A DNA stretch of 64,000 nucleotides from the NCBI GenBank assembly GCA_903970285.1, contig CAJCHN010000076.1, positions 1 through 64,000 on the forward strand. The letters are read 5' to 3'. Origin of the DNA: Rhodanobacteraceae bacterium. Its GTDB lineage: Bacteria > Acidobacteriota > Terriglobia > Terriglobales > Acidobacteriaceae. Both the position numbers and the translations under genes were made by a program. Positions 1 through 64,000 of this stretch are shown in pieces. Positions within the stretch are counted from its first letter, which is position 1; every line of letters begins with the position of its first letter. The notes beneath the pieces were generated by a model. That model had not been told where the DNA came from. It saw only the letters and a program-made list of their open reading frames with translations, and made no database searches.

Positions 1-549
1 GGTGATGTCCGAGGTCTGCTGGACCTCGAGCAGAGTGACGCCGGGACCGATGGCGTGGACGGTGCCGGCATCAACGAAGATCATGTCGCCGGGGGCGGCG
101 GGCAGCCAGAGCAGGAGCGATTCGAGGCTGGCGTCGGCGACCGCCTGTTCAACGTCGGCGACGGTGACGCCGGGCTGCAGGCCGCAGGCGACGCGGGCTC
201 CGGGCTCAGCTTCAAGGACGTACCAGCACTCGGTCTTGCCGCGGCCAAGGCCGAGGGAGCGGGCCTGATCGTCGTCGGGGTGGACCTGGACGGAGAGTTT
301 TTCGTCGGGGAAGAGCATTTTGACGAGCAGCGGGAACTCCGCGCCGCCGCTGACCTCGGGAGCAATGTCAGCGAGAGTCTTACCCGTAAAAGCGCCGGTT
401 TCGACGAGGCTTTCGGGGCCGGTGAGCCAGGCTTCGCCCACTTTTTCCGTGAGGCCGCTGAGAGCGTACCAGGGGGTGAGATCGGTGCGGCCCCAGATGC
501 GCGCCGCAAAGGTGGGGGCGAGGCGAAACGGGGCCGGAACGTCAGTCAT
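1..549 (-). CDS. manA: Mannose-6-phosphate isomerase, class I (partial, C-terminus beyond window)
   Basis: The first 183 codons are visible; the gene runs off the window's left edge. The type I phosphomannose isomerase family interconverts mannose-6-phosphate and fructose-6-phosphate with a zinc ion held in a cupin fold. Seen here: an N-terminal WGRTDL segment, the zinc-site signature LSVQVHPDDDQA around residues 90-105, and FVDAGTVHAIGPGVTLLEVQ near residues 160-180. All are typical of the class I / YvyI-like short enzymes. The ATG (547-549) overlaps the stop of the upstream phosphoesterase gene by 8 nt, so the two are probably co-transcribed and translationally coupled. Identification is strong; the full length cannot be judged. 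Confidence 0.9.
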   Translation of the reverse strand, partial: MTDVPAPFRLAPTFAARIWGRTDLTPWYALSGLTEKVGEAWLTGPESLVETGAFTGKTLADIAPEVSGGAEFPLLVKMLFPDEKLSVQVHPDDDQARSLGLGRGKTECWYVLEAEPGARVACGLQPGVTVADVEQAVADASLESLLLWLPAAPGDMIFVDAGTVHAIGPGVTLLEVQQTSDIT

Positions 550-3505
550 CGTCATCCTTCTTGGCCGATTTTACGCGCTTGCGGGTGAGCATGGCGGGAA
601 TCGGCTTATTGCCCATGGCGTCCTGCCAGAGGATCACGTTGAGCTTCTGGGTGTCGGCGCGGTCGGCGTGGCGAAAGTCCATCTTCGAGGACTGCCGGGC
701 GCCGGGTGCGCTGGGCTGGTTGGCGGTGTAGATGAGGTGGTTGTCGCGATTGGAGTAATCGGCCGTGAAGGCGGGCTGATCCCCGGCGCCGGTGAAGAGG
801 GTGGAGATCATGGAGCTGAGGGCGTCGTTGTTGTTCATGGGCGGGAGGCCAAGCAGGGCCTCCATGGTGCGCACCATGCTGACGGTGGAGTAGAAGCGGC
901 TGTCGACGAAGGGTGCTCCGCCGGCGCCACGGGGCGCGTACTTGCTGACGACCAGGCCGATGGAGCGGTGAGCGTCGACGTGGTCGGCTCCGTTCTGGGC
1001 GTCGTCTTCAAGGATGAAGAAGGCGGTGTCGCCCCAGAACGGCGAGTGGGAGATGTCGTCGACGGCGCGTCCGACGGCGAGATCGTTATCGGCGACGGAG
1101 GCTTTGGGAGTGGGGCTGCCCGGGCGGGTGCCGGCGGTGTGATCGTTGGCGAGGCGAAGCATGACGAAGTTCGGCATGGTGTCGTGGCCTGCCTGCTTAT
1201 CGGCAATCCATTGGGCGAGATGTTTCTCGAAGATGTTGACGCGGACCTGGTCGGGGACCATGAGGTCGAAGTCGGGCGCTTCGGGGGCGAAGTGGCCGAC
1301 CAGTTCGGGCTTGGTGGCGGTGTTGGTGGCGATGAGCGGGATGGGCCATGGCCACTGGTTGATGCCGCCGCCCCAGACTTCAGGGAGCTTCTCTCCGGGC
1401 TTGACCTCGCTGCGGGTGGAGCAGGACTTGCCTTCGAGCATGGGCCCCTGCTGCGGGTCGAGCTGGCGCGGGGAGGCGCCGGTGCGGGGATCGTTGCAGA
1501 AGGTGGTGGCGATGAACTCGCCGAAGTGGTAGAGGGTCTTTCCGTGGGCGGCGAGATTACCCCAGATGTAGCCGCTGCCGGGCTCATTGACGTCGGGGAT
1601 GCGCTGGTCGAGCGGAATGCCCATGGAGACGACGCCTTCGTAGTCATAGCCGTGCTCGCGGCCGCGGTAGCCGAGCTGCCAGGTGCGTTCGAGATAGCTG
1701 CTGCCAATCGCGGTGTTGGACCAGACGTGACCGTCGCCTGAGACTTCGGCGGAGTCGTAGAAGTTATCGAGGACGCCGAACTGGAGCGCGAGCTTGTGCA
1801 GGTTGGGCGTGGTGGGAGCGCCGTACATGGCGAGGCTCGGGTCGCCGTTGCCGACGGGCTTACCATCCTGCTGGAGATCGCCGAAGATCTGATCGTAGGT
1901 GCGATTTTCTTTGATGATGTAGATGACGTGCTTAATGGGGCCGACCCCGGCTGAGCCGGCATCGGCGAATTGCGGCTGGAAGGCGATCTTCTCCTCGGCG
2001 GCCTTCATGCGGTTATCGACCAGGGTCTGTTCTGTGAGGGATTTGAGATTCTGCTCGGCGGAGGCGGCATCGACCGAGGCAAGCGAGCCATGCAGCAGAG
2101 ATGCGATGTAGGTGGTGGGGCTCTTGAAGCGGGGCCTGGAGGAGGTTTCGGGCGTTGTGCGCTGGGGGAAGTTGTTGGGACCGGTGCCGGTGCCTTTGCC
2201 GGAGGCGATGTAGAGCCTGCCGCCGGTGAAGGCGACGCCCATGGGGAGCCATTCCGTGGGGAGGAAGCCGATGGGTTCGGCCATGCCTTTGGCGACGACG
2301 GCGCGGGTGAGCTTGCCGGGATCGAGCACGGCGACGGAGTTGGTGCCCATGTTGGCGCAGAAGAGGCGGGTGCCATCGGGCGAGATGGCGAGAGCTTCGG
2401 GCTCGGCGCCGTAGAAGCTCTGGCCGGGCAGCCGGGCGTCGAAGAAACCCCTGAGGGCGAACCTGCCGTCGGCGACATCGATTGCGGCGACAGAGTCGCG
2501 GTTGGCGAGCGCGACGTAGAGGGTGCGGCCATCGGGCGAGAGCTGCAGGGCGCTGGGATGGGAGCCGGGAGCGACGGGATCTTCGGGCTTGAGCAGCGGC
2601 AGTTTGCGGACGGCTTTACCTTTGGCGCTGGCCGCGCCTTCGAAGACGGCTGCACCCTGGCTAAGGTCGAGTTCAACGACTTCGCTGGAGTTCCAGAGGC
2701 CGACGAAAGCGCGCCTGCCATCCCTGGTAACGGCGAGGGTGGCGGGGTAGGTGCTGGGGACAGCGTCGGTTTCGGAGAGGTCGAAGCGCTGCAGGATGGC
2801 GCCCGAGCGGGCATCCATCAGCAGCACATCATCGGACAGATTGTCCGCCACAAGGATCAAGTCAGGGTTCTGATCCTGGCAAGGATGAGCCTTGGTGCAG
2901 CCGCCCGGTACAGAGGCGATGGCTGCGGGATAGGGCAGGCCGAGGGTGCCTTCGACGCCGCCGACGAGCATGGTCTTGCGGCCCTGGGCGAGCGGCTGGA
3001 GCGGGATTTTGAGGACCTGTTTGCGGGTGAGCCTGCCCTCATCGAAGCCGTAGACCTGGATGCCGGAGCCGGTGTCGCCGGGCTTTTTGCCCTCGGGATC
3101 GGTGGCGGAGACGATGCTGCCGTAGAGGGTTCTGCCGTCGGGCGAGAAGGCGAGGCCGGAGAACAGAACTTGTTTGGATTCGACGAGGGTGCGAGGGTCG
3201 GGCGAATCGACAAGCTGGCCGGTGCGGGTGTCGAGCACGGCGAGCGACTGCATGTAGCCGGACTCGAAGGAGCCGTAGCCGTCGTTGACGGTGACAACGT
3301 AGCGGCCATCGGGCGAGACGGCGATGGTGACAGGAAGCGAGCTGAGGCGCTGGGGCTGGCCGGGTACGACGCCAACGATCTGCTTGCTGGTGGGGAGGTT
3401 GATGGTTCCGCCGCTGATTTCGACGGGCGCCCGCTGTGCACTTGCGAGGCCTGCCCAGGCGAGGAGCGCAATCGCAGCTGTTCTCTTGTCCCAAATCTGC
3501 CGCAT
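542..3505 (-). CDS. Secreted bifunctional YncE-type beta-propeller / phosphoesterase
   Basis: A large exported protein of about 987 residues. An N-terminal signal peptide (hydrophobic core about residues 8-22, ending ASAQ) is followed by about 450 residues of YncE/YVTN-like beta-propeller repeats, with recurring 'SPDGR' blades such as AVSPDGRYVVTV and LSPDGRTLYVAL. The C-terminal half matches the phosphoesterase family (PF04185; alkaline phosphatase fold), opening with IKHVIYIIKENRTYDQIFGD. The tail is Lys/Asp rich. This fusion is recurrent in Acidobacteria, and the substrate is unknown. Two ATGs (3511 and 3505) are possible. The gene precedes and overlaps manA, and the desaturase is divergent. 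The family call is strong; a function in phosphate scavenging is inference. Confidence 0.85.
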   Translation of the reverse strand: MRQIWDKRTAAIALLAWAGLASAQRAPVEISGGTINLPTSKQIVGVVPGQPQRLSSLPVTIAVSPDGRYVVTVNDGYGSFESGYMQSLAVLDTRTGQLVDSPDPRTLVESKQVLFSGLAFSPDGRTLYGSIVSATDPEGKKPGDTGSGIQVYGFDEGRLTRKQVLKIPLQPLAQGRKTMLVGGVEGTLGLPYPAAIASVPGGCTKAHPCQDQNPDLILVADNLSDDVLLMDARSGAILQRFDLSETDAVPSTYPATLAVTRDGRRAFVGLWNSSEVVELDLSQGAAVFEGAASAKGKAVRKLPLLKPEDPVAPGSHPSALQLSPDGRTLYVALANRDSVAAIDVADGRFALRGFFDARLPGQSFYGAEPEALAISPDGTRLFCANMGTNSVAVLDPGKLTRAVVAKGMAEPIGFLPTEWLPMGVAFTGGRLYIASGKGTGTGPNNFPQRTTPETSSRPRFKSPTTYIASLLHGSLASVDAASAEQNLKSLTEQTLVDNRMKAAEEKIAFQPQFADAGSAGVGPIKHVIYIIKENRTYDQIFGDLQQDGKPVGNGDPSLAMYGAPTTPNLHKLALQFGVLDNFYDSAEVSGDGHVWSNTAIGSSYLERTWQLGYRGREHGYDYEGVVSMGIPLDQRIPDVNEPGSGYIWGNLAAHGKTLYHFGEFIATTFCNDPRTGASPRQLDPQQGPMLEGKSCSTRSEVKPGEKLPEVWGGGINQWPWPIPLIATNTATKPELVGHFAPEAPDFDLMVPDQVRVNIFEKHLAQWIADKQAGHDTMPNFVMLRLANDHTAGTRPGSPTPKASVADNDLAVGRAVDDISHSPFWGDTAFFILEDDAQNGADHVDAHRSIGLVVSKYAPRGAGGAPFVDSRFYSTVSMVRTMEALLGLPPMNNNDALSSMISTLFTGAGDQPAFTADYSNRDNHLIYTANQPSAPGARQSSKMDFRHADRADTQKLNVILWQDAMGNKPIPAMLTRKRVKSAKKDDDD

Positions 3506-3668
3506 GTTCATGGGGAATACCCTACCAAAGTTGCAGCTCAGGGAACGTTACAGAGGCGCTTACAAAAGTCTTACAACGCGCTGGGACGCGGACTGCTAGC
3601 GTAAATCCTGTAGGCGCACGATAAGCGTTTTGAAGCTAGAGATTCGAAGCGAAGAGGACGGAATTACG

Positions 3669-4787
3669 ATGACCCCAGCCACACTTTCTCCTGAGACAGA
3701 AGTCAAGCCGGCCCACACAAGCAAGAGCGGCGCGGGCTCCGCCAAAACAGGCAGTTACGCGGCGTTTCAACAGAGCGCGATCGAGGCCGCGGAAGCCGCG
3801 GAGGCTCGCGAGAACGCTAACGAAGCGGCGATCGCGGATATGTCGATGGCTAAGCCGCATCCTTCGGCGGAGCAGATTCGGGCGCAGGTGCGGCAGGATC
3901 TTCGCATGGGGCGGGAGTACCAGGAAGGCCGCATTAACTGGATCACGACGATCGTGATGGGGCTGTTCCACGTAGCGGCGATCGGGGCGCTGTTCTGCTT
4001 TTCGTGGGCCCACGTGGCGATGTTTCTGGTGATGTACTTCCTGGCGATCAACGTAGGGATCGGTGTGGCGTATCACCGGCTGCTGACGCATCGCGGCTTT
4101 CGCACGCCGAAGTGGGTGGAGTATTTTGTGACCGCGTGCGGCACGATGGCGCTCGAAGGTGGACCGATCTTCTGGGTGGCGACGCACCGGGTGCATCACC
4201 AGAACTCGGACCAGGAAGGCGATCCGCATACGCCGGTGGATGGAACGTTCTGGTCGCACGCGGGCTGGATTCTTTCGGGACGCGCGATGCACTCGGAGAC
4301 GGCGCTGCTGGGCCGGTACGCTCCGGACCTGACCAAGGATAAGGTTCACGTTTGGCTGTCGAAGTACCACTGGGTGTTCCTGACGGCGACCGGGCTGATC
4401 CAGATCGCGATCGGGGCCGGGGTGGCTGCTCCGGGGCATCGCTTGATGGGCGGGCTGACGATGCTGCTGTGGGGAACGTTCCTGCGGGTGGTGGTGGGGC
4501 TGCACGCGACGTGGTTTGTGAACTCCGCGACGCACCTGTGGGGCGGCCGGCGGTTCGAGACGCGGGATCATTCGCGCAACAACTGGTGGGTGGCACTGAT
4601 GACGGGCGGCGAAGGCTGGCACAACAATCACCATGCGCACCCGGTGAGCGCGCGGCATGGGCTGGCGTGGTACGAGTTCGACATCAACTATTACTGCATC
4701 TGGTTGCTGGAGCGGGTGGGTCTGGCAAAGAAGGTGCAGATCGCGAAGTTCGATCCGCGGAACCCGAAGCCGGCAGGCAGCAACTGA
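3669..4787 (+). CDS. Membrane acyl-lipid/acyl-CoA fatty acid desaturase
   Basis: A di-iron integral membrane desaturase of 372 residues. It carries the three diagnostic histidine boxes: HRLLTH (HX4H), HRVHH (HX2HH) and HNNHH (HX2HH), in the order and spacing of delta-9 stearoyl-CoA-type desaturases. Hydrophobic segments flank the boxes. The N-terminal ~85 residues are polar and Ala/Glu rich. I chose the ATG at 3669 because AGAGGA lies about 10 nt upstream; an in-frame TTG at 3630 has no such site. It would introduce a double bond into membrane lipid acyl chains. A good terminator hairpin follows, and then a histidine kinase gene. Family call strong; regiospecificity not determinable. Confidence 0.92.
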   Translation: MTPATLSPETEVKPAHTSKSGAGSAKTGSYAAFQQSAIEAAEAAEARENANEAAIADMSMAKPHPSAEQIRAQVRQDLRMGREYQEGRINWITTIVMGLFHVAAIGALFCFSWAHVAMFLVMYFLAINVGIGVAYHRLLTHRGFRTPKWVEYFVTACGTMALEGGPIFWVATHRVHHQNSDQEGDPHTPVDGTFWSHAGWILSGRAMHSETALLGRYAPDLTKDKVHVWLSKYHWVFLTATGLIQIAIGAGVAAPGHRLMGGLTMLLWGTFLRVVVGLHATWFVNSATHLWGGRRFETRDHSRNNWWVALMTGGEGWHNNHHAHPVSARHGLAWYEFDINYYCIWLLERVGLAKKVQIAKFDPRNPKPAGSN

Positions 4788-4825
4788 GAGGCAGGGGCCA
4801 CGGCTTAGCGCTCAGGAAGAACCAA

Positions 4826-4861
4826 GGCCGTCAGCTAGCGCTGGCGGCCTGTCTCTTTGTG
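4826..4861 (+). terminator. Rho-independent-type terminator after the desaturase gene
   Basis: A 10-bp stem with one G-U pair (4826-4835 pairing with 4840-4849), loop TAGC, followed by the pyrimidine-rich tail TGTCTCTTTGTG. It lies 39 nt after the desaturase stop and 36 nt before the downstream kinase ATG, so the two genes are probably separate transcripts or linked only by read-through. Confidence 0.7.
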
Positions 4862-4896
4862 TAGCTCGTTGTAAGCTAGGTGCATCTCGCGTTCTT

Positions 4897-5802
4897 ATGA
4901 ACATCACACGACGCCGCGGAGCGATTGCCACATTTATCACGCTGGGCGTTCTGCTGACCGGGCTGGTGATCTTCCTCAGCGTTCCGTGGATCATCTTGAA
5001 CAAGGCGCGCGCCGCTTACATGGTGCTGGGAATCATCTTCTTCGCGCTGCTGATGGCGGGGGTGGTGCTGAATACGGTGTTCCTGGTACGGGAGGTGCGA
5101 CGGAATGATCGGCAGGACTCATTCCTGAATGCGGTCACGCATGAGCTGAAGACGCCGATTGCGAGTATCCGGCTGTATTTGGAAACGCTGGAACGACGGA
5201 CGCTCGATGAGGCGCAGCGGCGTAAGTTCTACGCGATTATGCGGTCGGATTCGGACCGGCTTCTGGCGACGGTGGAACAGGTCTTGAAGGCCGGTGAGCT
5301 GGGACAGCGGGCACGCCAGCAAAACCGGGCCACGCTGGACCTGGGCGCATTGGTCGCGGAGTGCATCGCCATTACGCTGGAGCGCCACCACCTGAAGCCG
5401 GAGAGCATGACGCTGGCGCCCGTGCCGGGGCAGGTAAAGCTGCGGGTGAACGGGATCGCGGAGGATCTGCGGACGGCGATTCTGAATCTGTTGGACAACG
5501 CGGTGAAGTATTCGCCGGGGGCAGTGCGCATACGCGCGGCGCTGGCGATCACGGGCTACAACAACGTAGCGCTGGCGATTACGGATGAGGGGATCGGCAT
5601 TCCGGAGCAGGAGCTGAAGCGGATCTTCAAGCGTTTTTACCGGATTCCGGGGAAGTACGCGGTGAAGATCAAGGGGACGGGGCTGGGCCTGTTCCTGGTG
5701 CAGGCGATTGCACGGCAGCACGGCGGAACGGTTAGCGCGGCGAGCAAGGGCGCGAATCAGGGGACGACGATGACGCTGACCCTGCCGCTGGCGGTGGACT
5801 GA
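4897..5802 (+). CDS. Sensor histidine kinase with two membrane helices and no sensory loop
   Basis: A 301-residue HisKA/HATPase kinase. Two hydrophobic helices (about residues 11-34 and 42-65) are separated by only about seven residues, so there is essentially no periplasmic sensor. The dimerisation/phosphoacceptor box is FLNAVTHELKTPIASI, with His at residue 82. The N box (LLDNAVKYSP), G1 (DEGIGIPEQEL) and G2 (GTGLGLFL) are all present, so it should be catalytically active. I took the ATG at 4897; upstream extensions run through the terminator. The partner is the OmpR-type regulator 78 nt downstream. The short-loop design resembles intramembrane-sensing kinases, and the neighbouring desaturase suggests a membrane-state signal; that is inference. 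Confidence 0.88.
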   Translation: MNITRRRGAIATFITLGVLLTGLVIFLSVPWIILNKARAAYMVLGIIFFALLMAGVVLNTVFLVREVRRNDRQDSFLNAVTHELKTPIASIRLYLETLERRTLDEAQRRKFYAIMRSDSDRLLATVEQVLKAGELGQRARQQNRATLDLGALVAECIAITLERHHLKPESMTLAPVPGQVKLRVNGIAEDLRTAILNLLDNAVKYSPGAVRIRAALAITGYNNVALAITDEGIGIPEQELKRIFKRFYRIPGKYAVKIKGTGLGLFLVQAIARQHGGTVSAASKGANQGTTMTLTLPLAVD

Positions 5803-5880
5803 GCGCGCCAAGACCTGCAGCCGAGAACGTTTTGCAAGAAGCCAAGCCGGCTCGGAAGGGAGAATGGCACATGGAAAGCG

Positions 5881-6621
5881 ATGAGTGAGGCTGCGTTGAT
5901 TGTGCTGGCGGAGGACGAAGAGCACCTGGCAGAGGGGCTGCTGTTCAACCTTGAGGCCGAGGGCTATCGGACGCGGCACTTTGGCGACGGAGCGGACGCC
6001 CTGGCGTGGCTGCTGGAGACGCAGGAGGCGGTGGGGGCGATCCTGCTCGACGTGATGCTGCCAGGGCGCTCGGGGTTCGAGATTGTGGCTGCGCTGCGGG
6101 AGCGGGAGCTTTACTTTCCGGTGCTGATGCTGACGGCGCGTTCGCATCCGCAGGATGTGCTGGAGGGTTTGAACGCGGGGGCGGATGACTACCTGGCGAA
6201 GCCGTTCGACCTGGAGATTCTACTGGTGCGGCTGAAGTCGATGCTTCGGCGGGCGCGGTGGTCGCGACCGCTTTCTCCGACGCCGCCGCCGAAGCCGAGC
6301 GCGGACACCTATGCGTTCAACGGGCGCGAAATCCGCTTCGACACCCTGGAGCTGGCGGCACCCGATCGCCTGACCCACCTGACGTTGATGGAGGCGGACC
6401 TGCTGCGCCACTTTACCGATCGCGAGGGGCAGATCGTCTCGCGCAAGGAGATCCTGGAGCAGGTGTGGCGGCTGAAGGAAGATACCGACACGAGGGCGAT
6501 CGACAATTTTATCGTTCGGCTGCGGCGGTATATCGAGGACGATCCTGCGGATCCGCGGCACCTGGTGACGGTGCGTGGCGTGGGGTATCGGTTCCTGGCG
6601 AAGCCCCAGGGAATGCATTGA
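5881..6621 (+). CDS. OmpR/PhoB-family response regulator
   Basis: A 246-residue regulator. The receiver has the acidic pair in VLAEDEEHL, the phosphoacceptor Asp in ILLDVMLPG and the Lys in DYLAKPFDLE. The C-terminus is a winged-helix DNA-binding domain ending LVTVRGVGYRFLAKP, diagnostic of the OmpR family. It follows the sensor kinase by 78 nt on the same strand and is its obvious partner. An earlier ATG eight nucleotides upstream is out of frame and closes at once, so 5881 is the start. Target genes are unknown; the flanking desaturase or permease are candidates only by position. Confidence 0.92.
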   Translation: MSEAALIVLAEDEEHLAEGLLFNLEAEGYRTRHFGDGADALAWLLETQEAVGAILLDVMLPGRSGFEIVAALRERELYFPVLMLTARSHPQDVLEGLNAGADDYLAKPFDLEILLVRLKSMLRRARWSRPLSPTPPPKPSADTYAFNGREIRFDTLELAAPDRLTHLTLMEADLLRHFTDREGQIVSRKEILEQVWRLKEDTDTRAIDNFIVRLRRYIEDDPADPRHLVTVRGVGYRFLAKPQGMH

Positions 6622-6808
6622 CGTTCTACGCCGTACGTTCCGGTTGAGGCGGAAAGACGGTGCGCGGCCCGGCCATGTGCGAGGGCGCGGTGGGTCCGTG
6701 CTACTCTTTCGCTAAAGCCAGCTCGGAGGACCCTCCCCCATCGATCCGACTCTGACGACTCCCCAGCCCAGCCACCAGTTAAAGAAAGAGCTTCGCCTGC
6801 GCGACCTG

Positions 6809-8203
6809 GTGCAGATGCAGATTCTGCTGGTGGTGGGGGTGACGTGGATCGGCATCGCTGCCAAGCAGGGCGGGGTGCACCTGGTCTTCTGGATTGCGGC
6901 GATCGCTGCTCTCTTTCTGCCGTCCGCGGCGGTGGTGACGTATTGCGTGCAGATCTGGCCGGAAGAGGGCGGCGTCTACCAGTGGACGACGCACGCGTTC
7001 GGGCCGCTGGCGGGCTTCCTGAATGCGTGGAACTTCGGGCTGTGGGCGCTGATCACGGTTTCGAATATCGGCATTATGACGGCGACCAGCCTAAGCTACA
7101 GCCTCGGACCGAAGTTTGCGTGGATGGCCACGGATAACAAGCTGATCAACACGCTGAATGTCAGCCTGTTTGCGCTGATTCTCGCGCTATGTATTGTGGG
7201 TTTCGGGATTCTGAAGTGGGTGGCGCACTTTGGCACGTTCGCGATGATCCTGGTGAACGTGCTGCTGGTAGCGCTCTTGTTTTTTCATCCGCACGCGACG
7301 GCGGCGCACCCGCACCATGCGCCTCAGGCGCCGTTCTCGCTCGCGTTGACGGTGCCGATGCTGACGCTTTTTAGCCTGAATCTGTTTTCGAAGATGGCGC
7401 TGAACGGGCTGACCGGCCTGGAACAGATTGCGGTGTTTGCGGGCGAGACGCGGGACGCGGCGCGAGCGATCTGGAGGTCAGCATGGATTGCGGCGCCGAT
7501 CATCGCGCTGATCTTCATCCTGGGAACGGGGGCGATTCTGACGTATGTGCCGGCCGACCAGGTGGACTTGACGGGACCGGTGCCGCAGGTGCTGGCGGCG
7601 GCGTTCAAGACCGGCGGCGGAGCGACGACGGAGGGGATGAACTGGGGTGTTTTGTTGGGACGCGGAGCGATCCTGGCGCTGGCGCTCTCGGTGATCGCGC
7701 AGTATGCGCTGATTGTCGCTGAGACCAGCCGGCTGCCGCTGGTGGCGGGGTGGGACGGGATTCTGCCGGAGTGGTTTACCCGGCTGAGCCCGAGGTTCGG
7801 GACGCCGGTGCGATCGATTGCGATCATCGTGCTGCTATCGGTGACGGCGTGCGTGCTGGCGACGGAGTTTTCGAGCGGGGCGCAGGAGGCGTTTCAACTG
7901 ATTACGGTGGAAGCCGCGTTTCTGTATGACGTGTACTTTGGCATGATGTTTCTGATTCCTCTGACCTCGGGAGACCGGTTCGGCAGGCGCGCGGGCTGGG
8001 GTTTGAAGATCGCGGCGGCCAGCGGATTCGCGGTGACCCTGCTGCATGCCGGATTTAGCCTGTACCCAATCATCGAGGACCCGAACCCGTGGCTTTTTGC
8101 GAAGAAGATTGGGTTCAGCGCGGTGCTGATCAACCTGGCGGGGTTCGGGCTGTACTGGCAGGCAGGACGGGCGGTAAGGGCGGAGGTGCTTGCCTCCCGG
8201 TGA
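6809..8203 (+). CDS. APC-superfamily amino acid permease
   Basis: A polytopic membrane protein with about 12 hydrophobic segments and an APC-superfamily opening (…PEEGGVYQWTTHAFGP). Closest in character to the amino acid/glutamate:GABA-type permeases; the substrate is not determinable. The first canonical start in the frame is GTG 6809, but that begins inside the conserved cytoplasmic segment LRLRDLVQMQ. The reading frame is open back to 6716 with no ATG, GTG or TTG, and the only strong ribosome-binding site (GGAGGA, 6725-6730) is nine bases before an ATC at 6740. The true start may therefore be the non-canonical ATC 6740, adding 23 residues, or the sequence has an error there. Confidence 0.85.
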   Translation: MQMQILLVVGVTWIGIAAKQGGVHLVFWIAAIAALFLPSAAVVTYCVQIWPEEGGVYQWTTHAFGPLAGFLNAWNFGLWALITVSNIGIMTATSLSYSLGPKFAWMATDNKLINTLNVSLFALILALCIVGFGILKWVAHFGTFAMILVNVLLVALLFFHPHATAAHPHHAPQAPFSLALTVPMLTLFSLNLFSKMALNGLTGLEQIAVFAGETRDAARAIWRSAWIAAPIIALIFILGTGAILTYVPADQVDLTGPVPQVLAAAFKTGGGATTEGMNWGVLLGRGAILALALSVIAQYALIVAETSRLPLVAGWDGILPEWFTRLSPRFGTPVRSIAIIVLLSVTACVLATEFSSGAQEAFQLITVEAAFLYDVYFGMMFLIPLTSGDRFGRRAGWGLKIAAASGFAVTLLHAGFSLYPIIEDPNPWLFAKKIGFSAVLINLAGFGLYWQAGRAVRAEVLASR

Positions 8204-8356
8204 GGCGACTCCCCGGGTGATGTATGGTCTGCATGATTTCGTGAAAGAAAATAGTTTGATCTGGAAAGAGAAAGCGGGCGCGGAGTAGAATTCCGGTTCA
8301 AGAGGCGCGTCGAACGTCGCGTCAGCACGTGTTGTCCCCTGCCAAGGAGGCACGTC

Positions 8357-8584
8357 ATGGCCCAGCCGCTACTTTCAAAATCCACTTGCCGCACCGCGCT
8401 TACCGTGACCATGTATGCCGGGGTCGCGATGTTTCTGCTGCCGTATCTGACAGGCCGCATCTTTACCGGGGTGTTGATTGTGGTTCTCGGGGCGGCGCTG
8501 GCGGTGAGCGCGGGACTGGCGCGGTGCTTCCTGACCGAGGGTGACTGCAGCGAACCCAACCACATGAAGCAGCACATTCCCTAA
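8357..8584 (+). CDS. Small two-helix membrane protein, unknown function
   Basis: 75 residues behind a near-perfect ribosome-binding site (AAGGAGG, 8344-8350, six bases before ATG). It has two hydrophobic stretches, about residues 17-33 and 35-55, and a short C-terminal tail with Cys and His (CFLTEGDCSEPNHMK). The hydrophobic profile is consistent with a small membrane protein such as the DUF-type 'YgaP-like' transmembrane proteins, which have a similar size and two helices. That resemblance is weak and no function can be assigned. A GC-rich hairpin follows the stop. Confidence 0.65.
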   Translation: MAQPLLSKSTCRTALTVTMYAGVAMFLLPYLTGRIFTGVLIVVLGAALAVSAGLARCFLTEGDCSEPNHMKQHIP

Positions 8585-8618
8585 GGGAGCCTGGTGTGAG
8601 TGCCCGAACGGTGAAGCG

Positions 8619-8642
8619 AGCCCGCATCGCTTTCAGCGGGCT
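8619..8642 (+). terminator. Possible terminator hairpin after the small membrane protein gene
   Basis: A perfect 7-bp inverted repeat AGCCCGC / GCGGGCT with a 10-nt loop, 34 nt after the stop codon. No T-run follows, so a factor-independent terminator is uncertain. Confidence 0.35.
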
Positions 8643-8762
8643 GCTCTGCTTGAGCCATGCGGCCGCTTCCGTTCTGATTGAAGAAACCGAAAGGCGCACT
8701 CGCGTGAAGATGCGGGGTTGAATGGCGCTTTATGCGAGCGCGGTCTGCGCATGATTTCTCTA

Positions 8763-10326
8763 TCAGTGGTGCGAACCGCCGGAGCTGTTGCCGCCGCCGC
8801 TGGGAACGGCTGTGATTGCGGAGCCTCTTCCCATGGAAAGACTGGCGGGAGCCGAGGGAGTCTGGCCGAGGCCGGCACGATTCTGGGCGGACCAGCCCGA
8901 CGGCTCAGTAAGCCCTAAACCGGCCGGAGCCGAGAGGATGCCTGCGCCGCCGTAGCCGCCGCGAGCCTCGCCTGCCTCCCCCGTGCTGACGGGCCTGCTG
9001 GTCAGGGCCGGCGCAGGATCTCCGGCGTGGCTGAAGCCAATATCTCCCGCGGTGCGGAGTGCTTCGAGCGTCGTACTTCCCTGCGCAACGTTGCCGGAGG
9101 GGAGTTCTACCATGGAAGAGCCATGCGCCCGCACCTGGTTCGAGATGTTCGCGAGATTGAGGGGCGCGCTGCGCGGCAGGCCCAGGCCGGCTGAATCGCT
9201 GGCGAAGACGAAAATACTTACCCTCAATCATCTGGGAACGAGCCAGAGGAGTCGTGCCGGCAACGATCAGGGTGCTCTCGCCCGGGCGCGGAGTGCGTGG
9301 AGGTACGGGCTTGCGGAGGGAGATTGGGGCCAGCGTGGCATTCTTGAGGCCGACGAAACTCTGCCCCGGCTTCCAGCCCCAGGACTGATTCGCACCGCAC
9401 TGCATCCATTGGCCGGAGTGATAGGGCGTCCACCCCCATGGGTAGGGCGAGACCCAGCTATAGCCGGCGGAGGGATACCAGGACCAGTAGCCGTTACCGT
9501 ACGGACTCCACGCGGCGCTGGCAAGATAGGGCTGCCAGACCAGGCCGCAGCCGCCGAGGTCCACGAAGCTGCCGTAGGTCTGGAGGTCCTGCGATCCGTA
9601 AGCATAGGGCGTCTGACCGCCGTGCTGGAACTGGTGGTATTTGACTGCCTCGGCATCCTTGACGTCGTAAAGGCCGGGAGTCTTCTCGCGGATAGGCGCG
9701 AGCGCTGCGTGGCTCGCGCCGCCGAAGCTGAGCGCGTGATCCCTGCCCAGAATCATGGTGTCGGCGCCCTCAGCGACCTGCACCTTGCCCTTGACCACGT
9801 AGAGCTCCGACCCCGTCGGGTAGACGTCGAGGCGGATATGGCTGGCGGGGGGAAGGGTGATGGTGGCGCCGTCGGCATGCACTACGAAGTCGTTCGCCTT
9901 ATCGTCCGCGAGACTGACATAGAGGGTCCCGCGGGTGAGCGAGACTGCGTTCAGGACGCGGCCGGCAGCGGTGCGGCCAAGCGTCTCGAAGCTGAGTTCC
10001 GTGCCGGGGGTGAGGCGCAGCGAGCCGTTATCCTCAAACTCAACTTCCGCCCAGCCCTGATCGGTTTTTAGATCTTCCCCCTGCAGGATGGGCAGGTTGA
10101 GGAACGCCCGTTCGAATCCGTGGCCCGCCTGCTTATCGAGCTGGACCGCCCCCTGCACGTCGCTGAGGCGCACGATGCGCACCTGGGAGACGCTGACCTC
10201 GGGAACGCTGACCCCGGAAGCATCACCTCGGTCCGCCGCCGTTTGCGCGCCCACGAAAGCCGCAGATCCAAGGGTCACAGCGAAGCATCCGACAACCAGA
10301 GCCGAATGTCTGCAGACGATCTTCAT
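8763..10326 (-). pseudogene. Exported FecR / DUF6600-type protein with a frameshift
   Basis: The ATG at 10326 (GGAGGT four bases upstream) starts a signal peptide (hydrophobic core, cleavage after VGAQ). A FecR-like beta-sandwich follows (VRIVRLSDVQGAVQL onward). Then comes a Trp/Tyr/Pro-rich segment (GYWSWYPSAGYSWVSPYPW) typical of DUF6600. Near 9221-9223 the frame breaks. The original frame degenerates into an Arg-rich tail to 8905. The next frame continues sensibly (VSIFVFASDSAGLGLPRSA…) to a natural Gly/Ser/His tail ending at 8763. Removing one G from the GGG run (CCC on the plus strand, 9221-9223) restores one product of about 520 residues. This is either a real mutation or a sequence error. 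Confidence 0.75.
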
Positions 10327-10533
10327 AAGACCTCCAGCGACAGCAAAGCTATCTTGGACCCGAAAGAGCAAAATCTTTGCTTTAGGCGTCGAACTATAGT
10401 CCGGGGGGTGTGCCGAAGACAACAGAATAGTTCGCCATTCCGGCGGGTTGCGCCGGGATCGAAAAACGACCTGCGAGGTTGAACCTTCGCCTCCCGATTT
10501 GGGAGAGCACACCTTCATGACCGCCGTGGCGGC

Positions 10534-10842
10534 CTAGTCCAGGTCGAATTCGCGGAAGGGACGCTCGTCGAGCGGCGAGTCTTTCGCCTTTTTCATGGCC
10601 TCGGCGAATTTCCTTGCGAGCACATCTTCAGCGTTCTTCTGCGCGGCGACACTTTGGGCGAAGACGGATTCGCGACGCTCGTCGGCTTCCTTCAGCGCTT
10701 GTTTGGCCGCGCCGAAGTCTTCAAAGGTCTTCTTGCGCGGTGCAGGCGTATGGGCAATGACAGCCCGGGTGACGGGATCGATCTTCAACACCGCCGAACA
10801 TTCCGGACACAACACCTCGAACGCCTCATCGCTCAAACCCAC
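10534..10842 (-). CDS. Small conserved protein with an N-terminal CPEC motif
   Basis: 102 residues. The N-terminus has one CXXC (VLCPECSAVLKID), resembling half a zinc ribbon. The rest is charged and helical (Ala/Lys/Glu rich), probably coiled coil around residues 40-95. There is no signal peptide. It sits downstream of fliS on the same strand with a 38-nt gap, so it could be the last gene of the flagellar locus or an unrelated neighbour. I do not recognise a characterised family. Confidence 0.6.
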   Translation of the reverse strand: MGLSDEAFEVLCPECSAVLKIDPVTRAVIAHTPAPRKKTFEDFGAAKQALKEADERRESVFAQSVAAQKNAEDVLARKFAEAMKKAKDSPLDERPFREFDLD

Positions 10843-10880
10843 GCCACACCTCCGCTCGTACCGCTGTACATTTTAGAGGC

Positions 10881-11351
10881 TTAGCCGGAGCAGGAGAAAG
10901 AGGTTTGCGGCTCGACCTCCGAGGCCGTGGTCATCGCGGCGATGGACGAGGCGGCGGCAGCGGCCGGGTTCGATGCAGATGCGCTGCTGTCGACCTGCTG
11001 CCACGCCTCGCGCACGTCGAGCACCGCCCTGACCTGAGCGTAGAGGATGGCGGGATCGAGTTTGAACTGGGCGGAGAGCATCTGTTGACGCAGGTGGTTA
11101 TAGAAGCGGCGGATCTTGACCGCGGTCTGGCCACCGTTCTTCATGTCGAGCATGGCGTCGAGCTGGGTGAGCACCTTGAAGCCATGGGTGAGTTCGTCGC
11201 AGCGAGTCTGAATGTCGTTCTGTTCGATGGCGCGGGCGGCGCGCTGCAGGTTCCCGATGAGGGTATCGTGCAGGGCGATGACGAGGCCGACCACGGAAGC
11301 ATGCTGGGTGGAGGCGCGGCGATAGACGAGCGAGGCAGTCTGATTGGTCAT
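10881..11351 (-). CDS. fliS: Flagellar export chaperone FliS
   Basis: 156 residues from the ATG at 11351; slightly longer than the usual ~130 because of an Ala/Ser-rich C-terminal tail. FliS binds the C-terminus of flagellin in the cytoplasm and delivers it to the export gate. The N-terminal YRRASTQHAS and GLVIALHDTLIGNLQRA segments and the helix containing LTQLDAMLDMKNGG match the four-helix chaperone. It starts nine bases after the fliD stop, the usual fliD-fliS arrangement. No flagellin gene lies in the window. Confidence 0.88.
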   Translation of the reverse strand: MTNQTASLVYRRASTQHASVVGLVIALHDTLIGNLQRAARAIEQNDIQTRCDELTHGFKVLTQLDAMLDMKNGGQTAVKIRRFYNHLRQQMLSAQFKLDPAILYAQVRAVLDVREAWQQVDSSASASNPAAAAASSIAAMTTASEVEPQTSFSCSG

Positions 11352-11359
11352 GGCAGGTC

Positions 11360-12721
11360 TCAATTGTTGTTCGAGTTCTGGTTAAGGCCGAGGAGAGCGT
11401 CGGTGTTCTTGATCTGTTGCGGCAGCTGCTGGATTGCGATGTCGGCGTTGTTGTACTGGGTGGTGAGCAGGGTCTGCTGCGAGCTGAGATAGGTTTCGAG
11501 AGTGTTGATCTGGTCGTTGAGGTCCTGATTTTCCGCGCTGATGCTCTGCAGGTCGATGGTGAAGGCACCGTCGGACGGGTCAGTGTAGGTGTTGAGCGTG
11601 TTGGTGAGCGAGGCGGCAAATCCACTGTCGGAGGTTCCCTGGAAGAAGGCAGCCACCCCTGAAGGATTGGACTGCAGAGCGCTCGCGAGCGTAGAGGTGT
11701 CCAGGCTCAAGGTGCCATCACTGTTGGTGTTGATGCCGAGAGAGGTGAGCGTGTTGAGGGTTCCGCTGCCGGAGTTGTAATTGGTCGCTGCGAGCAGATC
11801 GGAGTAGAACGACTGCGCGGCGCTATCTGCCTGTAGCGGACCGGCCGTGCTGGTCGTGGCGTTGTAGGCGATGTCCGTGCTGACGTCGTTGATCACGGAG
11901 TTATAGGCAGAGACGAAGTTGGTGACCGCGCTGGTGATGTCGGTGATGTCCGGCGAGAGGGTGAGGTTGACGGTCTCGTTGGGCGAGGCGCTGGCAAGAT
12001 TGAGCGTCACTCCGTTGAGCGCGCCGACGACCGTATTCGAGGCGCTGCTGATGGGTACCCCGTCTACGGTGAGAGCGGCGTTCGCGCCAGTCTGAGCCTG
12101 GGTGAAGGTAAGGCCGCTGGCCTGCGAGATGGTGAAGTTGGCCGCGGTTCCGGAGGAGTTGGCCACCAGCGAAAGGCGGGCGCCGTTGCTGTCGGTGACC
12201 ACGCTGGCGGTGACGCCCAGCGACTGACTGTTGATGGCGGTCGCGAGTTGGTCGAGCGTGTTGTTGCCGTTGCCAACCTGGATGGTGGTGGTGGTGCCGC
12301 CGGAAGTGATCTGAAAGCTTCCCGCGGCCAGCGTCGCGGAGCCGCTGGACTCTTCCGCGGAGTACCAGGAGGCGGTGGTCGCGAGCGAGGTGACGACGAC
12401 GGTATGGTTCCCGATGGTGGTGCCATCGGCGGCGGTGGCGCTGACGACGCTGGAGTCGGAACTGGCGACGGAGACCGAGTTGAGCACGCTGCCGATCCCC
12501 TGCAGCAGACTAAGCTGGTCGCTGAGCGTGGAGGAGTCGCTGTTGAGCTGATGGATGGCAGTCGTCTGGCTGGCAAGGGCGGTCTGCTGCGCCTGCCAGG
12601 TTCGTTCGGGAGCGCGGTCGGCGTAGAGGATCGAGTCGACGGCGGAAGTAACGTCGATGCCGGTCGATCCTCCGAGTGCGGAGAGAACGGAACTGAGAGT
12701 GGATGTGGATGCGGTGCTCAT
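11360..12721 (-). CDS. fliD: Flagellar hook-associated protein 2 (filament cap)
   Basis: 453 residues, close to the family size. FliD forms the distal cap that folds flagellin during filament growth. The N-terminal FliD_N region (GIDVTSAVDSILYADRAPE), the Ser/Thr-rich variable middle and the C-terminal coiled-coil heptads (ISAENQDLNDQINTLETYL) are all present. I chose ATG 12721, which has GGAG at suitable distance. An upstream ATG at 12751 lies inside the arm of a strong hairpin (12749-12789). It is followed closely by fliS. Confidence 0.93.
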   Translation of the reverse strand: MSTASTSTLSSVLSALGGSTGIDVTSAVDSILYADRAPERTWQAQQTALASQTTAIHQLNSDSSTLSDQLSLLQGIGSVLNSVSVASSDSSVVSATAADGTTIGNHTVVVTSLATTASWYSAEESSGSATLAAGSFQITSGGTTTTIQVGNGNNTLDQLATAINSQSLGVTASVVTDSNGARLSLVANSSGTAANFTISQASGLTFTQAQTGANAALTVDGVPISSASNTVVGALNGVTLNLASASPNETVNLTLSPDITDITSAVTNFVSAYNSVINDVSTDIAYNATTSTAGPLQADSAAQSFYSDLLAATNYNSGSGTLNTLTSLGINTNSDGTLSLDTSTLASALQSNPSGVAAFFQGTSDSGFAASLTNTLNTYTDPSDGAFTIDLQSISAENQDLNDQINTLETYLSSQQTLLTTQYNNADIAIQQLPQQIKNTDALLGLNQNSNNN

Positions 12722-12748
12722 GGTTACCGGACTCCTGAGTGTAGAGAA

Positions 12749-12789
12749 CATCTCTCCTGTTGCTGTGCGCTGCACCCACAGGAGAGATG
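12749..12789 (-). promoter_or_regulatory. Perfect 12-bp inverted repeat in the fliD leader
   Basis: CATCTCTCCTGT (12749-12760) pairs perfectly with ACAGGAGAGATG (12778-12789) around a 17-nt loop, in the flgL-fliD gap 28 nt before the fliD ATG. On the transcript the 3' arm holds AGGAG followed by an in-frame ATG (12751), so the stem could mask an alternative translation start. No U-run follows, which argues against a simple terminator. A regulatory role is inference. Confidence 0.5.
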
Positions 12790-12836
12790 CTTTGGCGCCC
12801 CGCGCGGGCGCGAACGATGCCGTGGAGCGCTGCCGG

Positions 12837-13739
12837 CTATGAAGGCGTCGCCAGGTAGTTGAGCAGAGTATTCTGCAGGACCTTCGAAGACGCGGCGAGC
12901 ACCGCGGAGTTGTTCTCTTCGGCCGATGTGAGGTCTTCGGCTGCGGTTGCGGTATCGATGCCGACGAGCGATGTGGCTTCGGAGCTGAGCGTCACCTTAT
13001 CCTGCGACAGATAGGTCTCCTGCGCATTGATCTGATTGATGGCGCTCCCGTACACCACGTGCTGCTCGCTGACGTAGCTGAGCGCGGAGGTAACCGCAGC
13101 GGTCGCATTGCCGATGTCCGTCGAAGTTCCGCTGGCGAGCGCACTGGCCAGGCCGCTCAGCGCGCCGAGCACGCTGGAGCCTGGATTATCAAACAGGGTG
13201 CTTCCCGGGATGCTGGTCTGAACGGAGAGAGACTCGCCGATCTGGACCGAGTTGATGGTGGTATTGCCGTTGTACTGGTACCCGGTGGAAGAAGTCGCGC
13301 TGACGGTGAATGCTGCCTGGCCGTTGGTGGTACCCCCGAAGATCGCCACGCCCTGGTAGGTGGTATTGGCAAGCCCGACGACGTTCGACAGCAGACCTTT
13401 AACGCTTGTGGCGATCGCCTGGCGGTCCGTGGCGGATTCGGTCCCGTTGGCGCCCTCGGTGCCGAGGGTCACGGCCTGGTTCAGCAGCGAGACGACGGAG
13501 GAGACGACGGAGTCTGCGGTCTGGGCCTGCGCGAGGGCAGAGTCGGCGTTGGCGGTGTATTGATCTATGTTGGCGGATTCCGCCTGAAGCTGCAGTACGG
13601 CGGCGGATGCGGCTGGGTCATCCGAAGGCAACGAGACGCGTTGGCCCGTCGACACCTGCTGCAGAGCATTGGCGACGTTCTGGTCGCTCTGTTGAATGTT
13701 GGCAATAACGTCTGAGGTGATATTGGGAACAAAACGCAT
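12837..13739 (-). CDS. flgL: Flagellar hook-associated protein 3 (hook-filament junction)
   Basis: 300 residues from ATG 13739 (GGGAG upstream inside the flgK stop region; a TTG at 13748 is an alternative). FlgL is the second junction protein between hook and filament and shares the flagellin-like N- and C-terminal coiled coils. Seen: MRFVPNITSDVIANIQQSD and VSTGQRVSLPSDDPAASA at the N-terminus, and AQETYLSQDKVTLSSEAT plus a NSAVLAASSKVLQNTLLNYL tail at the C-terminus. It overlaps or abuts flgK. Confidence 0.92.
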   Translation of the reverse strand: MRFVPNITSDVIANIQQSDQNVANALQQVSTGQRVSLPSDDPAASAAVLQLQAESANIDQYTANADSALAQAQTADSVVSSVVSLLNQAVTLGTEGANGTESATDRQAIATSVKGLLSNVVGLANTTYQGVAIFGGTTNGQAAFTVSATSSTGYQYNGNTTINSVQIGESLSVQTSIPGSTLFDNPGSSVLGALSGLASALASGTSTDIGNATAAVTSALSYVSEQHVVYGSAINQINAQETYLSQDKVTLSSEATSLVGIDTATAAEDLTSAEENNSAVLAASSKVLQNTLLNYLATPS

Positions 13740-13744
13740 GTCAG

Positions 13745-15121
13745 TCAACTCCCGGCCGGAATCATGTTGATGGTGTCGCTGAAGAGGGCGGCGATGGTGG
13801 AGACCACACGCGCGGCCGCTTCGTAGGCCTGCTGGTAGCGGATAAGGTTGGCGGACTCTTCGTCGATGGAGACGCCGGAGACAGAGGTCTGCTGATTGGT
13901 AAGGCTGGTCAGACTGAGGCCGGTCGCGGTGGACTCCGCGCTGGCGTTCGCGGCAACGTTGCCGACCTGGTAGACGAGGTTAGCCGACATAGTGGTCGCG
14001 TTCTGACCCGAGGGCAGGGTGGCGTTCTGGACAGCGGTGAGGTTTGCCACGTTGCCGCCTCCGCCTGAGGTCGCGGACGAGGCACTTGCGATCGCATCGG
14101 GATCGGTGGTTGCGAGCGCGATGCCGGCGGCCGATCCGGTGACGGTTGAGGGCACGGTGAAGAGCGCAGCCCCCGGGTGTCCGCCGGCGTCGTAGCCGCT
14201 GGCCTGCGCCGCGTTGAAGGCGGTCGCGAACTGATTCGCCAGGGTGTCGAGCGACTGCTGGAAGGCTGGAATCTCCGTGTCCCGGACCTGGATGGTGCCG
14301 CCGAGGTCTCCGCTCGATATGGAGGAGGTGATGTTGTTGCCCTGGGAGTCGAACACCTGCTGGTTGCCATCGGCTCCGGTAGAGGTGGAGAGCGCATAGC
14401 TTTGTGTGCCGAGGACCAGCGGTGTGCCGTTGGCGGTCGAGATGGAATCGCCCTGGGGAGTGTGCGTGACGGAGATGTTGGTGAGCGCAGCGAGCTTGGT
14501 TTCGACCTCGCTGATTTGATCCTGCTGCGGGCTGGAATCCTGGCCGGCGGCTTTCTGCTGGATGATCTGTGCGTTCAGAGTCGCGGCCTGGGAGCTGAGC
14601 TGGTTGATCTCCGCGACATCAGTCTGGACCTGCGTGTTCAGTCCGCTGATGGGCGCACTGAGGCCGGCAGCTGTCGTATTGAACTGCTGCACGAGATTCT
14701 GCGCATCGGAGATGACGGTCTCGCGATCGGCGGAATCGGTTGGGCTGGAGGAGAGCGCCGAAAGGCTGGTAAAGAACGTGGAAAGAGCGCTCGATACGCT
14801 GGAACCGGAGCTTGGAAACAGTGTCTGAATCTGGTTCAGGACATTGACCTGCGCGTTGGCGCTGCTCTGCGCGGAGGTCTGCTGATTGATGGACATATTG
14901 AGCAGCTCGTCCTGGACCGACTGGATGCTGACGACGTCGACGCCGCCGCCGAGCGCAAGCGAACCCTCTTCGGTGGGCTGAGACTCCTGTAGGTTGACGA
15001 TCTCGCGCGAGTAGCCGGGAGTGTTGGCGTTGGCGATGTTGTTGTTGGAGATCGAAAGCTCGGTCTCCTGCGCCATCAGCGACCCGGTTGCGATGGATAA
15101 AGTTGCGTTAAGTCCGCCCAT
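13745..15121 (-). CDS. flgK: Flagellar hook-associated protein 1
   Basis: 458 residues; joins the hook to FlgL. The rod/hook N-terminal signature is clear: ETELSISNNNIANANTPGYSRE. The C-terminal motif ESANLIRYQQAYEAAARVV is typical of FlgK/FlgE-type axial proteins. The middle domain is rich in Gln/Ser/Ala. A ribosome-binding site GAAGG precedes the ATG by five bases. It lies downstream of flgN, encoding its chaperone, and upstream of flgL. Confidence 0.93.
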   Translation of the reverse strand: MGGLNATLSIATGSLMAQETELSISNNNIANANTPGYSREIVNLQESQPTEEGSLALGGGVDVVSIQSVQDELLNMSINQQTSAQSSANAQVNVLNQIQTLFPSSGSSVSSALSTFFTSLSALSSSPTDSADRETVISDAQNLVQQFNTTAAGLSAPISGLNTQVQTDVAEINQLSSQAATLNAQIIQQKAAGQDSSPQQDQISEVETKLAALTNISVTHTPQGDSISTANGTPLVLGTQSYALSTSTGADGNQQVFDSQGNNITSSISSGDLGGTIQVRDTEIPAFQQSLDTLANQFATAFNAAQASGYDAGGHPGAALFTVPSTVTGSAAGIALATTDPDAIASASSATSGGGGNVANLTAVQNATLPSGQNATTMSANLVYQVGNVAANASAESTATGLSLTSLTNQQTSVSGVSIDEESANLIRYQQAYEAAARVVSTIAALFSDTINMIPAGS

Positions 15122-15162
15122 AAAGCCTTCTCATTCTGTTCAAACCGTTCAATTCCGCTCGC

Positions 15163-15606
15163 TCAGATCTGCGAGGACCACGTGCTCAGGTTTGGCGACG
15201 GTGCGACACCCGGTTGCGGATAACCGCCATAGCACTTGGCGAGGCCGGCGAACATCTGCATGGTGCGGCCGGAGTGACGCAGCAAGGCCGAGTAGGTCCG
15301 GTTCAGGACCAGGAGGTTTGCGCGTGCGTCTGCGATGCGCTGGCTGAGTTCCTCGTCAGTGGGTGCAGTGCCGGAGGCTCCGACCACTGGGGCGGCGTTG
15401 TGCCGGGCGACCAGGCTGGAAAGCCGGGCGCAGAGGGCAAGCTGGCGCTGGACGCTGTCCTCAAACGCGCCGAGAGTGTTATCCGCCAGCGAGTGCATGG
15501 CTCGGTCGAGTTCGCGGGCGAGCGCGCGGAGACAGTCCAGGTACTCGGGGGCATGCTCCTGCGCAATCGCTTTGTTTGCATGCTGCTGTGTGAGAGGTGT
15601 CTGCAT
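15163..15606 (-). CDS. flgN: FlgN-like flagellar chaperone
   Basis: 147 residues, all helical, with no signal or membrane segment. Position immediately upstream of flgK, size and helical heptad pattern fit FlgN, the cytoplasmic export chaperone for FlgK and FlgL. Supporting segments are LDCLRALARELDRAMHSLAD and the C-terminal LLVLNRTYSALLRHSGRTM. FlgN is poorly conserved, so the call rests on context plus pattern. The tail (about 20 residues, Pro/Ser rich) is probably disordered. Confidence 0.75.
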   Translation of the reverse strand: MQTPLTQQHANKAIAQEHAPEYLDCLRALARELDRAMHSLADNTLGAFEDSVQRQLALCARLSSLVARHNAAPVVGASGTAPTDEELSQRIADARANLLVLNRTYSALLRHSGRTMQMFAGLAKCYGGYPQPGVAPSPNLSTWSSQI

Positions 15607-15697
15607 GGCTTCATCCCATCCCGAGTTCCTGGCGGTGCTGCATCTTGGATCTGTTCTTAAGTCTGGCCCCGTACCTGGCTTGGTTATAGTTTTAGGG

Positions 15698-15991
15698 TTA
15701 TAGGTCGGACGAGGACATTGCCAGGGCGATCTTGTCAGCGTCCAACTGATATTGGCCTTCGTTGACGGCCTGCTGCAGAGCCTGGACCCGTTCCGCTCGC
15801 GTAGGGAAGGTCTGCAGAGCTGTCTGGGTCAGCGACTGGACGGAACCGCTGGCGGACAGCGAGGTCGTATCTTCGGTGGTTTGAGTCGGAGAGTTGGAGA
15901 CTCCACTGGGGCTCCCAGAGCCCTGCGGATTGATGCTGCTGGTCTGACTTGCTGCTTCTGGTGTTGCGGCGCCGAATAGATTGATGACCAC
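15698..15991 (-). CDS. flgM: Anti-sigma-28 factor FlgM
   Basis: 97 residues, the family length. The disordered Ser/Thr-rich first half is followed by the FlgM signature (RAERVQALQQAVNEGQY and LDADKIALAM). FlgM holds FliA inactive until it is exported through the completed hook-basal body. GTG start with a strong AAGGAGGTG site. A putative sigma-28 promoter (-10 GCCGATAG) lies about 28 nt upstream, which would give the classic feedback of FliA on its own inhibitor. The FliA gene itself is at 22.9-23.7 kb. Confidence 0.88.
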   Translation of the reverse strand: MVINLFGAATPEAASQTSSINPQGSGSPSGVSNSPTQTTEDTTSLSASGSVQSLTQTALQTFPTRAERVQALQQAVNEGQYQLDADKIALAMSSSDL

Positions 15992-16018
15992 GTCGCACCT
16001 CCTTCGGTTGCGCCGCTT

Positions 16019-16046
16019 CTATCGGCAGGAAGGCCGCCGGTGTTCA
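16019..16046 (-). promoter_or_regulatory. Putative sigma-28 (FliA) promoter of flgM
   Basis: On the minus strand a TGAA -35 core (16043-16046) is followed by 16 bases and GCCGATAG (16019-16026), close to the FliA -10 GCCGATAA. The same CTGAA-N16-GCCGATAR arrangement occurs before the HDOD gene at 21575-21602, which strengthens both. The flgM GTG lies about 28 nt downstream. Confidence 0.55.
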
Positions 16047-16076
16047 GTGAGGCGAATGAAAAAGTGCACATGTTCT

Positions 16077-16475
16077 TCAGGGCGTGGGATTTGGCTGCTT
16101 TTCCGCCTTCGGGGAGGCTGCTGCGTCCGCCGATCGCAGGTGCTGCGTGATCATCTTCGCGATGCCGATGCCGCCGGATTTGGTGAGCGAACCGGCGAGC
16201 GCCTGCATGGCCAGCCCCTGGAACTGGTCCTTGCCGGGGTCGCTGTCGTCGACGCCGTCGCCTCCGGGAACAGTGGCGAAAGAGTTTTCAGCCTGCTGCA
16301 ACCAGTTTCCCAGCAGGATGGACTCGAAGTCCTTGCCGGCCTTTTCAATTTTGGCGTCCTGATCGACCCCATGGGCGGATGCGGGCGCAGCGCCGGAGCG
16401 GGTGCGCTGCAACAGGGTGTCGGCCTGTGTATCGAGGGCAGAGATGGGACGGCTGTGATCGATGGAGATGTTCAT
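16077..16475 (-). CDS. flgJ: FlgJ-like rod-binding protein without muramidase domain
   Basis: 132 residues corresponding only to the N-terminal rod-capping half of FlgJ (Rod-binding family): KIEKAGKDFESILLGNWLQQAE, followed by QFQGLAMQALAGSLTKSGGIGIAKMI. The peptidoglycan hydrolase half found in gammaproteobacterial FlgJ is absent, as in many other phyla, so a separate lytic enzyme must open the wall for the rod. The ATG overlaps the flgI stop (TGATG), indicating coupling. Confidence 0.88.
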   Translation of the reverse strand: MNISIDHSRPISALDTQADTLLQRTRSGAAPASAHGVDQDAKIEKAGKDFESILLGNWLQQAENSFATVPGGDGVDDSDPGKDQFQGLAMQALAGSLTKSGGIGIAKMITQHLRSADAAASPKAEKQPNPTP

Positions 16476-17629
16476 CAGATGACCTCGAGGTCGGCCTGCA
16501 GCCCGCCGGCGGATTTGATTGCCTGGAGAATGGCTACGATATCGTGCGAGGTAGCGCCGATGGCGTGGAGACCGCGGATGAGATCGTCGACGTCGGCGCC
16601 GTTATCGAGCCGGATGGACTGGGCCGGGAGATCGCGCACGCCAACAACGGCATTGGTGACGGGCTGGGTCTTTCCGGAGGAGTTGGGCAGCGGCTGGGAG
16701 ACGCTGGTGAAGGACTCAACCTCGATGCTGAGGCTGCCGTGCAGAACGGAGACCGGGGAGAGCGTCACATCGCCCCCCATCACGATGGTTCCGGTGCGCT
16801 CGTTGATGACAACGCGGGCAGGCGCGCGGAAGTTGATGGACAGCGACTGGATGCGCCCGATGAGAACGGGCACGGAGAGCGCGTGGGCCTGGGCGACGTC
16901 GACCTGCACGGTGCGGCTGTCGACCGCCGTGGCGACGGAGCCCCTGAACTCGCTGTTGATTGCGTCGGCCATATCTTGTGCGGCGGTGAAGTCAGGATTG
17001 CGGAGCAGGAAGTTCACCTGGCGAAGACGGCTGAGGTCGACAAGCGCGTCGCGCTCCACGATGGCGCCGGCCGGGATGCGGCCAACCGTGGGGTGGTTCA
17101 CCTCGCGCAGGTTGCCGGCGGTGCCTTCCGAGTAGCCGCCAAGGGCAAGCGGACCTTGCGCCTCAGCGTAGACCTGGCCATCCGGACCCCGCAGCGAGCT
17201 CATGAGCAGGACTCCGCCTTCGAGGCTCTTGGCGTCGCCGGCGGAAGAGACGGTCACATCGAGCTTAGAGCCGGGGCGGGCAAAGGGTGGTAGTGCCGCG
17301 GTGATAAAGACGGCGGCGACATTCTTGACCACGACCTGGGATGGAGCGATCTGCACGCCCATGCGGGTCATGGCGTTTGCGAGCGTCTGCACGGTGAAGT
17401 AGGTCTGCTGACGGTCGCCAGTGCCGCGCAGGCCGACGACCAGGCCATAGCCGACCAGCTGGTTATCGCGAACGCCTTCTACGTCGGTGACGTCACGCAG
17501 GTAGACCTTGCGGACGGGGCTATCCCCTGCACTGGCCCATGGAGAGAGGAGTGACAACACCACGCCGAGCGAGAGCAAGCGGACGAGCGAGGCGAGCAAG
17601 TTACTCGAAAGTATGGAGACGATAGGCAT
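16475..17629 (-). CDS. flgI: Flagellar P-ring protein
   Basis: 384 residues with a signal peptide (hydrophobic core about residues 8-28, cleavage near WASA). FlgI polymerises in the periplasm around the rod at the peptidoglycan layer. Conserved segments: VYLRDVTDVEGVRDNQLVGYGLVVGL, which opens every FlgI, and VLHGSLSIEVESFTSVSQPLP. I chose ATG 17629, four bases past the flgH stop; a TTG at 17644 would overlap flgH. Presence of P- and L-ring genes shows a diderm envelope. Confidence 0.95.
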   Translation of the reverse strand: MPIVSILSSNLLASLVRLLSLGVVLSLLSPWASAGDSPVRKVYLRDVTDVEGVRDNQLVGYGLVVGLRGTGDRQQTYFTVQTLANAMTRMGVQIAPSQVVVKNVAAVFITAALPPFARPGSKLDVTVSSAGDAKSLEGGVLLMSSLRGPDGQVYAEAQGPLALGGYSEGTAGNLREVNHPTVGRIPAGAIVERDALVDLSRLRQVNFLLRNPDFTAAQDMADAINSEFRGSVATAVDSRTVQVDVAQAHALSVPVLIGRIQSLSINFRAPARVVINERTGTIVMGGDVTLSPVSVLHGSLSIEVESFTSVSQPLPNSSGKTQPVTNAVVGVRDLPAQSIRLDNGADVDDLIRGLHAIGATSHDIVAILQAIKSAGGLQADLEVI

Positions 17630-17633
17630 AGGT

Positions 17634-18395
17634 TTAGAAACCAAACAGCCACAGAATGGCGCGGGTGATGGGGTTCGGCGGACGAACGCTGTCGGAGATG
17701 ATGCCTTTGCCCTTCATCTCGATCTCGAGGTTGCTGAGCGCGGACGAGGCCACGGTATTGGCGGAGCTGATATCGCCCGGACGAACGATTCCGCGGATGA
17801 TGAGGTCTTCGTGCTGATTGTTCATGAAGATCTTCCGCTCGGCTTCGATCACCATGTTTCCGTTGGCCAGCACGGCGATGACCTGACCGGTGAGAGAGGT
17901 GGTGAAGGTGGTGTTCGACGAGGTGCTTCCCTGCCCTTTAAGGATCGTGGAGGAATTCGCACCGAGCAGTGGGTTGACGCCTGACGTCTTGAGATTTCCG
18001 GGCAGACCGGTGATGGCCGAGTTGGTGGTGAAGGTTCGCTCGCTGTCGAGGTTGCCGCTCTGCGCCGCGGTGGTCTGGACCGAGACCTGAACGACGATCG
18101 TGTCGTTGACATTGCGCGCCTTGTAGTCCGAGGAGAGATCGCCGAGAGAGTTGGCGGCGGACCAAAGGCTGCCCATGGTGCGGGGCTCGGGCGGCGGCAT
18201 GTACTGCTCGTGCAGGCGTTGCAGATAGTCAGCGCGGAGCTCCTGCTCAGTCTTCTTATGCGGCTTGAGCGAGGCGAGGCCAGTAGGCGGGGGCGGCGGT
18301 GCGGCCTCCGGGCCGGTGGGAATGGCCTGGCCGAAGCAGACCGGTGATGAAGCGGCGGCAAGCAGGGCGAGCGCCAGCAGGCATCGCGAGATCAT
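17634..18395 (-). CDS. flgH: Flagellar L-ring protein
   Basis: 253 residues. A signal peptide (residues 1-22) ends PVCFGQA; the Cys does not sit in a good lipobox, so lipidation is uncertain although FlgH is usually a lipoprotein. Diagnostic motifs: MGSLWS, then DYKARNVNDTIVVQV and EDLIIRGIVRPGDISSANTV. FlgH forms the outer-membrane ring. The ~40 residues between signal and MGSLWS are Pro/Lys rich. Follows flgA and precedes flgI. Confidence 0.93.
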   Translation of the reverse strand: MISRCLLALALLAAASSPVCFGQAIPTGPEAAPPPPPTGLASLKPHKKTEQELRADYLQRLHEQYMPPPEPRTMGSLWSAANSLGDLSSDYKARNVNDTIVVQVSVQTTAAQSGNLDSERTFTTNSAITGLPGNLKTSGVNPLLGANSSTILKGQGSTSSNTTFTTSLTGQVIAVLANGNMVIEAERKIFMNNQHEDLIIRGIVRPGDISSANTVASSALSNLEIEMKGKGIISDSVRPPNPITRAILWLFGF

Positions 18396-18396
18396 C

Positions 18397-19098
18397 TTAG
18401 AGACTTCCTTTCAGCAGGCCTTGACCAAGGACTTCGGCGACGTAGGCCTGGCGGTGATCGGGGGTGGCGACGCGAACCTTATCGCCGGGAGCGCCCGCCT
18501 CAAGGCAGACCACGCGCAGGCGCACGTGGACGCGATCGCCCTCGAGCAGCAGGACGGCCGATGCTCCGGCGCGGAGAGCGTCTGTATCCTCCGGGAGCGA
18601 TGCCTTCGAGAGTCGCTGGCCGGAAGCAGGCGCGGCATTCGCTGCAGAGCCGGTGGAGAGTTGACTGGAGAGCGTGACCGGGGCCGTCCATGAGGCGGAG
18701 ACGTAGAAGGGGATGCAATCGGAGGCTGCGCGGCACCCTACAAGCAACTGCGCGGAGCGACTGTCGCCCACGTTGATGGCGCGGATCTCCAGCGCTGGGT
18801 TGGCGACCGCGGCCGTGACTGCCGCGGGCATCCGGATCTGGACGCCGTCGGCGGGGAGGCTGCGCTGCCGCATGGCCGCAACGACGTTTTCCGTGGTCAC
18901 CGGATAGCGGCGGCCAGCCGCTGGCGCGGACGACTGTGCTGAAGCCTGCGGCACGCCTGCCGCGAGAGCGCAGAAGGCGGCGGCGCTGAAGGCCAGCGCG
19001 CGGAAGGCTGGAGCACAGAAGCCGGTGAGAGCCGCAGCCGTTGCGCGAGCTTTCCGATGAACCCGTCGAAGCAAAATCCCTGCAGGTTTCTTTGTCAT
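18397..19098 (-). CDS. flgA: Flagellar P-ring assembly chaperone FlgA
   Basis: 233 residues. A long, Ala-rich N-terminal export signal with an Arg/Lys-rich start (residues 1-55) precedes a SAF-type domain. The C-terminal LLEGDRVHVRLRVVCLEAGAPGDKVRV matches the conserved FlgA end, here with more divergence in the middle. FlgA is a periplasmic chaperone for FlgI. Ribosome-binding site GAGGGAACC. Placed between flgG and flgH as in many non-enteric flagellar loci; it ends one base before the flgH region. Confidence 0.85.
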   Translation of the reverse strand: MTKKPAGILLRRVHRKARATAAALTGFCAPAFRALAFSAAAFCALAAGVPQASAQSSAPAAGRRYPVTTENVVAAMRQRSLPADGVQIRMPAAVTAAVANPALEIRAINVGDSRSAQLLVGCRAASDCIPFYVSASWTAPVTLSSQLSTGSAANAAPASGQRLSKASLPEDTDALRAGASAVLLLEGDRVHVRLRVVCLEAGAPGDKVRVATPDHRQAYVAEVLGQGLLKGSL

Positions 19099-19106
19099 GG
19101 TTCCCT

Positions 19107-19898
19107 CTACTGGGAGAGTTGATTCAACTGCTGCAGCATCTCGTCGGCGGCCTTCACCACGCGGGAGTTCGACTCATAGGAACGTTGCGCGACGATCATC
19201 TGGACGAACTCGTCGACCACGCTGACGTTGGATTGTTCCAGCATGCCCTGCTGGATCTGGCCCAGGCCTTCGGAACCGCCGGGGGTGCCGATGATGGGGT
19301 TACCGGACGCCGTGGTCGCGAGATAGATGTTGTTCCCTACGCTGTTGAGACCGCCAGGATTGACGAACAAGGCGAGCTGGATATTGCCGACGGTGGAAGC
19401 CTGGGTCTGGCCGGGGACTGTCGCGCTCACGGTGCCATCGCTGCCGATGGTGATGTTGGTGGCGTCGGTGGGGACGGTGATGGCGGGCTGCAGCGGGTTG
19501 CCGTCGGCGGTCACCACGTTGCCCTGCGAGTCGGGGTGGAAGGAACCGGCGCGGGTGTAACCGGTCTGGCCGTTGGGCAGCAGGATCTGAAAGAAGCCGC
19601 CGCCTGAGATGGCGAGGTCGAGCGGATTGTTGGTGGTCTGCAGATCGCCCTGCGTCTGATTGATCTCGGTGGTGCTGGGCCGTACGCCAAGACCGATCTG
19701 CAGACCGGCGGCATTGGTGGTCTGCTGGGTGGCCGCGGAGCCGGGCATGACAGTGTTCTGATAGAGCAGATCGGAGAACGCGAGAATGCGCTGCTGATAG
19801 CCGGTGGTGCTGGCGTTCGAAAGATTGTTGGCGATGTTGTCGAGGTTCAGTTGCTGGGCGGTCATACCGCTGGCGGCCGTGTAGAGAGCGCGGAGCAT
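19107..19898 (-). CDS. flgG: Flagellar distal rod protein
   Basis: 263 residues, standard length. The N-terminus LRALYTAASGMTAQQLNLDNIANNLSN and C-terminal helix EFVQMIVAQRSYESNSRVVK are diagnostic of FlgG. The internal LDLAISGGGFFQI is shared with other rod/hook proteins. FlgG forms the distal rod. It is separated from flgF by 30 nt and followed closely by flgA. Confidence 0.95.
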   Translation of the reverse strand: MLRALYTAASGMTAQQLNLDNIANNLSNASTTGYQQRILAFSDLLYQNTVMPGSAATQQTTNAAGLQIGLGVRPSTTEINQTQGDLQTTNNPLDLAISGGGFFQILLPNGQTGYTRAGSFHPDSQGNVVTADGNPLQPAITVPTDATNITIGSDGTVSATVPGQTQASTVGNIQLALFVNPGGLNSVGNNIYLATTASGNPIIGTPGGSEGLGQIQQGMLEQSNVSVVDEFVQMIVAQRSYESNSRVVKAADEMLQQLNQLSQ

Positions 19899-19928
19899 GG
19901 GGAGCCTTTCTCGTCGTTGAGGATTTCG

Positions 19929-20669
19929 TTAGCTGATGCGCGGCAGATCCTGCGCAGCGGTCTTGTCGATCTCGGTGTCGATCATGGAGAGAGCGTGGCG
20001 CATGCCTTCCGCGGCACGCTGCGCATCGATCAGCTCCACGACGCTTGATACAGGATTGACGTTGGAGCCTTCGAGCATGCCCTGGCGCACCTGCGAGTTC
20101 GTCGAGGCGACCACCTGGCTGGCGGGAACGGTGTAGTTCGCGCCGCCCATGCTCTGCGGGTCTGCGCTGGGAGCGAACTCAACCAGCTTGAGCTTGCCGG
20201 CAATGGCGCCATTCGCGCTGATGGTGCCATCCGCGCTGATCGTGACGTTGGCGCCGGTAGGGATGGTGATGGCGCCGGTGGTTCCGAGGACTGCATCGCC
20301 GGTGGCGGTGACGAGCTGACCCTTGGCGGAGATCTGCAGCGCGCCGTTGCGCGTATAGCCGACTCCATTGGCGGTCTGCACCGCAAAGAACCCGTTGCCG
20401 TCGATGCCGAGATCGAGCGGGTTGCCGGTGGGCTCGAGAGCGCCGGGCTGCATATCCAGGTGAGAACCGCCGAGGATACCGTAATGATTGGTGTCGACGT
20501 TCAACTGCGAGTTCAGGGTCTGGCCGAAGCCCGCAAGCACCGAGTTGAAGGTGGTGTGCCGGCCGCGGAAGCCACCGGTGTTGCTGTTGGCGAGATTGTT
20601 GGCGATGGTATCGAGTGCGTCGGTTCGTGCCATCAGCGCGGCGCACGCCGCATAGAGTCCGCTATCCAT
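19929..20669 (-). CDS. flgF: Flagellar proximal rod protein FlgF
   Basis: 246 residues. Rod/hook family N-terminus (DTIANNLANSNTGGFRGRHT), internal LDLGIDGNGFFAV, and the C-terminal VVELIDAQRAAEGMRHALSM; position before flgG and the degenerate N-terminal end (MDSGLYAACAALMAR) point to FlgF. A GAGGT site lies six bases before the ATG. A perfect sigma-54 promoter sequence (20693-20708) is 24 nt upstream, so flgF heads the flgF-G-A-H-I-J transcript. Confidence 0.92.
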   Translation of the reverse strand: MDSGLYAACAALMARTDALDTIANNLANSNTGGFRGRHTTFNSVLAGFGQTLNSQLNVDTNHYGILGGSHLDMQPGALEPTGNPLDLGIDGNGFFAVQTANGVGYTRNGALQISAKGQLVTATGDAVLGTTGAITIPTGANVTISADGTISANGAIAGKLKLVEFAPSADPQSMGGANYTVPASQVVASTNSQVRQGMLEGSNVNPVSSVVELIDAQRAAEGMRHALSMIDTEIDKTAAQDLPRIS

Positions 20670-20692
20670 GAAGAGACCTCACGGACAGGAGT

Positions 20693-20708
20693 AGCAACGT
20701 GTGTGCCA
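20693..20708 (-). promoter_or_regulatory. Sigma-54 promoter of flgF operon
   Basis: Minus-strand TGGCACACACGTTGCT matches the sigma-54 consensus TGGCAC-N5-TTGCW at every conserved position, with the correct GG-to-GC spacing. It predicts a transcript start near 20682 and a short leader containing GAGGT before the flgF ATG. Confidence 0.85.
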
Positions 20709-20820
20709 AACAAAAGCGGCAGGATTTGCCGGGTTTTGGTCGAGTCCGGCGGTGAGAGAGGATTGAATTGAGAGGCAGGTGAGAATGAATCCTTCGCCTG
20801 GTGCGACAGATTCAAATGCT

Positions 20821-20848
20821 GTTCTAATTCAAGGCGTCGAGTTAGAAC
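20821..20848. promoter_or_regulatory. Inverted repeat upstream of the flgF sigma-54 promoter (candidate enhancer)
   Basis: GTTCTAATTC (20821-20830) and GAGTTAGAAC (20839-20848) form a 10-bp inverted repeat with one mismatch around 8 bases. It lies 113-140 bp upstream of the sigma-54 promoter, the normal distance for enhancer-binding-protein sites. It could instead be a hairpin after the HDOD gene, but there is no T-run. Role inferred from position. Confidence 0.45.
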
Positions 20849-20883
20849 GGAGCGTCTTCTAGGCTGCTGCGAAGAGGAATGCT

Positions 20884-21543
20884 TTAACTCGCGTGCGCGG
20901 GATCGGACTGATCGGCCAGGCTCTGCGCGAGCTGGAGCATCTCGGTCCAGCGGCAGGAATGGACGGAGTGTTGCAGCTCGCGGATGGCGTCCATGAGATA
21001 CCGGGGAAGATGCCAGTATTCGGCCAGGACAAGGCCAAGGTCGAGCTGCTCCTCGGCTGAGCCCGCGCGCTGCCAGCCGAGCAGCTGCGGGAGCTTGGCG
21101 AGGTTGAGCAGAAGACCGATCAGATAGGCCTCTTCGGGCGCAAAGCCGTCGACGATGCGGGCGAGTTCACGGGCGTAGAGAGCGACGCGCCGCCAGCGTT
21201 CCCACTCCGCCAGCAGGCCTTCCTGCTGCGGCATGCTGGAGACGCAGACGAGGTCGTACCAGCGCTCGAAGTTGAGGCTGGCGATGCAGTCTTCCATGCG
21301 CGTCGGGCGATCTTCTTCGAGGGGATTCTCTTCGCCGATGAGGCGAAAGATCTGCAGCGTGGCGCCCACATCGGCGAGGATCACTTCAGAGAGCGCATGC
21401 AGGTCCACCTGCGATTCCTTCAGCAGCAACTCCAGTTGGAGACGCGTGGAGAGCAGGGTCGGGACGTCGGGCAGCCATCCAGCGAAGGATGGCTGCGGCT
21501 GCTGGCTGAGAGTGTGCTCGACGAGGTTCAGGCTTGCGTCCAT
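20884..21543 (-). CDS. HDOD-domain protein within the flagellar locus
   Basis: 219 residues (ATG 21543; an ATG at 21564 would add seven). It consists of a single HDOD-like all-helical domain: LLSTRLQLELLLKESQVDLH, VILADVGATLQIFRLIGEEN, and PEEAYLIGLLLNLAKLPQLL. HD metal ligands are not obvious, as usual for HDOD. HDOD proteins are non-enzymatic signalling scaffolds linked to c-di-GMP and motility in several bacteria; the role here is unknown. A sigma-28 promoter sequence at 21575-21602 would give a leader of only a few bases to 21564, favouring the 21543 start, which has GGGGA upstream. It is therefore probably a late (FliA-class) gene. Confidence 0.75.
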   Translation of the reverse strand: MDASLNLVEHTLSQQPQPSFAGWLPDVPTLLSTRLQLELLLKESQVDLHALSEVILADVGATLQIFRLIGEENPLEEDRPTRMEDCIASLNFERWYDLVCVSSMPQQEGLLAEWERWRRVALYARELARIVDGFAPEEAYLIGLLLNLAKLPQLLGWQRAGSAEEQLDLGLVLAEYWHLPRYLMDAIRELQHSVHSCRWTEMLQLAQSLADQSDPAHAS

Positions 21544-21574
21544 TGGATCCCCATACCGATTCATTCGACTTTGT

Positions 21575-21602
21575 TTATCGGCATGACATATCAGGACGTT
21601 CA
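21575..21602 (-). promoter_or_regulatory. Putative sigma-28 (FliA) promoter of the HDOD gene
   Basis: Minus-strand TGAA (21599-21602), 16 bases, then GCCGATAA (21575-21582), which is identical to the FliA -10 consensus. The flgM promoter candidate has the same CTGAA core and the same 16-base spacing. Confidence 0.6.
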
Positions 21603-21663
21603 GCCTTTCCGGGGACTTTGCGGGATTGAAAGTGCGCCGCCGCGAGCTGAGAGGTCCGACGCG

Positions 21664-21948
21664 CTACGCAACAAAGCCATGCACCACTTCGGTGATGCGA
21701 AGTCCGTAGTTGCCATCGATGATGACGGCTTCGCCACGCGCGACGACCCGACCATCCAGCACCAGTTCCACCGGTTCATCGACCTGGCGGTCGAGCTCGA
21801 CGACGGCTCCGCTGGTCAGATCGAGAACCTCGCGCAAGCTCAATTTGCGTTCGCCAAACCGGAGGGTCACGTTGAGCTCAACATCCATGACCAGGTCGAG
21901 GTTGGCTGAGGGCGCTTCAAAAGGGTTTTCGCTCTCAGGAGTTTGCAT
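21664..21948 (-). CDS. fliN: Flagellar motor switch protein FliN
   Basis: 94 residues, essentially one SpoA domain: DVELNVTLRFGERKLSLREVL and EVILD-equivalent GEAVIIDGNYGLRITEV. FliN polymerises at the bottom of the C-ring with FliM. I chose ATG 21948 because GAGGAC lies seven bases upstream; the ATG at 21978 has none. The gene overlaps the fliM end by 14 nt. A second SpoA protein is encoded at 29.5-29.8 kb. Confidence 0.88.
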   Translation of the reverse strand: MQTPESENPFEAPSANLDLVMDVELNVTLRFGERKLSLREVLDLTSGAVVELDRQVDEPVELVLDGRVVARGEAVIIDGNYGLRITEVVHGFVA

Positions 21949-22900
21949 GGCTGTCCTCTTCGGTTCTGGAGATGTCATTGGAGGTTACGTGCAGCGGCCG
22001 AATCAATTGCATGGCTTTATTCGCGCCCTGGCCGACCGGAAGCGCTTCGAAGTAACCACGGTCTTCGAGCATAAGTCGTCCCGGCGCGGAGGCCGGCGCC
22101 GAGAGCGTCAGCACCGAGCCGACCTCGATGCGGGCCAGGTCTCGGACAGCTACCTTCAGTTCGGGCAACTCGCCGGCCAGCGAGAACTCACAATCCAGCA
22201 TCCGCTGTTCGAGGGTGCGCGAGGAATGGTATCCGGAGCCATGCTTGGCGCCGACATGATCCGCGCGCATGTTGCGCACGAGGTGACTGGAGAGCGAGGC
22301 CGGAAGCGCGATGAACAAAGCGCCATTCACGCCGGCCACACTCAGCTCGAAGTGGATGCGATGCACCTTTTCGGTTGGCGGGAAAACGCGATGCGCCAGG
22401 TTGGGTTTCACGCATTTTGCGGGCGCCAGCGTGATGCCGAGCGGTTGCCAGACGCGATCAATCTGGCCGGCAATCATGGTGCCCACCTCGTCCATGATCT
22501 CTTCGTCGATCTCGGTCAGCTCGCGCGTGACGCCGGGATATCCGCCGGTACCGCCGAGCAGGAGATCGATCACCGTGAACATGAGCGGACTATCCATCTC
22601 CAGCAGGATGCTGGTGGAGGAAGGACGCGCGGCGCAGGGAAGAATGTAGCCAGCTGATGCACAACGCGCGCGGAAGTCTTCCATGGTGAGCTGCTCAAGA
22701 TCGATAAGTCGAACTTCGAGGCCGGTGCCAAGATAAACGTCGAGCGAGTTGGTGAGATTGCGCGCCAGCGACTCGTGCAAGGTGGTGAGGATACGTCCGC
22801 TTTCATTGGAGAGGCGTCCGGCCGAGCGGAAGTTACACGGCAGGATGGTGGGTTCTTTGGGTGGCGCCTTGCGCGACGCCTGCGCACTCTTGCTGGTCAT
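21935..22900 (-). CDS. fliM: Flagellar motor switch protein FliM, lacking the CheY-binding N-terminus
   Basis: 321 residues. The middle CheC-like domain (LTTLHESLARNLTNSLDVYL, VIDLLLGGTGGYPG) and the C-terminal SpoA domain (LPELKVAVRDLARIEVGSVL) are clear. FliM links FliG to FliN and normally binds phospho-CheY through an N-terminal EIDALL peptide. Here the first 20 residues are MTSKSAQASRKAPPKEPTIL, basic and with no such motif, and the conserved domain begins almost at once. The start overlaps the end of fliA by 4 nt, so a longer form is not available. Confidence 0.92.
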   Translation of the reverse strand: MTSKSAQASRKAPPKEPTILPCNFRSAGRLSNESGRILTTLHESLARNLTNSLDVYLGTGLEVRLIDLEQLTMEDFRARCASAGYILPCAARPSSTSILLEMDSPLMFTVIDLLLGGTGGYPGVTRELTEIDEEIMDEVGTMIAGQIDRVWQPLGITLAPAKCVKPNLAHRVFPPTEKVHRIHFELSVAGVNGALFIALPASLSSHLVRNMRADHVGAKHGSGYHSSRTLEQRMLDCEFSLAGELPELKVAVRDLARIEVGSVLTLSAPASAPGRLMLEDRGYFEALPVGQGANKAMQLIRPLHVTSNDISRTEEDSHANS

Positions 22901-23685
22901 GCGCTCTTCCTTGCCGGGCTCGCCGTCGGCGCGGCGGCGCGACGGGCGAGCGAAGTCTTCAACTTGGCCAGCACTGCGGTATGGATCTGCGAGACGCGAG
23001 AGACCGCAATGCCTACTACCTCGGCAACTTCTTTCATGGTCAGCTCTTCACGGTAGTAAAGCGAGAGGATGAGCTGTTCGCGTTCCGAGAGTTCGGCGAT
23101 TGCGGCCGCTAGGGAGGCGCGCTCTTCGGTCTTGCAGTACATCTCAAATGGATTTTCCCAGGCGCTGGGAGCGGAGTCGATGAGGTCGTGGGTACCCTCC
23201 CCATCAAACGAGGATTGTGCCTCCTGACCCACAAGATAGAGTCCATTCAATTCGGTCTGCACTTCGTACAACTCTTCGGGTTCGATCTTGAGTTCGGCGG
23301 CCAGCTCCTCGTCGGAGGGGTTGCGTCCAAGCGCGCCCTGCAGGCGCTGGGTCGCGTCGGAGATCTCACGGGCGCGGCGGCGGATGCCGCGGGAGCCCCA
23401 GTCCAGGGCGCGGAGGCTATCAAGGATGGCGCCCTTGATGCGAAAGCGCGCGAAGGTCTTGAATTGCGCGTTGCGGGTGTGATCAAAGCTGCGGTAGGCA
23501 TCGAGCAGTCCGATGACGCCGGCCTGCACCAGGTCGGCGAGCTCCACCTGCTGGGGCAGGCGTTCCAGGATGCGCGAAGCGATGTACTGCACCTGAGGCA
23601 GCTCCTGAAGAATCAGCTCGTTGCGTTCGGCAAACTCTCCGTCGCTGTCCGCAATCATCTTGTAAACCGCGTGCGCCGATGCCAT
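22897..23685 (-). CDS. fliA: RNA polymerase sigma-28 factor FliA
   Basis: 262 residues. Region 2 (DLVQAGVIGLLDAYRSFDHT, FKTFARFRIKGAILDSLRAL), region 3 (LGRNPSDEELAAELKIEPEE) and region 4 with its helix-turn-helix (SEREQLILSLYYREELTMKEV, VGIAVSRVSQIHTAVLAKLK) are all present, matching the FliA/WhiG class. It transcribes late flagellar and chemotaxis genes and is inhibited by FlgM, encoded 7 kb away. Ribosome-binding site GCAGGAG. The usual flhF and flhG between flhA and fliA are missing. Confidence 0.95.
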   Translation of the reverse strand: MASAHAVYKMIADSDGEFAERNELILQELPQVQYIASRILERLPQQVELADLVQAGVIGLLDAYRSFDHTRNAQFKTFARFRIKGAILDSLRALDWGSRGIRRRAREISDATQRLQGALGRNPSDEELAAELKIEPEELYEVQTELNGLYLVGQEAQSSFDGEGTHDLIDSAPSAWENPFEMYCKTEERASLAAAIAELSEREQLILSLYYREELTMKEVAEVVGIAVSRVSQIHTAVLAKLKTSLARRAAAPTASPARKSA

Positions 23686-23732
23686 AAATCTTCTCCTGCG
23701 ATCAATCTCTTCAACTTCTCTACCGGACTTGC

Positions 23733-25820
23733 TTACCGAACCACTCCAACGGACTGCACCATTGTCATGGGCGGGATTTCGCTGGGCGAGATCACGACAA
23801 TCTTGGGCAGGAACGGCTCCAGCAGGCGACGCAGGTAGAACCTTCCTGGCGAGGAGCAGAGCAGAACCGGTGGAGCCTCCCCAACACGCTCACCAAATGA
23901 GGATCGCAAGCTATCTAGCACGCGGCGTGCCACAGAGATTTGCAGAGCGCTGGAGGAAAGCTGGCCTGCGTTTGAATTTGCCGCACGCATGCATTCCTCC
24001 TCAATAGCACTATCGAGGGTGACGACTTTCAACTCGCCGCGAGGATCAAGCAACGGCCGGATGAGCGCGCGGCCCATCGTCTGGCGTGCGGCTTCGACGA
24101 GAGCCACGGAGTTCTTGTTGGTGGCGGCGGTGTCGACGAGCGATTCCAGAATCGAGCCGAGATCGCGGATGGAGACCTGCTCGCGCAAAAGCTGCTGCAG
24201 CACCTTCTGAACTTCGCCCAGGCTCATCAACTTGGGAATGAGCTCTTCCACCAGCTTTGGATGAGAATCATTAAGACGATCGACGAGGCGCTTGGTCTCC
24301 TGCCGGGTCAACAGCTCGTAGGCGTTGCGCTTGATGAGTTCCGCGAGGTGAGCGGCGAGCACCGATGTGGTGTCAACGACGGCATAGCCGGCGGCGATCG
24401 CCTGCGCCTGCAGCTCCTTGGCGATCCACTTCGCGGGCACCCCGAAGGCCGGTTCACGGGTCTCTTCGCCCGGAAGGTTCGGCGCCGCGGTGTCGGAGCT
24501 TACGGCCAGCAGAAAGCCCCGGCGCAGCTCCCAGCGGGCGATCTCCACGCCGCGCAGGTGAACAACGTATTCGCCATCGCGGAGCGAAAGGTTGTCGGTG
24601 ATGTGGATCGATGGGACGAGGAATCCGAGTTGGCCGGCGAGGCTCTTGCGCAGCGCTTTGACGCGGGCCAGAAGCTGTCCGCCCTGCTTGGCATCGACCA
24701 ACGGAACCAGGCCGACGCCAACTTCGAGCATGAGCTCGTCCAGCTTGAGGACCGTATCCATGGGGTCGACAGCCGGGGATGCCGAGCCGGGCTTGCCCTT
24801 GGCGGGGGTGGCCAGCTCTGCGAGCTCCGCATCTTCAGGCGCCTTCTCCACCTTGATCTTCCATGCGGCGTACATCATGACGCCGCCGAGCAGGAAAAAC
24901 GAGATCTTCGGCAGACCGGGTATCAGCCCCAGCGAGCCGAGCACGCCGCCGCCAATCCACAGCAGACGAGGGCTGCTGAGAAGTTGCTTGCGCACGTTGA
25001 CGCCCAGCGAATCCTTAGAAGCGGCACGGGTGACCACGATGCCGCCGGCGATTGAAACCAGCAGCGAGGGCAGGATGGAAACCAGGCCGTCGCCAACGGT
25101 GAGGATGGTGTAGGTCTTCAGAGCGTCCTGGAAGGGGATTCCCTGCTGGAAGACGCCGATCAGGAAGCCGGCGATGATGTTGATCGCCATGATGAGGATG
25201 GTGGCGAGCGAGTCGCGCTGGGAGAACCGGGCGGCTCCGTCCATGGCTCCGCAGAACTCCGCCTCGCGGGCGACGTTTTCGCGACGCTTGCGCGCCTGCT
25301 GCTCGTTGATCAGACCGGCGTTCAGGTCGGCATCGATGGCCATCTGCTTGCCCGGCATCGCGTCCAGCGTGAAGCGGGCGGTCACCTCCGCCGTGCGCAC
25401 CGCGCCGTGGCTGACGACGAGATACTGGATGGCGACCAGGGCGAGGAAGAGCACGAAGCCCACAACGTAGTTGCCGCCGACGACGAACTGACCGAAGGCT
25501 TCGATCACGTGGCCCGCCGCGGCCGAGCCTTCGTTGCCGTGCAGCAGGATGCGCCGCGTGCTGGCGAGATCGAGCGAGAGCCGCAGCATGGTGAGCAGCA
25601 GCAGGAGGCTGGGAAAGACGGAGAACTCGACCGGCTTGAGGATCTGCACTGCGGTCAGCAGCACCAGCACGGATGCGGTGATGCTGAAGGTAAGCATGAG
25701 ATCGAGCAGGAAGCTGGGCAGCGGCACCAGCATCACAAACACCATCGCGACCGCGACAATCGGAACGATCCACTCCCCGGAAGAGGCGACCAGCTTCAAC
25801 ACTCCATTTTCTTTTTTCAT
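23733..25820 (-). CDS. flhA: Flagellar export gate protein FlhA
   Basis: 695 residues, the family length. Eight N-terminal membrane helices are followed by the FHIPEP signature VTARFTLDAMPGKQMAIDAD, including the conserved linker Asp, and a ~340-residue cytoplasmic domain (QEI-type LRDGEYVVHLRGVEIARWE, then ELLTRQETKRLVDRL). FlhA forms the nonameric ring that receives export substrates and couples proton flow. It starts inside the flhB stop (4-nt overlap). Confidence 0.96.
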   Translation of the reverse strand: MKKENGVLKLVASSGEWIVPIVAVAMVFVMLVPLPSFLLDLMLTFSITASVLVLLTAVQILKPVEFSVFPSLLLLLTMLRLSLDLASTRRILLHGNEGSAAAGHVIEAFGQFVVGGNYVVGFVLFLALVAIQYLVVSHGAVRTAEVTARFTLDAMPGKQMAIDADLNAGLINEQQARKRRENVAREAEFCGAMDGAARFSQRDSLATILIMAINIIAGFLIGVFQQGIPFQDALKTYTILTVGDGLVSILPSLLVSIAGGIVVTRAASKDSLGVNVRKQLLSSPRLLWIGGGVLGSLGLIPGLPKISFFLLGGVMMYAAWKIKVEKAPEDAELAELATPAKGKPGSASPAVDPMDTVLKLDELMLEVGVGLVPLVDAKQGGQLLARVKALRKSLAGQLGFLVPSIHITDNLSLRDGEYVVHLRGVEIARWELRRGFLLAVSSDTAAPNLPGEETREPAFGVPAKWIAKELQAQAIAAGYAVVDTTSVLAAHLAELIKRNAYELLTRQETKRLVDRLNDSHPKLVEELIPKLMSLGEVQKVLQQLLREQVSIRDLGSILESLVDTAATNKNSVALVEAARQTMGRALIRPLLDPRGELKVVTLDSAIEEECMRAANSNAGQLSSSALQISVARRVLDSLRSSFGERVGEAPPVLLCSSPGRFYLRRLLEPFLPKIVVISPSEIPPMTMVQSVGVVR

Positions 25821-26920
25821 GACCTGACCAACTCTCCCGAGGCATTGCGACTGCGGCGCATGGCTTCCTGTCTGCGGACCTCGGCCTGAGCGCGGAAGAC
25901 GACGACGAGGATGTCCGCGACGGCCTGATAGAGGGTCGAGGGGATGGGCTCATCCACCTCGACCGTTTTGTAGAGCGCCTGCGCCAGGGGCTTGTTTTCG
26001 AGGACCATGATGCCGCTCTCGATGGCGAGCGCCTTGATCTCCTGCGCGATCAGGTTCATGCCTTTGGCGACAACGATGGGAGTCGCCATGTCGGGCGTGT
26101 AGCGCAGCGCTACCGCGTAGTGGGTGGGATTGGTAACAACCACGGTCGCGGTGGCGGCCGCGGCCAGCGTCTGCTTCTTGCGGCGGCGGCGCTGCAGGCG
26201 GCGGATGCGGCTCTTGATCATGGGATTTCCGTCGGTCTGCTTGTGTTCTTCCCGCACCTCTTCGCGGGTCATCTTCATATCGCTCTGCATCTTCATCCAG
26301 GTCAGGAAGTAGTCGACGCCGGCCCACGCCAGCAGCACCAGCGAACCCTTCCATCCAACCTCGTAGACCATGCCGCCGATGGTGGAGGCGAGCCCACGCA
26401 GGCCCAGCGAGTTGGCGCGCACCATGATCCCCCAGTGAGAGGCGATTGTGGATTGTGCGATCCAGGCGATCGCGCCGAACGGCAGCAGAGACTTGAGCAG
26501 GTTGCTAAGCCCGGACAGCGAAAAGATGTTGCTGATCTTACTGACTGGATTAAAGCGTTCGGGCTTGGGTGCAAGCACTGCGGGCGCAAAGTTCACCCCG
26601 CCCTGCGCAAGGCCCGCGGCGACCGACAAGGCCATGGAGGCGAGCAGCACCGGCACAATCCAGCGAAAGACCTCGATGGCGCCCCAGAAGAAGATGGGGC
26701 TGCTGCTGCCCATATCCTCAGTGGCGGCGTTGTCGAGCACCATGCGGTAAAGCGTCCCCCAATGCGAGAGCGCACCCTGCGACATCATGCACAGCGCGGC
26801 CACAGCGCCTACGATGGCGAGCAGGCTTGGCAGCTCTCGCGAGCGCGTGACCTGACCCTGCTCGCGCGCCTTCTCGCGCCGTTTGGGGGTTGCCTGTTCG
26901 GTTTTGCTGGAATCCGCCAT
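25817..26920 (-). CDS. flhB: Flagellar export switch protein FlhB
   Basis: 367 residues with four membrane helices and a basic cytoplasmic C-terminal domain. The autocleavage motif NPTH (in TNPTHYAVALRY, near residue 270) is intact, so FlhB should undergo the specificity switch from rod/hook to filament export together with FliK. N-terminus MADSSKTEQATPKRREKARE is typical. Six bases separate it from fliR. Confidence 0.95.
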   Translation of the reverse strand: MADSSKTEQATPKRREKAREQGQVTRSRELPSLLAIVGAVAALCMMSQGALSHWGTLYRMVLDNAATEDMGSSSPIFFWGAIEVFRWIVPVLLASMALSVAAGLAQGGVNFAPAVLAPKPERFNPVSKISNIFSLSGLSNLLKSLLPFGAIAWIAQSTIASHWGIMVRANSLGLRGLASTIGGMVYEVGWKGSLVLLAWAGVDYFLTWMKMQSDMKMTREEVREEHKQTDGNPMIKSRIRRLQRRRRKKQTLAAAATATVVVTNPTHYAVALRYTPDMATPIVVAKGMNLIAQEIKALAIESGIMVLENKPLAQALYKTVEVDEPIPSTLYQAVADILVVVFRAQAEVRRQEAMRRSRNASGELVRS

Positions 26921-26926
26921 CGCCGC

Positions 26927-27697
26927 CTAACGTGCCAGGTGAAGGAGCCGGTCGGCGTAGCCCATCGACTCCAGAAAGAGGTTGCGAAACATGTCGGGCC
27001 AGTACTTGAGCGAGGAGAAGAGAATGGCCAGGCCGAGCAGGCTCTTCACCGCGGGCCCGAGCATCATCAGGGGAAGCTGCGGCGAAGACTTGCCGAGGAG
27101 CCCGAGCACGATGTCCGTCAGGAGCGTGGCCGAAAGTACGGGCGCGGCAATCTGCACGCCGACCAGCAGGATGCTGGCGCCGGAGCCGACCAGACTCATC
27201 GCGAAGGGCCGCGTGAGCTGGGCCGTGCCCGGAGGCAGATAGGTGAAGCTGTTGCCGATGGCGCGCAATAGCCAGAGATGAACGTCCAGCCGCAAGAAGA
27301 TCAGCATGGCGAGCGACTGATGAAACATGGCCATGACTGTGGTATCGACCTGCGTAGTGGGATCGAGGATGTTCACCAGCGAGTAGCCCATCTGGATGCT
27401 CAGGATCTGGCCCGCCATCTGGACCGCCTCGAAGACGATGGAGGTCGCGATGCCGAACGCAACCCCCAGCAGAAGTTCGCGAAAGACCAGCAGCGGCCAC
27501 TCGCCGAGCGGCAGCGGAGTGAGCGAGCGCGAGAGCATGGGGTAGAGCAGAACGGTCAGCAGAAAGACCAGACCGGCCTTGATTCGGGCGGGAATGACGA
27601 CGCTGCCGAGGAACGGGGCGAAGAGCATCAGGCCGGAGAGCCGGACGCTGATGGCAAGGAAGGCCTGGATGACGTCTGCCAGCGGAATCTTGATCAC
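26927..27697 (-). CDS. fliR: Flagellar export gate protein FliR
   Basis: 256 residues from GTG 27697, whose GTGA overlaps the fliQ stop; this gives the standard FliR length and the usual N-terminus (ADVIQAFLAISVRLSGLMLF). About six membrane helices. FliR joins FliP and FliQ in the helical export gate. Conserved SLVNILDPTTQVDTTVM and FMSLV-like FAMSLVGSGASILLVGVQIA are seen. An upstream in-frame start at 27763 would lie within fliQ and is unlikely. Confidence 0.93.
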   Translation of the reverse strand: MIKIPLADVIQAFLAISVRLSGLMLFAPFLGSVVIPARIKAGLVFLLTVLLYPMLSRSLTPLPLGEWPLLVFRELLLGVAFGIATSIVFEAVQMAGQILSIQMGYSLVNILDPTTQVDTTVMAMFHQSLAMLIFLRLDVHLWLLRAIGNSFTYLPPGTAQLTRPFAMSLVGSGASILLVGVQIAAPVLSATLLTDIVLGLLGKSSPQLPLMMLGPAVKSLLGLAILFSSLKYWPDMFRNLFLESMGYADRLLHLAR

Positions 27698-27963
27698 TCG
27701 AGCACCCGGTGGAAGTCCGACAGCATGAGGACGGTGTAGTTGGCGAGGTGGCGAAACATCCACGGCATCAGAATGAAGATCGCGCTACCGGCGGCCAGCA
27801 GGCGCGGAACGGTGGAGAGCGTCTGATCCTGCAGGGACGTGAGCACCTGCACCACGTTGACGAGGAGGCTGACGACGATCGCGACCAGCAGAATGGGAGC
27901 GGTCAGGATGATCACCTGCTCCAGCATCAGCCTGCCCATGGAGACAACGGCATCGGTTCCCAT
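27694..27963 (-). CDS. fliQ: Flagellar export gate protein FliQ
   Basis: 89 residues, exactly the family size, with two membrane hairpin helices. Diagnostic segments: LTAPILLVAIVVSLLVNVVQ and TSLQDQTLSTVPRLLA. Part of the FliPQR export gate. Its start overlaps the fliP stop by one base and its stop overlaps fliR. Confidence 0.95.
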   Translation of the reverse strand: MGTDAVVSMGRLMLEQVIILTAPILLVAIVVSLLVNVVQVLTSLQDQTLSTVPRLLAAGSAIFILMPWMFRHLANYTVLMLSDFHRVLE

Positions 27964-28766
27964 CAGCTGAAGCTCCTCATCAGGGCGCCGATCAGCAGGT
28001 GCCAGCCATCCACCATCAGGAACAGAAGCAGCTTCAAGGGCGTGGAGATGACGACCGGCGGAAGCTGCATCATGCCGACCGAGGTCGTGATGGATGCGAC
28101 CACCATGTCGACGATCAGGAACGGCAGGAAAAGTACTGTTCCAATCTGGAAAGCAGCCTTCAACTCCGACAGAATGTACGCTGGCAGCATGACGCGGAAG
28201 GAGAGATCCTGCACGTTGTGGGGACGCGGCTCTTTCGCCAGTTCAAGGAACAGGGCAACGTCCTTGTCGCGCACATAGTGGGCCATAAACTGGCGCATCG
28301 GCTCACCCGCGCGGCTCAGCGCCTCGACCGGCGTGATGGTACCGGCCTGCAGCGGGACGATAGAGTTGTCGTAGATAACGACACCGACCGGCTGCATGAG
28401 AAAGAACGTCAGGATCATCGAGAGGCCGATGAGGGTCTGATTCGAGGGCGTGGTTTGCAGTCCGAGTGCCTGACGTAGAAAGTGAAAGACGATCAGCAGG
28501 CGCGCGAAGGGCGTTACGCAGAGCAGGATCGACGGGATCAGCGTCAGGAACGTCAGCAGAACGACGATGGTCCACGGAGCCGAGTTTCCGCCCAGGCCTG
28601 TAATCTGCAGGCCGCCGGCACTGGGTGCGGTCGGCGGCAACATGGCGGAGAGCGAATGCAGCCCCACCGCTGCACTGAACACGGGAGCGGACTGCGCCCA
28701 CGATGCCGACGGCAGCAGAGCGCCCGCGAGCAGGGCGGCGGCCACCACTTTGCTGATCGTCTTCAC
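27963..28766 (-). CDS. fliP: Flagellar export gate protein FliP
   Basis: 267 residues with a cleavable signal peptide (residues 1-25, ending SWAQ) and four membrane helices. The FliP signatures are present: TFLTLIPSILLCVTPFARLLIVFHFLR and LPAYILSELKAAFQIGTVLFLPFLIVDM. Five FliP subunits form the core of the export gate. Overlaps fliO and fliQ by a few bases each. Confidence 0.96.
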   Translation of the reverse strand: MKTISKVVAAALLAGALLPSASWAQSAPVFSAAVGLHSLSAMLPPTAPSAGGLQITGLGGNSAPWTIVVLLTFLTLIPSILLCVTPFARLLIVFHFLRQALGLQTTPSNQTLIGLSMILTFFLMQPVGVVIYDNSIVPLQAGTITPVEALSRAGEPMRQFMAHYVRDKDVALFLELAKEPRPHNVQDLSFRVMLPAYILSELKAAFQIGTVLFLPFLIVDMVVASITTSVGMMQLPPVVISTPLKLLLFLMVDGWHLLIGALMRSFS

Positions 28767-29500
28767 GAGCGCGGCTCCATCGCCGTTCCGGCGGCGTGCC
28801 AGCTTTGCTGCTGCTGATCGAGCACGGCCAGCAGCGAGACCTGGCCAGCCGCTCCGCCAATCAAGAGCTGCGCCCCATCGACCTGCAGGATGGTGACGAA
28901 CCGCTTCTCTCCCAGCGAGACCGTCTCCGTAACCTTCATGCGGCGCGACGAGAACTGCTGCATGCGCTTCTTCTCAATCCACTTCAGAGCGGAAAAGACC
29001 TGCTTCAGCAGGTTCGCCGCGGCTGCGGCGGGCACGGCTACAGAGGCCCGGCCGCCGAGGGGTGGTGCGCACGCAACGCTGGCGGGACGCGACGAGAACC
29101 GCGCCTTGCCCTTCGTCTCAATCCACTTCACAGCGAGGAGTAACTGCTTCAGCAGGTTTGGAACAGGTGCGGACGGAACCGCCGAAGGCGCTTGGCTGCC
29201 CGGTTGCTGTGAGCCATCGCCACTCGCGCGGCGCGTTGAGCTTCGAAGGTTTGCCGCAGGTCTCACCGGAGCCACCGAAGAAAGGGTTCTGTTCGCCGGC
29301 CGCGTGCCACTGACCTTGATACGAGCGAGCTGCTGCACGCGCTTCTGATCAAGCCACTTCAAGATGTTTGGCTGAGTTGAGCGTGCACTGGCCGAGGGCG
29401 CCAGCGCCAGGCGCGCGGCCGTCACCGCGTCCACCTTGCTGCCAGCGGAACGTGCGTGCAGCGACTGTTCGCTTTCGAGGATGCGCTGAGCGGAGGTCAT
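28763..29500 (-). CDS. fliO: FliO-like protein with triplicated juxtamembrane segment and no clear membrane anchor
   Basis: 245 residues in the fliO position (fliN2-fliO-fliP-fliQ-fliR). The C-terminal ~60 residues match the FliO domain: MKVTETVSLGEKRF, VTILQVDGAQLLIGG and VSLLAVLDQ. FliO normally has one membrane helix followed directly by this domain and helps FliP assemble. Here no long hydrophobic helix is visible. Instead a segment is repeated three times: around residues 45-68 (NILKWLDQKRVQQL), 115-142 (NLLKQLLLAVKWIETK) and 162-189 (NLLKQVFSALKWIEKK). Its ATGA overlaps the fliN2 stop. Family call good; the architecture is unusual. Confidence 0.75.
   Translation of the reverse strand: MTSAQRILESEQSLHARSAGSKVDAVTAARLALAPSASARSTQPNILKWLDQKRVQQLARIKVSGTRPANRTLSSVAPVRPAANLRSSTRRASGDGSQQPGSQAPSAVPSAPVPNLLKQLLLAVKWIETKGKARFSSRPASVACAPPLGGRASVAVPAAAAANLLKQVFSALKWIEKKRMQQFSSRRMKVTETVSLGEKRFVTILQVDGAQLLIGGAAGQVSLLAVLDQQQQSWHAAGTAMEPRS
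28934..29368 (-). repeat. Three degenerate direct repeats inside fliO
   Basis: Imperfect coding repeats encode Asn-(Ile/Leu)-Leu-Lys … Lys-Trp-(Ile/Leu)-(Glu/Asp)-X-Lys blocks. The two C-terminal copies start 47 codons apart and the first lies 70 codons earlier. The plus-strand DNA shows the relatedness (for example CTCAATCCACTTCA in two copies and CAAGCCACTTCA in the third). Confidence 0.7.
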
Positions 29501-29802
29501 ACGAGCTCCGTAATCCGCGCCGCCAGGCGCTCACCGACCACTTCAAACTCGGTCCAGGCCATCAGCGTGCCGTTAACGTGAAGCGGAATGTCGGTGCTCT
29601 GATTGCACGCAGTCTGAACCAGCGAACCCTCTTTCAGGCCAAGCAGCGAACCCACGGTAAAGCCGACAACGGGCACTTCAAGCGTCAGCTTGCAGGGCAG
29701 CCAGGGAAGCACTTCCCTCGGAGAACGGTCAGTCCCCGCCGGACGAAAGCCCGTGGCTGCCATGTGCGAATTTACGTTGGAAACGGATGCTGTACCTGTC
29801 AC
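29497..29802 (-). CDS. Second FliN-like SpoA-domain protein
   Basis: About 101 residues with one SpoA domain in the C-terminal 70: LPWLPCKLTLEVPVVGFTVG, LLGLKEGSLVQTACN and FEVVGERLAARITELV. It resembles FliN/FliM C-terminal domains but differs clearly from the fliN at 21.7 kb. The start is uncertain: GTG 29802 has AAGGGG upstream, ATG 29763 is also possible. It heads the fliO-P-Q-R-flhB-flhA block, with a sigma-54-like promoter at 29911-29926. A role in the C-ring or in docking the FliH-FliI complex is inference. Confidence 0.72.
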   Translation of the reverse strand: MTGTASVSNVNSHMAATGFRPAGTDRSPREVLPWLPCKLTLEVPVVGFTVGSLLGLKEGSLVQTACNQSTDIPLHVNGTLMAWTEFEVVGERLAARITELV

Positions 29803-30152
29803 GAAGACCCCTTGCCGCCGATATGCTGCATGTCCCGCTCCGCCCTGCGCTGCTGTGCGAGCCCAACAACGGCACAGCAGACTGCGAGGACGGAGCGGCA
29901 CCCTGAGCGAAGCAAATGGGGGACCAAAGTGCGGTAAGCGGCAGGTCGAAGGAGCCGTGTTTCAGGCCCTAAGCGGGGGACAGAGGTACAACCTTAGAGG
30001 AGTTCGCGGAGACCGTCCGAGATGCATTGCCGCAGCAAGACCGCGCATACGGAGCCCGAGGAGCATGAGCGCCGGGAGAGCCGCTCACCCCTTCCTGAAA
30101 AAGGGGGCGAACGGTTCTCACCGGTTCCTCATAATTGATCTGGAGCCGTGGT
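29803..30152. other. Non-coding gap between flgE and fliN2
   Basis: About 350 nt without a supported gene. It holds the sigma-54-like site at 29911-29926. It also holds an imperfect GC-rich hairpin around 30079-30120, which may end the fliK-flgD-flgE transcript but has no T-run, and the small palindrome GAACGGTTC at 30109-30117. Plus-strand open frames here are low-complexity shadows. Confidence 0.6.
29911..29926 (-). promoter_or_regulatory. Putative sigma-54 promoter of fliN2-fliO-P-Q-R-flhB-flhA
   Basis: Minus-strand TGGTCCCCCATTTGCT fits TGG-N10-TTGCW with the correct spacing; the -24 element is less perfect (TGGTCC) than the others in the locus. Leader to the proposed start is about 100 nt. 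Confidence 0.6.
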
Positions 30153-31388
30153 CTAGCTCGTCAGCATCTGCATCGTGGTTTGTACCAGGGTATCGAAGGT
30201 GGTGATGCTCTTGGCGTTGGCCTGGTACGCCTGCTGCGCCACGATCATCTTGCCGAACTCGGTGGCAACATCGACGTTCGAGGATTCCACCGACCCGCCG
30301 GTGATGGTGCCGAGGCCACCGGTGCCAGCAATGCCGACCAGCGCGGGGCCCGCTGCAGCCGAGGCCTGGTAGTCGTTTCCGCCCACCTGGACCAGACCCT
30401 GCGTGTTAGCAAAATTCGCCAGCGCGACCTGCCCCAGAGGGCTGGTCTGTCCATTCGAGAAGGTCCCCTCAATGATTCCATTCGGCAGGATGGAGTAGCC
30501 CGCGAGGGTGCCGGCGGCGAATCCATTCTGCGTCTGGGCAGTAGTTGCACTGGCTGAGTTGTTCTGGGTGATGGTCGGATTGCCGGAGCTGTCGTCCAGA
30601 TTCCAGTTGATCTTCAGGGGAGCGGCGCCGTCGACCAGGCTGGGAACGCTGATGGCGACGCTTCCGGTCGGCGAGATGAGGTTACCGGAGCTATTGAAGG
30701 TTAACGTGCCGCTGGCCAGCTGGCTGGATGCGGCGCCGGTCGCGGAGGTAGGCATATTCACCGAGTAGCTCCAGGTGTTCGCGCCCGTGTTGGTGTAGGT
30801 GATGCTCAACTGCTGCTCGTTGCCCAGTGAATCATAGACGGGCGTGGTGCTGGAGAAAGAGGAACCGGACGCGGACGAGGAACTCAGATTGACCGAGAGA
30901 TTGAAGCTGGTGGTGGGGCTGGCCGGGACGATCGCGCTTTCGTTGATGACCAGCGGCTGCAGCGTGCCCGAGGAGGAGACTACGCCGTTCGAAGCGCCAT
31001 AGCCCATCACCAGATCGCCATTGGGGGCGGTCAGTTGACCGGATGCGTTCGTGGTGAAGTCGCCCGCCCGCGTGTATGCCGTTCCGCCGCCGGCGGTCTG
31101 GACGACGAAGAACCCGTTACCCGCGAGCGCCATGTTGGAGGCGATGGAGGTTGAGGTCTGGGTTCCGTCGCTGAAGTTGGAGACAGTCTGTGAGGTCTTA
31201 ACGCCAAGCCCGCTCTGGAGTGTATCGCCAACGCCGTTCAACATGCTGCTCTGCGCAAAGATGTCGCTGAACGACGTGTTCTGGTCCTTGTACCCGACGG
31301 TATCGAGGTTCGCCAGGTTGTTGGAAACGGTTTGAAGCTGCGTCTCGGCTGCTGTGAGACCGGAGAGAGGAACGCCGAAGAAACCCAT
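30153..31388 (-). CDS. flgE: Flagellar hook protein
   Basis: 411 residues, standard length. N-terminus LSGLTAAETQLQTVSNNLANLDTVGYKDQ, internal ALAGNGFFVVQ, and C-terminal VATEFGKMIVAQQAYQANAK plus SITTFDTLVQTTMQML identify FlgE. The middle is Ser/Thr/Gly rich. It builds the hook, with length set by FliK. Start codon overlaps the flgD stop (TAATG). Confidence 0.96.
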   Translation of the reverse strand: MGFFGVPLSGLTAAETQLQTVSNNLANLDTVGYKDQNTSFSDIFAQSSMLNGVGDTLQSGLGVKTSQTVSNFSDGTQTSTSIASNMALAGNGFFVVQTAGGGTAYTRAGDFTTNASGQLTAPNGDLVMGYGASNGVVSSSGTLQPLVINESAIVPASPTTSFNLSVNLSSSSASGSSFSSTTPVYDSLGNEQQLSITYTNTGANTWSYSVNMPTSATGAASSQLASGTLTFNSSGNLISPTGSVAISVPSLVDGAAPLKINWNLDDSSGNPTITQNNSASATTAQTQNGFAAGTLAGYSILPNGIIEGTFSNGQTSPLGQVALANFANTQGLVQVGGNDYQASAAAGPALVGIAGTGGLGTITGGSVESSNVDVATEFGKMIVAQQAYQANAKSITTFDTLVQTTMQMLTS

Positions 31389-31912
31389 TACTTGCCTCCA
31401 AATTGGTTCGTGAGTTTGGAAAGATCTAAAGTCGAGTTGGGATCAGTTGCCGCCAGCGAAGCGGCATTGATCGAAGCGGAAGGAGAAGAGCTGTTCCTCA
31501 GCGCGTTCTGCGCGGCGATGAGTGCGGAAGAGCTCATGTTGTTCGAGCTCGATACCGGGGACACGGAGGGCGTTGAACTCCCGCTCGCTGAACTCGAAGA
31601 GGACGATGAGCTGCCGCCGCTGACTACCTGGTTGATGCTGATCAGCTGATCCAGCTGGTTCAACGAGATCATCTGGCCAACCATCGCGGTCGAATCCATC
31701 GGCGCGGAAGGATCCTGATTCTGCAACTCCTGGACCAGCAAGTTGAGGAAGGTTGTGCCGGTAGTTGTGCCGGCCAGACCACCGGTGGACGAAGAGCTGG
31801 AGTTGCTTCCGGTCGCGCTGGACGCGTTCGCCTGTACGTTTGCCTTGGTCTTCGGCGCGAAGAGACTCAGGCCGGAGAGCGATGGATTTGGTGCTGTTGC
31901 GGAGACTTGCAT
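31388..31912 (-). CDS. flgD: Hook assembly scaffold FlgD, short form
   Basis: 174 residues against the usual ~220-240. The conserved N-terminal region is intact: TFLNLLVQELQNQDPSAPMD and QMISLNQLDQLISINQV. After it comes a Ser-rich linker (a run of Ser around residues 100-110) and a 60-residue low-complexity tail. The C-terminal FLG_D-Ig/Tudor-like module is not recognisable. FlgD caps the growing hook. It lies in the fliK-flgD-flgE operon, coupled to flgE. Confidence 0.87.
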   Translation of the reverse strand: MQVSATAPNPSLSGLSLFAPKTKANVQANASSATGSNSSSSSTGGLAGTTTGTTFLNLLVQELQNQDPSAPMDSTAMVGQMISLNQLDQLISINQVVSGGSSSSSSSSASGSSTPSVSPVSSSNNMSSSALIAAQNALRNSSSPSASINAASLAATDPNSTLDLSKLTNQFGGK

Positions 31913-31930
31913 GGTTCCTCCTAAAGGCAG

Positions 31931-33478
31931 TTAGATCATGATGTCCAGCCGCGCGCTGGCAGCTGGAAGACTGGAACTGGACCGGCTGGCGCCCATCGCC
32001 AGGACAGCGGGCGAAGGGGTGAGGGATGCACTGCTCGAAGCCTTGCCTTGACCTTGTGCGTTTGAACGGTCGCGGCCCGAGGCATCTCCCTGGCTCGTGG
32101 CTGAGTTGTCGCGAACCTCCACCCGGGCCTGAAGTCCGTAGGCGCTCCCCAGCTTCTCCTCGATGCTGGGAAGATGAATGGCGAGAGCCCGGCTCAGTTC
32201 CGCGTGGTCCAGCGAAATCTGTGCGGAGAGTGTCTGGTGCGTAACCGAGGTGGTAATGGAAATGTTGCCAAACTCCGCCGAATTCATGCCCATGCGCATC
32301 TCGGACTGATGCATGGCCTGGATGATCTGCGCGCTGTGAACCACGGGTCCGGATGCAGGATCCCAGCTCGAGGAAGCGGGTTGCGGGGTAGGAATTGTAT
32401 TCGCTGCGTCTGTGGTAGCCGTTGGCTGCGCCTGCTTTGCGGCCTGTGGGTCGGCGCTGGCAGCGGACGACGCGCTCAGCACGGCCTGGAGATTCTGTGG
32501 CACGGCAGCCGTGTTGTGCGCCTGGTCGCCAGCCATGTCATGAGAGCCGGCATCCGGCATCACCACAGGAAACTTTGTCGTCGGGGAGATGGTCGCGGGC
32601 GAGGCTGACGCAGAACCTGAGTTGTCGGATTTAGCTTTTCCAGCGGAGACGGGAGCCGTGCCGCGCGGGTTGCCGGAGGTGCTGCCAGATGTGGGGCCCG
32701 CCACGACTGAATTGCCAGCTCCGTCGGTCGACGAAGCCGCCATTGAAGCAACGGAGGAGGAACCGAGCGCGGACACGGGCAGGGGAGTGGGAGCGGTGAC
32801 GGACGGAAGCAGTGCGGAGAGCTGCTGTTCGAATTGAGAGGAAGTCACGTCGCTCTTCGTCGGTGCGTCCAGAGCCGCGCCGGCTGCCGCGGACGTCGCG
32901 GCGGAGGACCTCGCATCCGCATGCGCTTTGTCAGCAGGGGAGAGATCTGAGGAGGCGGAGGGAATGGATGCGGCGGTTGGTGCTTCGTTCGCCATCCGGT
33001 TGGGTTCACTTCCGACGGCCGGGAGTTCTGAAGCCGGCTTAGCTGCCGCAGTGGAAGCTTCAGAGATGGAGGCGGCACCAGTGGCCGCATCCGGCGCGGC
33101 GATCCTGTTGCCGAGGGCGCCATGGATCGCGGTTGCAGGCTCCATGGAGGAACGTGGGTCGAGGGCCGCAAGGTTGAAGTCCGGCTGAGACCCATCGTTC
33201 TCCGCTGGCTGTTGCCCGGTGATCAGCGTGACCGGCAGTACGGGCTGCTGCGGCTGGGCCGGGTTCGATGGCTGCGGAGGCGTCGCGCCCGGATCATCCG
33301 GAGAGCTGGTTGCGGCGGGTTTATTCTCCTCCTGCTTCTTGTCATCCTGCTTCTTGTCCGACCGAACACTCTGGCCGGTGCGGTCGGGATGCGTGGTCGC
33401 TGCGGATGCATGGGACAACGCATCGCTGAACGGCGATCCCGAAGCTGCAGTCGCCGGCCTTGGAGCGCTGGTATCCAT
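31931..33478 (-). CDS. fliK: Flagellar hook-length control protein FliK
   Basis: 515 residues from ATG 33478. The long Ser/Ala/Pro-rich, low-complexity N-terminal region (the molecular ruler) is followed by the Flg_hook domain: QSEMRMGMNSAEFGNISITT, TLSAQISLDHAELSRALAIH and LPSIEEKLGSAYGLQARVEV. FliK measures the hook and flips FlhB specificity. A GTG at 33508 is possible, but the sigma-54 promoter at 33521-33536 would then give almost no leader, which favours 33478. First gene of fliK-flgD-flgE. Confidence 0.88.
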   Translation of the reverse strand: MDTSAPRPATAASGSPFSDALSHASAATTHPDRTGQSVRSDKKQDDKKQEENKPAATSSPDDPGATPPQPSNPAQPQQPVLPVTLITGQQPAENDGSQPDFNLAALDPRSSMEPATAIHGALGNRIAAPDAATGAASISEASTAAAKPASELPAVGSEPNRMANEAPTAASIPSASSDLSPADKAHADARSSAATSAAAGAALDAPTKSDVTSSQFEQQLSALLPSVTAPTPLPVSALGSSSVASMAASSTDGAGNSVVAGPTSGSTSGNPRGTAPVSAGKAKSDNSGSASASPATISPTTKFPVVMPDAGSHDMAGDQAHNTAAVPQNLQAVLSASSAASADPQAAKQAQPTATTDAANTIPTPQPASSSWDPASGPVVHSAQIIQAMHQSEMRMGMNSAEFGNISITTSVTHQTLSAQISLDHAELSRALAIHLPSIEEKLGSAYGLQARVEVRDNSATSQGDASGRDRSNAQGQGKASSSASLTPSPAVLAMGASRSSSSLPAASARLDIMI

Positions 33479-33520
33479 CTTCGCAACGGGCTGTAAGGTC
33501 ACTCGCACGCCTTGTGTAAA

Positions 33521-33536
33521 TGCAAGCCTGGGGCCA
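33521..33536 (-). promoter_or_regulatory. Sigma-54 promoter of fliK-flgD-flgE
   Basis: Minus-strand TGGCCCCAGGCTTGCA fits the sigma-54 consensus (TGGC and TTGCA with correct spacing). Predicted start near 33510, giving a ~30-nt leader to ATG 33478. Confidence 0.78.
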
Positions 33537-33606
33537 AAGTCTGAAACCAGCCGGCACCGTGTCTACCACGCATTTTCAGTCACTTACAAAGGCGTCGAAA
33601 CAGTAC

Positions 33607-33618
33607 TGTTCCGGAACA
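33607..33618. promoter_or_regulatory. 12-bp perfect palindrome upstream of the fliK promoter
   Basis: TGTTCCGGAACA, 71-82 bp upstream of the sigma-54 element. It shares the GTTC…GAAC ends with the flgF upstream repeat, so it is a candidate enhancer-binding-protein site. Inference from position only. Confidence 0.35.
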
Positions 33619-33794
33619 CTTTCGCTTGACCCGGCAGCGCGGTAAACCTTGCCGTGCCTACTCGGCAAACGTTGCCTACAGCCTTGTCCGGTTGCGTGTG
33701 CCTGCGGAGCATACGGCGTCGGCGGCGGATAACGCGCGTAGACCGACGCGATCTGTCACCACGCGCAAAGGGATCGGGATGTAAGGAGGTTCGC

Positions 33795-33845
33795 GTGAAG
33801 AAGCGAGTGTCACGCAAGCGCATTCGCCCTTGGCGATGCGGATGA
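33795..33845 (+). CDS. Arg/Lys-rich 16-residue micro-ORF behind a near-perfect ribosome-binding site
   Basis: GTG start six bases after TAAGGAGG (33782-33789), encoding MKKRVSRKRIRPWRCG then TGA. Nine of 16 residues are Lys or Arg. It is on the opposite strand to all flagellar genes, in the gap before the fliJ end. The ribosome-binding site is as strong as any in the window. No family is recognisable and expression is unproven; it may be a leader peptide, a tiny protein or chance. Confidence 0.35.
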   Translation: MKKRVSRKRIRPWRCG

Positions 33846-33868
33846 GTCATCCCAAAGAGGACTGCGCT

Positions 33869-34306
33869 TCAGCGCATGGAACGAGCGGCGAAGTTGTCGT
33901 CCATCAGGGACTGCTCTCGACGCATTGCCTCGTAGGCGAAGCGCTCTTTCTGGTCTTCGCGCAGCTCGGTCAGCACCTCGCGATTACGTCGCGCCGCGCG
34001 ATAGATATTCATCTGGTGATCGCGCAGGGATTCCAGCTTTTCGAGTTGTTCGATGACGTCCTTCTGCATCAGCTCAAGCGCCCGCATCTGTGCATAGGTA
34101 ATATGCAGCTGAGCCGCCGCCATCGAGCTCTTCAGGTCCCGCTCACTTCGTTCGAGAAGGAGCGCGACCTGCGCCTGCAGATCGTGGAGTTCCTGGCGCG
34201 TCTTCGCAATCTGACCCAGGATCTGCGTCAGCAGGCGTTCTTCACGCTCTTCTGCAATCTCGCGCACCCGAAGCACAGTGGCCAATGTGAACTGGAACTT
34301 CATCAT
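33869..34306 (-). CDS. fliJ: Flagellar export chaperone FliJ
   Basis: 145 residues, the family size, forming one long antiparallel coiled coil. N-terminus MMKFQFTLATVLRVREIAEE is typical, with Glu/Gln/Leu heptads throughout. FliJ inserts into the FliI ring and contacts FlhA, coupling ATP hydrolysis to export. One base separates it from the fliI stop. Confidence 0.9.
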   Translation of the reverse strand: MMKFQFTLATVLRVREIAEEREERLLTQILGQIAKTRQELHDLQAQVALLLERSERDLKSSMAAAQLHITYAQMRALELMQKDVIEQLEKLESLRDHQMNIYRAARRNREVLTELREDQKERFAYEAMRREQSLMDDNFAARSMR

Positions 34307-34307
34307 G

Positions 34308-35612
34308 CTAGCTCGGCAGGGCTTTCAGGCGCTGTTCCACTTCGGCAAAAAGCGGAGTTTCAGTGGGAACTTGTTGCAGAAACTTCTCCAGCTCCGGGAC
34401 CACCTGCACGGCGCGGTCCAGGACCGGATCAAACCCTTTCTGATACGCGCCGATCCGAATCAAGTCCTCGGACCTGCTGTAGGCGGAGAGCAGGACACGC
34501 AACGCCTGACTCTTCTTCAGGTGCTCACGTGATGCCACCGAGGACATCAGCCGGCTGAGACTATCCAGCACCGAGATGGGCGGGTAGTGGTTCCGCAAAG
34601 CAAGGTTGCGATCGAGAATGATGTGTCCATCGAGCAGCGAGCGCACGGTGTCGACCACGGGATCCTGCTGGTCATCGCCTTCCATGAGAACCGTGTAGAA
34701 CGCGGTGATGCTTCCCTGCTTGAAGTTCCCGGCCCGCTCTACCAGGCGCGCCAGCGTATTCACGACCGATGGTGTATAGCCCTTGGTGGTCGGTGGCTCG
34801 CCGGCTGCCAGGCCGATCTCGCGCTGGGCCATGGCGAAGCGGGTAAGCGAGTCGACTACCAGCAGCACATTCTTTCCCGTGGAAGCAAAGTGCTCAGCGA
34901 TGGCGGTAGCGGAGAGCGCCGCGCGCATCTTCAGCAGGGGCGACTGGTCCGACGTCGACACCACGACCACGGAGCGGCGCCGGCCCTCTTCGCCGATCAC
35001 CTCCAGGAACTCCTGCACCTCACGTCCACGCTCACCGATGAGCGCCATCACGGTAAGATCGGCCGCGGTCCCGCGCGCCATCATCCCGAGCAACGTGCTC
35101 TTACCCACACCGCTGCCGCCGAAGACGCCAAGGCGCTGGCCGCGTCCGCAGGTTACGAAGGCATCGAGCGCACGTACGCCGCACCCCAGGGGCTCGCGGA
35201 TGGGAACCCGGTCGAAGGGCAGCGGCGCCGATCCATCGACGAACACCGTGCTGCGCGCGCTGTAGCTGCTGAGTCCATCCAGCGGCTGACCCGTGGCATC
35301 GATCACGCGCCCCAGCAGTTCCGGGCCCACGCGGATCGAGGGCCGGGCTCCGGTGGCGATCACGCGATCGCCGAACTTGATCCCGCGCGGGAGTTGCAGC
35401 GTCATCGTCAGCATCACATTGCCACGAAAACCGACCACCTCGCCGGCATAGCTCTGGCCATCGCTGGTCAAGATGTCACAGGCATCACCCACCGAGCAGA
35501 ACGGGCCTTCGGACTCTACGAGATTGCCGACCACCTGTAGCACGCGTCCGGACCAGCGCAGTGTGCTCACCTGCTGTAGCTGGTTGAAGTACGGTGCGAG
35601 TGGAGTTGGCAT
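34308..35612 (-). CDS. fliI: Flagellum-specific ATPase FliI
   Basis: 434 residues. F1-beta-like fold with Walker A GGSGVGKST, Walker B VLLVVDSLTRFAMAQREIGL and catalytic-Glu region LIGERGREVQEFLE. FliI energises export in complex with FliH and FliJ. It follows fliH after a 98-nt gap that contains a hairpin repeat also found at 51.2 kb, an interruption in an otherwise tightly packed operon. Confidence 0.96.
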   Translation of the reverse strand: MPTPLAPYFNQLQQVSTLRWSGRVLQVVGNLVESEGPFCSVGDACDILTSDGQSYAGEVVGFRGNVMLTMTLQLPRGIKFGDRVIATGARPSIRVGPELLGRVIDATGQPLDGLSSYSARSTVFVDGSAPLPFDRVPIREPLGCGVRALDAFVTCGRGQRLGVFGGSGVGKSTLLGMMARGTAADLTVMALIGERGREVQEFLEVIGEEGRRRSVVVVSTSDQSPLLKMRAALSATAIAEHFASTGKNVLLVVDSLTRFAMAQREIGLAAGEPPTTKGYTPSVVNTLARLVERAGNFKQGSITAFYTVLMEGDDQQDPVVDTVRSLLDGHIILDRNLALRNHYPPISVLDSLSRLMSSVASREHLKKSQALRVLLSAYSRSEDLIRIGAYQKGFDPVLDRAVQVVPELEKFLQQVPTETPLFAEVEQRLKALPS

Positions 35613-35624
35613 GAGAGGAGTCTT

Positions 35625-35680
35625 CCTGTAGGTGTAGGGGCAACGCCGTTTCTATCGAAGGAAACGACACTCGTTGATTC
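35625..35680. repeat. Dispersed hairpin repeat, copy 1 (fliH-fliI gap)
   Basis: CCTGTAGGT, then CGTTTC…GAAACG (stem 35647-35652 with 35661-35666), then ACACTCGTTGA. Copy 2 at 51.2 kb shares CCTGTAGGT, the CGCCGTT arm, AAGGAAACGRCACTCGTTRA and a foldable hairpin. Confidence 0.6.
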
Positions 35681-35710
35681 TTGCAGCTGCACAGCAACAG
35701 CAGATTTGCT

Positions 35711-36376
35711 TCAGAGTTGCGGCCGGCGACTGAGCACGTCGAAGAAGCCTTGTTCCACTTCCTTCAACTGTGCGTCCAGACTGAAGTTCACGGTACCGAT
35801 CTCGGTCTGCAGGACGCAATCGCCGGGCTGCAGTTCCGCATCCTCTGTGACCGAGACGCTGAGCTTTAGCGACATCGAATCGAAGTGCTTCTGCCAGCGA
35901 CCGCGCTCTTCCGGGCGCACCCGCAAGGTCGCGGCGGAACCTTCCTTCAGTTGTCCCAGCGCGATCTGAACGATGGCGGCCACCAGCATCGGATCCACCT
36001 GCGCCTCCCGGTGGAGGATCTTGCCGGCGATTGCAAGCGCGAGCTTGACGACTTCCATCTCCACGTTGGAGAAGTAATCCTTGCGGCTGCGCTCAAATGT
36101 CTCGATGGCCTCAGAGATGCGTGCGGTCTGCAGGCTCGCCTTCTTTTCGTACTCGTTTCGCAGCCTGGCTTCGGTCTCTGCAATGGCCGACGCGCGCTCC
36201 GCGGCCAGCCTGGCGCGGAACTCGGCTTCGGTCATCTGCACCTCAGGCTCCGTCGCGGTCTCGACCTCAACTGCAGCGGGCTGCGGCACCAGCGCCATCA
36301 TCTGGCGATATTGGAATGCGGAAATGGGCAGCGAACTGAGGTCGCTGACTGGAGTGCGGCTAGACGACAAAGTCAT
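35711..36376 (-). CDS. fliH: Flagellar assembly protein FliH
   Basis: 221 residues. A long Ala/Glu/Arg helical N-terminal half (TEAEFRARLAAERASAIAET) leads to the conserved C-terminal domain (MEVVKLALAIAGKILHREAQ, ALGQLKEGSAATLRVRPEE, GDCVLQTEIGTVNFSLDAQL). FliH regulates the FliI ATPase and docks it to FliN. The start overlaps the end of fliG by 17 nt. Confidence 0.92.
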   Translation of the reverse strand: MTLSSSRTPVSDLSSLPISAFQYRQMMALVPQPAAVEVETATEPEVQMTEAEFRARLAAERASAIAETEARLRNEYEKKASLQTARISEAIETFERSRKDYFSNVEMEVVKLALAIAGKILHREAQVDPMLVAAIVQIALGQLKEGSAATLRVRPEERGRWQKHFDSMSLKLSVSVTEDAELQPGDCVLQTEIGTVNFSLDAQLKEVEQGFFDVLSRRPQL

Positions 36377-37385
36377 CTCCTCCTTCGCTCTTGAGAACGA
36401 TCTTGCCTTCGGCTTCCAGCTTGCGTGCGATGGCCACCACTTCGAGCTGCGCCTTGGCGACTTCCTTGCTGCGCACCGGACCGAGCGAGTCCGCTTCTTC
36501 CTTCATCATCTCTACCGTGCGCGAAGACATCGTCTGGTAGAAATGCTGACTTACAGCGTCGCGCGCCCCTTTCAGCGCCAGCGTCAACGTCTTCTTATCC
36601 ACCGCGGCAGTGACCGCCCTCAGTTGAACTTCGGAGACTCCAAGGAAGTCTTCGAACGTGAACATCAGGTCGCGGATGCTGACCGCAAGCGCGGATTCTT
36701 CTCGTTCAATCGTTTGTAGAATCTCTCCCGATGTGTTCGCATCGATGCTGTTCATCAGGTCAGCCACACTTTGAAAGCCGGAGTAGGTCTTCTTCTTCTG
36801 CTCACCCACGGAGCGCAGGCGTCGATTCAAAACCACCGCGACCTTCTCCGTCATGGCCGGCGAAAACTGCCGGAGGTTGGCCAGGCGCCGCACCGATTCC
36901 GCCCGCACGGGATGGGGCAGGCACATCAGCAGCGCAGACGCCTGCTTGGTATCAAGGTGTCCAAGAATCAAGGCGATCGTCTGCGGATGTTCCCCCTCGA
37001 GGAAACGCGCCATCTGCTTGGGATCGATGCGCTGCAGCGATTCGATGCGCGAGGAGTTGGCCTCCTGCGAGCGGACCAGCCGTTGTACCATCTCCTTCGC
37101 GCCATTCTCGCCGAAAGCTTTGATGAGCAGGCGTGTGGCGACTTCCTGACCGCCCTGGGCGATGTGCTCCTGCGCCTGCGACATCTGCTGATACTCTTCA
37201 AGCACCTGTAGCGAAATCTCCTTGGGCACACTCCCCAGCCGCGCGATCTCGTGCGTCAAGCCCTGCAGGTCTTCGTCGCTTAGGTGGCAGAATAGTGCGG
37301 CCGCTGCATCGTCGCCCAACGAGGTCATCAGGATGGCTGCCTTGCGAACTCCACTCATGCTTTGCACTTCCAACTCTGCGTTCAT
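36360..37385 (-). CDS. fliG: Flagellar motor switch protein FliG
   Basis: 341 residues, standard length, with the N-terminal FliF-binding domain (VRKAAILMTSLGDDAAAALF), the middle FliM-binding domain (EHPQTIALILGHLDTKQASA, containing the EHPQ motif) and the C-terminal torque domain with charged residues (MFTFEDFLGVSEVQLRAV, MSSRTVEMMKEEADSLGPVR). FliG interacts with the stator. Overlaps fliF and fliH. Confidence 0.96.
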   Translation of the reverse strand: MNAELEVQSMSGVRKAAILMTSLGDDAAAALFCHLSDEDLQGLTHEIARLGSVPKEISLQVLEEYQQMSQAQEHIAQGGQEVATRLLIKAFGENGAKEMVQRLVRSQEANSSRIESLQRIDPKQMARFLEGEHPQTIALILGHLDTKQASALLMCLPHPVRAESVRRLANLRQFSPAMTEKVAVVLNRRLRSVGEQKKKTYSGFQSVADLMNSIDANTSGEILQTIEREESALAVSIRDLMFTFEDFLGVSEVQLRAVTAAVDKKTLTLALKGARDAVSQHFYQTMSSRTVEMMKEEADSLGPVRSKEVAKAQLEVVAIARKLEAEGKIVLKSEGGDDFVV

Positions 37386-38962
37386 TCCGCTGCTCCTCCT
37401 CCTCGCAGCCAGGCCTGTACGACCCGTGCGTTAGTGGCAGGCTCGGACTTCACCTGCTCGATCAGTCTTTCTCTCATGTGCAGCGTACGCACCACGTCGG
37501 GCTGCGCTGCTCCCAAAGCCACTGCCTTGGCCGGCTCGGAAAGCACCGGCTGCGCCGGCAGTTCCGCCACCGTGCCGAGAACACGCTTCTGCACCGGCCG
37601 GATCATGAGGACGTAGGCCAGGCCGAACAGTACGAGGAGCATCGCATAACGAACCGCGCCCGAGTAATCCGTCATCCCCTTGCGCGCCCTGTCAAGCATC
37701 GTTGGCGGCGGAACATCCGCATCGTCAGGACGATCGAACGCCAGGTTCTGCACGCTGATCACGTCCCCGCGCGCAGTGTCGATCCCGATTGCAGTCGTGG
37801 CCAGCATCTCGATCTGCTTCAGCTCCTGCGGGCTGCGCTTCAGGCGGGTCTCCGTCCACTTTCCATTGGGTTGCAGCTTGCGCTTTACCACGTCGTCCAC
37901 CACCACGGCCGCGGTAATGCGGCGGATACGACCGGCAGGCTCAATGGAGTGCTTGCTGACCTTGTTGACGCCATACGTTGTATTTTCGGTGGTCGAGGTC
38001 TGGCTTGCATCTTCCCCATTCGGGGTAGGAACATTGGCCGAAGGGTTAGGTTGCGGGATATTACTGGATGTGCCGGCCACGCCGCCGGTGCCGTCCGCTC
38101 CGCTCGTCTCCTTGGACTTCTGCGACGAGAGCGGGACCACCACGGAAGGGTCGTACTTGTCTTCGTTCACCTCGCTCGACCCCTGGTCATACTCCACGTT
38201 GACGCTGGCGCGCAGGTGGTCCGTGCCCAGCACCGGGGTGAGTGTTGCCATCAGGCGCTGACTCAGTTGCCGCTCCACCCCCTCATCGCCCCCATCGCCC
38301 ATGGCGCCAAGAGACTCGTTGGAATCGGCGTCGATAATGCTCACATCCGTGGGCTTGAGACCATCGACGGCGCCGGCGACCAGGCGTTGGATGGACATGG
38401 TCTCTTCGTGGGAGAGGCCGCCGCGATTCAGCTTCAGCGTCACCGAAGCCTTGGCGCCGCGCGTGCGATCGATGAAAACCGAGTCTGTCGCCATCACCAG
38501 GTGCACACGTGCGCTTTTCACTCCGCCAAGCGTCATGATGGTTCGTTCCAGCTCGCCTTCGAGAGCCCGCTGATAGTTCACCTTCTCGTCGAACTCGGTC
38601 TGACCCCAGGACACCTTGTCGAAGATTTCGAAGCCCATGCGCCCGCTGTGCGTCGGCTCGCTCGAGGCGAGACTCATCCGCGCCGCATCCACCTGGTCGG
38701 CGGGAACGCTGATGCTCTTGCCATCCGGGCTGAGCTGGTACGGAATCTTTTTCGCGGTAAGCTCCGCCGTGATGGTCTGGGCATCGGCCGGCTCGAGCGA
38801 ACCGATCAATGGCTTATAGTCGGGCGACAGCATCAGGTTCGCGAAAAACGCGATCATGGCGACGGTCGCGGCCGCTCCCACCGCCAGATACACTCGCTGA
38901 TTCCCCGTGCGCGTCGACCAGAACTGCTTCGCCTGCGCCATCCACTGATTCATTCCTGCCAT
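37382..38962 (-). CDS. fliF: Flagellar MS-ring protein FliF
   Basis: 526 residues. Two membrane helices (about residues 24-44 and 445-462) flank a periplasmic region with two YscJ/ring-building modules (KIPYQLSPDGKSISVPADQV, ARVHLVMATDSVFIDR, VEYDQGSSEVNEDKYDP). A Ser/Thr/Asn/Pro-rich loop follows, then the C-terminal FliG-binding tail. FliF is the platform on which the motor assembles. Overlaps fliG by 4 nt. Confidence 0.96.
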   Translation of the reverse strand: MAGMNQWMAQAKQFWSTRTGNQRVYLAVGAAATVAMIAFFANLMLSPDYKPLIGSLEPADAQTITAELTAKKIPYQLSPDGKSISVPADQVDAARMSLASSEPTHSGRMGFEIFDKVSWGQTEFDEKVNYQRALEGELERTIMTLGGVKSARVHLVMATDSVFIDRTRGAKASVTLKLNRGGLSHEETMSIQRLVAGAVDGLKPTDVSIIDADSNESLGAMGDGGDEGVERQLSQRLMATLTPVLGTDHLRASVNVEYDQGSSEVNEDKYDPSVVVPLSSQKSKETSGADGTGGVAGTSSNIPQPNPSANVPTPNGEDASQTSTTENTTYGVNKVSKHSIEPAGRIRRITAAVVVDDVVKRKLQPNGKWTETRLKRSPQELKQIEMLATTAIGIDTARGDVISVQNLAFDRPDDADVPPPTMLDRARKGMTDYSGAVRYAMLLVLFGLAYVLMIRPVQKRVLGTVAELPAQPVLSEPAKAVALGAAQPDVVRTLHMRERLIEQVKSEPATNARVVQAWLRGGGAAE

Positions 38963-38993
38963 CGCTTTCCGATCCCACCCTGTTTAGTCGCGC

Positions 38994-39323
38994 TTAGAAC
39001 TGCATCTTCTCGATGTCCTGGTAGGCACTCACAATCTTGTTGCGAACCTGCATCATCAGCTGGAAGGCGACGTCGGCCTTCTCGACCGAGATCATCACCT
39101 TGCTCATGTCGGCGTTGCCACCCTGCAGCAGCGTTCCCACCTGCTGATCCGCGCTGCCTTGCAGATCGCTGACCTGGCTGATAGCGTTCTTCAGCACATT
39201 GCCAAAGCCGCCGCTCTCTCCGGGCGAGGTCATGCCTCCGCCGCTGAGACTGCCGGTCGAAAGCGGGTCCGAGCCGGTCGGAAGGACGGACAGCGGACCG
39301 GCACCTAGAAGGTTGATACTCAT
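38994..39323 (-). CDS. fliE: Hook-basal body protein FliE
   Basis: 109 residues. The C-terminal half SKVMISVEKADVAFQLMMQV and NKIVSAYQDIEKMQF is the FliE signature; the N-terminal third is Gly/Ser rich. FliE links the MS ring to the proximal rod. Placed between flgC and fliF as usual. Confidence 0.93.
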   Translation of the reverse strand: MSINLLGAGPLSVLPTGSDPLSTGSLSGGGMTSPGESGGFGNVLKNAISQVSDLQGSADQQVGTLLQGGNADMSKVMISVEKADVAFQLMMQVRNKIVSAYQDIEKMQF

Positions 39324-39363
39324 TGCTCTGCTCCTCTTTCTGTTGGGCTTCGGTCTTGAATCC

Positions 39364-39813
39364 TTAGCTCTTCAAAATATCGATGGACTGCTGGATCATC
39401 TGCTTGGCCGCGCTGACCGCTGACGCGTTCAACTGGTAGGCTCGCGTGGATCCCATCAGATCGACCATCTCCTGCACCGGGTTAATCGCCGGGTAAGCGA
39501 CGAAGCCATCCGCATTCGCATCCGGGTGACCGGGTTCGTAGCGCATCACGGGCGGCGTCTTATCGTCGACCACCTGCGAGATATGCACCGAGCCAGCGGT
39601 CCTGCCCAGCGTGTTGCCGGCGCTGGCAAAGGCCAGGTGAAAGGAACTGTTGCTCGATGAGTTGAAGACAACCTCCTTGCGCTTGTAGGGTCCGCCTCCA
39701 TCGGTATGGGTCGTCTCCGCGTTCGCCATGTTGGCGGCGATCACCTCGGAACGCTGGCGTTCGGCCGACAACGCCGAAGCGCTGATAGCAAGCATGTCGA
39801 AAGGTCCAGGCAT
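39364..39813 (-). CDS. flgC: Flagellar proximal rod protein FlgC
   Basis: 149 residues. Rod N-terminus MLAISASALSAERQRSEVIAANMANAET and C-terminal MVDLMGSTRAYQLNASAVSA identify FlgC. YKRKEVVFNSSSN and PDANADGFVAYP are family features. The ATG overlaps the flgB stop by one base. Confidence 0.95.
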   Translation of the reverse strand: MPGPFDMLAISASALSAERQRSEVIAANMANAETTHTDGGGPYKRKEVVFNSSSNSSFHLAFASAGNTLGRTAGSVHISQVVDDKTPPVMRYEPGHPDANADGFVAYPAINPVQEMVDLMGSTRAYQLNASAVSAAKQMIQQSIDILKS

Positions 39814-40166
39814 TAGCTTCCTCCGTTGATGGCGCTGAGCAGTTGGTGGAAGTTCGACTTCACCAGCTGCGCACCAAGCTGGTACTGCAGTTGCGATTGC
39901 GCCAGCAGCATGCTCTCGCGGTCGAGATCCACGTTGTTGCCGTCGGGACGCTCAAGAAGTCCCTGCACCCGGCTCACCACCGGCGTCAATTCGGCCTCGC
40001 CGCCGCCGAAGCTGGCGTTCATCAGGGTTTGCTTGAAGTTGATGTCGCGCGTCTGGTAGCCAGGCGTGTCGACATTCGCCATGTTGCCGGCAATGGTTTG
40101 TTCACGATCGCTTGTAAGCTCCAGAAAACGCTCCAGCGACGCAGGAAGCAGGGGTGCAGATGCCAT
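39813..40166 (-). CDS. flgB: Flagellar proximal rod protein FlgB
   Basis: 117 residues. TIAGNMANVDTPGYQTRDINF and QLQYQLGAQLVKSNFHQLLSAI are FlgB hallmarks. The ATG shares its A with the stop (TGATG) of the sigma-54 response regulator, so regulator and rod gene are translationally coupled. Confidence 0.95.
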   Translation of the reverse strand: MASAPLLPASLERFLELTSDREQTIAGNMANVDTPGYQTRDINFKQTLMNASFGGGEAELTPVVSRVQGLLERPDGNNVDLDRESMLLAQSQLQYQLGAQLVKSNFHQLLSAINGGS

Positions 40167-41557
40167 CAGGCATACCTCCGGGGCGGAAGCCCATATTCAC
40201 GAATCCGGTTGCGCATGGTGCGGATGCTGATGCCCAGCATCTCCGCAGCCTGCGTGCGATTGCCCTGGGTCATGGCCAGGGTTTTCTCCAGGTGGGCGCG
40301 CTCCAGTTCGCGAATGGGAGCGCCCGCGGGAAACGGCGCCACCGGCTCGAACGAAGCGAAAGCGGACGATGCCGCCGCCGCTGGAGCCGCCTTCGCGCTG
40401 GTCTGAAACTCCTGGTCAAAGCAGAAGCCATCCAACACCACGCCCGGGTGCAGGGAGCACACACGCCGCATGAAATTTCCCAGCTCACGAACGTTGCCAG
40501 GCCAGTCATGCGATTTCAGCCGCTCGATGAATTCGGGGCTGAGCCTGGCAACCGGACCACCTGCCTGCGCGGCGAACTTCTCGACAAAGTAGTTGGCCAG
40601 GAGCTCGATGTCTCCCGGACGATCGCGCAGCGCCGGCAGCGTCAACGGGATCACGTTCAACCGGTAGTAAAGGTCGCTGCGGAATTTGCCTTCGGCAACC
40701 ATGCCCGCCAGGTTCACATTGGTCGTGGCAATCACGCGGATATCGACCTTGATAGACCGGGTCTCACCCAGGCGCTCGAACTCGCGTTCCTGCAGTGCGC
40801 GCAGCAGCTTGGGCTGCAGGTTCAGCGGCATTTCGCCAATTTCATCCAGCAGCAGCGTGCCACCATTCGCAAGTTCGAACTTGCCTGCCTTCGCCGTCGT
40901 TGCGCCGGTAAACGCGCCGCGCGCATGGCCGAAGAGCTCGCTCTCCAGCAGGTGCTCCGGCACGGCCGCACAATTCACCGCGACGAATGGCTTCTGGGCG
41001 CGGCTGCTTGCCTCGTGGATGAAGCGCGCCAGCAGCTCTTTCCCGGTGCCGCTCTCGGCCTCGACCAGCACGTCGGCATCCGCCGAAGCAGCCGCTCGCG
41101 CCCGCTCCAGCGCACGCTGCACCTGCGGCGCGCGCCCCACAATGCTGCTTTGATCGGTCTTGCGCGTTCCATGTCCTGTCCGGCTCGGCTGCATGACCCG
41201 TGAAACCGCGTCCTCCAGCTGCTCGAACGAAATGGGCTTGGTTAGGTAATCGAAGGCTCCGCTGCGCATCGCCTGCACCGCATCGGGCACGCTGCCATAC
41301 GCAGTCAGCAGGATCACCGCGGTCGAAGAGGAAGCCTTACGCACCGAACGCATCACCTCCAGGCCGTCGCCATCGGGCATGCGCATATCGCTTACCACCA
41401 GGTTGAACTGGCGCCGGTCCAGCAGCCGGGTCGCCTCGTCCACTCCGCTGGCGGTCTCAACGTCCCAGCCGTTGCGATTGAAGTTCACGCGCAGCGCGGT
41501 GCGGATTCCAGCTTCATCATCCACAATCAGCACGCTTGATCGAGTCGCAGAAGTCAT
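40166..41557 (-). CDS. Sigma-54-dependent NtrC-family response regulator (flagellar)
   Basis: 463 residues. The N-terminal receiver is intact (VLIVDDEAGI, phosphoacceptor Asp in LVVSDMRMPD, Lys in YLTKPIS). The AAA+ domain has the Walker A-like region ESGTGKELLARF, the sigma-54 contact GAFTGA and Walker B GGTLLLDEIGE. The Fis-type helix-turn-helix is complete (GNRTQAAEMLGISIRTMRNR). Comparable to FleR/FlrC/FlgR, which activate rod-hook genes. It overlaps the kinase gene by 4 nt and flgB by 1 nt, the arrangement expected for a self-regulating flagellar switch. Confidence 0.93.
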   Translation of the reverse strand: MTSATRSSVLIVDDEAGIRTALRVNFNRNGWDVETASGVDEATRLLDRRQFNLVVSDMRMPDGDGLEVMRSVRKASSSTAVILLTAYGSVPDAVQAMRSGAFDYLTKPISFEQLEDAVSRVMQPSRTGHGTRKTDQSSIVGRAPQVQRALERARAAASADADVLVEAESGTGKELLARFIHEASSRAQKPFVAVNCAAVPEHLLESELFGHARGAFTGATTAKAGKFELANGGTLLLDEIGEMPLNLQPKLLRALQEREFERLGETRSIKVDIRVIATTNVNLAGMVAEGKFRSDLYYRLNVIPLTLPALRDRPGDIELLANYFVEKFAAQAGGPVARLSPEFIERLKSHDWPGNVRELGNFMRRVCSLHPGVVLDGFCFDQEFQTSAKAAPAAAASSAFASFEPVAPFPAGAPIRELERAHLEKTLAMTQGNRTQAAEMLGISIRTMRNRIREYGLPPRRYA

Positions 41558-42783
41558 ACGGTCGGCATCTCCACAAAGAAAGTCGTTCCTTCACCCACCC
41601 GGCTGGCCACGCGGATGGTCCCTCCATGCTGCGCAACAATGCGGCTGCACACGGCCAACCCAAGCCCGGAGCTGTTGCCGCTCCCGCTGAAGCCCGGTCG
41701 GAAGATCTCTTCCAGGTGCTCCGGCAGAATGCCGCTGCCGGTATCGGTGAATCGGATCGTGGCCATTCCTGGCTGTCCCTTGCCGCCGCTGCGGCTGATC
41801 GCGACCTCGATGCTGCCGCCCGAACTGCTGTGTCGGATGGCGTTGCAGATCATGTTCAGAACCACCTGTTGCAGCGCGCTGCTGTTGCCCTGGACCCGGA
41901 TGCGGGCGCGTCCGGCCGAGAAGCGCAGATGCACCCCGGACTCCTCTGCAATCGGCCGGGCAAACTCCACACTGCTGCGAATCGACTCGACCAGATCGAG
42001 CGGCGCAAGCAGCGAAAAGCCCAGACCATGAAAGCTGAGGACGTTGTTCACCGTAGCCGACAAAGAGCGGATGCCGGCGCGAAGATGAGAGACCCACTCC
42101 GTCGTCTCCTCGCCTCCGGCACAGATCAAGCCGGCGAAGAGTTCGAGGCTCGCCAGCGGGTTTCTAATTTCATGAGCGAGCGTGGTCGCGACTTCCGAGA
42201 GCGCCGTCGCGCGGCGGGCACGCTCGCGATCCTCCTCCGCCTGCTTGTGCGGCGTCACGTCCCGCAGGATCAAGATGGTTTGCTGGCGAACCCGTCCTGC
42301 GGGATCAACCTCCCCCGCATCGAACAGACTCCGGTCCTGAACGGAGAGCCAGCGCTTGCCGCTCGCAGAGATCCGGCAGAACTCCTGCTCCCCTTCGCCG
42401 GCCTGGCGCCTCAGGAATCCATCGAGGTCCACGCCGGCCTCGGCCGAGAGCGCATCCAGCCTCTGCCTGGCGGCCGGACCAAGCTCCAGCAGGCGCCGGG
42501 CCTCGGGGTTGATCATCGAAACCGTGCCATCCGCCTCGACCACCAGAACGCCGCACGGCATGGACTCCACGATGCGCTGCAGGGCGCGATGGACGCGCTC
42601 GTTCTCCGCCAGGCTGGCCTTGAGCGCGGCGTTACGCTCCGCGAGCTCATGGCTGAGCTGCGTGACCTCCAGCTGCAGGTTGGCGTAAGAAGCCTCCAGC
42701 CGCGCTGAAGCCGAGATGAACTCGGAGAAGGCGTCGGCGAGATACAGCACGTCCGGTTGGACGATCGCCAGAGCACCCTGCAT
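41554..42783 (-). CDS. Cytoplasmic PAS sensor histidine kinase (FleS/FlrB-like)
   Basis: 409 residues from ATG 42783 (418 from ATG 42810). An N-terminal coiled-coil, a PAS domain (around residues 70-170) and HisKA (VATTLAHEIRNPLASLELFA) precede HATPase_c (MICNAIRHSSSGG, FTDTGSGILPEHLEE, GNSSGLGLAVCSRIV). No membrane segment, as in FleS/FlrB/FlgS. It should phosphorylate the NtrC-type regulator it overlaps. A perfect sigma-54 promoter at 42824-42839 predicts a transcript start near 42812, so the 42783 start leaves a usable leader while 42810 would be almost leaderless. Confidence 0.88.
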   Translation of the reverse strand: MQGALAIVQPDVLYLADAFSEFISASARLEASYANLQLEVTQLSHELAERNAALKASLAENERVHRALQRIVESMPCGVLVVEADGTVSMINPEARRLLELGPAARQRLDALSAEAGVDLDGFLRRQAGEGEQEFCRISASGKRWLSVQDRSLFDAGEVDPAGRVRQQTILILRDVTPHKQAEEDRERARRATALSEVATTLAHEIRNPLASLELFAGLICAGGEETTEWVSHLRAGIRSLSATVNNVLSFHGLGFSLLAPLDLVESIRSSVEFARPIAEESGVHLRFSAGRARIRVQGNSSALQQVVLNMICNAIRHSSSGGSIEVAISRSGGKGQPGMATIRFTDTGSGILPEHLEEIFRPGFSGSGNSSGLGLAVCSRIVAQHGGTIRVASRVGEGTTFFVEMPTV

Positions 42784-42823
42784 TGGCACTTCATGAGAGA
42801 TAAGCTGCATCGCTCATGGAAGT

Positions 42824-42839
42824 TGCAAACTAAGTGCCA
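42824..42839 (-). promoter_or_regulatory. Sigma-54 promoter of the kinase-regulator-flgB-…-fliJ operon
   Basis: Minus-strand TGGCACTTAGTTTGCA matches the sigma-54 consensus at all conserved positions with correct spacing. It sits between the enhancer-binding protein gene and the kinase gene. Confidence 0.85.
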
Positions 42840-42937
42840 AAGTTCAATGACGGCGAATTATCTGTGCATTTTGATCAGCCTTCAGGAATGAAGCCTGTGG
42901 ACCACCTATCCCGTCCTCACCCATAAGGTACCGTGAC

Positions 42938-44056
42938 TTAGATCAGGATTTCAGCCGGGGTAATCTCGCGATTCGCGCCCACCATAATGCTTGCTCGTTC
43001 CATCACATTCCTTAGCTCGCGGACGTTGCCCGGCCAGTCATGCTTATAGAGCGCAGCGACCGCCTCCGGCGTCAGGTGTATGCCTGGACTGAACTTACTC
43101 GCGAAGAAATGCGCCAGCTTCGAAAGATCATGATCGCGCTCCCGCAGCGGAGCAAGATGGATTGGAAAGACCGCCAGGCGATAGTAGAGATCCTCGCGAA
43201 ACTGCTTCTCCCGGACCATCTTCGGCAGCGCTCCGTTGGTGGCGGCAACCACGCGAACATCCACCTTCAGGTTATCGTTGCTGCCAAGTCGCTGAACTTC
43301 TCCCTGTTCCAGAAAGCGCAGGATCTTACTTTGCAACGAAAGTGGCATGTCACCAATTTCATCCAGGAAGAGGGTGCCTCCCTGTGCCGCGTGGATTCGC
43401 CCTATGCGCGATTGAAGCGCCCCGGTAAACGCGCCCTTGGCGTATCCGAACAGCTCCGCTTCGAGCAATGCTTCGGGAATTGCGGCGCAGTTCACCACCA
43501 CGAAGGGAGACTTCTGCCGCGGGCTGATCATATGCACCGCCTGCGCCACAAGATCCTTGCCCGTGCCGCTCTCGCCCAGCACCAGCACCGTTGTATCGCG
43601 CGGCGCTACTTTGTGCGTCATGGAGTACACCCTCTGCATCGCGGCCGAGTCTCCTACCATGCCGCGCAGACCGGGGGTCGGCGAAGAGCTACGCTCATAG
43701 GTGGGTTCTACTGGAACAGCTCTCAATTCGCGTGCATCGGAGCCGTGATACAAGAGATCGGCCAGGCGCGAGGCAAAGGGAGTAGGAGCCGAACTTCCCA
43801 CAAGTAAGTGGCCGGTCTGACTATTCAGCGTCAGAATCTCTACATTGGGGAATCTCTGCCGAACCATGCCGCAAAATTCACTGGGCAATAAGTCCGGCAG
43901 CAGCGGATCCAGTAACAGGACCTCGATATTTCCACGCTCGTGCAGCACTTCGAGTGCTTCTGCACCGCTTCGGGTCGCTGTAATCTCCCAGCGCAGAGGA
44001 GCCAGGCGTCCGGTAAGTTGTTCTAGAAAAGACGAGTTACTACTCAGCAATAACAC
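42938..44056 (-). CDS. Sigma-54 enhancer-binding protein without DNA-binding domain (FleQ-like)
   Basis: 372 residues. The N-terminal receiver-like domain has Asp50 (VLLLDPLLPD), but the acidic pair is replaced by Ser-Asn (LLLSSNSS) as in FleQ-type degenerate receivers. The AAA+ domain is complete: GESGTGKD near residue 162, GAFTGA at 208-213 and GGTLFLDEIGD. The protein stops right after the AAA+ lid (ERASIMVGANREITPAEILI) with no Fis helix-turn-helix, and the sequence after the stop encodes none. GTG 44056 is the first canonical start and has no good ribosome-binding site. The gene is upstream of the kinase operon. Confidence 0.85.
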   Translation of the reverse strand: MLLLSSNSSFLEQLTGRLAPLRWEITATRSGAEALEVLHERGNIEVLLLDPLLPDLLPSEFCGMVRQRFPNVEILTLNSQTGHLLVGSSAPTPFASRLADLLYHGSDARELRAVPVEPTYERSSSPTPGLRGMVGDSAAMQRVYSMTHKVAPRDTTVLVLGESGTGKDLVAQAVHMISPRQKSPFVVVNCAAIPEALLEAELFGYAKGAFTGALQSRIGRIHAAQGGTLFLDEIGDMPLSLQSKILRFLEQGEVQRLGSNDNLKVDVRVVAATNGALPKMVREKQFREDLYYRLAVFPIHLAPLRERDHDLSKLAHFFASKFSPGIHLTPEAVAALYKHDWPGNVRELRNVMERASIMVGANREITPAEILI

Positions 44057-44310
44057 CTGAATAGCACGTCCGTCGTCACGCCGGCGCTCAGAATGGGGGG
44101 GAAAGCTGATGCAGAAGTCCTTTCGTCAGACAAGACAATGCGAAGCCGAACAGAGTCCAGCTTACAGTCTTCGCTCGCGTCCTTCCGGCGAAATCGACTG
44201 CGCGACGCATCGTGCCGAAATCAGGATACTACCTTCCCGTTGAGCCACCCCACTCGAAGCTGAAGCCGCATCTCGTCTGCCCGGGCGCTCGGAGTTCCCG
44301 TCAGAAGTCC
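44057..44310. other. Gap between the enhancer-binding protein gene and the OmpR-like gene
   Basis: 254 nt, no supported gene. It contains a run of seven G (plus strand, 44095-44101; seven C in the coding direction). With one extra base, a TTG start upstream of this run would be in frame with the enhancer-binding protein. Confidence 0.5.
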
Positions 44311-45102
44311 CTACTGCACCTGCATCACATATCCCATGCCGCGGACCGTTCGGATCAGCTTCTCCTCGTGCTCGCCGTCGATCTTGTCGCGCAGGTACTT
44401 GATGTAGACATCGACGATATTGGTGTTCGCTTCGGCCGCCATGTTCCACACCTTCTGCGTCAACATGGAACGTGAGAGAGTGCGCCCAGGGTTCTCCATC
44501 AAGACCTCCAGCAGGGCAAACTCGCGCGGCGTCAGGTCGATGCTGCGCCCGTCGCGCTCTACCCGGCACTGGTCGCGATGCAGCACCAGCTTGTTTGCAC
44601 GGGCTGTGGGAGCAGCCGAGTTATCCCTCGACCGGCGCCGCAGCGCCCGCACCCGCGCCATCAGTTCCAGCAGCGAAAACGGCTTGAACAGATAGTCGTC
44701 GGCGCCTTCGTCAAGCGCCTTCACCAGACCTTCCACTCCGCTCTGGCCCCCCAGCACAAGCACCTGCATGGCAGGGTTGCGGAAGCGCAGATTCTGCAGC
44801 TCCATCGCACCCTCGTTCTGCGTTCCGTCCAGGCCCAGGATCATCAGATCGTAGTTGCGCGCCTCGAGGTGCTGCATGGCCGTCCCCAGGTGATGCGTCA
44901 CCTCAACCTGCAGACGCTCTGCGGCCAGGCCGGTCGCCAGCAGCTTCGCCAGCGGCGCGCTCGGCTCCAGGATCAGCACGCGGTAAGCCGCGGGGTTCGC
45001 TTCCGCGTTCGCCTCGGAATGCGCGCCGAAGCGCTCGTTCCGGGGAAGAAACTGGGACAACAAACCGCACTGCTCTGCCACCATGGCCTGCATAGATTCC
45101 AA
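44311..45102 (-). CDS. OmpR-like regulator with degenerate receiver
   Basis: 263 residues. The C-terminal winged helix is standard (LTPREFALLEVLMENPGRTL, YIKYLRDKIDGEHEEKLIRT, VRGMGYVMQVQ). The receiver fold is recognisable with Lys140 in DYLFKPFSLLE. However, the acidic pair is replaced by Glu46-Pro47 (VLILEPSAP), and the phosphoacceptor position is Gly90 (DLMILGLDGT) with an Asp two residues on. Phosphorylation is therefore doubtful. About 40 polar residues precede the receiver. No kinase gene is adjacent. It lies at the edge of the flagellar locus and is divergent from the PilZ gene; regulation of motility is possible but unproven. Confidence 0.87.
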   Translation of the reverse strand: MESMQAMVAEQCGLLSQFLPRNERFGAHSEANAEANPAAYRVLILEPSAPLAKLLATGLAAERLQVEVTHHLGTAMQHLEARNYDLMILGLDGTQNEGAMELQNLRFRNPAMQVLVLGGQSGVEGLVKALDEGADDYLFKPFSLLELMARVRALRRRSRDNSAAPTARANKLVLHRDQCRVERDGRSIDLTPREFALLEVLMENPGRTLSRSMLTQKVWNMAAEANTNIVDVYIKYLRDKIDGEHEEKLIRTVRGMGYVMQVQ

Positions 45103-45253
45103 CCTCTTGAAAGGGATTCGTTTGTCTCGCGTCGTCTGCGCAACCTCTTTATAGCAGTCCCATCAGGGGCAGCCTCTGCCACTTTTGTACCAGCGTGATG
45201 GATCGACCGGAATCTGATGCCCTGCTACCATCGAGTCCACGGAGGAGTTGCTC

Positions 45254-45610
45254 GTGGCCGTCTTCTCACAAGCGAACGCTCGCATGCGGCGGTTCCTGTA
45301 TCGTCAGCCGCGCTTCAAGACGAACCTGACGATGGACTTCATTCTGGATGACGCCGTTCTGCTGGGCGTCTGCCGAAGCATCAGCGAATCGGGCGTCGGT
45401 GGCGAGCTCTCCCATCCCGTTCAAGTCGGAGCCGCCGGCCTGCTGACCCTCTATCACGGCGATCAAAGCGTGCAGGTGCAGGCCGTGGTCGAGGCCCTGG
45501 AGGACGAAGGAACTCGCATGAGCTTCCGTTTCGCCAGTCCCCAGGAGCGCGATCAATTGCGCAAGTTTATCCATGCGCTGCCGGGCGCGCCTCCCCAGGT
45601 CAACCCCTAG
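45254..45610 (+). CDS. PilZ-domain protein (candidate c-di-GMP receptor)
   Basis: 118 residues from GTG 45254 (GGAGGA seven bases upstream; TTG 45248 is too close to that site). A single PilZ-like domain: the RXXXR-type element around YRQPRFKTNL, then the second element SISESGVGG, close to (D/N)XSXXG. PilZ proteins bind cyclic-di-GMP and often modulate flagellar or surface behaviours. The Asp/Asn of the second motif is replaced by Ser-Ile-Ser, so ligand binding is not certain. Divergent from the OmpR-like gene. Confidence 0.65.
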   Translation: MAVFSQANARMRRFLYRQPRFKTNLTMDFILDDAVLLGVCRSISESGVGGELSHPVQVGAAGLLTLYHGDQSVQVQAVVEALEDEGTRMSFRFASPQERDQLRKFIHALPGAPPQVNP

Positions 45611-45657
45611 CCCTGGTCGCCTCTCCCGTGCACCACAACGTGAAGCCAGGCCATATC

Positions 45658-46068
45658 TCAGCCGTCCTCTTCCATCTCGTCCTCAATCCGCAGGTAACGC
45701 CGCATGTAGCGCAGCGGTTCTTCGACCGCGGCAAGTTCGCGCAGGTGGTACTTCCAGGCGTCTTTGCGGCCGCTGCGACGCGTATACCCTTTGCGAGTCA
45801 CTTGTGAGATCGAGCCGTCGGGCCGGGTGCGGAGAAACGTCTGCGAAGGAACCAGGAAGGTCATGGGAGCGCCGGGCTTCCAGAAATGCTGGGCAAACTC
45901 GTGCGAAAACAGCAGCGCGTAATAACGCCGTTCGGCGGCCAGCATCTCGGTGGCGTGGTGGGTGCTCTGCCACGGAAGTTGCAGACGCGTGGTGTACCAG
46001 CGGCGGAACTCGAAGCCGTTCTTCTTGGCTTGAGCCAGGAGCAGGCGAAGCAGTTCAAACCGTGTCAT
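45658..46068 (-). CDS. Conserved hypothetical protein
   Basis: 136 residues, rich in Arg and aromatic residues (RRWYTTRLQLPWQSTHHATE, RRYYALLFSHEFAQHFWKPG), ending with an acidic tail (IEDEMEEDG). No signal or membrane segment and no recognised family. It is convergent with the PilZ gene. Codon pattern and the absence of a plausible gene on the other strand support it as real. Confidence 0.6.
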   Translation of the reverse strand: MTRFELLRLLLAQAKKNGFEFRRWYTTRLQLPWQSTHHATEMLAAERRYYALLFSHEFAQHFWKPGAPMTFLVPSQTFLRTRPDGSISQVTRKGYTRRSGRKDAWKYHLRELAAVEEPLRYMRRYLRIEDEMEEDG

Positions 46069-46238
46069 GCAGGAGCATGTCCCCCGGGGCGTCCCGTTCG
46101 GCGCCGGAACCCCGGTATAGTGTACGAGGTGCCGGCGGACTCGACCAGATCGCCTTCAGCCACGTCTAAGCATTCAGAACGAAAAAGGACTCTGCCCGGT
46201 CACTCGAACGGCCGCGGATTCCAAGGGGATTGTCGAGC

Positions 46239-47447
46239 TTGAGAAAAGGCTTGAAGCTGCTGCTGGCTGTAGGACTTTTTCTGGGCGGTGGGTGTTGCGT
46301 TGCCCAGCCAAACCCGCACGCCGATCCCATTGACTTCGACCCGCTGGTCAGGGACGGATTGAACCACTTCTACAACCTGGACTATGACGGTGCCAGCCAG
46401 CGCTTCGAGAAGGTCATCCAGGCGCATCCCGACGACCCCATGGCCTACGCCTTCGACCTGGTCGCGGTCATCTTTCGCGAGTTGTACCACCAGGATCTGC
46501 TGGACACCACCTACTACGCGCACGACTCGTTCCTGAGCACCAAACGCGACGTGCAGATTCCTGCCGCAAGCCGACAGAAGATTGAAGATCTGACCAACAA
46601 GGTTATCAGCCTCGCGGACCAGCGCATCCGCAACAATCCACGCGACGCGAATGCTTACTTCGCGCGAGGTTATGCGCGCGGTCTGCATGCGGCCTACATC
46701 ACGCTGGCGGACCACTCCTGGTACACCGCGGCCAAACAGGGCCTGGCCGCCCGAGGAGACTCGGAGCAGGCGCTCAAAATCGATCCTGACTACGCCGATG
46801 CGGACATGGCCATCGGCATTCAGCAGTTCGCAGTCGCCAGCCTGCCGCGCTTCGTGCGCATGGTGGTGGGCATCGCCGGCGTCGGCGGAAACAAAGAGAA
46901 GGGACTGGACCTGCTGAAGGTGGCCGCCACCAGGGGCGTGGTAACGCCGGTAGAGGCGCGAACCACGCTGTCGCTCTTCCTGCGCCACGACGGACGCTAC
47001 CCTGAGGCGCTGGCGGTGCAGCATGGGCTGGCAGTAGAGTATCCGCACGACTACCTGTTCCGGCTCGAAGAGGCAAACCTGGCCAAGGATGAAGGCAATG
47101 GCCCCCTGGCGATCGCCACCTACAAAGCAGTGCTGGCTGACGCGCAGAAGCCCGGTTACTTCATCGATCCGCGGCTGCAGATGGCCTACTTTGGCCTGGC
47201 GGATACGGAGCGCGGACAGAACGACATCCAGGATGCCGCCCAGCATTACCTCGAGGCGGCACGCCAGCCCAACTGCTCCGACTGGCTGCGCAAGCGGGCG
47301 GAGTTGAATGCGGGCGAGATGCTCGATCTGCTCCATCAGCGGTCAGCCGCCGTGGCCGAGTATCAGAAGGCCGCCAATGGCGGCGGAGACCAGTCGCAGG
47401 CTTCCATGGCGCGCAAGCTGATGGACTCGGCTTACACCGGCAAGTGA
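46239..47447 (+). CDS. Exported TPR-like repeat protein
   Basis: 402 residues from TTG 46239 (AAGGGG at 46223-46228). An N-terminal signal with Gly-Gly-Gly-Cys-Cys near residue 20 suggests a possible lipoprotein. The rest is helical with TPR-like units (FDPLVRDGLNHFYNLDYDGA, RDANAYFARGYARGLHAAYI, DPRLQMAYFGLADTERGQND). TPR proteins act as protein-binding scaffolds; the partner is unknown. It is flanked by a convergent multicopper oxidase gene. Confidence 0.72.
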   Translation: MRKGLKLLLAVGLFLGGGCCVAQPNPHADPIDFDPLVRDGLNHFYNLDYDGASQRFEKVIQAHPDDPMAYAFDLVAVIFRELYHQDLLDTTYYAHDSFLSTKRDVQIPAASRQKIEDLTNKVISLADQRIRNNPRDANAYFARGYARGLHAAYITLADHSWYTAAKQGLAARGDSEQALKIDPDYADADMAIGIQQFAVASLPRFVRMVVGIAGVGGNKEKGLDLLKVAATRGVVTPVEARTTLSLFLRHDGRYPEALAVQHGLAVEYPHDYLFRLEEANLAKDEGNGPLAIATYKAVLADAQKPGYFIDPRLQMAYFGLADTERGQNDIQDAAQHYLEAARQPNCSDWLRKRAELNAGEMLDLLHQRSAAVAEYQKAANGGGDQSQASMARKLMDSAYTGK

Positions 47448-47504
47448 AGGCCCGCGGCACCGGCGGCTCTCAGCTGCGGCTTCCACTCCGGCCCCATCAC
47501 CGCC

Positions 47505-49199
47505 TCACGCCACCACCTCGTACGGCCGCATCATGTCGTTCGCCTCGTGCTCCAGGATGTGGCAGTGGTAGAGCGAGCGTCCGGCATACCCATCGAAGTG
47601 GATGAGCACGCGGGTAATCTCGCCCGGCGTACATTGCACGACATCCTTCCAGCCGGTTTCGTTGGCTGCCGGAGGGCGCGCCTCCGCGACAAAGCGCAGC
47701 TTCTTGTGCATCAGGTAGTCGAACGGATCGAAGGTGCGGCGGTCCAGGATGCGAAAGCGCACCATGTGGAGGTGCATCGGGTGGGTGTCCTCGGTCAGGT
47801 TGACGAACTCCCAGATCTCCGTTGTCCCCAGCTTCGGCGTCTCCGTGACCGGCTCGTGCCAGTGCATACGGTTCAGCAGCATCATCATGGAGTTGCCGAC
47901 ACCGTTCTTGTACTCGTTCAGCGTGATGGTGCGGGTCTGGGTAGCCTGCGCAGGATCGGGCGGAGGCATCACCCGCAGGGCGCTCGGAAGTGTGGCCGCC
48001 GGTGCCGGCTTGCCGCCGGATACGCGCAGTTGAAGAATCTCGAACGCGCCGTCGCGCAGATGCACTGTCTGCCCGGCCAGCGGGCTGAAGTCGATCAACA
48101 GGTCGGCGCGTTCGCCGGGAGCAATCGTGAGAACGTCCATCGCTACCGGTGCCGCCAGCAGACCCTGGTCGCTGCCGATCTGGTGAAACCCGTGGAGCGG
48201 CGGACGATTCCGCCCCGCCGGCGTGTTGTCCCGCGCCGCCCTGGCCACACTCAGCCGGAAGAAGCGGCTGTTGGCGGCGTCCACCAGCCGGAACCGATAA
48301 AGCCGCGGCTCTACCTCCAGGTACGGCCGGACCTTGCCATTGATCAGGATGGCATCGGCCGAGAACTCCGAAACCCACGGGTGATCCGGAATCGCCGACA
48401 CCGGGTAGCTCAGCTGCCCATCGGTGGTGAAGTCGCGGTCATACAAAATCAGCGGAATCTCGTACTGCCCTGCCGGCAGATTGAGCCGGTCCTCCGCCTC
48501 GTCCCGCAACAGGAACATGCCGAACAGACCAGCATAGACATTCAGACGGTTCAGACCCATGGCGTGGTCGTGGTACCACAGCGTGGCCGCGTCCTGGTGC
48601 AGCGGATAGGTGCAGGTGCGGCTGCGCCCGGGGATGAACCAGTCTTCCGGCTGGCCGTCGTCTTTCGATGGCGTACGGCCGCCGTGCAGGTGAACGCATG
48701 CGCGCACCTCGGGAACGTCATGCCCGCAGCCGTGCAGCGTGTAGTCGATCGGCAGGAAGTGATGCTGCGGAAGCCGGTTGATCCAGTCGATCCTGACCGG
48801 CTGGCGGGCGCGCGCCTCGATCAGAGGTGCCAGCGCGCCGTCCCCGTAGCTCCACATGCGCGTAGGCGGCACGTCGCGATGCACTTTGGCCGCAATCTCG
48901 CGCATGGTGATGCGCAGCGTCTCGCCTTTGCCCGCGACGATGCGCTGCGGGAGCGGAAGCTCATCCACAAACGGCGTCAGCTGCAGGGTGTTCAGCTCGG
49001 GCAGGGCAGGAGCCGCATTTGCGGCACCAGACGGCTTGGCTCCGACTTGGTGCTCGGGCGTCTGCTGCGGCAGACCCCCGAAGCGGCTCACCAGCGTGAG
49101 CGCATTGCCGGGCTGCGCGAGCGCCGAAGCATGCTGCGCAAGCGCCGCGGCGTATTGAACCGCCGCGGCGTACTGAAGAAAGGTGCGGCGCGATAGCAA
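47505..49199 (-). CDS. Tat-exported multicopper oxidase (CotA/bilirubin-oxidase-like)
   Basis: About 564 residues from TTG 49199 (GGAGAG upstream; TTG 49220 also possible). The Tat signal is SRRTFLQYAAAVQYAAALAQ. Three cupredoxin domains carry all four copper clusters: HLHGG, WYHDHAMG, HPMHLHMV and the C-terminal HCHILEHE. It oxidises phenolics, bilirubin-type compounds or metal ions with reduction of O2 to water in the periplasm. The two central domain boundaries match CotA/BOD more than CueO, since no Met-rich segment is visible. Next to a secreted phosphoesterase and a GH9 gene, suggesting an extracytoplasmic degradative set. Confidence 0.9.
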   Translation of the reverse strand: MLSRRTFLQYAAAVQYAAALAQHASALAQPGNALTLVSRFGGLPQQTPEHQVGAKPSGAANAAPALPELNTLQLTPFVDELPLPQRIVAGKGETLRITMREIAAKVHRDVPPTRMWSYGDGALAPLIEARARQPVRIDWINRLPQHHFLPIDYTLHGCGHDVPEVRACVHLHGGRTPSKDDGQPEDWFIPGRSRTCTYPLHQDAATLWYHDHAMGLNRLNVYAGLFGMFLLRDEAEDRLNLPAGQYEIPLILYDRDFTTDGQLSYPVSAIPDHPWVSEFSADAILINGKVRPYLEVEPRLYRFRLVDAANSRFFRLSVARAARDNTPAGRNRPPLHGFHQIGSDQGLLAAPVAMDVLTIAPGERADLLIDFSPLAGQTVHLRDGAFEILQLRVSGGKPAPAATLPSALRVMPPPDPAQATQTRTITLNEYKNGVGNSMMMLLNRMHWHEPVTETPKLGTTEIWEFVNLTEDTHPMHLHMVRFRILDRRTFDPFDYLMHKKLRFVAEARPPAANETGWKDVVQCTPGEITRVLIHFDGYAGRSLYHCHILEHEANDMMRPYEVVA

Positions 49200-49216
49200 G
49201 CGGTCAGTCTCTCCAA

Positions 49217-49252
49217 CCAAAAAGGCACGCGACCAAACCGATCGCGTGCCTT
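49217..49252 (-). terminator. Rho-independent terminator after the phosphoesterase gene
   Basis: Perfect 11-bp inverted repeat AAGGCACGCGA / TCGCGTGCCTT (49242-49252 and 49222-49232 on the plus strand) with a 9-nt loop and a minus-strand T-run (49219-49223). It ends the transcript of the gene at 49308-50993. Confidence 0.85.
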
Positions 49253-49307
49253 CGAGGATATTGCAGCCCTGTAAAGAGCAGGTGAATCCGGTGTTCGAAA
49301 GACTGAT

Positions 49308-50993
49308 TTAGTTGCCGCTCGTGACCGCGCCCGTGGTCGGGTTCAGCAGCACGATGTTCGGGTTCGGAGCCACATTGTTGGTGAAGTTGAACATGTTGGT
49401 CAGCACGCCCGCAATCGAATCGAACGATCCGCCGCCCAGCCGCTGGCTGCCCAGAAACGTGTCCTCGATGAACCGCGTCACCGACGACTGGTCGGTCACC
49501 GTCGAGTCGACCACGTTCTTCTTCGCCCACGGAGACAGCAGCAGGAACGGCAGACGCGGACCGTAGCCGCAGCGGCCCTGCGCGTGCAGCGTGGTGCCAT
49601 CCACGCCCGGCAGCGCGGTGGTTGACGACGCCGTCGCCGACGAGCACACCCCGGCGCTCACCAGCGCGTCCTGCGCGGTCGCCGAACCGTTGATAACGTT
49701 GATCACGTGGTCATACCAGCCGTCGGAATCGTCGTAAGCCAGGATGATCGCAGTGTTCGGCCAGAACTTCGATTGCTCGATCGTATTGATCGTGTTCACC
49801 AGGAACGTCTGCTCGTCCAGCGGATCCGAGTAGCCGGCGTGACCATCCTGGAACCCGGGCGCCTTGATAAAGCTGACTGCGGGCATGTTGCCGGCGCTGA
49901 GTGCGTCGAAGAAGTCGTGCGTGTCGTACTGGTGGTTCGCGGGGTCGGCGTTGGTGCCAACGGTTGCAGGCGAGGTCGGACGCAAGTGGTTCAGGTTGGC
50001 CGTGCTGGCGTAGTACTGGAACGGCTCGTGGTGCGGAATGTAGTCCGCCTTCAAGGGATTGCCGGGGATGTTGACCGACGCGGTCGAACGCGCGCATCCG
50101 GTGGTTCCGTTGGTGTTGGTCACGGTCAGGTCGAAGCCCCCTTCAAAGAAGCCCCACGTCACGTTGGCCGCGCTCAGCAGGTCGCCCACATTGTTGCCGG
50201 ACATGCTGAAGTTGGAGCTGGTGCTCGAGCACTTGTCGCCCGTCGGATCGGCATCGCCCGTGTCGCTGAGCCCGCCGTTCCCGTCCGAGACGGTCGCGGA
50301 GGCGACGTTCGTCGGATTGATGACGCCGTTCGTCTGGCCGGAGATGAGATTGATCGCACCCACCGTCGAGGGGCCGAAGTTGGTGCCGAACGAGTGATCG
50401 TTCATCGCATAGTGCTGCGCGTAGTTCCACAGCGCGGTCACGCTGTTGCCGTCGTAGTAGCCCATGGTCAGGCCATTGGTCGCGGCGATCGATGCTGCTC
50501 CGGTCGCCGTCGCCAGCGCCGCGCTGTCCGCCGTGCCCACGGAGAGCGGAAACTTGTCCATCAACCCATTGTCGAACGCAGCCTGCTCCGGGCCGTAGTT
50601 ATGATCCTGGTCGTTCGTGCCGGCCTGCTTCGGGTCCAGGCGAAAGGGATTCGTCGCCGCCGCGCCGTTAGCCGCCTGGGTGCTGTTCGGATTGGCCGTC
50701 AGCAGCGCCGGATTCGAAACGTAGTTGTCCGGAGTCGGCGTTCCCGTCGCTGCGGAGAAAGCAGTCTCCCCCGCCGGGTTCGTCGCGTTCGGGTAGGTGC
50801 CGAAATAGTGGTCGAACGAGACGTTCTCGCCGAAGATCACCACCACATGCTTGATCACCTGCGGCGCGGTCACCGGGGTAAGCACTGGCGCGGGTGTGAT
50901 GCTGCCAATCGCGGCGGGCTGGCTGCTGGTGGCGGCACACCCCGTCAAGACCACGGACGCGGACAGGGAAAGAGCTAAACACTTGCGTATCAT
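49308..50993 (-). CDS. Lipoprotein phosphoesterase (acid phosphatase/phospholipase C family)
   Basis: 561 residues from ATG 50993 (GAGG seven bases upstream). The lipobox VVLTGC near residue 19 makes it a likely lipoprotein. The phosphoesterase family (PF04185) opening is IKHVVVIFGENVSFDHYFGT, followed by DHNYGPEQ and HDFFDALSAGNMPAVSFIKA and DDSDGWYDHV with metal-binding Asp/His. The same family forms the C-terminal half of the 542-3505 protein. Likely hydrolyses phosphoester substrates outside the inner membrane. A 120-codon upstream extension of the frame is spurious. Confidence 0.9.
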   Translation of the reverse strand: MIRKCLALSLSASVVLTGCAATSSQPAAIGSITPAPVLTPVTAPQVIKHVVVIFGENVSFDHYFGTYPNATNPAGETAFSAATGTPTPDNYVSNPALLTANPNSTQAANGAAATNPFRLDPKQAGTNDQDHNYGPEQAAFDNGLMDKFPLSVGTADSAALATATGAASIAATNGLTMGYYDGNSVTALWNYAQHYAMNDHSFGTNFGPSTVGAINLISGQTNGVINPTNVASATVSDGNGGLSDTGDADPTGDKCSSTSSNFSMSGNNVGDLLSAANVTWGFFEGGFDLTVTNTNGTTGCARSTASVNIPGNPLKADYIPHHEPFQYYASTANLNHLRPTSPATVGTNADPANHQYDTHDFFDALSAGNMPAVSFIKAPGFQDGHAGYSDPLDEQTFLVNTINTIEQSKFWPNTAIILAYDDSDGWYDHVINVINGSATAQDALVSAGVCSSATASSTTALPGVDGTTLHAQGRCGYGPRLPFLLLSPWAKKNVVDSTVTDQSSVTRFIEDTFLGSQRLGGGSFDSIAGVLTNMFNFTNNVAPNPNIVLLNPTTGAVTSGN

Positions 50994-51164
50994 CGGAGAG
51001 CCTCGACAGAAGATTGATCCAGGTTGGCGTGGATTGCTCTCAGTGATAGCGAACCTGCGTGAATGACACTTGAACGGAGTGTGAATGCTCCACCAACGGG
51101 GGATTGCGTTCGGTCGCCGGAGCATGCTGGATCGCCCTCCCCGATCCAGTCGCTGGAGCAAATT

Positions 51165-51203
51165 GCCTGTAGGTAGAGCCTGTAGGTAGAGCCTGCAGGT
51201 AGA
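51165..51203. repeat. Three tandem copies of a 13-bp unit
   Basis: GCCTGTAGGTAGA, GCCTGTAGGTAGA and GCCTGCAGGTAGA in direct tandem; only the third differs, by one base. The unit length is not a multiple of three. Confidence 0.9.
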
Positions 51204-51260
51204 GAAGGAGCCGTCGCGCGCAGCGCCGTTCTTGCCAAGGAAACGGCACTCGTTAACCTT
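51165..51260. repeat. Dispersed hairpin repeat, copy 2
   Basis: The 13-bp tandem block is followed by GCCGTT…AACGGC (51225-51230 with 51242-51247) and CACTCGTTAA. Copy 1 is at 35625-35680. Arms differ between copies but both still fold. Confidence 0.6.
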
Positions 51261-51288
51261 CAAACTCCTCAGCCACAGGCAATCTACT

Positions 51289-53010
51289 CTACGCGGCAGG
51301 CGTGTTTGCCGCCGCCAGCAGGAACACCAGCGGCGCGTTCCAGTTGATGGCAATCTCGTTCATCGAATAGGCACGTTCGTCATCGATCCACATCCGCATC
51401 GGCGGCCCCGGCGCCAGCGTTCGCGCCGCCTCGTCACCGGGATAGCGGTTGGGGCCGCCCGACAGCAGCCCCGGCCAGGGTGCGGCGATCCCGTCCGCCT
51501 GCGAGGGCCGATGATGCGGATGCAGAAACGGCCGCGCGCCGAGTTGCGTCACCCAGCTCACCCCGTGGCAGTTCCGCCCCAGCAGGTAGTGCAGGTTGTT
51601 CAGCGCGGCCTCTCGCGCCCCCACAATCGGCTCTAGCTGGTCAGCCAGCAAGATCAGCATGGACTGATTGCCGGCGGTTCCGTTCGAACCCCAGTTGTAA
51701 TCGCGCAGTGAAAGCGTGTTCCCGTAGCCGTTGCCGGCGCTGGTCTGCACCAGATTCCTCGCCGTCCTGCCCATGACCTCCACGATCGTGTCCCGGACCT
51801 CCGGCACCGCTGCCGCAGTCTGGGCGTACGCAAAGCCCGCGCAGGCCCACACGTTTCCCCAACTCGGCGCCTCCAGGCGCAGACCCGCGCGCTCCGCCGT
51901 GAAGCTGGCCCGAAACTGCTCGTCATACTTTGCGCCGAAGGTGGTTCGAAACAGCTCCGCCGACGCCCAGGCAAGTTCGTCCGACAGATGCCGGTCGTCA
52001 TAGCCGCCGGTGAAGATGCTTGGCGGATTGGTATAGGGCTCATCCGGATGTTTAACCGCCCACCGCCACGCCCGGCGCGCGACGCGCAGGCAGCGACGTG
52101 CGTAGCGCCGGTCATACCGCGCATACACCCGCGCCGCTATCGCCGCCGTGGCCGCCAGATCCGCTGTCGCCGCGGTCGTCTTGTACGGCGCATGACCCGA
52201 CCCGATCACGTAGCTGGTCAGCGCGTCGGCCTGCGGCATAAGCACCCCACAGAAATGCTCCGACGTCTGCTTATGCCATACCCCGCCGTCTTCATCCTGC
52301 AGCGCCATCATCCAGTCCAGGTTCCAGCGCGCCTCGGCCAGGATGTCTGGCAAGTGACGCCGGTGCCGCGGGATATCGAGCTTCAAGCCACGCAGCGTCT
52401 TTGCATACAGCTCATACGCGTACAGCAGCGTCGCCGTCGAGATGCCGGAGTTCACCACATAGCGGCCGTAGTCGCCGGCGTCATGCCATCCACCCCGGTG
52501 CTTCGCCTTGCCCGCACGCCCGGATGTTGGATGATACGCCCCAACCAGGTGGCAGGCTGGATGTTCGTAGCCCCCGCCGAGATCCACCCTGCATCCGCAG
52601 CGCTGACCGTAGAATGCCCGGGCAGTCAGAAACAGCGCAGGACGATACACATCGGTGGCAATCGTGAACGGGTCGGAACTGAGCTCGCCCACCTGGACGG
52701 TGTAAACACCAGGTTGCGTGAGCCCGCTGAAATCCGCCTGTGCAACCGCATCTCCCGACGCCGCATCATCCCGCGCCGGAGATAGCTCGCCAGAGAAAAC
52801 CACGTTCTCCCCGCGCAGCACGCGAAAGTCGGAACCCGCCGAAGCCGGCAGATTGATCACGCTGGCGATCTTTTGCGCGGAAGACAGATACCCCAGCTGG
52901 TTCAAGCGGATGCCCGGCTGCAGCGCCAGCGGCTCTGCCAGAAAGCTGGCGGGCCGCAGCAGCGCCGCGCCAACCGCAGTCAGTTGCTTCAGAGCTTGTC
53001 TTCGATTCAT
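51289..53010 (-). CDS. Glycoside hydrolase family 9 (endoglucanase)
   Basis: 573 residues from ATG 53010. The N-terminus MNRRQALKQLTAVGAALL is a Tat-type signal. An Ig-like CelD_N module follows (LNQLGYLSSAQKIASVINLP) to about residue 130, then the (alpha/alpha)6 GH9 domain. The catalytic-base motif DAGD is in GGWHDAGDYGRYVVNSG, and the acid Glu is in the C-terminal ERAYSMNEIAINWNAPLVFL. Hydrolyses beta-1,4-glucan or related polysaccharide outside the cytoplasm. It neighbours other exported enzymes. Confidence 0.93.
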   Translation of the reverse strand: MNRRQALKQLTAVGAALLRPASFLAEPLALQPGIRLNQLGYLSSAQKIASVINLPASAGSDFRVLRGENVVFSGELSPARDDAASGDAVAQADFSGLTQPGVYTVQVGELSSDPFTIATDVYRPALFLTARAFYGQRCGCRVDLGGGYEHPACHLVGAYHPTSGRAGKAKHRGGWHDAGDYGRYVVNSGISTATLLYAYELYAKTLRGLKLDIPRHRRHLPDILAEARWNLDWMMALQDEDGGVWHKQTSEHFCGVLMPQADALTSYVIGSGHAPYKTTAATADLAATAAIAARVYARYDRRYARRCLRVARRAWRWAVKHPDEPYTNPPSIFTGGYDDRHLSDELAWASAELFRTTFGAKYDEQFRASFTAERAGLRLEAPSWGNVWACAGFAYAQTAAAVPEVRDTIVEVMGRTARNLVQTSAGNGYGNTLSLRDYNWGSNGTAGNQSMLILLADQLEPIVGAREAALNNLHYLLGRNCHGVSWVTQLGARPFLHPHHRPSQADGIAAPWPGLLSGGPNRYPGDEAARTLAPGPPMRMWIDDERAYSMNEIAINWNAPLVFLLAAANTPAA

Positions 53011-53079
53011 CCCCACTCGCTGCTTGGATGCACCCGCCAGCCGGGAACGCTGTGGCAGCTCCAACGCCACCGCCACCCG

Positions 53080-55744
<2,665 letters not shown>

Positions 55745-55804
55745 GCAGCGGTAGGGTCAAGAGCCGAGTCAGGAGTAGACTTCAAGCCACAGGAGCCCCC
55801 TGCC

Positions 55805-56077
55805 ATGAAGCTCTCCGAGATTGCCGAGCCGCTCCAGGTCACCCGCTGCAATCTCTCCGGGTCCACCTTCCAGGACGTCAAACTGGCCGGCGCCTCCTTG
55901 ACCAACGTAGATCTCTCCCACTGCGCGCTGCAGAATGTGACCCTGGCCAGCCTCCGGCTCTCGAACGCCAGCCTGAAACACGCCACCTTGGCCGATTGCG
56001 ACCTGGAAGGCGCCACCATCGACGGAATCCTGATTTCAGACCTGATCCAGGCGTACCAGAACTCGAAAAAACCCTGA
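55805..56077 (+). CDS. Small pentapeptide-repeat protein
   Basis: 90 residues, dominated by A(D/N)LXX-type repeats: CNLSGSTFQDVKLAGASLTN, VDLSHCALQNVTLASLRLSN and ASLKHATLADCDLEGATIDG, forming a short right-handed beta-helix of about two to three coils. Larger relatives mimic DNA in fluoroquinolone resistance, but this one is too short to infer that. AGGAG lies upstream of the ATG. Function unknown. Confidence 0.75.
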   Translation: MKLSEIAEPLQVTRCNLSGSTFQDVKLAGASLTNVDLSHCALQNVTLASLRLSNASLKHATLADCDLEGATIDGILISDLIQAYQNSKKP

Positions 56078-56407
56078 GCGGCGTCGTCCTTGCGGCGCGG
56101 AGCCTCTCCACAAACTCTCAACTGGATAACTCCAGACTCTTAACTCACGAAATCGCCTTCGTCTCCCCTTGCCGCACCCGATCTGCATTGTTCATGGAGG
56201 AAGCCGGTGCGCCGGATAGCTCAACATCTCGCATCGGAATAGCTCCCGGCTCGTAGCTCACAATGCGCCCTTCGGCTCGCTCGCCGTACTGGCCCCGCAG
56301 GGTAGGATTGTCACTCCCGCAGCCGGGGCCGCCATCAGTCCTGCGCCGGGAACAACGGCGCCAACAAGCGTCGCAAGGACACTGGAAAGTGCTCTAGAAT
56401 AGCGTGC
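56078..56407. other. Gap between pentapeptide and ccmE genes
   Basis: 330 nt with no supported gene. An Ala/Gly-rich minus-strand frame crosses it but is the shadow of ccmE and has no convincing start. Confidence 0.5.
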
Positions 56408-56908
56408 ATGGCAAGCAACACCAAAAAGCCCACCAGCATCATCGTTGCCTCGACGATCATCGTCGCCGTCGTCGTCTGGCTCGCCTTCGCCGCCGCTGGC
56501 GACAACAAGAGCTACTACGTCACCATCTCCGAGCTGCAGGGCATGGGCAACAAAGCCTACACCCGCCACCTCCGCGTCGCCGGCAACGTGCAGCCCGGCA
56601 GCATCCAGCGCTCCGGCGGCGGCGCCCACTTCATCCTGCTCGAACAGGGCAAAATCCTGCCCGTCGTCTACCAGGGCGTCGAACCCCCGCCCGACACCTT
56701 TAAAGACGACGCCCAGGCCCTGGCCATCGGGACCTACGGCCGCGATGGCGTCTTCCACGCCACCCAGCTCCAGGCCAAGTGCGCCAGCAAGTACGCACCG
56801 GCACCCGGAGCCCGCCCCGGCCAGCCCGCAACTCCCGCGCCTGCTGCTGCACCAACCCCCGCCGGCGCCACCGCGAAGACGGCCTCGATAGAGCTTCCCC
56901 CGCGCTAG
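56408..56908 (+). CDS. ccmE: Cytochrome c maturation heme chaperone CcmE, Cys-type
   Basis: 166 residues. One N-terminal membrane anchor (residues 11-30) and an OB-fold periplasmic domain (YYVTISELQGMGNKAYTRHL, RVAGNVQPGSI, LPVVYQGVEPPPDTFKDDAQ). CcmE normally binds heme covalently through His in an HXXXY motif. Here the position is Cys125 in AKCASKY (CXXXY), the variant described for Desulfovibrio and some archaea. The tail is Pro/Ala rich. No other ccm gene lies nearby. Confidence 0.85.
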   Translation: MASNTKKPTSIIVASTIIVAVVVWLAFAAAGDNKSYYVTISELQGMGNKAYTRHLRVAGNVQPGSIQRSGGGAHFILLEQGKILPVVYQGVEPPPDTFKDDAQALAIGTYGRDGVFHATQLQAKCASKYAPAPGARPGQPATPAPAAAPTPAGATAKTASIELPPR

Positions 56909-57129
56909 TTCTCCCGCGCCGCGTCGGACGACCGTTCTGTTCAGCCGAAGCGTCCTTCTGCCCCGGCAGCGTTGCGGCATAGGGCAACACGTCCAATTCG
57001 TCCCTTGCTTTTGCATAACATCTGGTGCAAACACCCTCAGCGTAGTGTGTTGAACCAAGGCTAACCCTAGTCGATTGAAGAATATAAGCAACAAACGGGG
57101 GAGGGGGTGGGTCAATCCTCGAATAAGCC

Positions 57130-58098
57130 TCAGCGCGGCATGTCGCGGTGCGCCGTCTTCACCCGGTACCCCGCCGTTTCCAGCCGCCGCTTCATCTCCT
57201 CGGCGATGAAAACCGAGCGGTGCTGGCCGCCGGTGCAGCCAAACCCCATCGTCAGGTAGCTCTTGCCTTCCTTGATGTAATGCGGCAGCAGGAACTCCAG
57301 CAGATCGGTCGTCTTCTCCAGAAACTCCCCCGTCTGAGTAAAGCTCTGCACATACTGCGCCACCTTAGGGTGCTTGCCCGTCAGTTCGCGAAACTCCGGC
57401 ACAAAGTGAGGATTCGGGAGAAACCGCACGTCGAAGATCAGGTCCGCATCCGTCGGCACGCCATTCTTGAACCCGAAGCTCATGGACGAGATCGTCAGGT
57501 TCCGCTCCGCGCCCTCATGCTCCTCAAACTGCGAGTTGATGTGCGCCCGCAGCTCGTGCACGTTGAACTTCGTCGTATCCAGCAGGATGTCGGCCACGTT
57601 CCGGATCGGATCCAGCCGCTCCCGCTCCGCCCGAATCGACTCGATCACCGTCTCCTCACGGCCCATCGGATGCGGCCGCCGCGTCTCCGAAAACCGCCGC
57701 ACCAGCGCCTCTTCGCTCGCCTCCAGGAACACCACACGAGTGCTCAGCACCCGCCGCACCTTCTTCAGAATCGCCGGAAATCGGTCCAGCCGAATACCTT
57801 CCCGTACGTCGATCACCAGCGCCGCCCGGTCGATCTCCGTAGACTGCCGCACCAGGTCCGCAAATCGCGGGATCAGCTCCAGCGGCAGGTTGTCGACCGA
57901 GTAGTACCCCAGATCCTCGAACGCCTTCAGAGCCGAAGCCTTGCCTGCCCCGCTCATGCCGGTCAGGATCACCAGCTCCCCGCTGGCCGCATGGTCCACC
58001 GCGCCCGCATTCTTCCCGCGTTTGGCTGGCGCCTTCTTCGCGGCCGCGCCGGGCTTCGCCTGCTTTCCTGCCGCCTTGCCCAAGCGCTCGCCTGCCAT
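57130..58098 (-). CDS. rapZ: RNase adapter protein RapZ / YvcJ-type nucleotide-binding protein
   Basis: 322 residues, with a ~38-residue Lys/Ala-rich N-terminal extension over the family. P-loop region LVILTGMSGAGKASALKAFE (Ala in place of the usual Ser/Thr after the Lys), then DLGYYSVDNLP, the Walker-B-like ALVIDVREG, SFGFKNGVPTDADLIFDVRF, and the C-terminal TMGFGCTGGQHRSVFIAEEM. In E. coli RapZ targets GlmZ RNA to RNase E; in Firmicutes YvcJ binds nucleotides. It sits at the end of the lptA-lptB-rpoN-hpf block, as in many diderm bacteria. Confidence 0.92.
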   Translation of the reverse strand: MAGERLGKAAGKQAKPGAAAKKAPAKRGKNAGAVDHAASGELVILTGMSGAGKASALKAFEDLGYYSVDNLPLELIPRFADLVRQSTEIDRAALVIDVREGIRLDRFPAILKKVRRVLSTRVVFLEASEEALVRRFSETRRPHPMGREETVIESIRAERERLDPIRNVADILLDTTKFNVHELRAHINSQFEEHEGAERNLTISSMSFGFKNGVPTDADLIFDVRFLPNPHFVPEFRELTGKHPKVAQYVQSFTQTGEFLEKTTDLLEFLLPHYIKEGKSYLTMGFGCTGGQHRSVFIAEEMKRRLETAGYRVKTAHRDMPR

Positions 58099-58107
58099 GC
58101 AGAAATC

Positions 58108-59496
58108 CTAGCACTGCTCGGCTGTCGCCTCTCCAGCGTGATCCTCAACCCCATCCTGCGTGTCCACATCCTCCGCGCCAACCAGCACAATTCCGCGTCC
58201 TCCCGCGCCCTTTGCCGCAGAGGCAGCGGCCATGGCATCACGCAGCATCGCCTCGCCATTTCGAGAGTCCACATGCGCGACCACGATGCCAATCGTCGCC
58301 GAGACAAACGCCCGCTCCCCATGCACCTCGATCACCCGCTCGGCCTCCGCCTGCAGGCGCGACGCGAATTGTTCCAGCTCGGGCCGTGACCCCACCTGGT
58401 CCCGTAGAAAAGCGAATTTATCGCCATCCATGTGTCCAAGGGTGTCCCTCGGTCGAACGAACTGTTGCAGCCGATGAGCCACCTCCAGCAGCACCGCATT
58501 GCCCGCCGCGTGCCCCAGGGCTTCGTTCACGCCTCCAAGTCCATCCAGATCGAGCAGCATCACGGCAAATCGGCGCTTCGCATCTCTCCTCATCCGCGAC
58601 AACATCAGGTCCGTTCGGTTGACGAACAGAATACGGTTAGCCAGCCCGGTCAGCGGGTCGTGCAGCGGCGACTGCCGGGCGGGCTCCGCCTCCGGCTTCG
58701 ACCTCTCAATCGGGCGATACACGATAAACAGTCCGCCGGCGCCGCTGCCCAGGCGCAGTCGCGACACCATCACATGCACCTCCAGCAGCCTGCCGTCGCG
58801 GGTTCGGCGCTGAGTGTCGAACGCCGAACGTCCCGTCCGCCCCAACTGGTAGCGGATCAGCTCATTCTCATTCAGCTGGCCATCCGGCAGAACCAGGTCA
58901 TCGAGCACATGTCCCAGGACATCATCCAGCGCATAACCGAACATCTGCAGGAATTCGGAGTTCACGCGCACCACGCGGCCTGCATGCGTCACCACCGTCG
59001 CTCGGGGCATCGCCTCCAGCAGATCCTCGACCCGAGTCTCATAGAGGCCATCCGGGGCGGCGGCTTCCATCATCAGCAGCAGCGTACAGCTCTCGCCCTC
59101 AAACTGGATCTCCGTGGCGGCGGCACTCACGCGCAGCGAAGCGCCGCCTGCGCCGAGCAATACTCCATCGAAACGCACACGCCGATCCTGCGGCTCCGGT
59201 GCGCACACACTGCTCGCCTGCGAGAGCACCTCTTCGATGCGGACAGGTTTGGCGAAGGGATCGACCACCAGGCCGGTGAGCCGGCGCGCCAGGCGGTTGA
59301 GCCCGCTGATGTCACCCGCTCGGAGAATCACCGCCATGCAGGGGAGAAGTTCAAAGACCGCGGCAGATAGACGACCTGAACACTCGCCGCTCGCACACTC
59401 CCCGGCCGAAGCCTCCCTGCCTGAACTCTCTCTGTCGGAGAGCCCTTCCTGCCCATGCACGAGCTTCAGCCAGTCCAACCCGCTCATCACGGTCAT
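58108..59496 (-). CDS. PAS-GGDEF-like signalling protein with degenerate active site
   Basis: 462 residues, cytoplasmic. Regions: an N-terminal PAS-like part (about 40-150), a PAS domain (about 155-265: YETRVEDLLEAMPRATVVTH … VNSEFLQMFGYALDDVLG), and a GGDEF-family domain (about 285-440: DPLTGLANRILFVNR, VMLLDLDGLGGVNEALGHAA). The signature GGDEF is DGDKF in HMDGDKFAFLRD, losing the essential Gly and Glu, so diguanylate cyclase activity is unlikely; a c-di-GMP or scaffold role is possible. It lies between rapZ and hpf, where ptsN is usually found. Confidence 0.85.
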   Translation of the reverse strand: MTVMSGLDWLKLVHGQEGLSDRESSGREASAGECASGECSGRLSAAVFELLPCMAVILRAGDISGLNRLARRLTGLVVDPFAKPVRIEEVLSQASSVCAPEPQDRRVRFDGVLLGAGGASLRVSAAATEIQFEGESCTLLLMMEAAAPDGLYETRVEDLLEAMPRATVVTHAGRVVRVNSEFLQMFGYALDDVLGHVLDDLVLPDGQLNENELIRYQLGRTGRSAFDTQRRTRDGRLLEVHVMVSRLRLGSGAGGLFIVYRPIERSKPEAEPARQSPLHDPLTGLANRILFVNRTDLMLSRMRRDAKRRFAVMLLDLDGLGGVNEALGHAAGNAVLLEVAHRLQQFVRPRDTLGHMDGDKFAFLRDQVGSRPELEQFASRLQAEAERVIEVHGERAFVSATIGIVVAHVDSRNGEAMLRDAMAAASAAKGAGGRGIVLVGAEDVDTQDGVEDHAGEATAEQC

Positions 59497-59576
59497 ACCC
59501 TCTCATCCGTGCATCATCTTCTTCCTGAAGCGGATGAGAGGGCAAGACCCTTATGCTCAGAGCGAAAACAGCTCCC

Positions 59577-59954
59577 TCAGCTGGCCGCCGCCGGAGGTGA
59601 AAGCACCTCGATCAGAGGCTCTGATGAAGCGGGTTTCGCATGCCGCTCCACGGTCATCTTGCGCTCCTTGCGTCGAATCACCTGCTGCTCGATCTTCTTC
59701 AGAGCGTCATGCAGCACGGTCAGCATGTCGGTGCCTTCACACTCCGCCACCAGCGTCTCCATCGCTGTCTTCAACGTGACTTCCGCAATCTGCCGATACT
59801 TGTCTTCGGTCAGAATCACATGCGCCGAGACCGCTCCGCCCACCATCTGGTCGATGCGCCCCAACTCCGTCTCTGCCAGTTTTCTAATCTTCGGCGTGAT
59901 ATTGGTCCAGCGCGCCGTGTACTCGATGTTCAGTCCGGTGTTCGATCCAATCAT
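59577..59954 (-). CDS. hpf: Ribosome hibernation promoting factor (HPF/RaiA family)
   Basis: 125 residues, the short HPF type. The S30AE domain is clear: LNIEYTARWTNITPKIRKLA, HVILTEDKYRQIAEVTLKTA, and LHDALKKIEQQVIRRKERKM with the basic C-terminal helix that contacts 16S rRNA. The tail is short, without the long-HPF dimerisation domain. It follows rpoN, the classic rpoN-hpf order. Confidence 0.92.
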   Translation of the reverse strand: MIGSNTGLNIEYTARWTNITPKIRKLAETELGRIDQMVGGAVSAHVILTEDKYRQIAEVTLKTAMETLVAECEGTDMLTVLHDALKKIEQQVIRRKERKMTVERHAKPASSEPLIEVLSPPAAAS

Positions 59955-60059
59955 TCACAGCACCTCAAACAACTAGGATGCCGTTACATTACTCCACCGT
60001 TAGGTGGCGCGTCATGCGGACTCAGCCAGAAGCCGATCTACGCAGCCGCCTCGATCGCG

Positions 60060-61757
60060 TTAGCGCACCCGCCGCTGATGAGTGCTGGGAATCTGCATGT
60101 CCTCGCGATATTTGGCGACGGTTCTGCGTGTTACGGTGATTCCCTGCGCCTTCAACTCCGCTGCCAGATGATCGTCCGTAAGTGGCTTCCGCGGATCTTC
60201 CTCTTCGATCAGCTTCTTCACTTTGCGTTTGAGCAGAACCAGCGGGAGATCGCCGCCCTCCGGTCCGTTGACGCCCTCTGAAAAGAAGAAGCGCAGCTCA
60301 TACACGCCCTGTGCGGTATGCACATACTTGTTGGCCACGGCGCGACTGACAGTCGAAGGATGCACGCCAATCTCTTCGGCTACCTCTTTGATCATCATTG
60401 GTTTGAGCGCCGACTCGCCGCGCTCGAGAAACTCCGCCTGCCTGCGCACGATCGCCTCGCAGGTCCGCACGATGGTGTTCTTTCTCTGTTCGATATTGCG
60501 TAGCAGCTGGATGGCGCTCTTGTAGCGCTCCTTCACGTACTCGCGGACTTCCTTCTCCGTCTGCTTCTGCTTCAGCATCTTGCGATAACCCTGGTTCAGC
60601 CGCAGCGTGGGCATATCCTCTTCATTCATCAGGACGACGTACTCCCCATCGCGCTTGACGAAGGCCACGTCCGGTTCGATCAGCCGGGTCTCGCTCACGT
60701 TGTAGCGCTGCCCCGGGCGCGGATCCAGCGTGCGGATGAATTCAACCGCCGCCTGCACCTCTTCGGCGCTGCGTCCGCAGCTGCGGGTCAGTTCACGCAT
60801 GTCCTTCTTCTGCAGCAGAGGCAGGCAGTTTGCCACAATGTGGTTCGCGGTCTGGAAGACATCGAAGGCAGCCGGAGCATCGTCAGCGGATTCAACCGCA
60901 GTCATCCCGCGCCGCCGCATCACCAGCGCGGCCTCGCGCCGCTGGGCGGAAATCTGCAGCAGAAGACATTCCTTCAGGTCGCGCGCCCCCACACCTACCG
61001 GATCGAGTTGGTGAATGACGTTGCGCGCCTCCACCACGGCGCGCAGGCAGACTTCAAATTCCGACAGCAGAGCGGCATCAACAGGCGAGGAGTTGGACGC
61101 TCTATCCGCCCACTCTCCCATTACAGAACTATTCCCATTCTGACGGCCAGGCTCGACATGCGGCGATGCATGCCCCTTCCACGCTCGCTCAAACGGGATC
61201 GGTTCCGGCCGTTTCGCTGCCCGGAACGCGGCTGCCAGAGCTTCCGCCATCTCTTCGTCGGCCGCTGCGAGGTATCCATTGGGATCCAGGTTGCCGACGA
61301 TCAACTGCGTCGCCGCGCGCACCTCATCGGTCAACGTCAACGAGCCCAGTTGCCACAGCAGGTGGTCGCTCAGTGTGCTTGGCTGCGAAAGGAAATGTTC
61401 AAACGAAGGCTTGTCGTACTCCTCGAAGTTCGAGGCTGTCTTGTAGCCGGGATCGAGGTAATCCTGAAAGTAGCTGCCGAAGTCGATCTCGTCGAATGGA
61501 TCTTTCTCCTCGCGCTTGGCTTCGACCGCCACCTCTTCCGCGGTACGTTCGCGGTCGCCTTCCTGGCCACAGCGCTCGTCGAGCGACTCTCCGTTCTCCT
61601 CCAACTCTTCAAGAACCGGATTCTCAATCATCTCGGAGTTGATCATGTCCTTCAACTCAAGCTTGTTCAGCGCGAGCACGCTGACCATCTGCACAAGGCC
61701 TGGGGTCAACACCTGCCGTTGCGAGACCTTCAGATTGAGTTTTGGTTGCAGAAACAC
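60060..61757 (-). CDS. rpoN: RNA polymerase sigma-54 factor RpoN
   Basis: 565 residues. Region I Gln/Leu-rich activator-interaction segment (QRQVLTPGLVQMVSVLALNK), acidic region II, core-binding domain (RAVVEARNVIHQLDPVGVGA), and the C-terminal DNA-binding part with the HTH (VAEEIGVHPSTVSRAVANKY) and RpoN box TRRTVAKYREDM (consensus ARRTVAKYRE). It is expected to read the four sigma-54 promoters found in the flagellar locus, with the two enhancer-binding proteins. Upstream of hpf. Confidence 0.96.
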   Translation of the reverse strand: MFLQPKLNLKVSQRQVLTPGLVQMVSVLALNKLELKDMINSEMIENPVLEELEENGESLDERCGQEGDRERTAEEVAVEAKREEKDPFDEIDFGSYFQDYLDPGYKTASNFEEYDKPSFEHFLSQPSTLSDHLLWQLGSLTLTDEVRAATQLIVGNLDPNGYLAAADEEMAEALAAAFRAAKRPEPIPFERAWKGHASPHVEPGRQNGNSSVMGEWADRASNSSPVDAALLSEFEVCLRAVVEARNVIHQLDPVGVGARDLKECLLLQISAQRREAALVMRRRGMTAVESADDAPAAFDVFQTANHIVANCLPLLQKKDMRELTRSCGRSAEEVQAAVEFIRTLDPRPGQRYNVSETRLIEPDVAFVKRDGEYVVLMNEEDMPTLRLNQGYRKMLKQKQTEKEVREYVKERYKSAIQLLRNIEQRKNTIVRTCEAIVRRQAEFLERGESALKPMMIKEVAEEIGVHPSTVSRAVANKYVHTAQGVYELRFFFSEGVNGPEGGDLPLVLLKRKVKKLIEEEDPRKPLTDDHLAAELKAQGITVTRRTVAKYREDMQIPSTHQRRVR

Positions 61758-61965
61758 TTCAAGCCCCTTCTTATCTGTTCGCTGTTCGCTCCGGAAACCC
61801 TGCTCGCACCAAGCTCCGGGCCGCCAGCAGACTGCGCCAACACCTGGCCAGGAACGTTCTCAGGTCGACTTGAGCCTCAGTCTACACCCGCGAAAAAGTT
61901 CATGCACTCCCCCGGACGGTGGCAGCGGCCCTGACCGGAATGTAGTGGAGCGCGGCTTGTCGCCG

Positions 61966-62684
61966 CTAATCCATGGAGAACTTTTCGCCCAGGTAAACTC
62001 TTTTTACCTCTTCATCGCGGCCCAGTTCACCCGGCGTTCCGGCACGGAAGATCCTGCCCTCGTTGATGATGTAGGCGCGGTCGGTCACACTCAGCGTCTC
62101 GCGGACGTTGTGGTCGGTGATCAGAACGCCGATACCCGATGCCTTCAACTGGAAGATGATCTCCTGCAGATCGAGAACCGCAATGGGATCGATACCGGAA
62201 AACGGCTCGTCGAGCAGAATGAAAGCCGGCTCGATCGCCAGACAGCGGCCGATCTCGACTCGCCGCCGCTCAGCGCATAGCCGCGCGTCCGGCGGACGTG
62301 ACCCAGATTCAACTGCTCCACAAGCCGCTCCGTCCGCGCCCGGCGGAGTGCCGGCGCCAGATCCTGCGCTTCCAGCACTGCCAGGAAGTTTTCCTCGACC
62401 GTCAGTTTGCGAAAGACACTCGGCTCCTGCGGCAGGTAGCTGATGCCGTGCTGGCGCGCCCGCAGGTACATGGGCAGACGCGTAATGTCCACGTCATCGG
62501 TGAGCACTCTCCCCGCATCCGGCCGCACCAGTCCGACGATCATGTAGAAGCTGGTGGTCTTGCCGGCACCGTTCGGCCCCAGCAGCCCCACCACCTCGCC
62601 CTGCGCGATCTGCAGGCTGACCCCCCGCACTACCTCGCGTTCGCCGTACGATTTGCCCAGAGCCTCCGTCCGCAACACCCGCAT
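61966..62684 (-). pseudogene. lptB: LPS export ABC transporter ATPase LptB, broken by a frameshift
   Basis: The N-terminal part is complete: Walker A LGPNGAGKTTSFYMIVG, Q-loop [17 protein letters not shown] and signature YALSGGE. Immediately after SGGE the frame breaks (position about 62258). The missing frame continues with [20 protein letters not shown], then [14 protein letters not shown], and the ORF at 61966-62148 holds the rest ([20 protein letters not shown]). The expected SGGERRRVEI could be encoded by GGCGGCGAG CGGCGGCGAG TCGAG; here one 10-bp CGGCGGCGAG copy is absent. LptB is normally essential, so a sequence or assembly error is as likely as a real mutation. Confidence 0.85.
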
Positions 62685-62686
62685 TC

Positions 62687-64000
62687 CTACTGCCTCACCC
62701 GCGTCTCTGAGCGCAGCCGCCCGGAGGTCTTTCCGGCATCTCCGCCCAGAATTTCGACGCTATCATCGCCGCTATGGAACCGCAACGCGGTGCCGGTAAC
62801 GGAACCCTGCGCCTGATCGTCCACCCGTGGCGGCACTGCCTTCGTGCCCGTCAGGACAAACAGCCCATCCCCTGTCGTATAGACCAGCCGCTCGCCGGTG
62901 CCGCGGCGGCCAGGCTGATCGAGCACGACTGAACCTGTGGCGACGATCCGGTCCACACGACCCCCCATGAGGGCAGGCACCGGCCTTCCCGCCTGATCGC
63001 CGTGCGCGGGCGAAGGAGCGGACGCCGCCGCGGACGAAGCAGCGGACGAAAGATAAACCGTCGCGGTGTCCGCGGCGATCAAGCCATTCTGATCCACCAT
63101 CCGGACGGCACCTTCGAACTCCGCGGTTCGGGTGCTGTCGGTGTAGACCAGTTCCCGGCTCACCACGCGGACCGGTCCCTCACCGGGCTTGCCATTGCCC
63201 CTGCCTGGCGCTCCTGCCTGAGTCCCTTGCTGGGGCTGCTGCACCAGCAAGGTCCGCACGGTCGCCGCAGACGATCCAGGGTCGCTGTGCGCGAGCAGCC
63301 GCCTTTCGTTGCGATAGAAGTCGAGCACCGGAGCTTCGACCTGCGAGGCGCCCTGCCACAGTCTTGCCGGCGCATGAGCATCGCCGAAGAACTCCGCCAG
63401 TCCGGTCGCCTTGTGCGCCACCGCCCGCGCTGCCAACACGTGCACCGGTTCGCGCGCGACGGTTCGAGCTGAAGCTGTAGCCGCATTCGGACCAGACCCG
63501 GCAGCCGGGGCCGTGCTCGCATCCGCGGCCGGGTCCGACGCCTGCACGTAAGTCACCCGCACCGCGCCGTTGGCGGTGGCATCCCCGGTTGCCCGGTTCA
63601 CATCCACACGGTCGGCGAACAGCGCGCTCGACTCATCCTGCACCTCAACCGCACCGGTCAGGTGCACCAGGTTCGCGGCGGCGTCGAACACCGCATCGGC
63701 TGCCCGGCCATATTCGATTGAGGGTGGTCCCGTCCGCTGCACCGCTTCGTGCTCAGTCCGCACCGAACCCCGTTGCTCGGCGCGTTTCGGCTCCAACCTG
63801 CCTTGCGCCCCGGGCTGGAAGTCCATGTGGAGCGTATCGCCCAGGCTGACGTCCTTGGCTGTCTCTGCGCCTACCGAATTGAAGGCGACCTTCTCCACTC
63901 GACTGTGCCCGTTCCCGTCCAAGCCCGTTAGCTGAGCGGCTTTATCGCCCGCGGCGAAGCTTCCGCGCAGCTGGTCCGCATGGATCTCGGTCGACGTGCG
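62687..64000 (-). CDS. LptA/LptC-type LPS transport protein (partial, N-terminus beyond window)
   Basis: 437 codons visible; the frame is open to the window edge (…STEIHADQLRGSFAAGDKAA). Repeated OstA-like beta-jellyroll units: LVHLTGAVEVQDESSALFAD, VSRELVYTDSTRTAEFEGAV and IVATGSVVLDQPGRRG … LVYTTGDGLFVLTGTKAV, with Ala/Ser/Pro linkers. LptA and LptC form the periplasmic bridge carrying LPS from LptBFG to LptDE. Position directly upstream of lptB supports this; a fused LptC-LptA is possible given the length. Symbol not fixed because the N-terminus is missing. Confidence 0.8.
   Translation of the reverse strand, partial: RTSTEIHADQLRGSFAAGDKAAQLTGLDGNGHSRVEKVAFNSVGAETAKDVSLGDTLHMDFQPGAQGRLEPKRAEQRGSVRTEHEAVQRTGPPSIEYGRAADAVFDAAANLVHLTGAVEVQDESSALFADRVDVNRATGDATANGAVRVTYVQASDPAADASTAPAAGSGPNAATASARTVAREPVHVLAARAVAHKATGLAEFFGDAHAPARLWQGASQVEAPVLDFYRNERRLLAHSDPGSSAATVRTLLVQQPQQGTQAGAPGRGNGKPGEGPVRVVSRELVYTDSTRTAEFEGAVRMVDQNGLIAADTATVYLSSAASSAAASAPSPAHGDQAGRPVPALMGGRVDRIVATGSVVLDQPGRRGTGERLVYTTGDGLFVLTGTKAVPPRVDDQAQGSVTGTALRFHSGDDSVEILGGDAGKTSGRLRSETRVRQ

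Follow-up and report, generated by a model that had tools for sequence, protein, structure and literature searches.

A FliO homologue lacking a transmembrane helix and carrying three related helical blocks in a flagellar export operon of the Acidobacteriaceae

In published descriptions FliO is a chaperone integral to the membrane, and stabilisation of FliP has been credited to its transmembrane (TM) helix. The Salmonella protein is bitopic, its TM helix spanning approximately residues 17-43 (PMC2947984), and it has been reported to stabilise FliP and promote FliP ring formation (PMC5542435; PMC5542437), to shield FliP from proteolysis and aid formation of the FliP-FliR complex (PMC5542435), and to form a scaffold ring (PMC5542437). 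The overproduced soluble part of the protein (residues 43-125) rescues a fliO deletion. By itself this part does not increase the amount of FliP, an increase that the authors ascribe to the TM helix (PMC2947984). A 2025 survey, in which a single TM helix before the domain belongs to the conserved FliO core, noted TM-less FliO sequences in Acidobacteriota, for which it left open a choice between annotation error and divergence (PMC12403147). No other paper devoted to TM-less FliO was found in our literature searches, which missed most subscription papers.

Here we describe a FliO of this kind and the family to which it belongs. A family in which FliO is encoded beside fliP but has no helix represents a natural separation of the two parts of FliO, and points to FliP changes that accompanied helix loss. 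In addition, it bears on the published question of annotation error versus real divergence. The triplication described below is an elaboration private to this genome and is of less interest.

The fliO gene and its three related blocks

The window, that is, the whole stretch of 64,000 nucleotides that was analysed, carries on its minus strand the gene order fliN-fliO-fliP-fliQ-fliR-flhB-flhA of a flagellar export operon. The fliO gene (28763..29500, minus strand) is an open reading frame of 245 residues, and its Pfam FliO match (PF04347; residues 173-232, 28805..28984, minus strand; 47.5 bits against a curated cut-off of 22, E 1.9e-12), which overlaps block 3 and the predicted strands at 188-228, bears out the clear C-terminal FliO domain of the preliminary description. 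Its ATG, with GGAG ahead of it, shares four bases with the fliN stop (ATGA); at the other end fliO has a stop of its own, which overlaps the GTG start of fliP (GTGA), and a FliO-FliP fusion is thus absent here. Upstream lies the fliN frame (29497..29901; FliMN_C, by open reading frame and Pfam), whose true start is probably inside the frame, downstream of its GTG. Downstream, and likewise on the minus strand, Pfam identified fliP (27963..28766), the presumed client of FliO, with W65 at the start of its first TM segment, followed by fliQ (27694..27963; Bac_export_3), fliR (26927..27763; Bac_export_1), flhB (25817..26920; Bac_export_2) and flhA (23733..25820; FHIPEP). The Pfam matches of the export genes around fliO are nearly full length, and flgE, flgD and a FliK-like gene, whose own match falls below the curated cut-off, are positioned on the other side. 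The family model match and the place in the operon make the window protein a genuine FliO of the export apparatus, a FliO by descent despite the absent TM helix, and it is filed here as a variant. Its sequence had no match among solved structures at E values up to 10, and a fold search of its model against solved structures gave no match at E ≤ 0.001. When named genomes were scanned with the window FliO, no relative was confirmed, and FliP then served as the query for a further scan.

Three blocks precede or join the domain: block 1 (residues 45-66, NILKWLDQKRVQQ; 29303..29368, minus strand), block 2 (residues 115-138, NLLKQLLLAVKWIETK; 29087..29158, minus strand) and block 3 (residues 163-186, NLLKQVFSALKWIEKK; 28943..29014, minus strand), the last being joined to the domain. 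They begin with NILK at 45 and NLLK at 115 and 163, with spacings of 70 and 48, the latter correcting by one residue the 47 given previously. In protein self-alignments, block 2 against block 3 plus domain scored 92 and block 1 against block 3 scored 57, values reached by none of 2000 shuffles each (highest 46 for the former; 43, or 51 with the domain included, for the latter), while the score of 40 between blocks 1 and 2 was reached by 37 of 2000 shuffles and is weak taken alone. DNA alignments with codon shuffles gave 81 for blocks 2 and 3 (highest shuffle 30) and 46 for blocks 1 and 3 (highest 32), with 0/1000 in both cases, and 25 for blocks 1 and 2 (45/1000); an ungapped direct-repeat search at default settings returned no direct repeat. 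By these alignments the relation of blocks 2 and 3 is certain, and block 1 is real but shorter. The earlier suggestion of three related blocks holds for the pairs 2/3 and 1/3, and blocks 1 and 2 are connected mainly via block 3. As had also been proposed, what has been repeated is the segment immediately preceding the domain, and the protein is without an anchor.

The AlphaFold2 model (mean pLDDT 64) places predicted helices at 46-60, 114-130 and 158-185 (approximately 62-86), one for each block, with low-confidence stretches between, and four predicted strands in the domain (188-195, 201-207, 210-217 and 220-228; pLDDT approximately 85-92). In the model of a single-block relative, L123 (mean pLDDT 77), residues 31-55 form one long helix, and the four strands recur.

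To assess how widely the repeat occurs, the pre-domain stretch of each FliO was compared with its N-terminal remainder (at least 25 residues) in 147 entries. Three of these, all fetches of the window gene, scored 92 (0/300 shuffles), and the best two of the other 144 comparisons scored 34 and 28 (3/300 shuffles each), approximately at chance level. Among the FliO proteins examined, the triplication has been seen in this genome only, and the nearest relatives in the FliP tree (L033-L037, L123 and L100, which is Granulicella aggregans; support 0.95) carry one block. Blocks 2 and 3 differ by a pS of 0.15 and a pN of 0.21 over 24 codons, a comparison without detectable constraint, and of low power because it covers 24 codons only. 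Block 3 plus domain differs from five relatives by a pS of 0.56-0.64 and a pN of 0.18-0.36, and is constrained with respect to the nearest of them (pN 0.18, pS 0.64). Because the pS between blocks is far below that to sister species, the duplication looks recent, later than the split from the nearest relatives, unless gene conversion has reduced pS.

There is about an even chance that the extra blocks are neutral, the outcome of recent slippage or unequal exchange in a tolerant, disordered N-terminus. The pN and pS between blocks 2 and 3 reveal no constraint, the repeat is absent from every other FliO tested, and the length ahead of the FliO domain varies widely in the family, up to approximately 244 residues. 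However, the small power of 24 codons tempers the first of these points, and the frame, the K-W-I/L core and the predicted helicity have been retained in all three blocks. Neutrality of this kind would concern the repeat only and is compatible with the account of FliO itself that we favour below.

The missing membrane helix across the family

In agreement with the preliminary description, no TM helix was found in the 245-residue product. The highest 19-residue Kyte-Doolittle mean ahead of the domain is 1.37, the insertion-energy proxy is 5.3 against an outgroup median of -1.7, and residues 1-45 and 110-175 hold no confident TM helix. The same state extends through the family, which is the Acidobacteriaceae by the names of related records. 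The Kyte-Doolittle maximum is at most 1.37 in 132 of 134 family loci, with 1.65 in L181 (borderline) and 2.61 in L029, and at least 1.75 in all 92 FliO from outside the family; L158 and L159, representing the two other FliO-carrying families of the class, are both TM-bearing. Similarly, the insertion-energy proxy is at least 2.34 in 131 of 133 family proteins (L181 0.47, L029 -1.52; one family protein was shorter than the scanning window) and at most 0.62 in all 92 outgroup proteins. Separation is poorer on the octanol scale, on which a favourable window occurs in 40 of the 132 family proteins that were long enough (out of 133) versus 59/59 in the outgroup. All three are hydropathy measures.

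The family search covered 200 genomes and found FliO in 89 of them, at 92 places, of which 91 were kept; together with 7 and 12 further loci and 24 named records, the latter assigned by FliP similarity and, mostly, record titles, these make up the 134 family loci. The outgroup consists of 89 of 92 listed places and three loci of other phyla. Among the first 133 family loci there are five pairs of identical proteins, and L032, L155, L156 and L157, repeat fetches of counted loci, were excluded. L093, L208, L233 and L234 were dropped as not FliO; they match PF04347 at E values of approximately 1e-3 to 1e-5 and the profile at 0.05 to 6, with no fliN or fliP in the fetched stretch, and matches of this type are a caution for low-threshold FliO surveys. 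Four further FliO proteins, L007, L071, L115 and L121, have 262 to 338 residues without the repeat of the window, the long extension being N-terminal in L007, L071 and L121 and C-terminal in L115. The last comes from a record titled Verrucomicrobia bacterium Tous-C9LFEB, perhaps mislabelled, whose FliP is 82% identical to that of the window and whose FliO is TM-less.

The preliminary description had attributed the missing anchor to duplication. This does not hold, since single-block relatives are also without a TM helix, and the loss came earlier. In a tree of FliP from 183 of 192 loci (nine were without a usable FliP, L029 among them, and the last 37 stretches, L198-L234, are outside the tree), 126 of 126 TM-less tips fell into one clade, sister to the TM-bearing L158; support for the TM-less clade is weak (0.51), and reaches 0.986 with L158 added. 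The distribution on this tree suggests that the TM helix of FliO was probably lost once, in an ancestor of the family. L029 is a second, TM-bearing FliO of genome G141, which also holds the TM-less L047, identical to L117 of Silvibacterium bohemicum. L029 was probably acquired, because the best matches of its FliP are outgroup FliP sequences.

When family and outgroup FliO were aligned as profiles (probability 99), the aligned part began, in the family, at a conserved W-L, which falls on the final residues of the TM helix in the outgroup, on the domain side; nothing further upstream aligns. We read the short Trp/Leu/Arg helix before the domain as a putative stump of the lost TM helix, a reading that rests on few columns.

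FliP and the candidate accounts of an anchorless FliO

At fifteen columns of FliP, the TM-less clade is almost fixed for a state rarely found outside it, as counted over the 183 tree tips only. L158 shares the family state at eight of them and differs at columns 65, 91, 123, 228, 239, 242 and 244 (numbering of the window FliP); because it is without the family state there, these seven columns changed near the TM loss. The link between FliP change and TM loss is a correlation only, since the changes fall on approximately one branch. W65 is present in 125 of 126 TM-less tips versus 0/57 TM-bearing tips, and its local alignment with Salmonella FliP, in which FliO has been crosslinked to TM1 (residue 52) and to the periplasmic domain (PMC5542437), is ambiguous. 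Both bypass changes of Salmonella are absent from the window FliP, which keeps R and F at the R143 and F190 positions. There is also no sign that the TM helix was relocated to the FliP N-terminus: family N-termini are if anything less hydrophobic, with a median of 1.58 (n=120) versus 2.04 (n=20), the 20 being the only TM-bearing loci whose FliP core matched a text pattern.

In three family loci, fliO and fliP share one open frame: L105 and L108 (each from 3308), both Terriglobus MAGs, and L120 (from 2612), an Acidipila MAG. The TM-less FliO domain precedes the FliP signal sequence in all of them. The fused protein could restore an anchor to FliO, and separate translation of FliP is possible because candidate internal starts precede the FliP signal. 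Outside the family, fliO and fliP of L173 also form one open frame.

The account we favour, and hold to be reasonably probable, is that a soluble or peripheral FliO, its TM helix having been lost in the family ancestor, still chaperones FliP and is kept close to it by gene overlaps and by contact. FliO of the family would act on FliP from the cytoplasm or the membrane surface; the overlapping fliN-fliO-fliP genes would have it made next to FliP, and contact with FliP would hold it in place of a TM helix of its own. In the genome of the window, the leftover helix would recently have been copied to three on disordered linkers, and the additional copies may make for tighter binding to FliP or to the membrane surface, or be neutral. 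The constrained domain, the family-wide TM state, the overlaps, the single clade and the rescue by the soluble part in Salmonella all speak for a soluble chaperone; against it stand the failure of that soluble part to increase FliP, the absence of bypass residues and the weaker octanol separation. FliP W65 and the three fusions fit the proposed contact with FliP.

A somewhat unlikely alternative is that the leftover helix serves as an in-plane, peripheral membrane anchor, with the triplication strengthening membrane binding. The helix has conserved Trp, Leu and Arg/Lys residues; in some relatives (L122, L004) the region is rich in Trp and octanol-favourable, and the window protein has three distinct predicted helices. 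Nevertheless, the hydrophobic moment is not above chance in the blocks (permutation fractions of 0.66 for block 1, 0.08 for block 2 and 0.27 for block 3), only 11 of 127 family regions fall below 0.05, and the family profile has no amphipathic window there.

A second fliO and fliP, on contig C81 of the same genome, raise the further possibility that the window fliO is decaying while another flagellar gene set remains. We judge this very improbable: the open frame and both gene overlaps are intact, block 3 and the domain are constrained, the neighbouring export genes are matched at about full length, and the C81 FliO is also without a TM helix. The C81 copy (L002, L157) and the window copy sit on different branches of the FliP tree of the family.

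Finally, an annotation artefact, with a true start upstream that includes a TM helix, is scarcely credible, even though the survey found such cases in short FliO of other bacteria and considered them possible for Acidobacteriota (PMC12403147): wrong start codons are disfavoured because of the gene overlaps, the window ATG lying in the fliN stop with GGAG ahead; fliN was recognised immediately before fliO in 128 of 133 family loci, overlapping by 4 bases in 61, and fliP downstream in 131; and scoring of the open frame from the fliN end to the domain in those 128, and of the entire frame in the remaining five, yielded a TM helix only in L029 and a borderline one in L181. The family data favour real divergence over annotation error for the Acidobacteriota sequences.

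Beyond the soluble or peripheral chaperone, a fuller scenario may be sketched, to which we give distinctly little credence as a whole. FliO would have become non-integral in the family, and FliP would have been remodelled at approximately the same time, with W at the start of its first TM segment and threonines near the last two hydrophobic segments. The gate would then assemble without a FliO membrane helix, the triple helix being a multivalent tether in this genome and FliO-FliP fusion taking that part elsewhere.

Comparison with described FliO systems

FliO of Salmonella enterica shares with the window protein the small C-terminal beta domain, the operon place directly before fliP and the presumed action on FliP. 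It differs in having the TM helix, which the window FliO is without, and the latter has three copies of the pre-domain helix in addition. The TM-less FliO of Acidobacteriota and Thermotogota in the 2025 survey (PMC12403147) are like the window protein in having a FliO domain without a recognised TM region, and the Acidobacteriota sequences are from the same phylum; the survey's passages on them mention no repeat and do not state the family of TM-less FliO, whereas the trait is placed here on one family. The fliO-fliP gene fusion mentioned for Buchnera sp. APS (PMC2947984) is, by its description, one frame for FliO and FliP, as in L105, L108 and L120; set beside that description, the FliO part of these three is TM-less and located before the FliP signal sequence.
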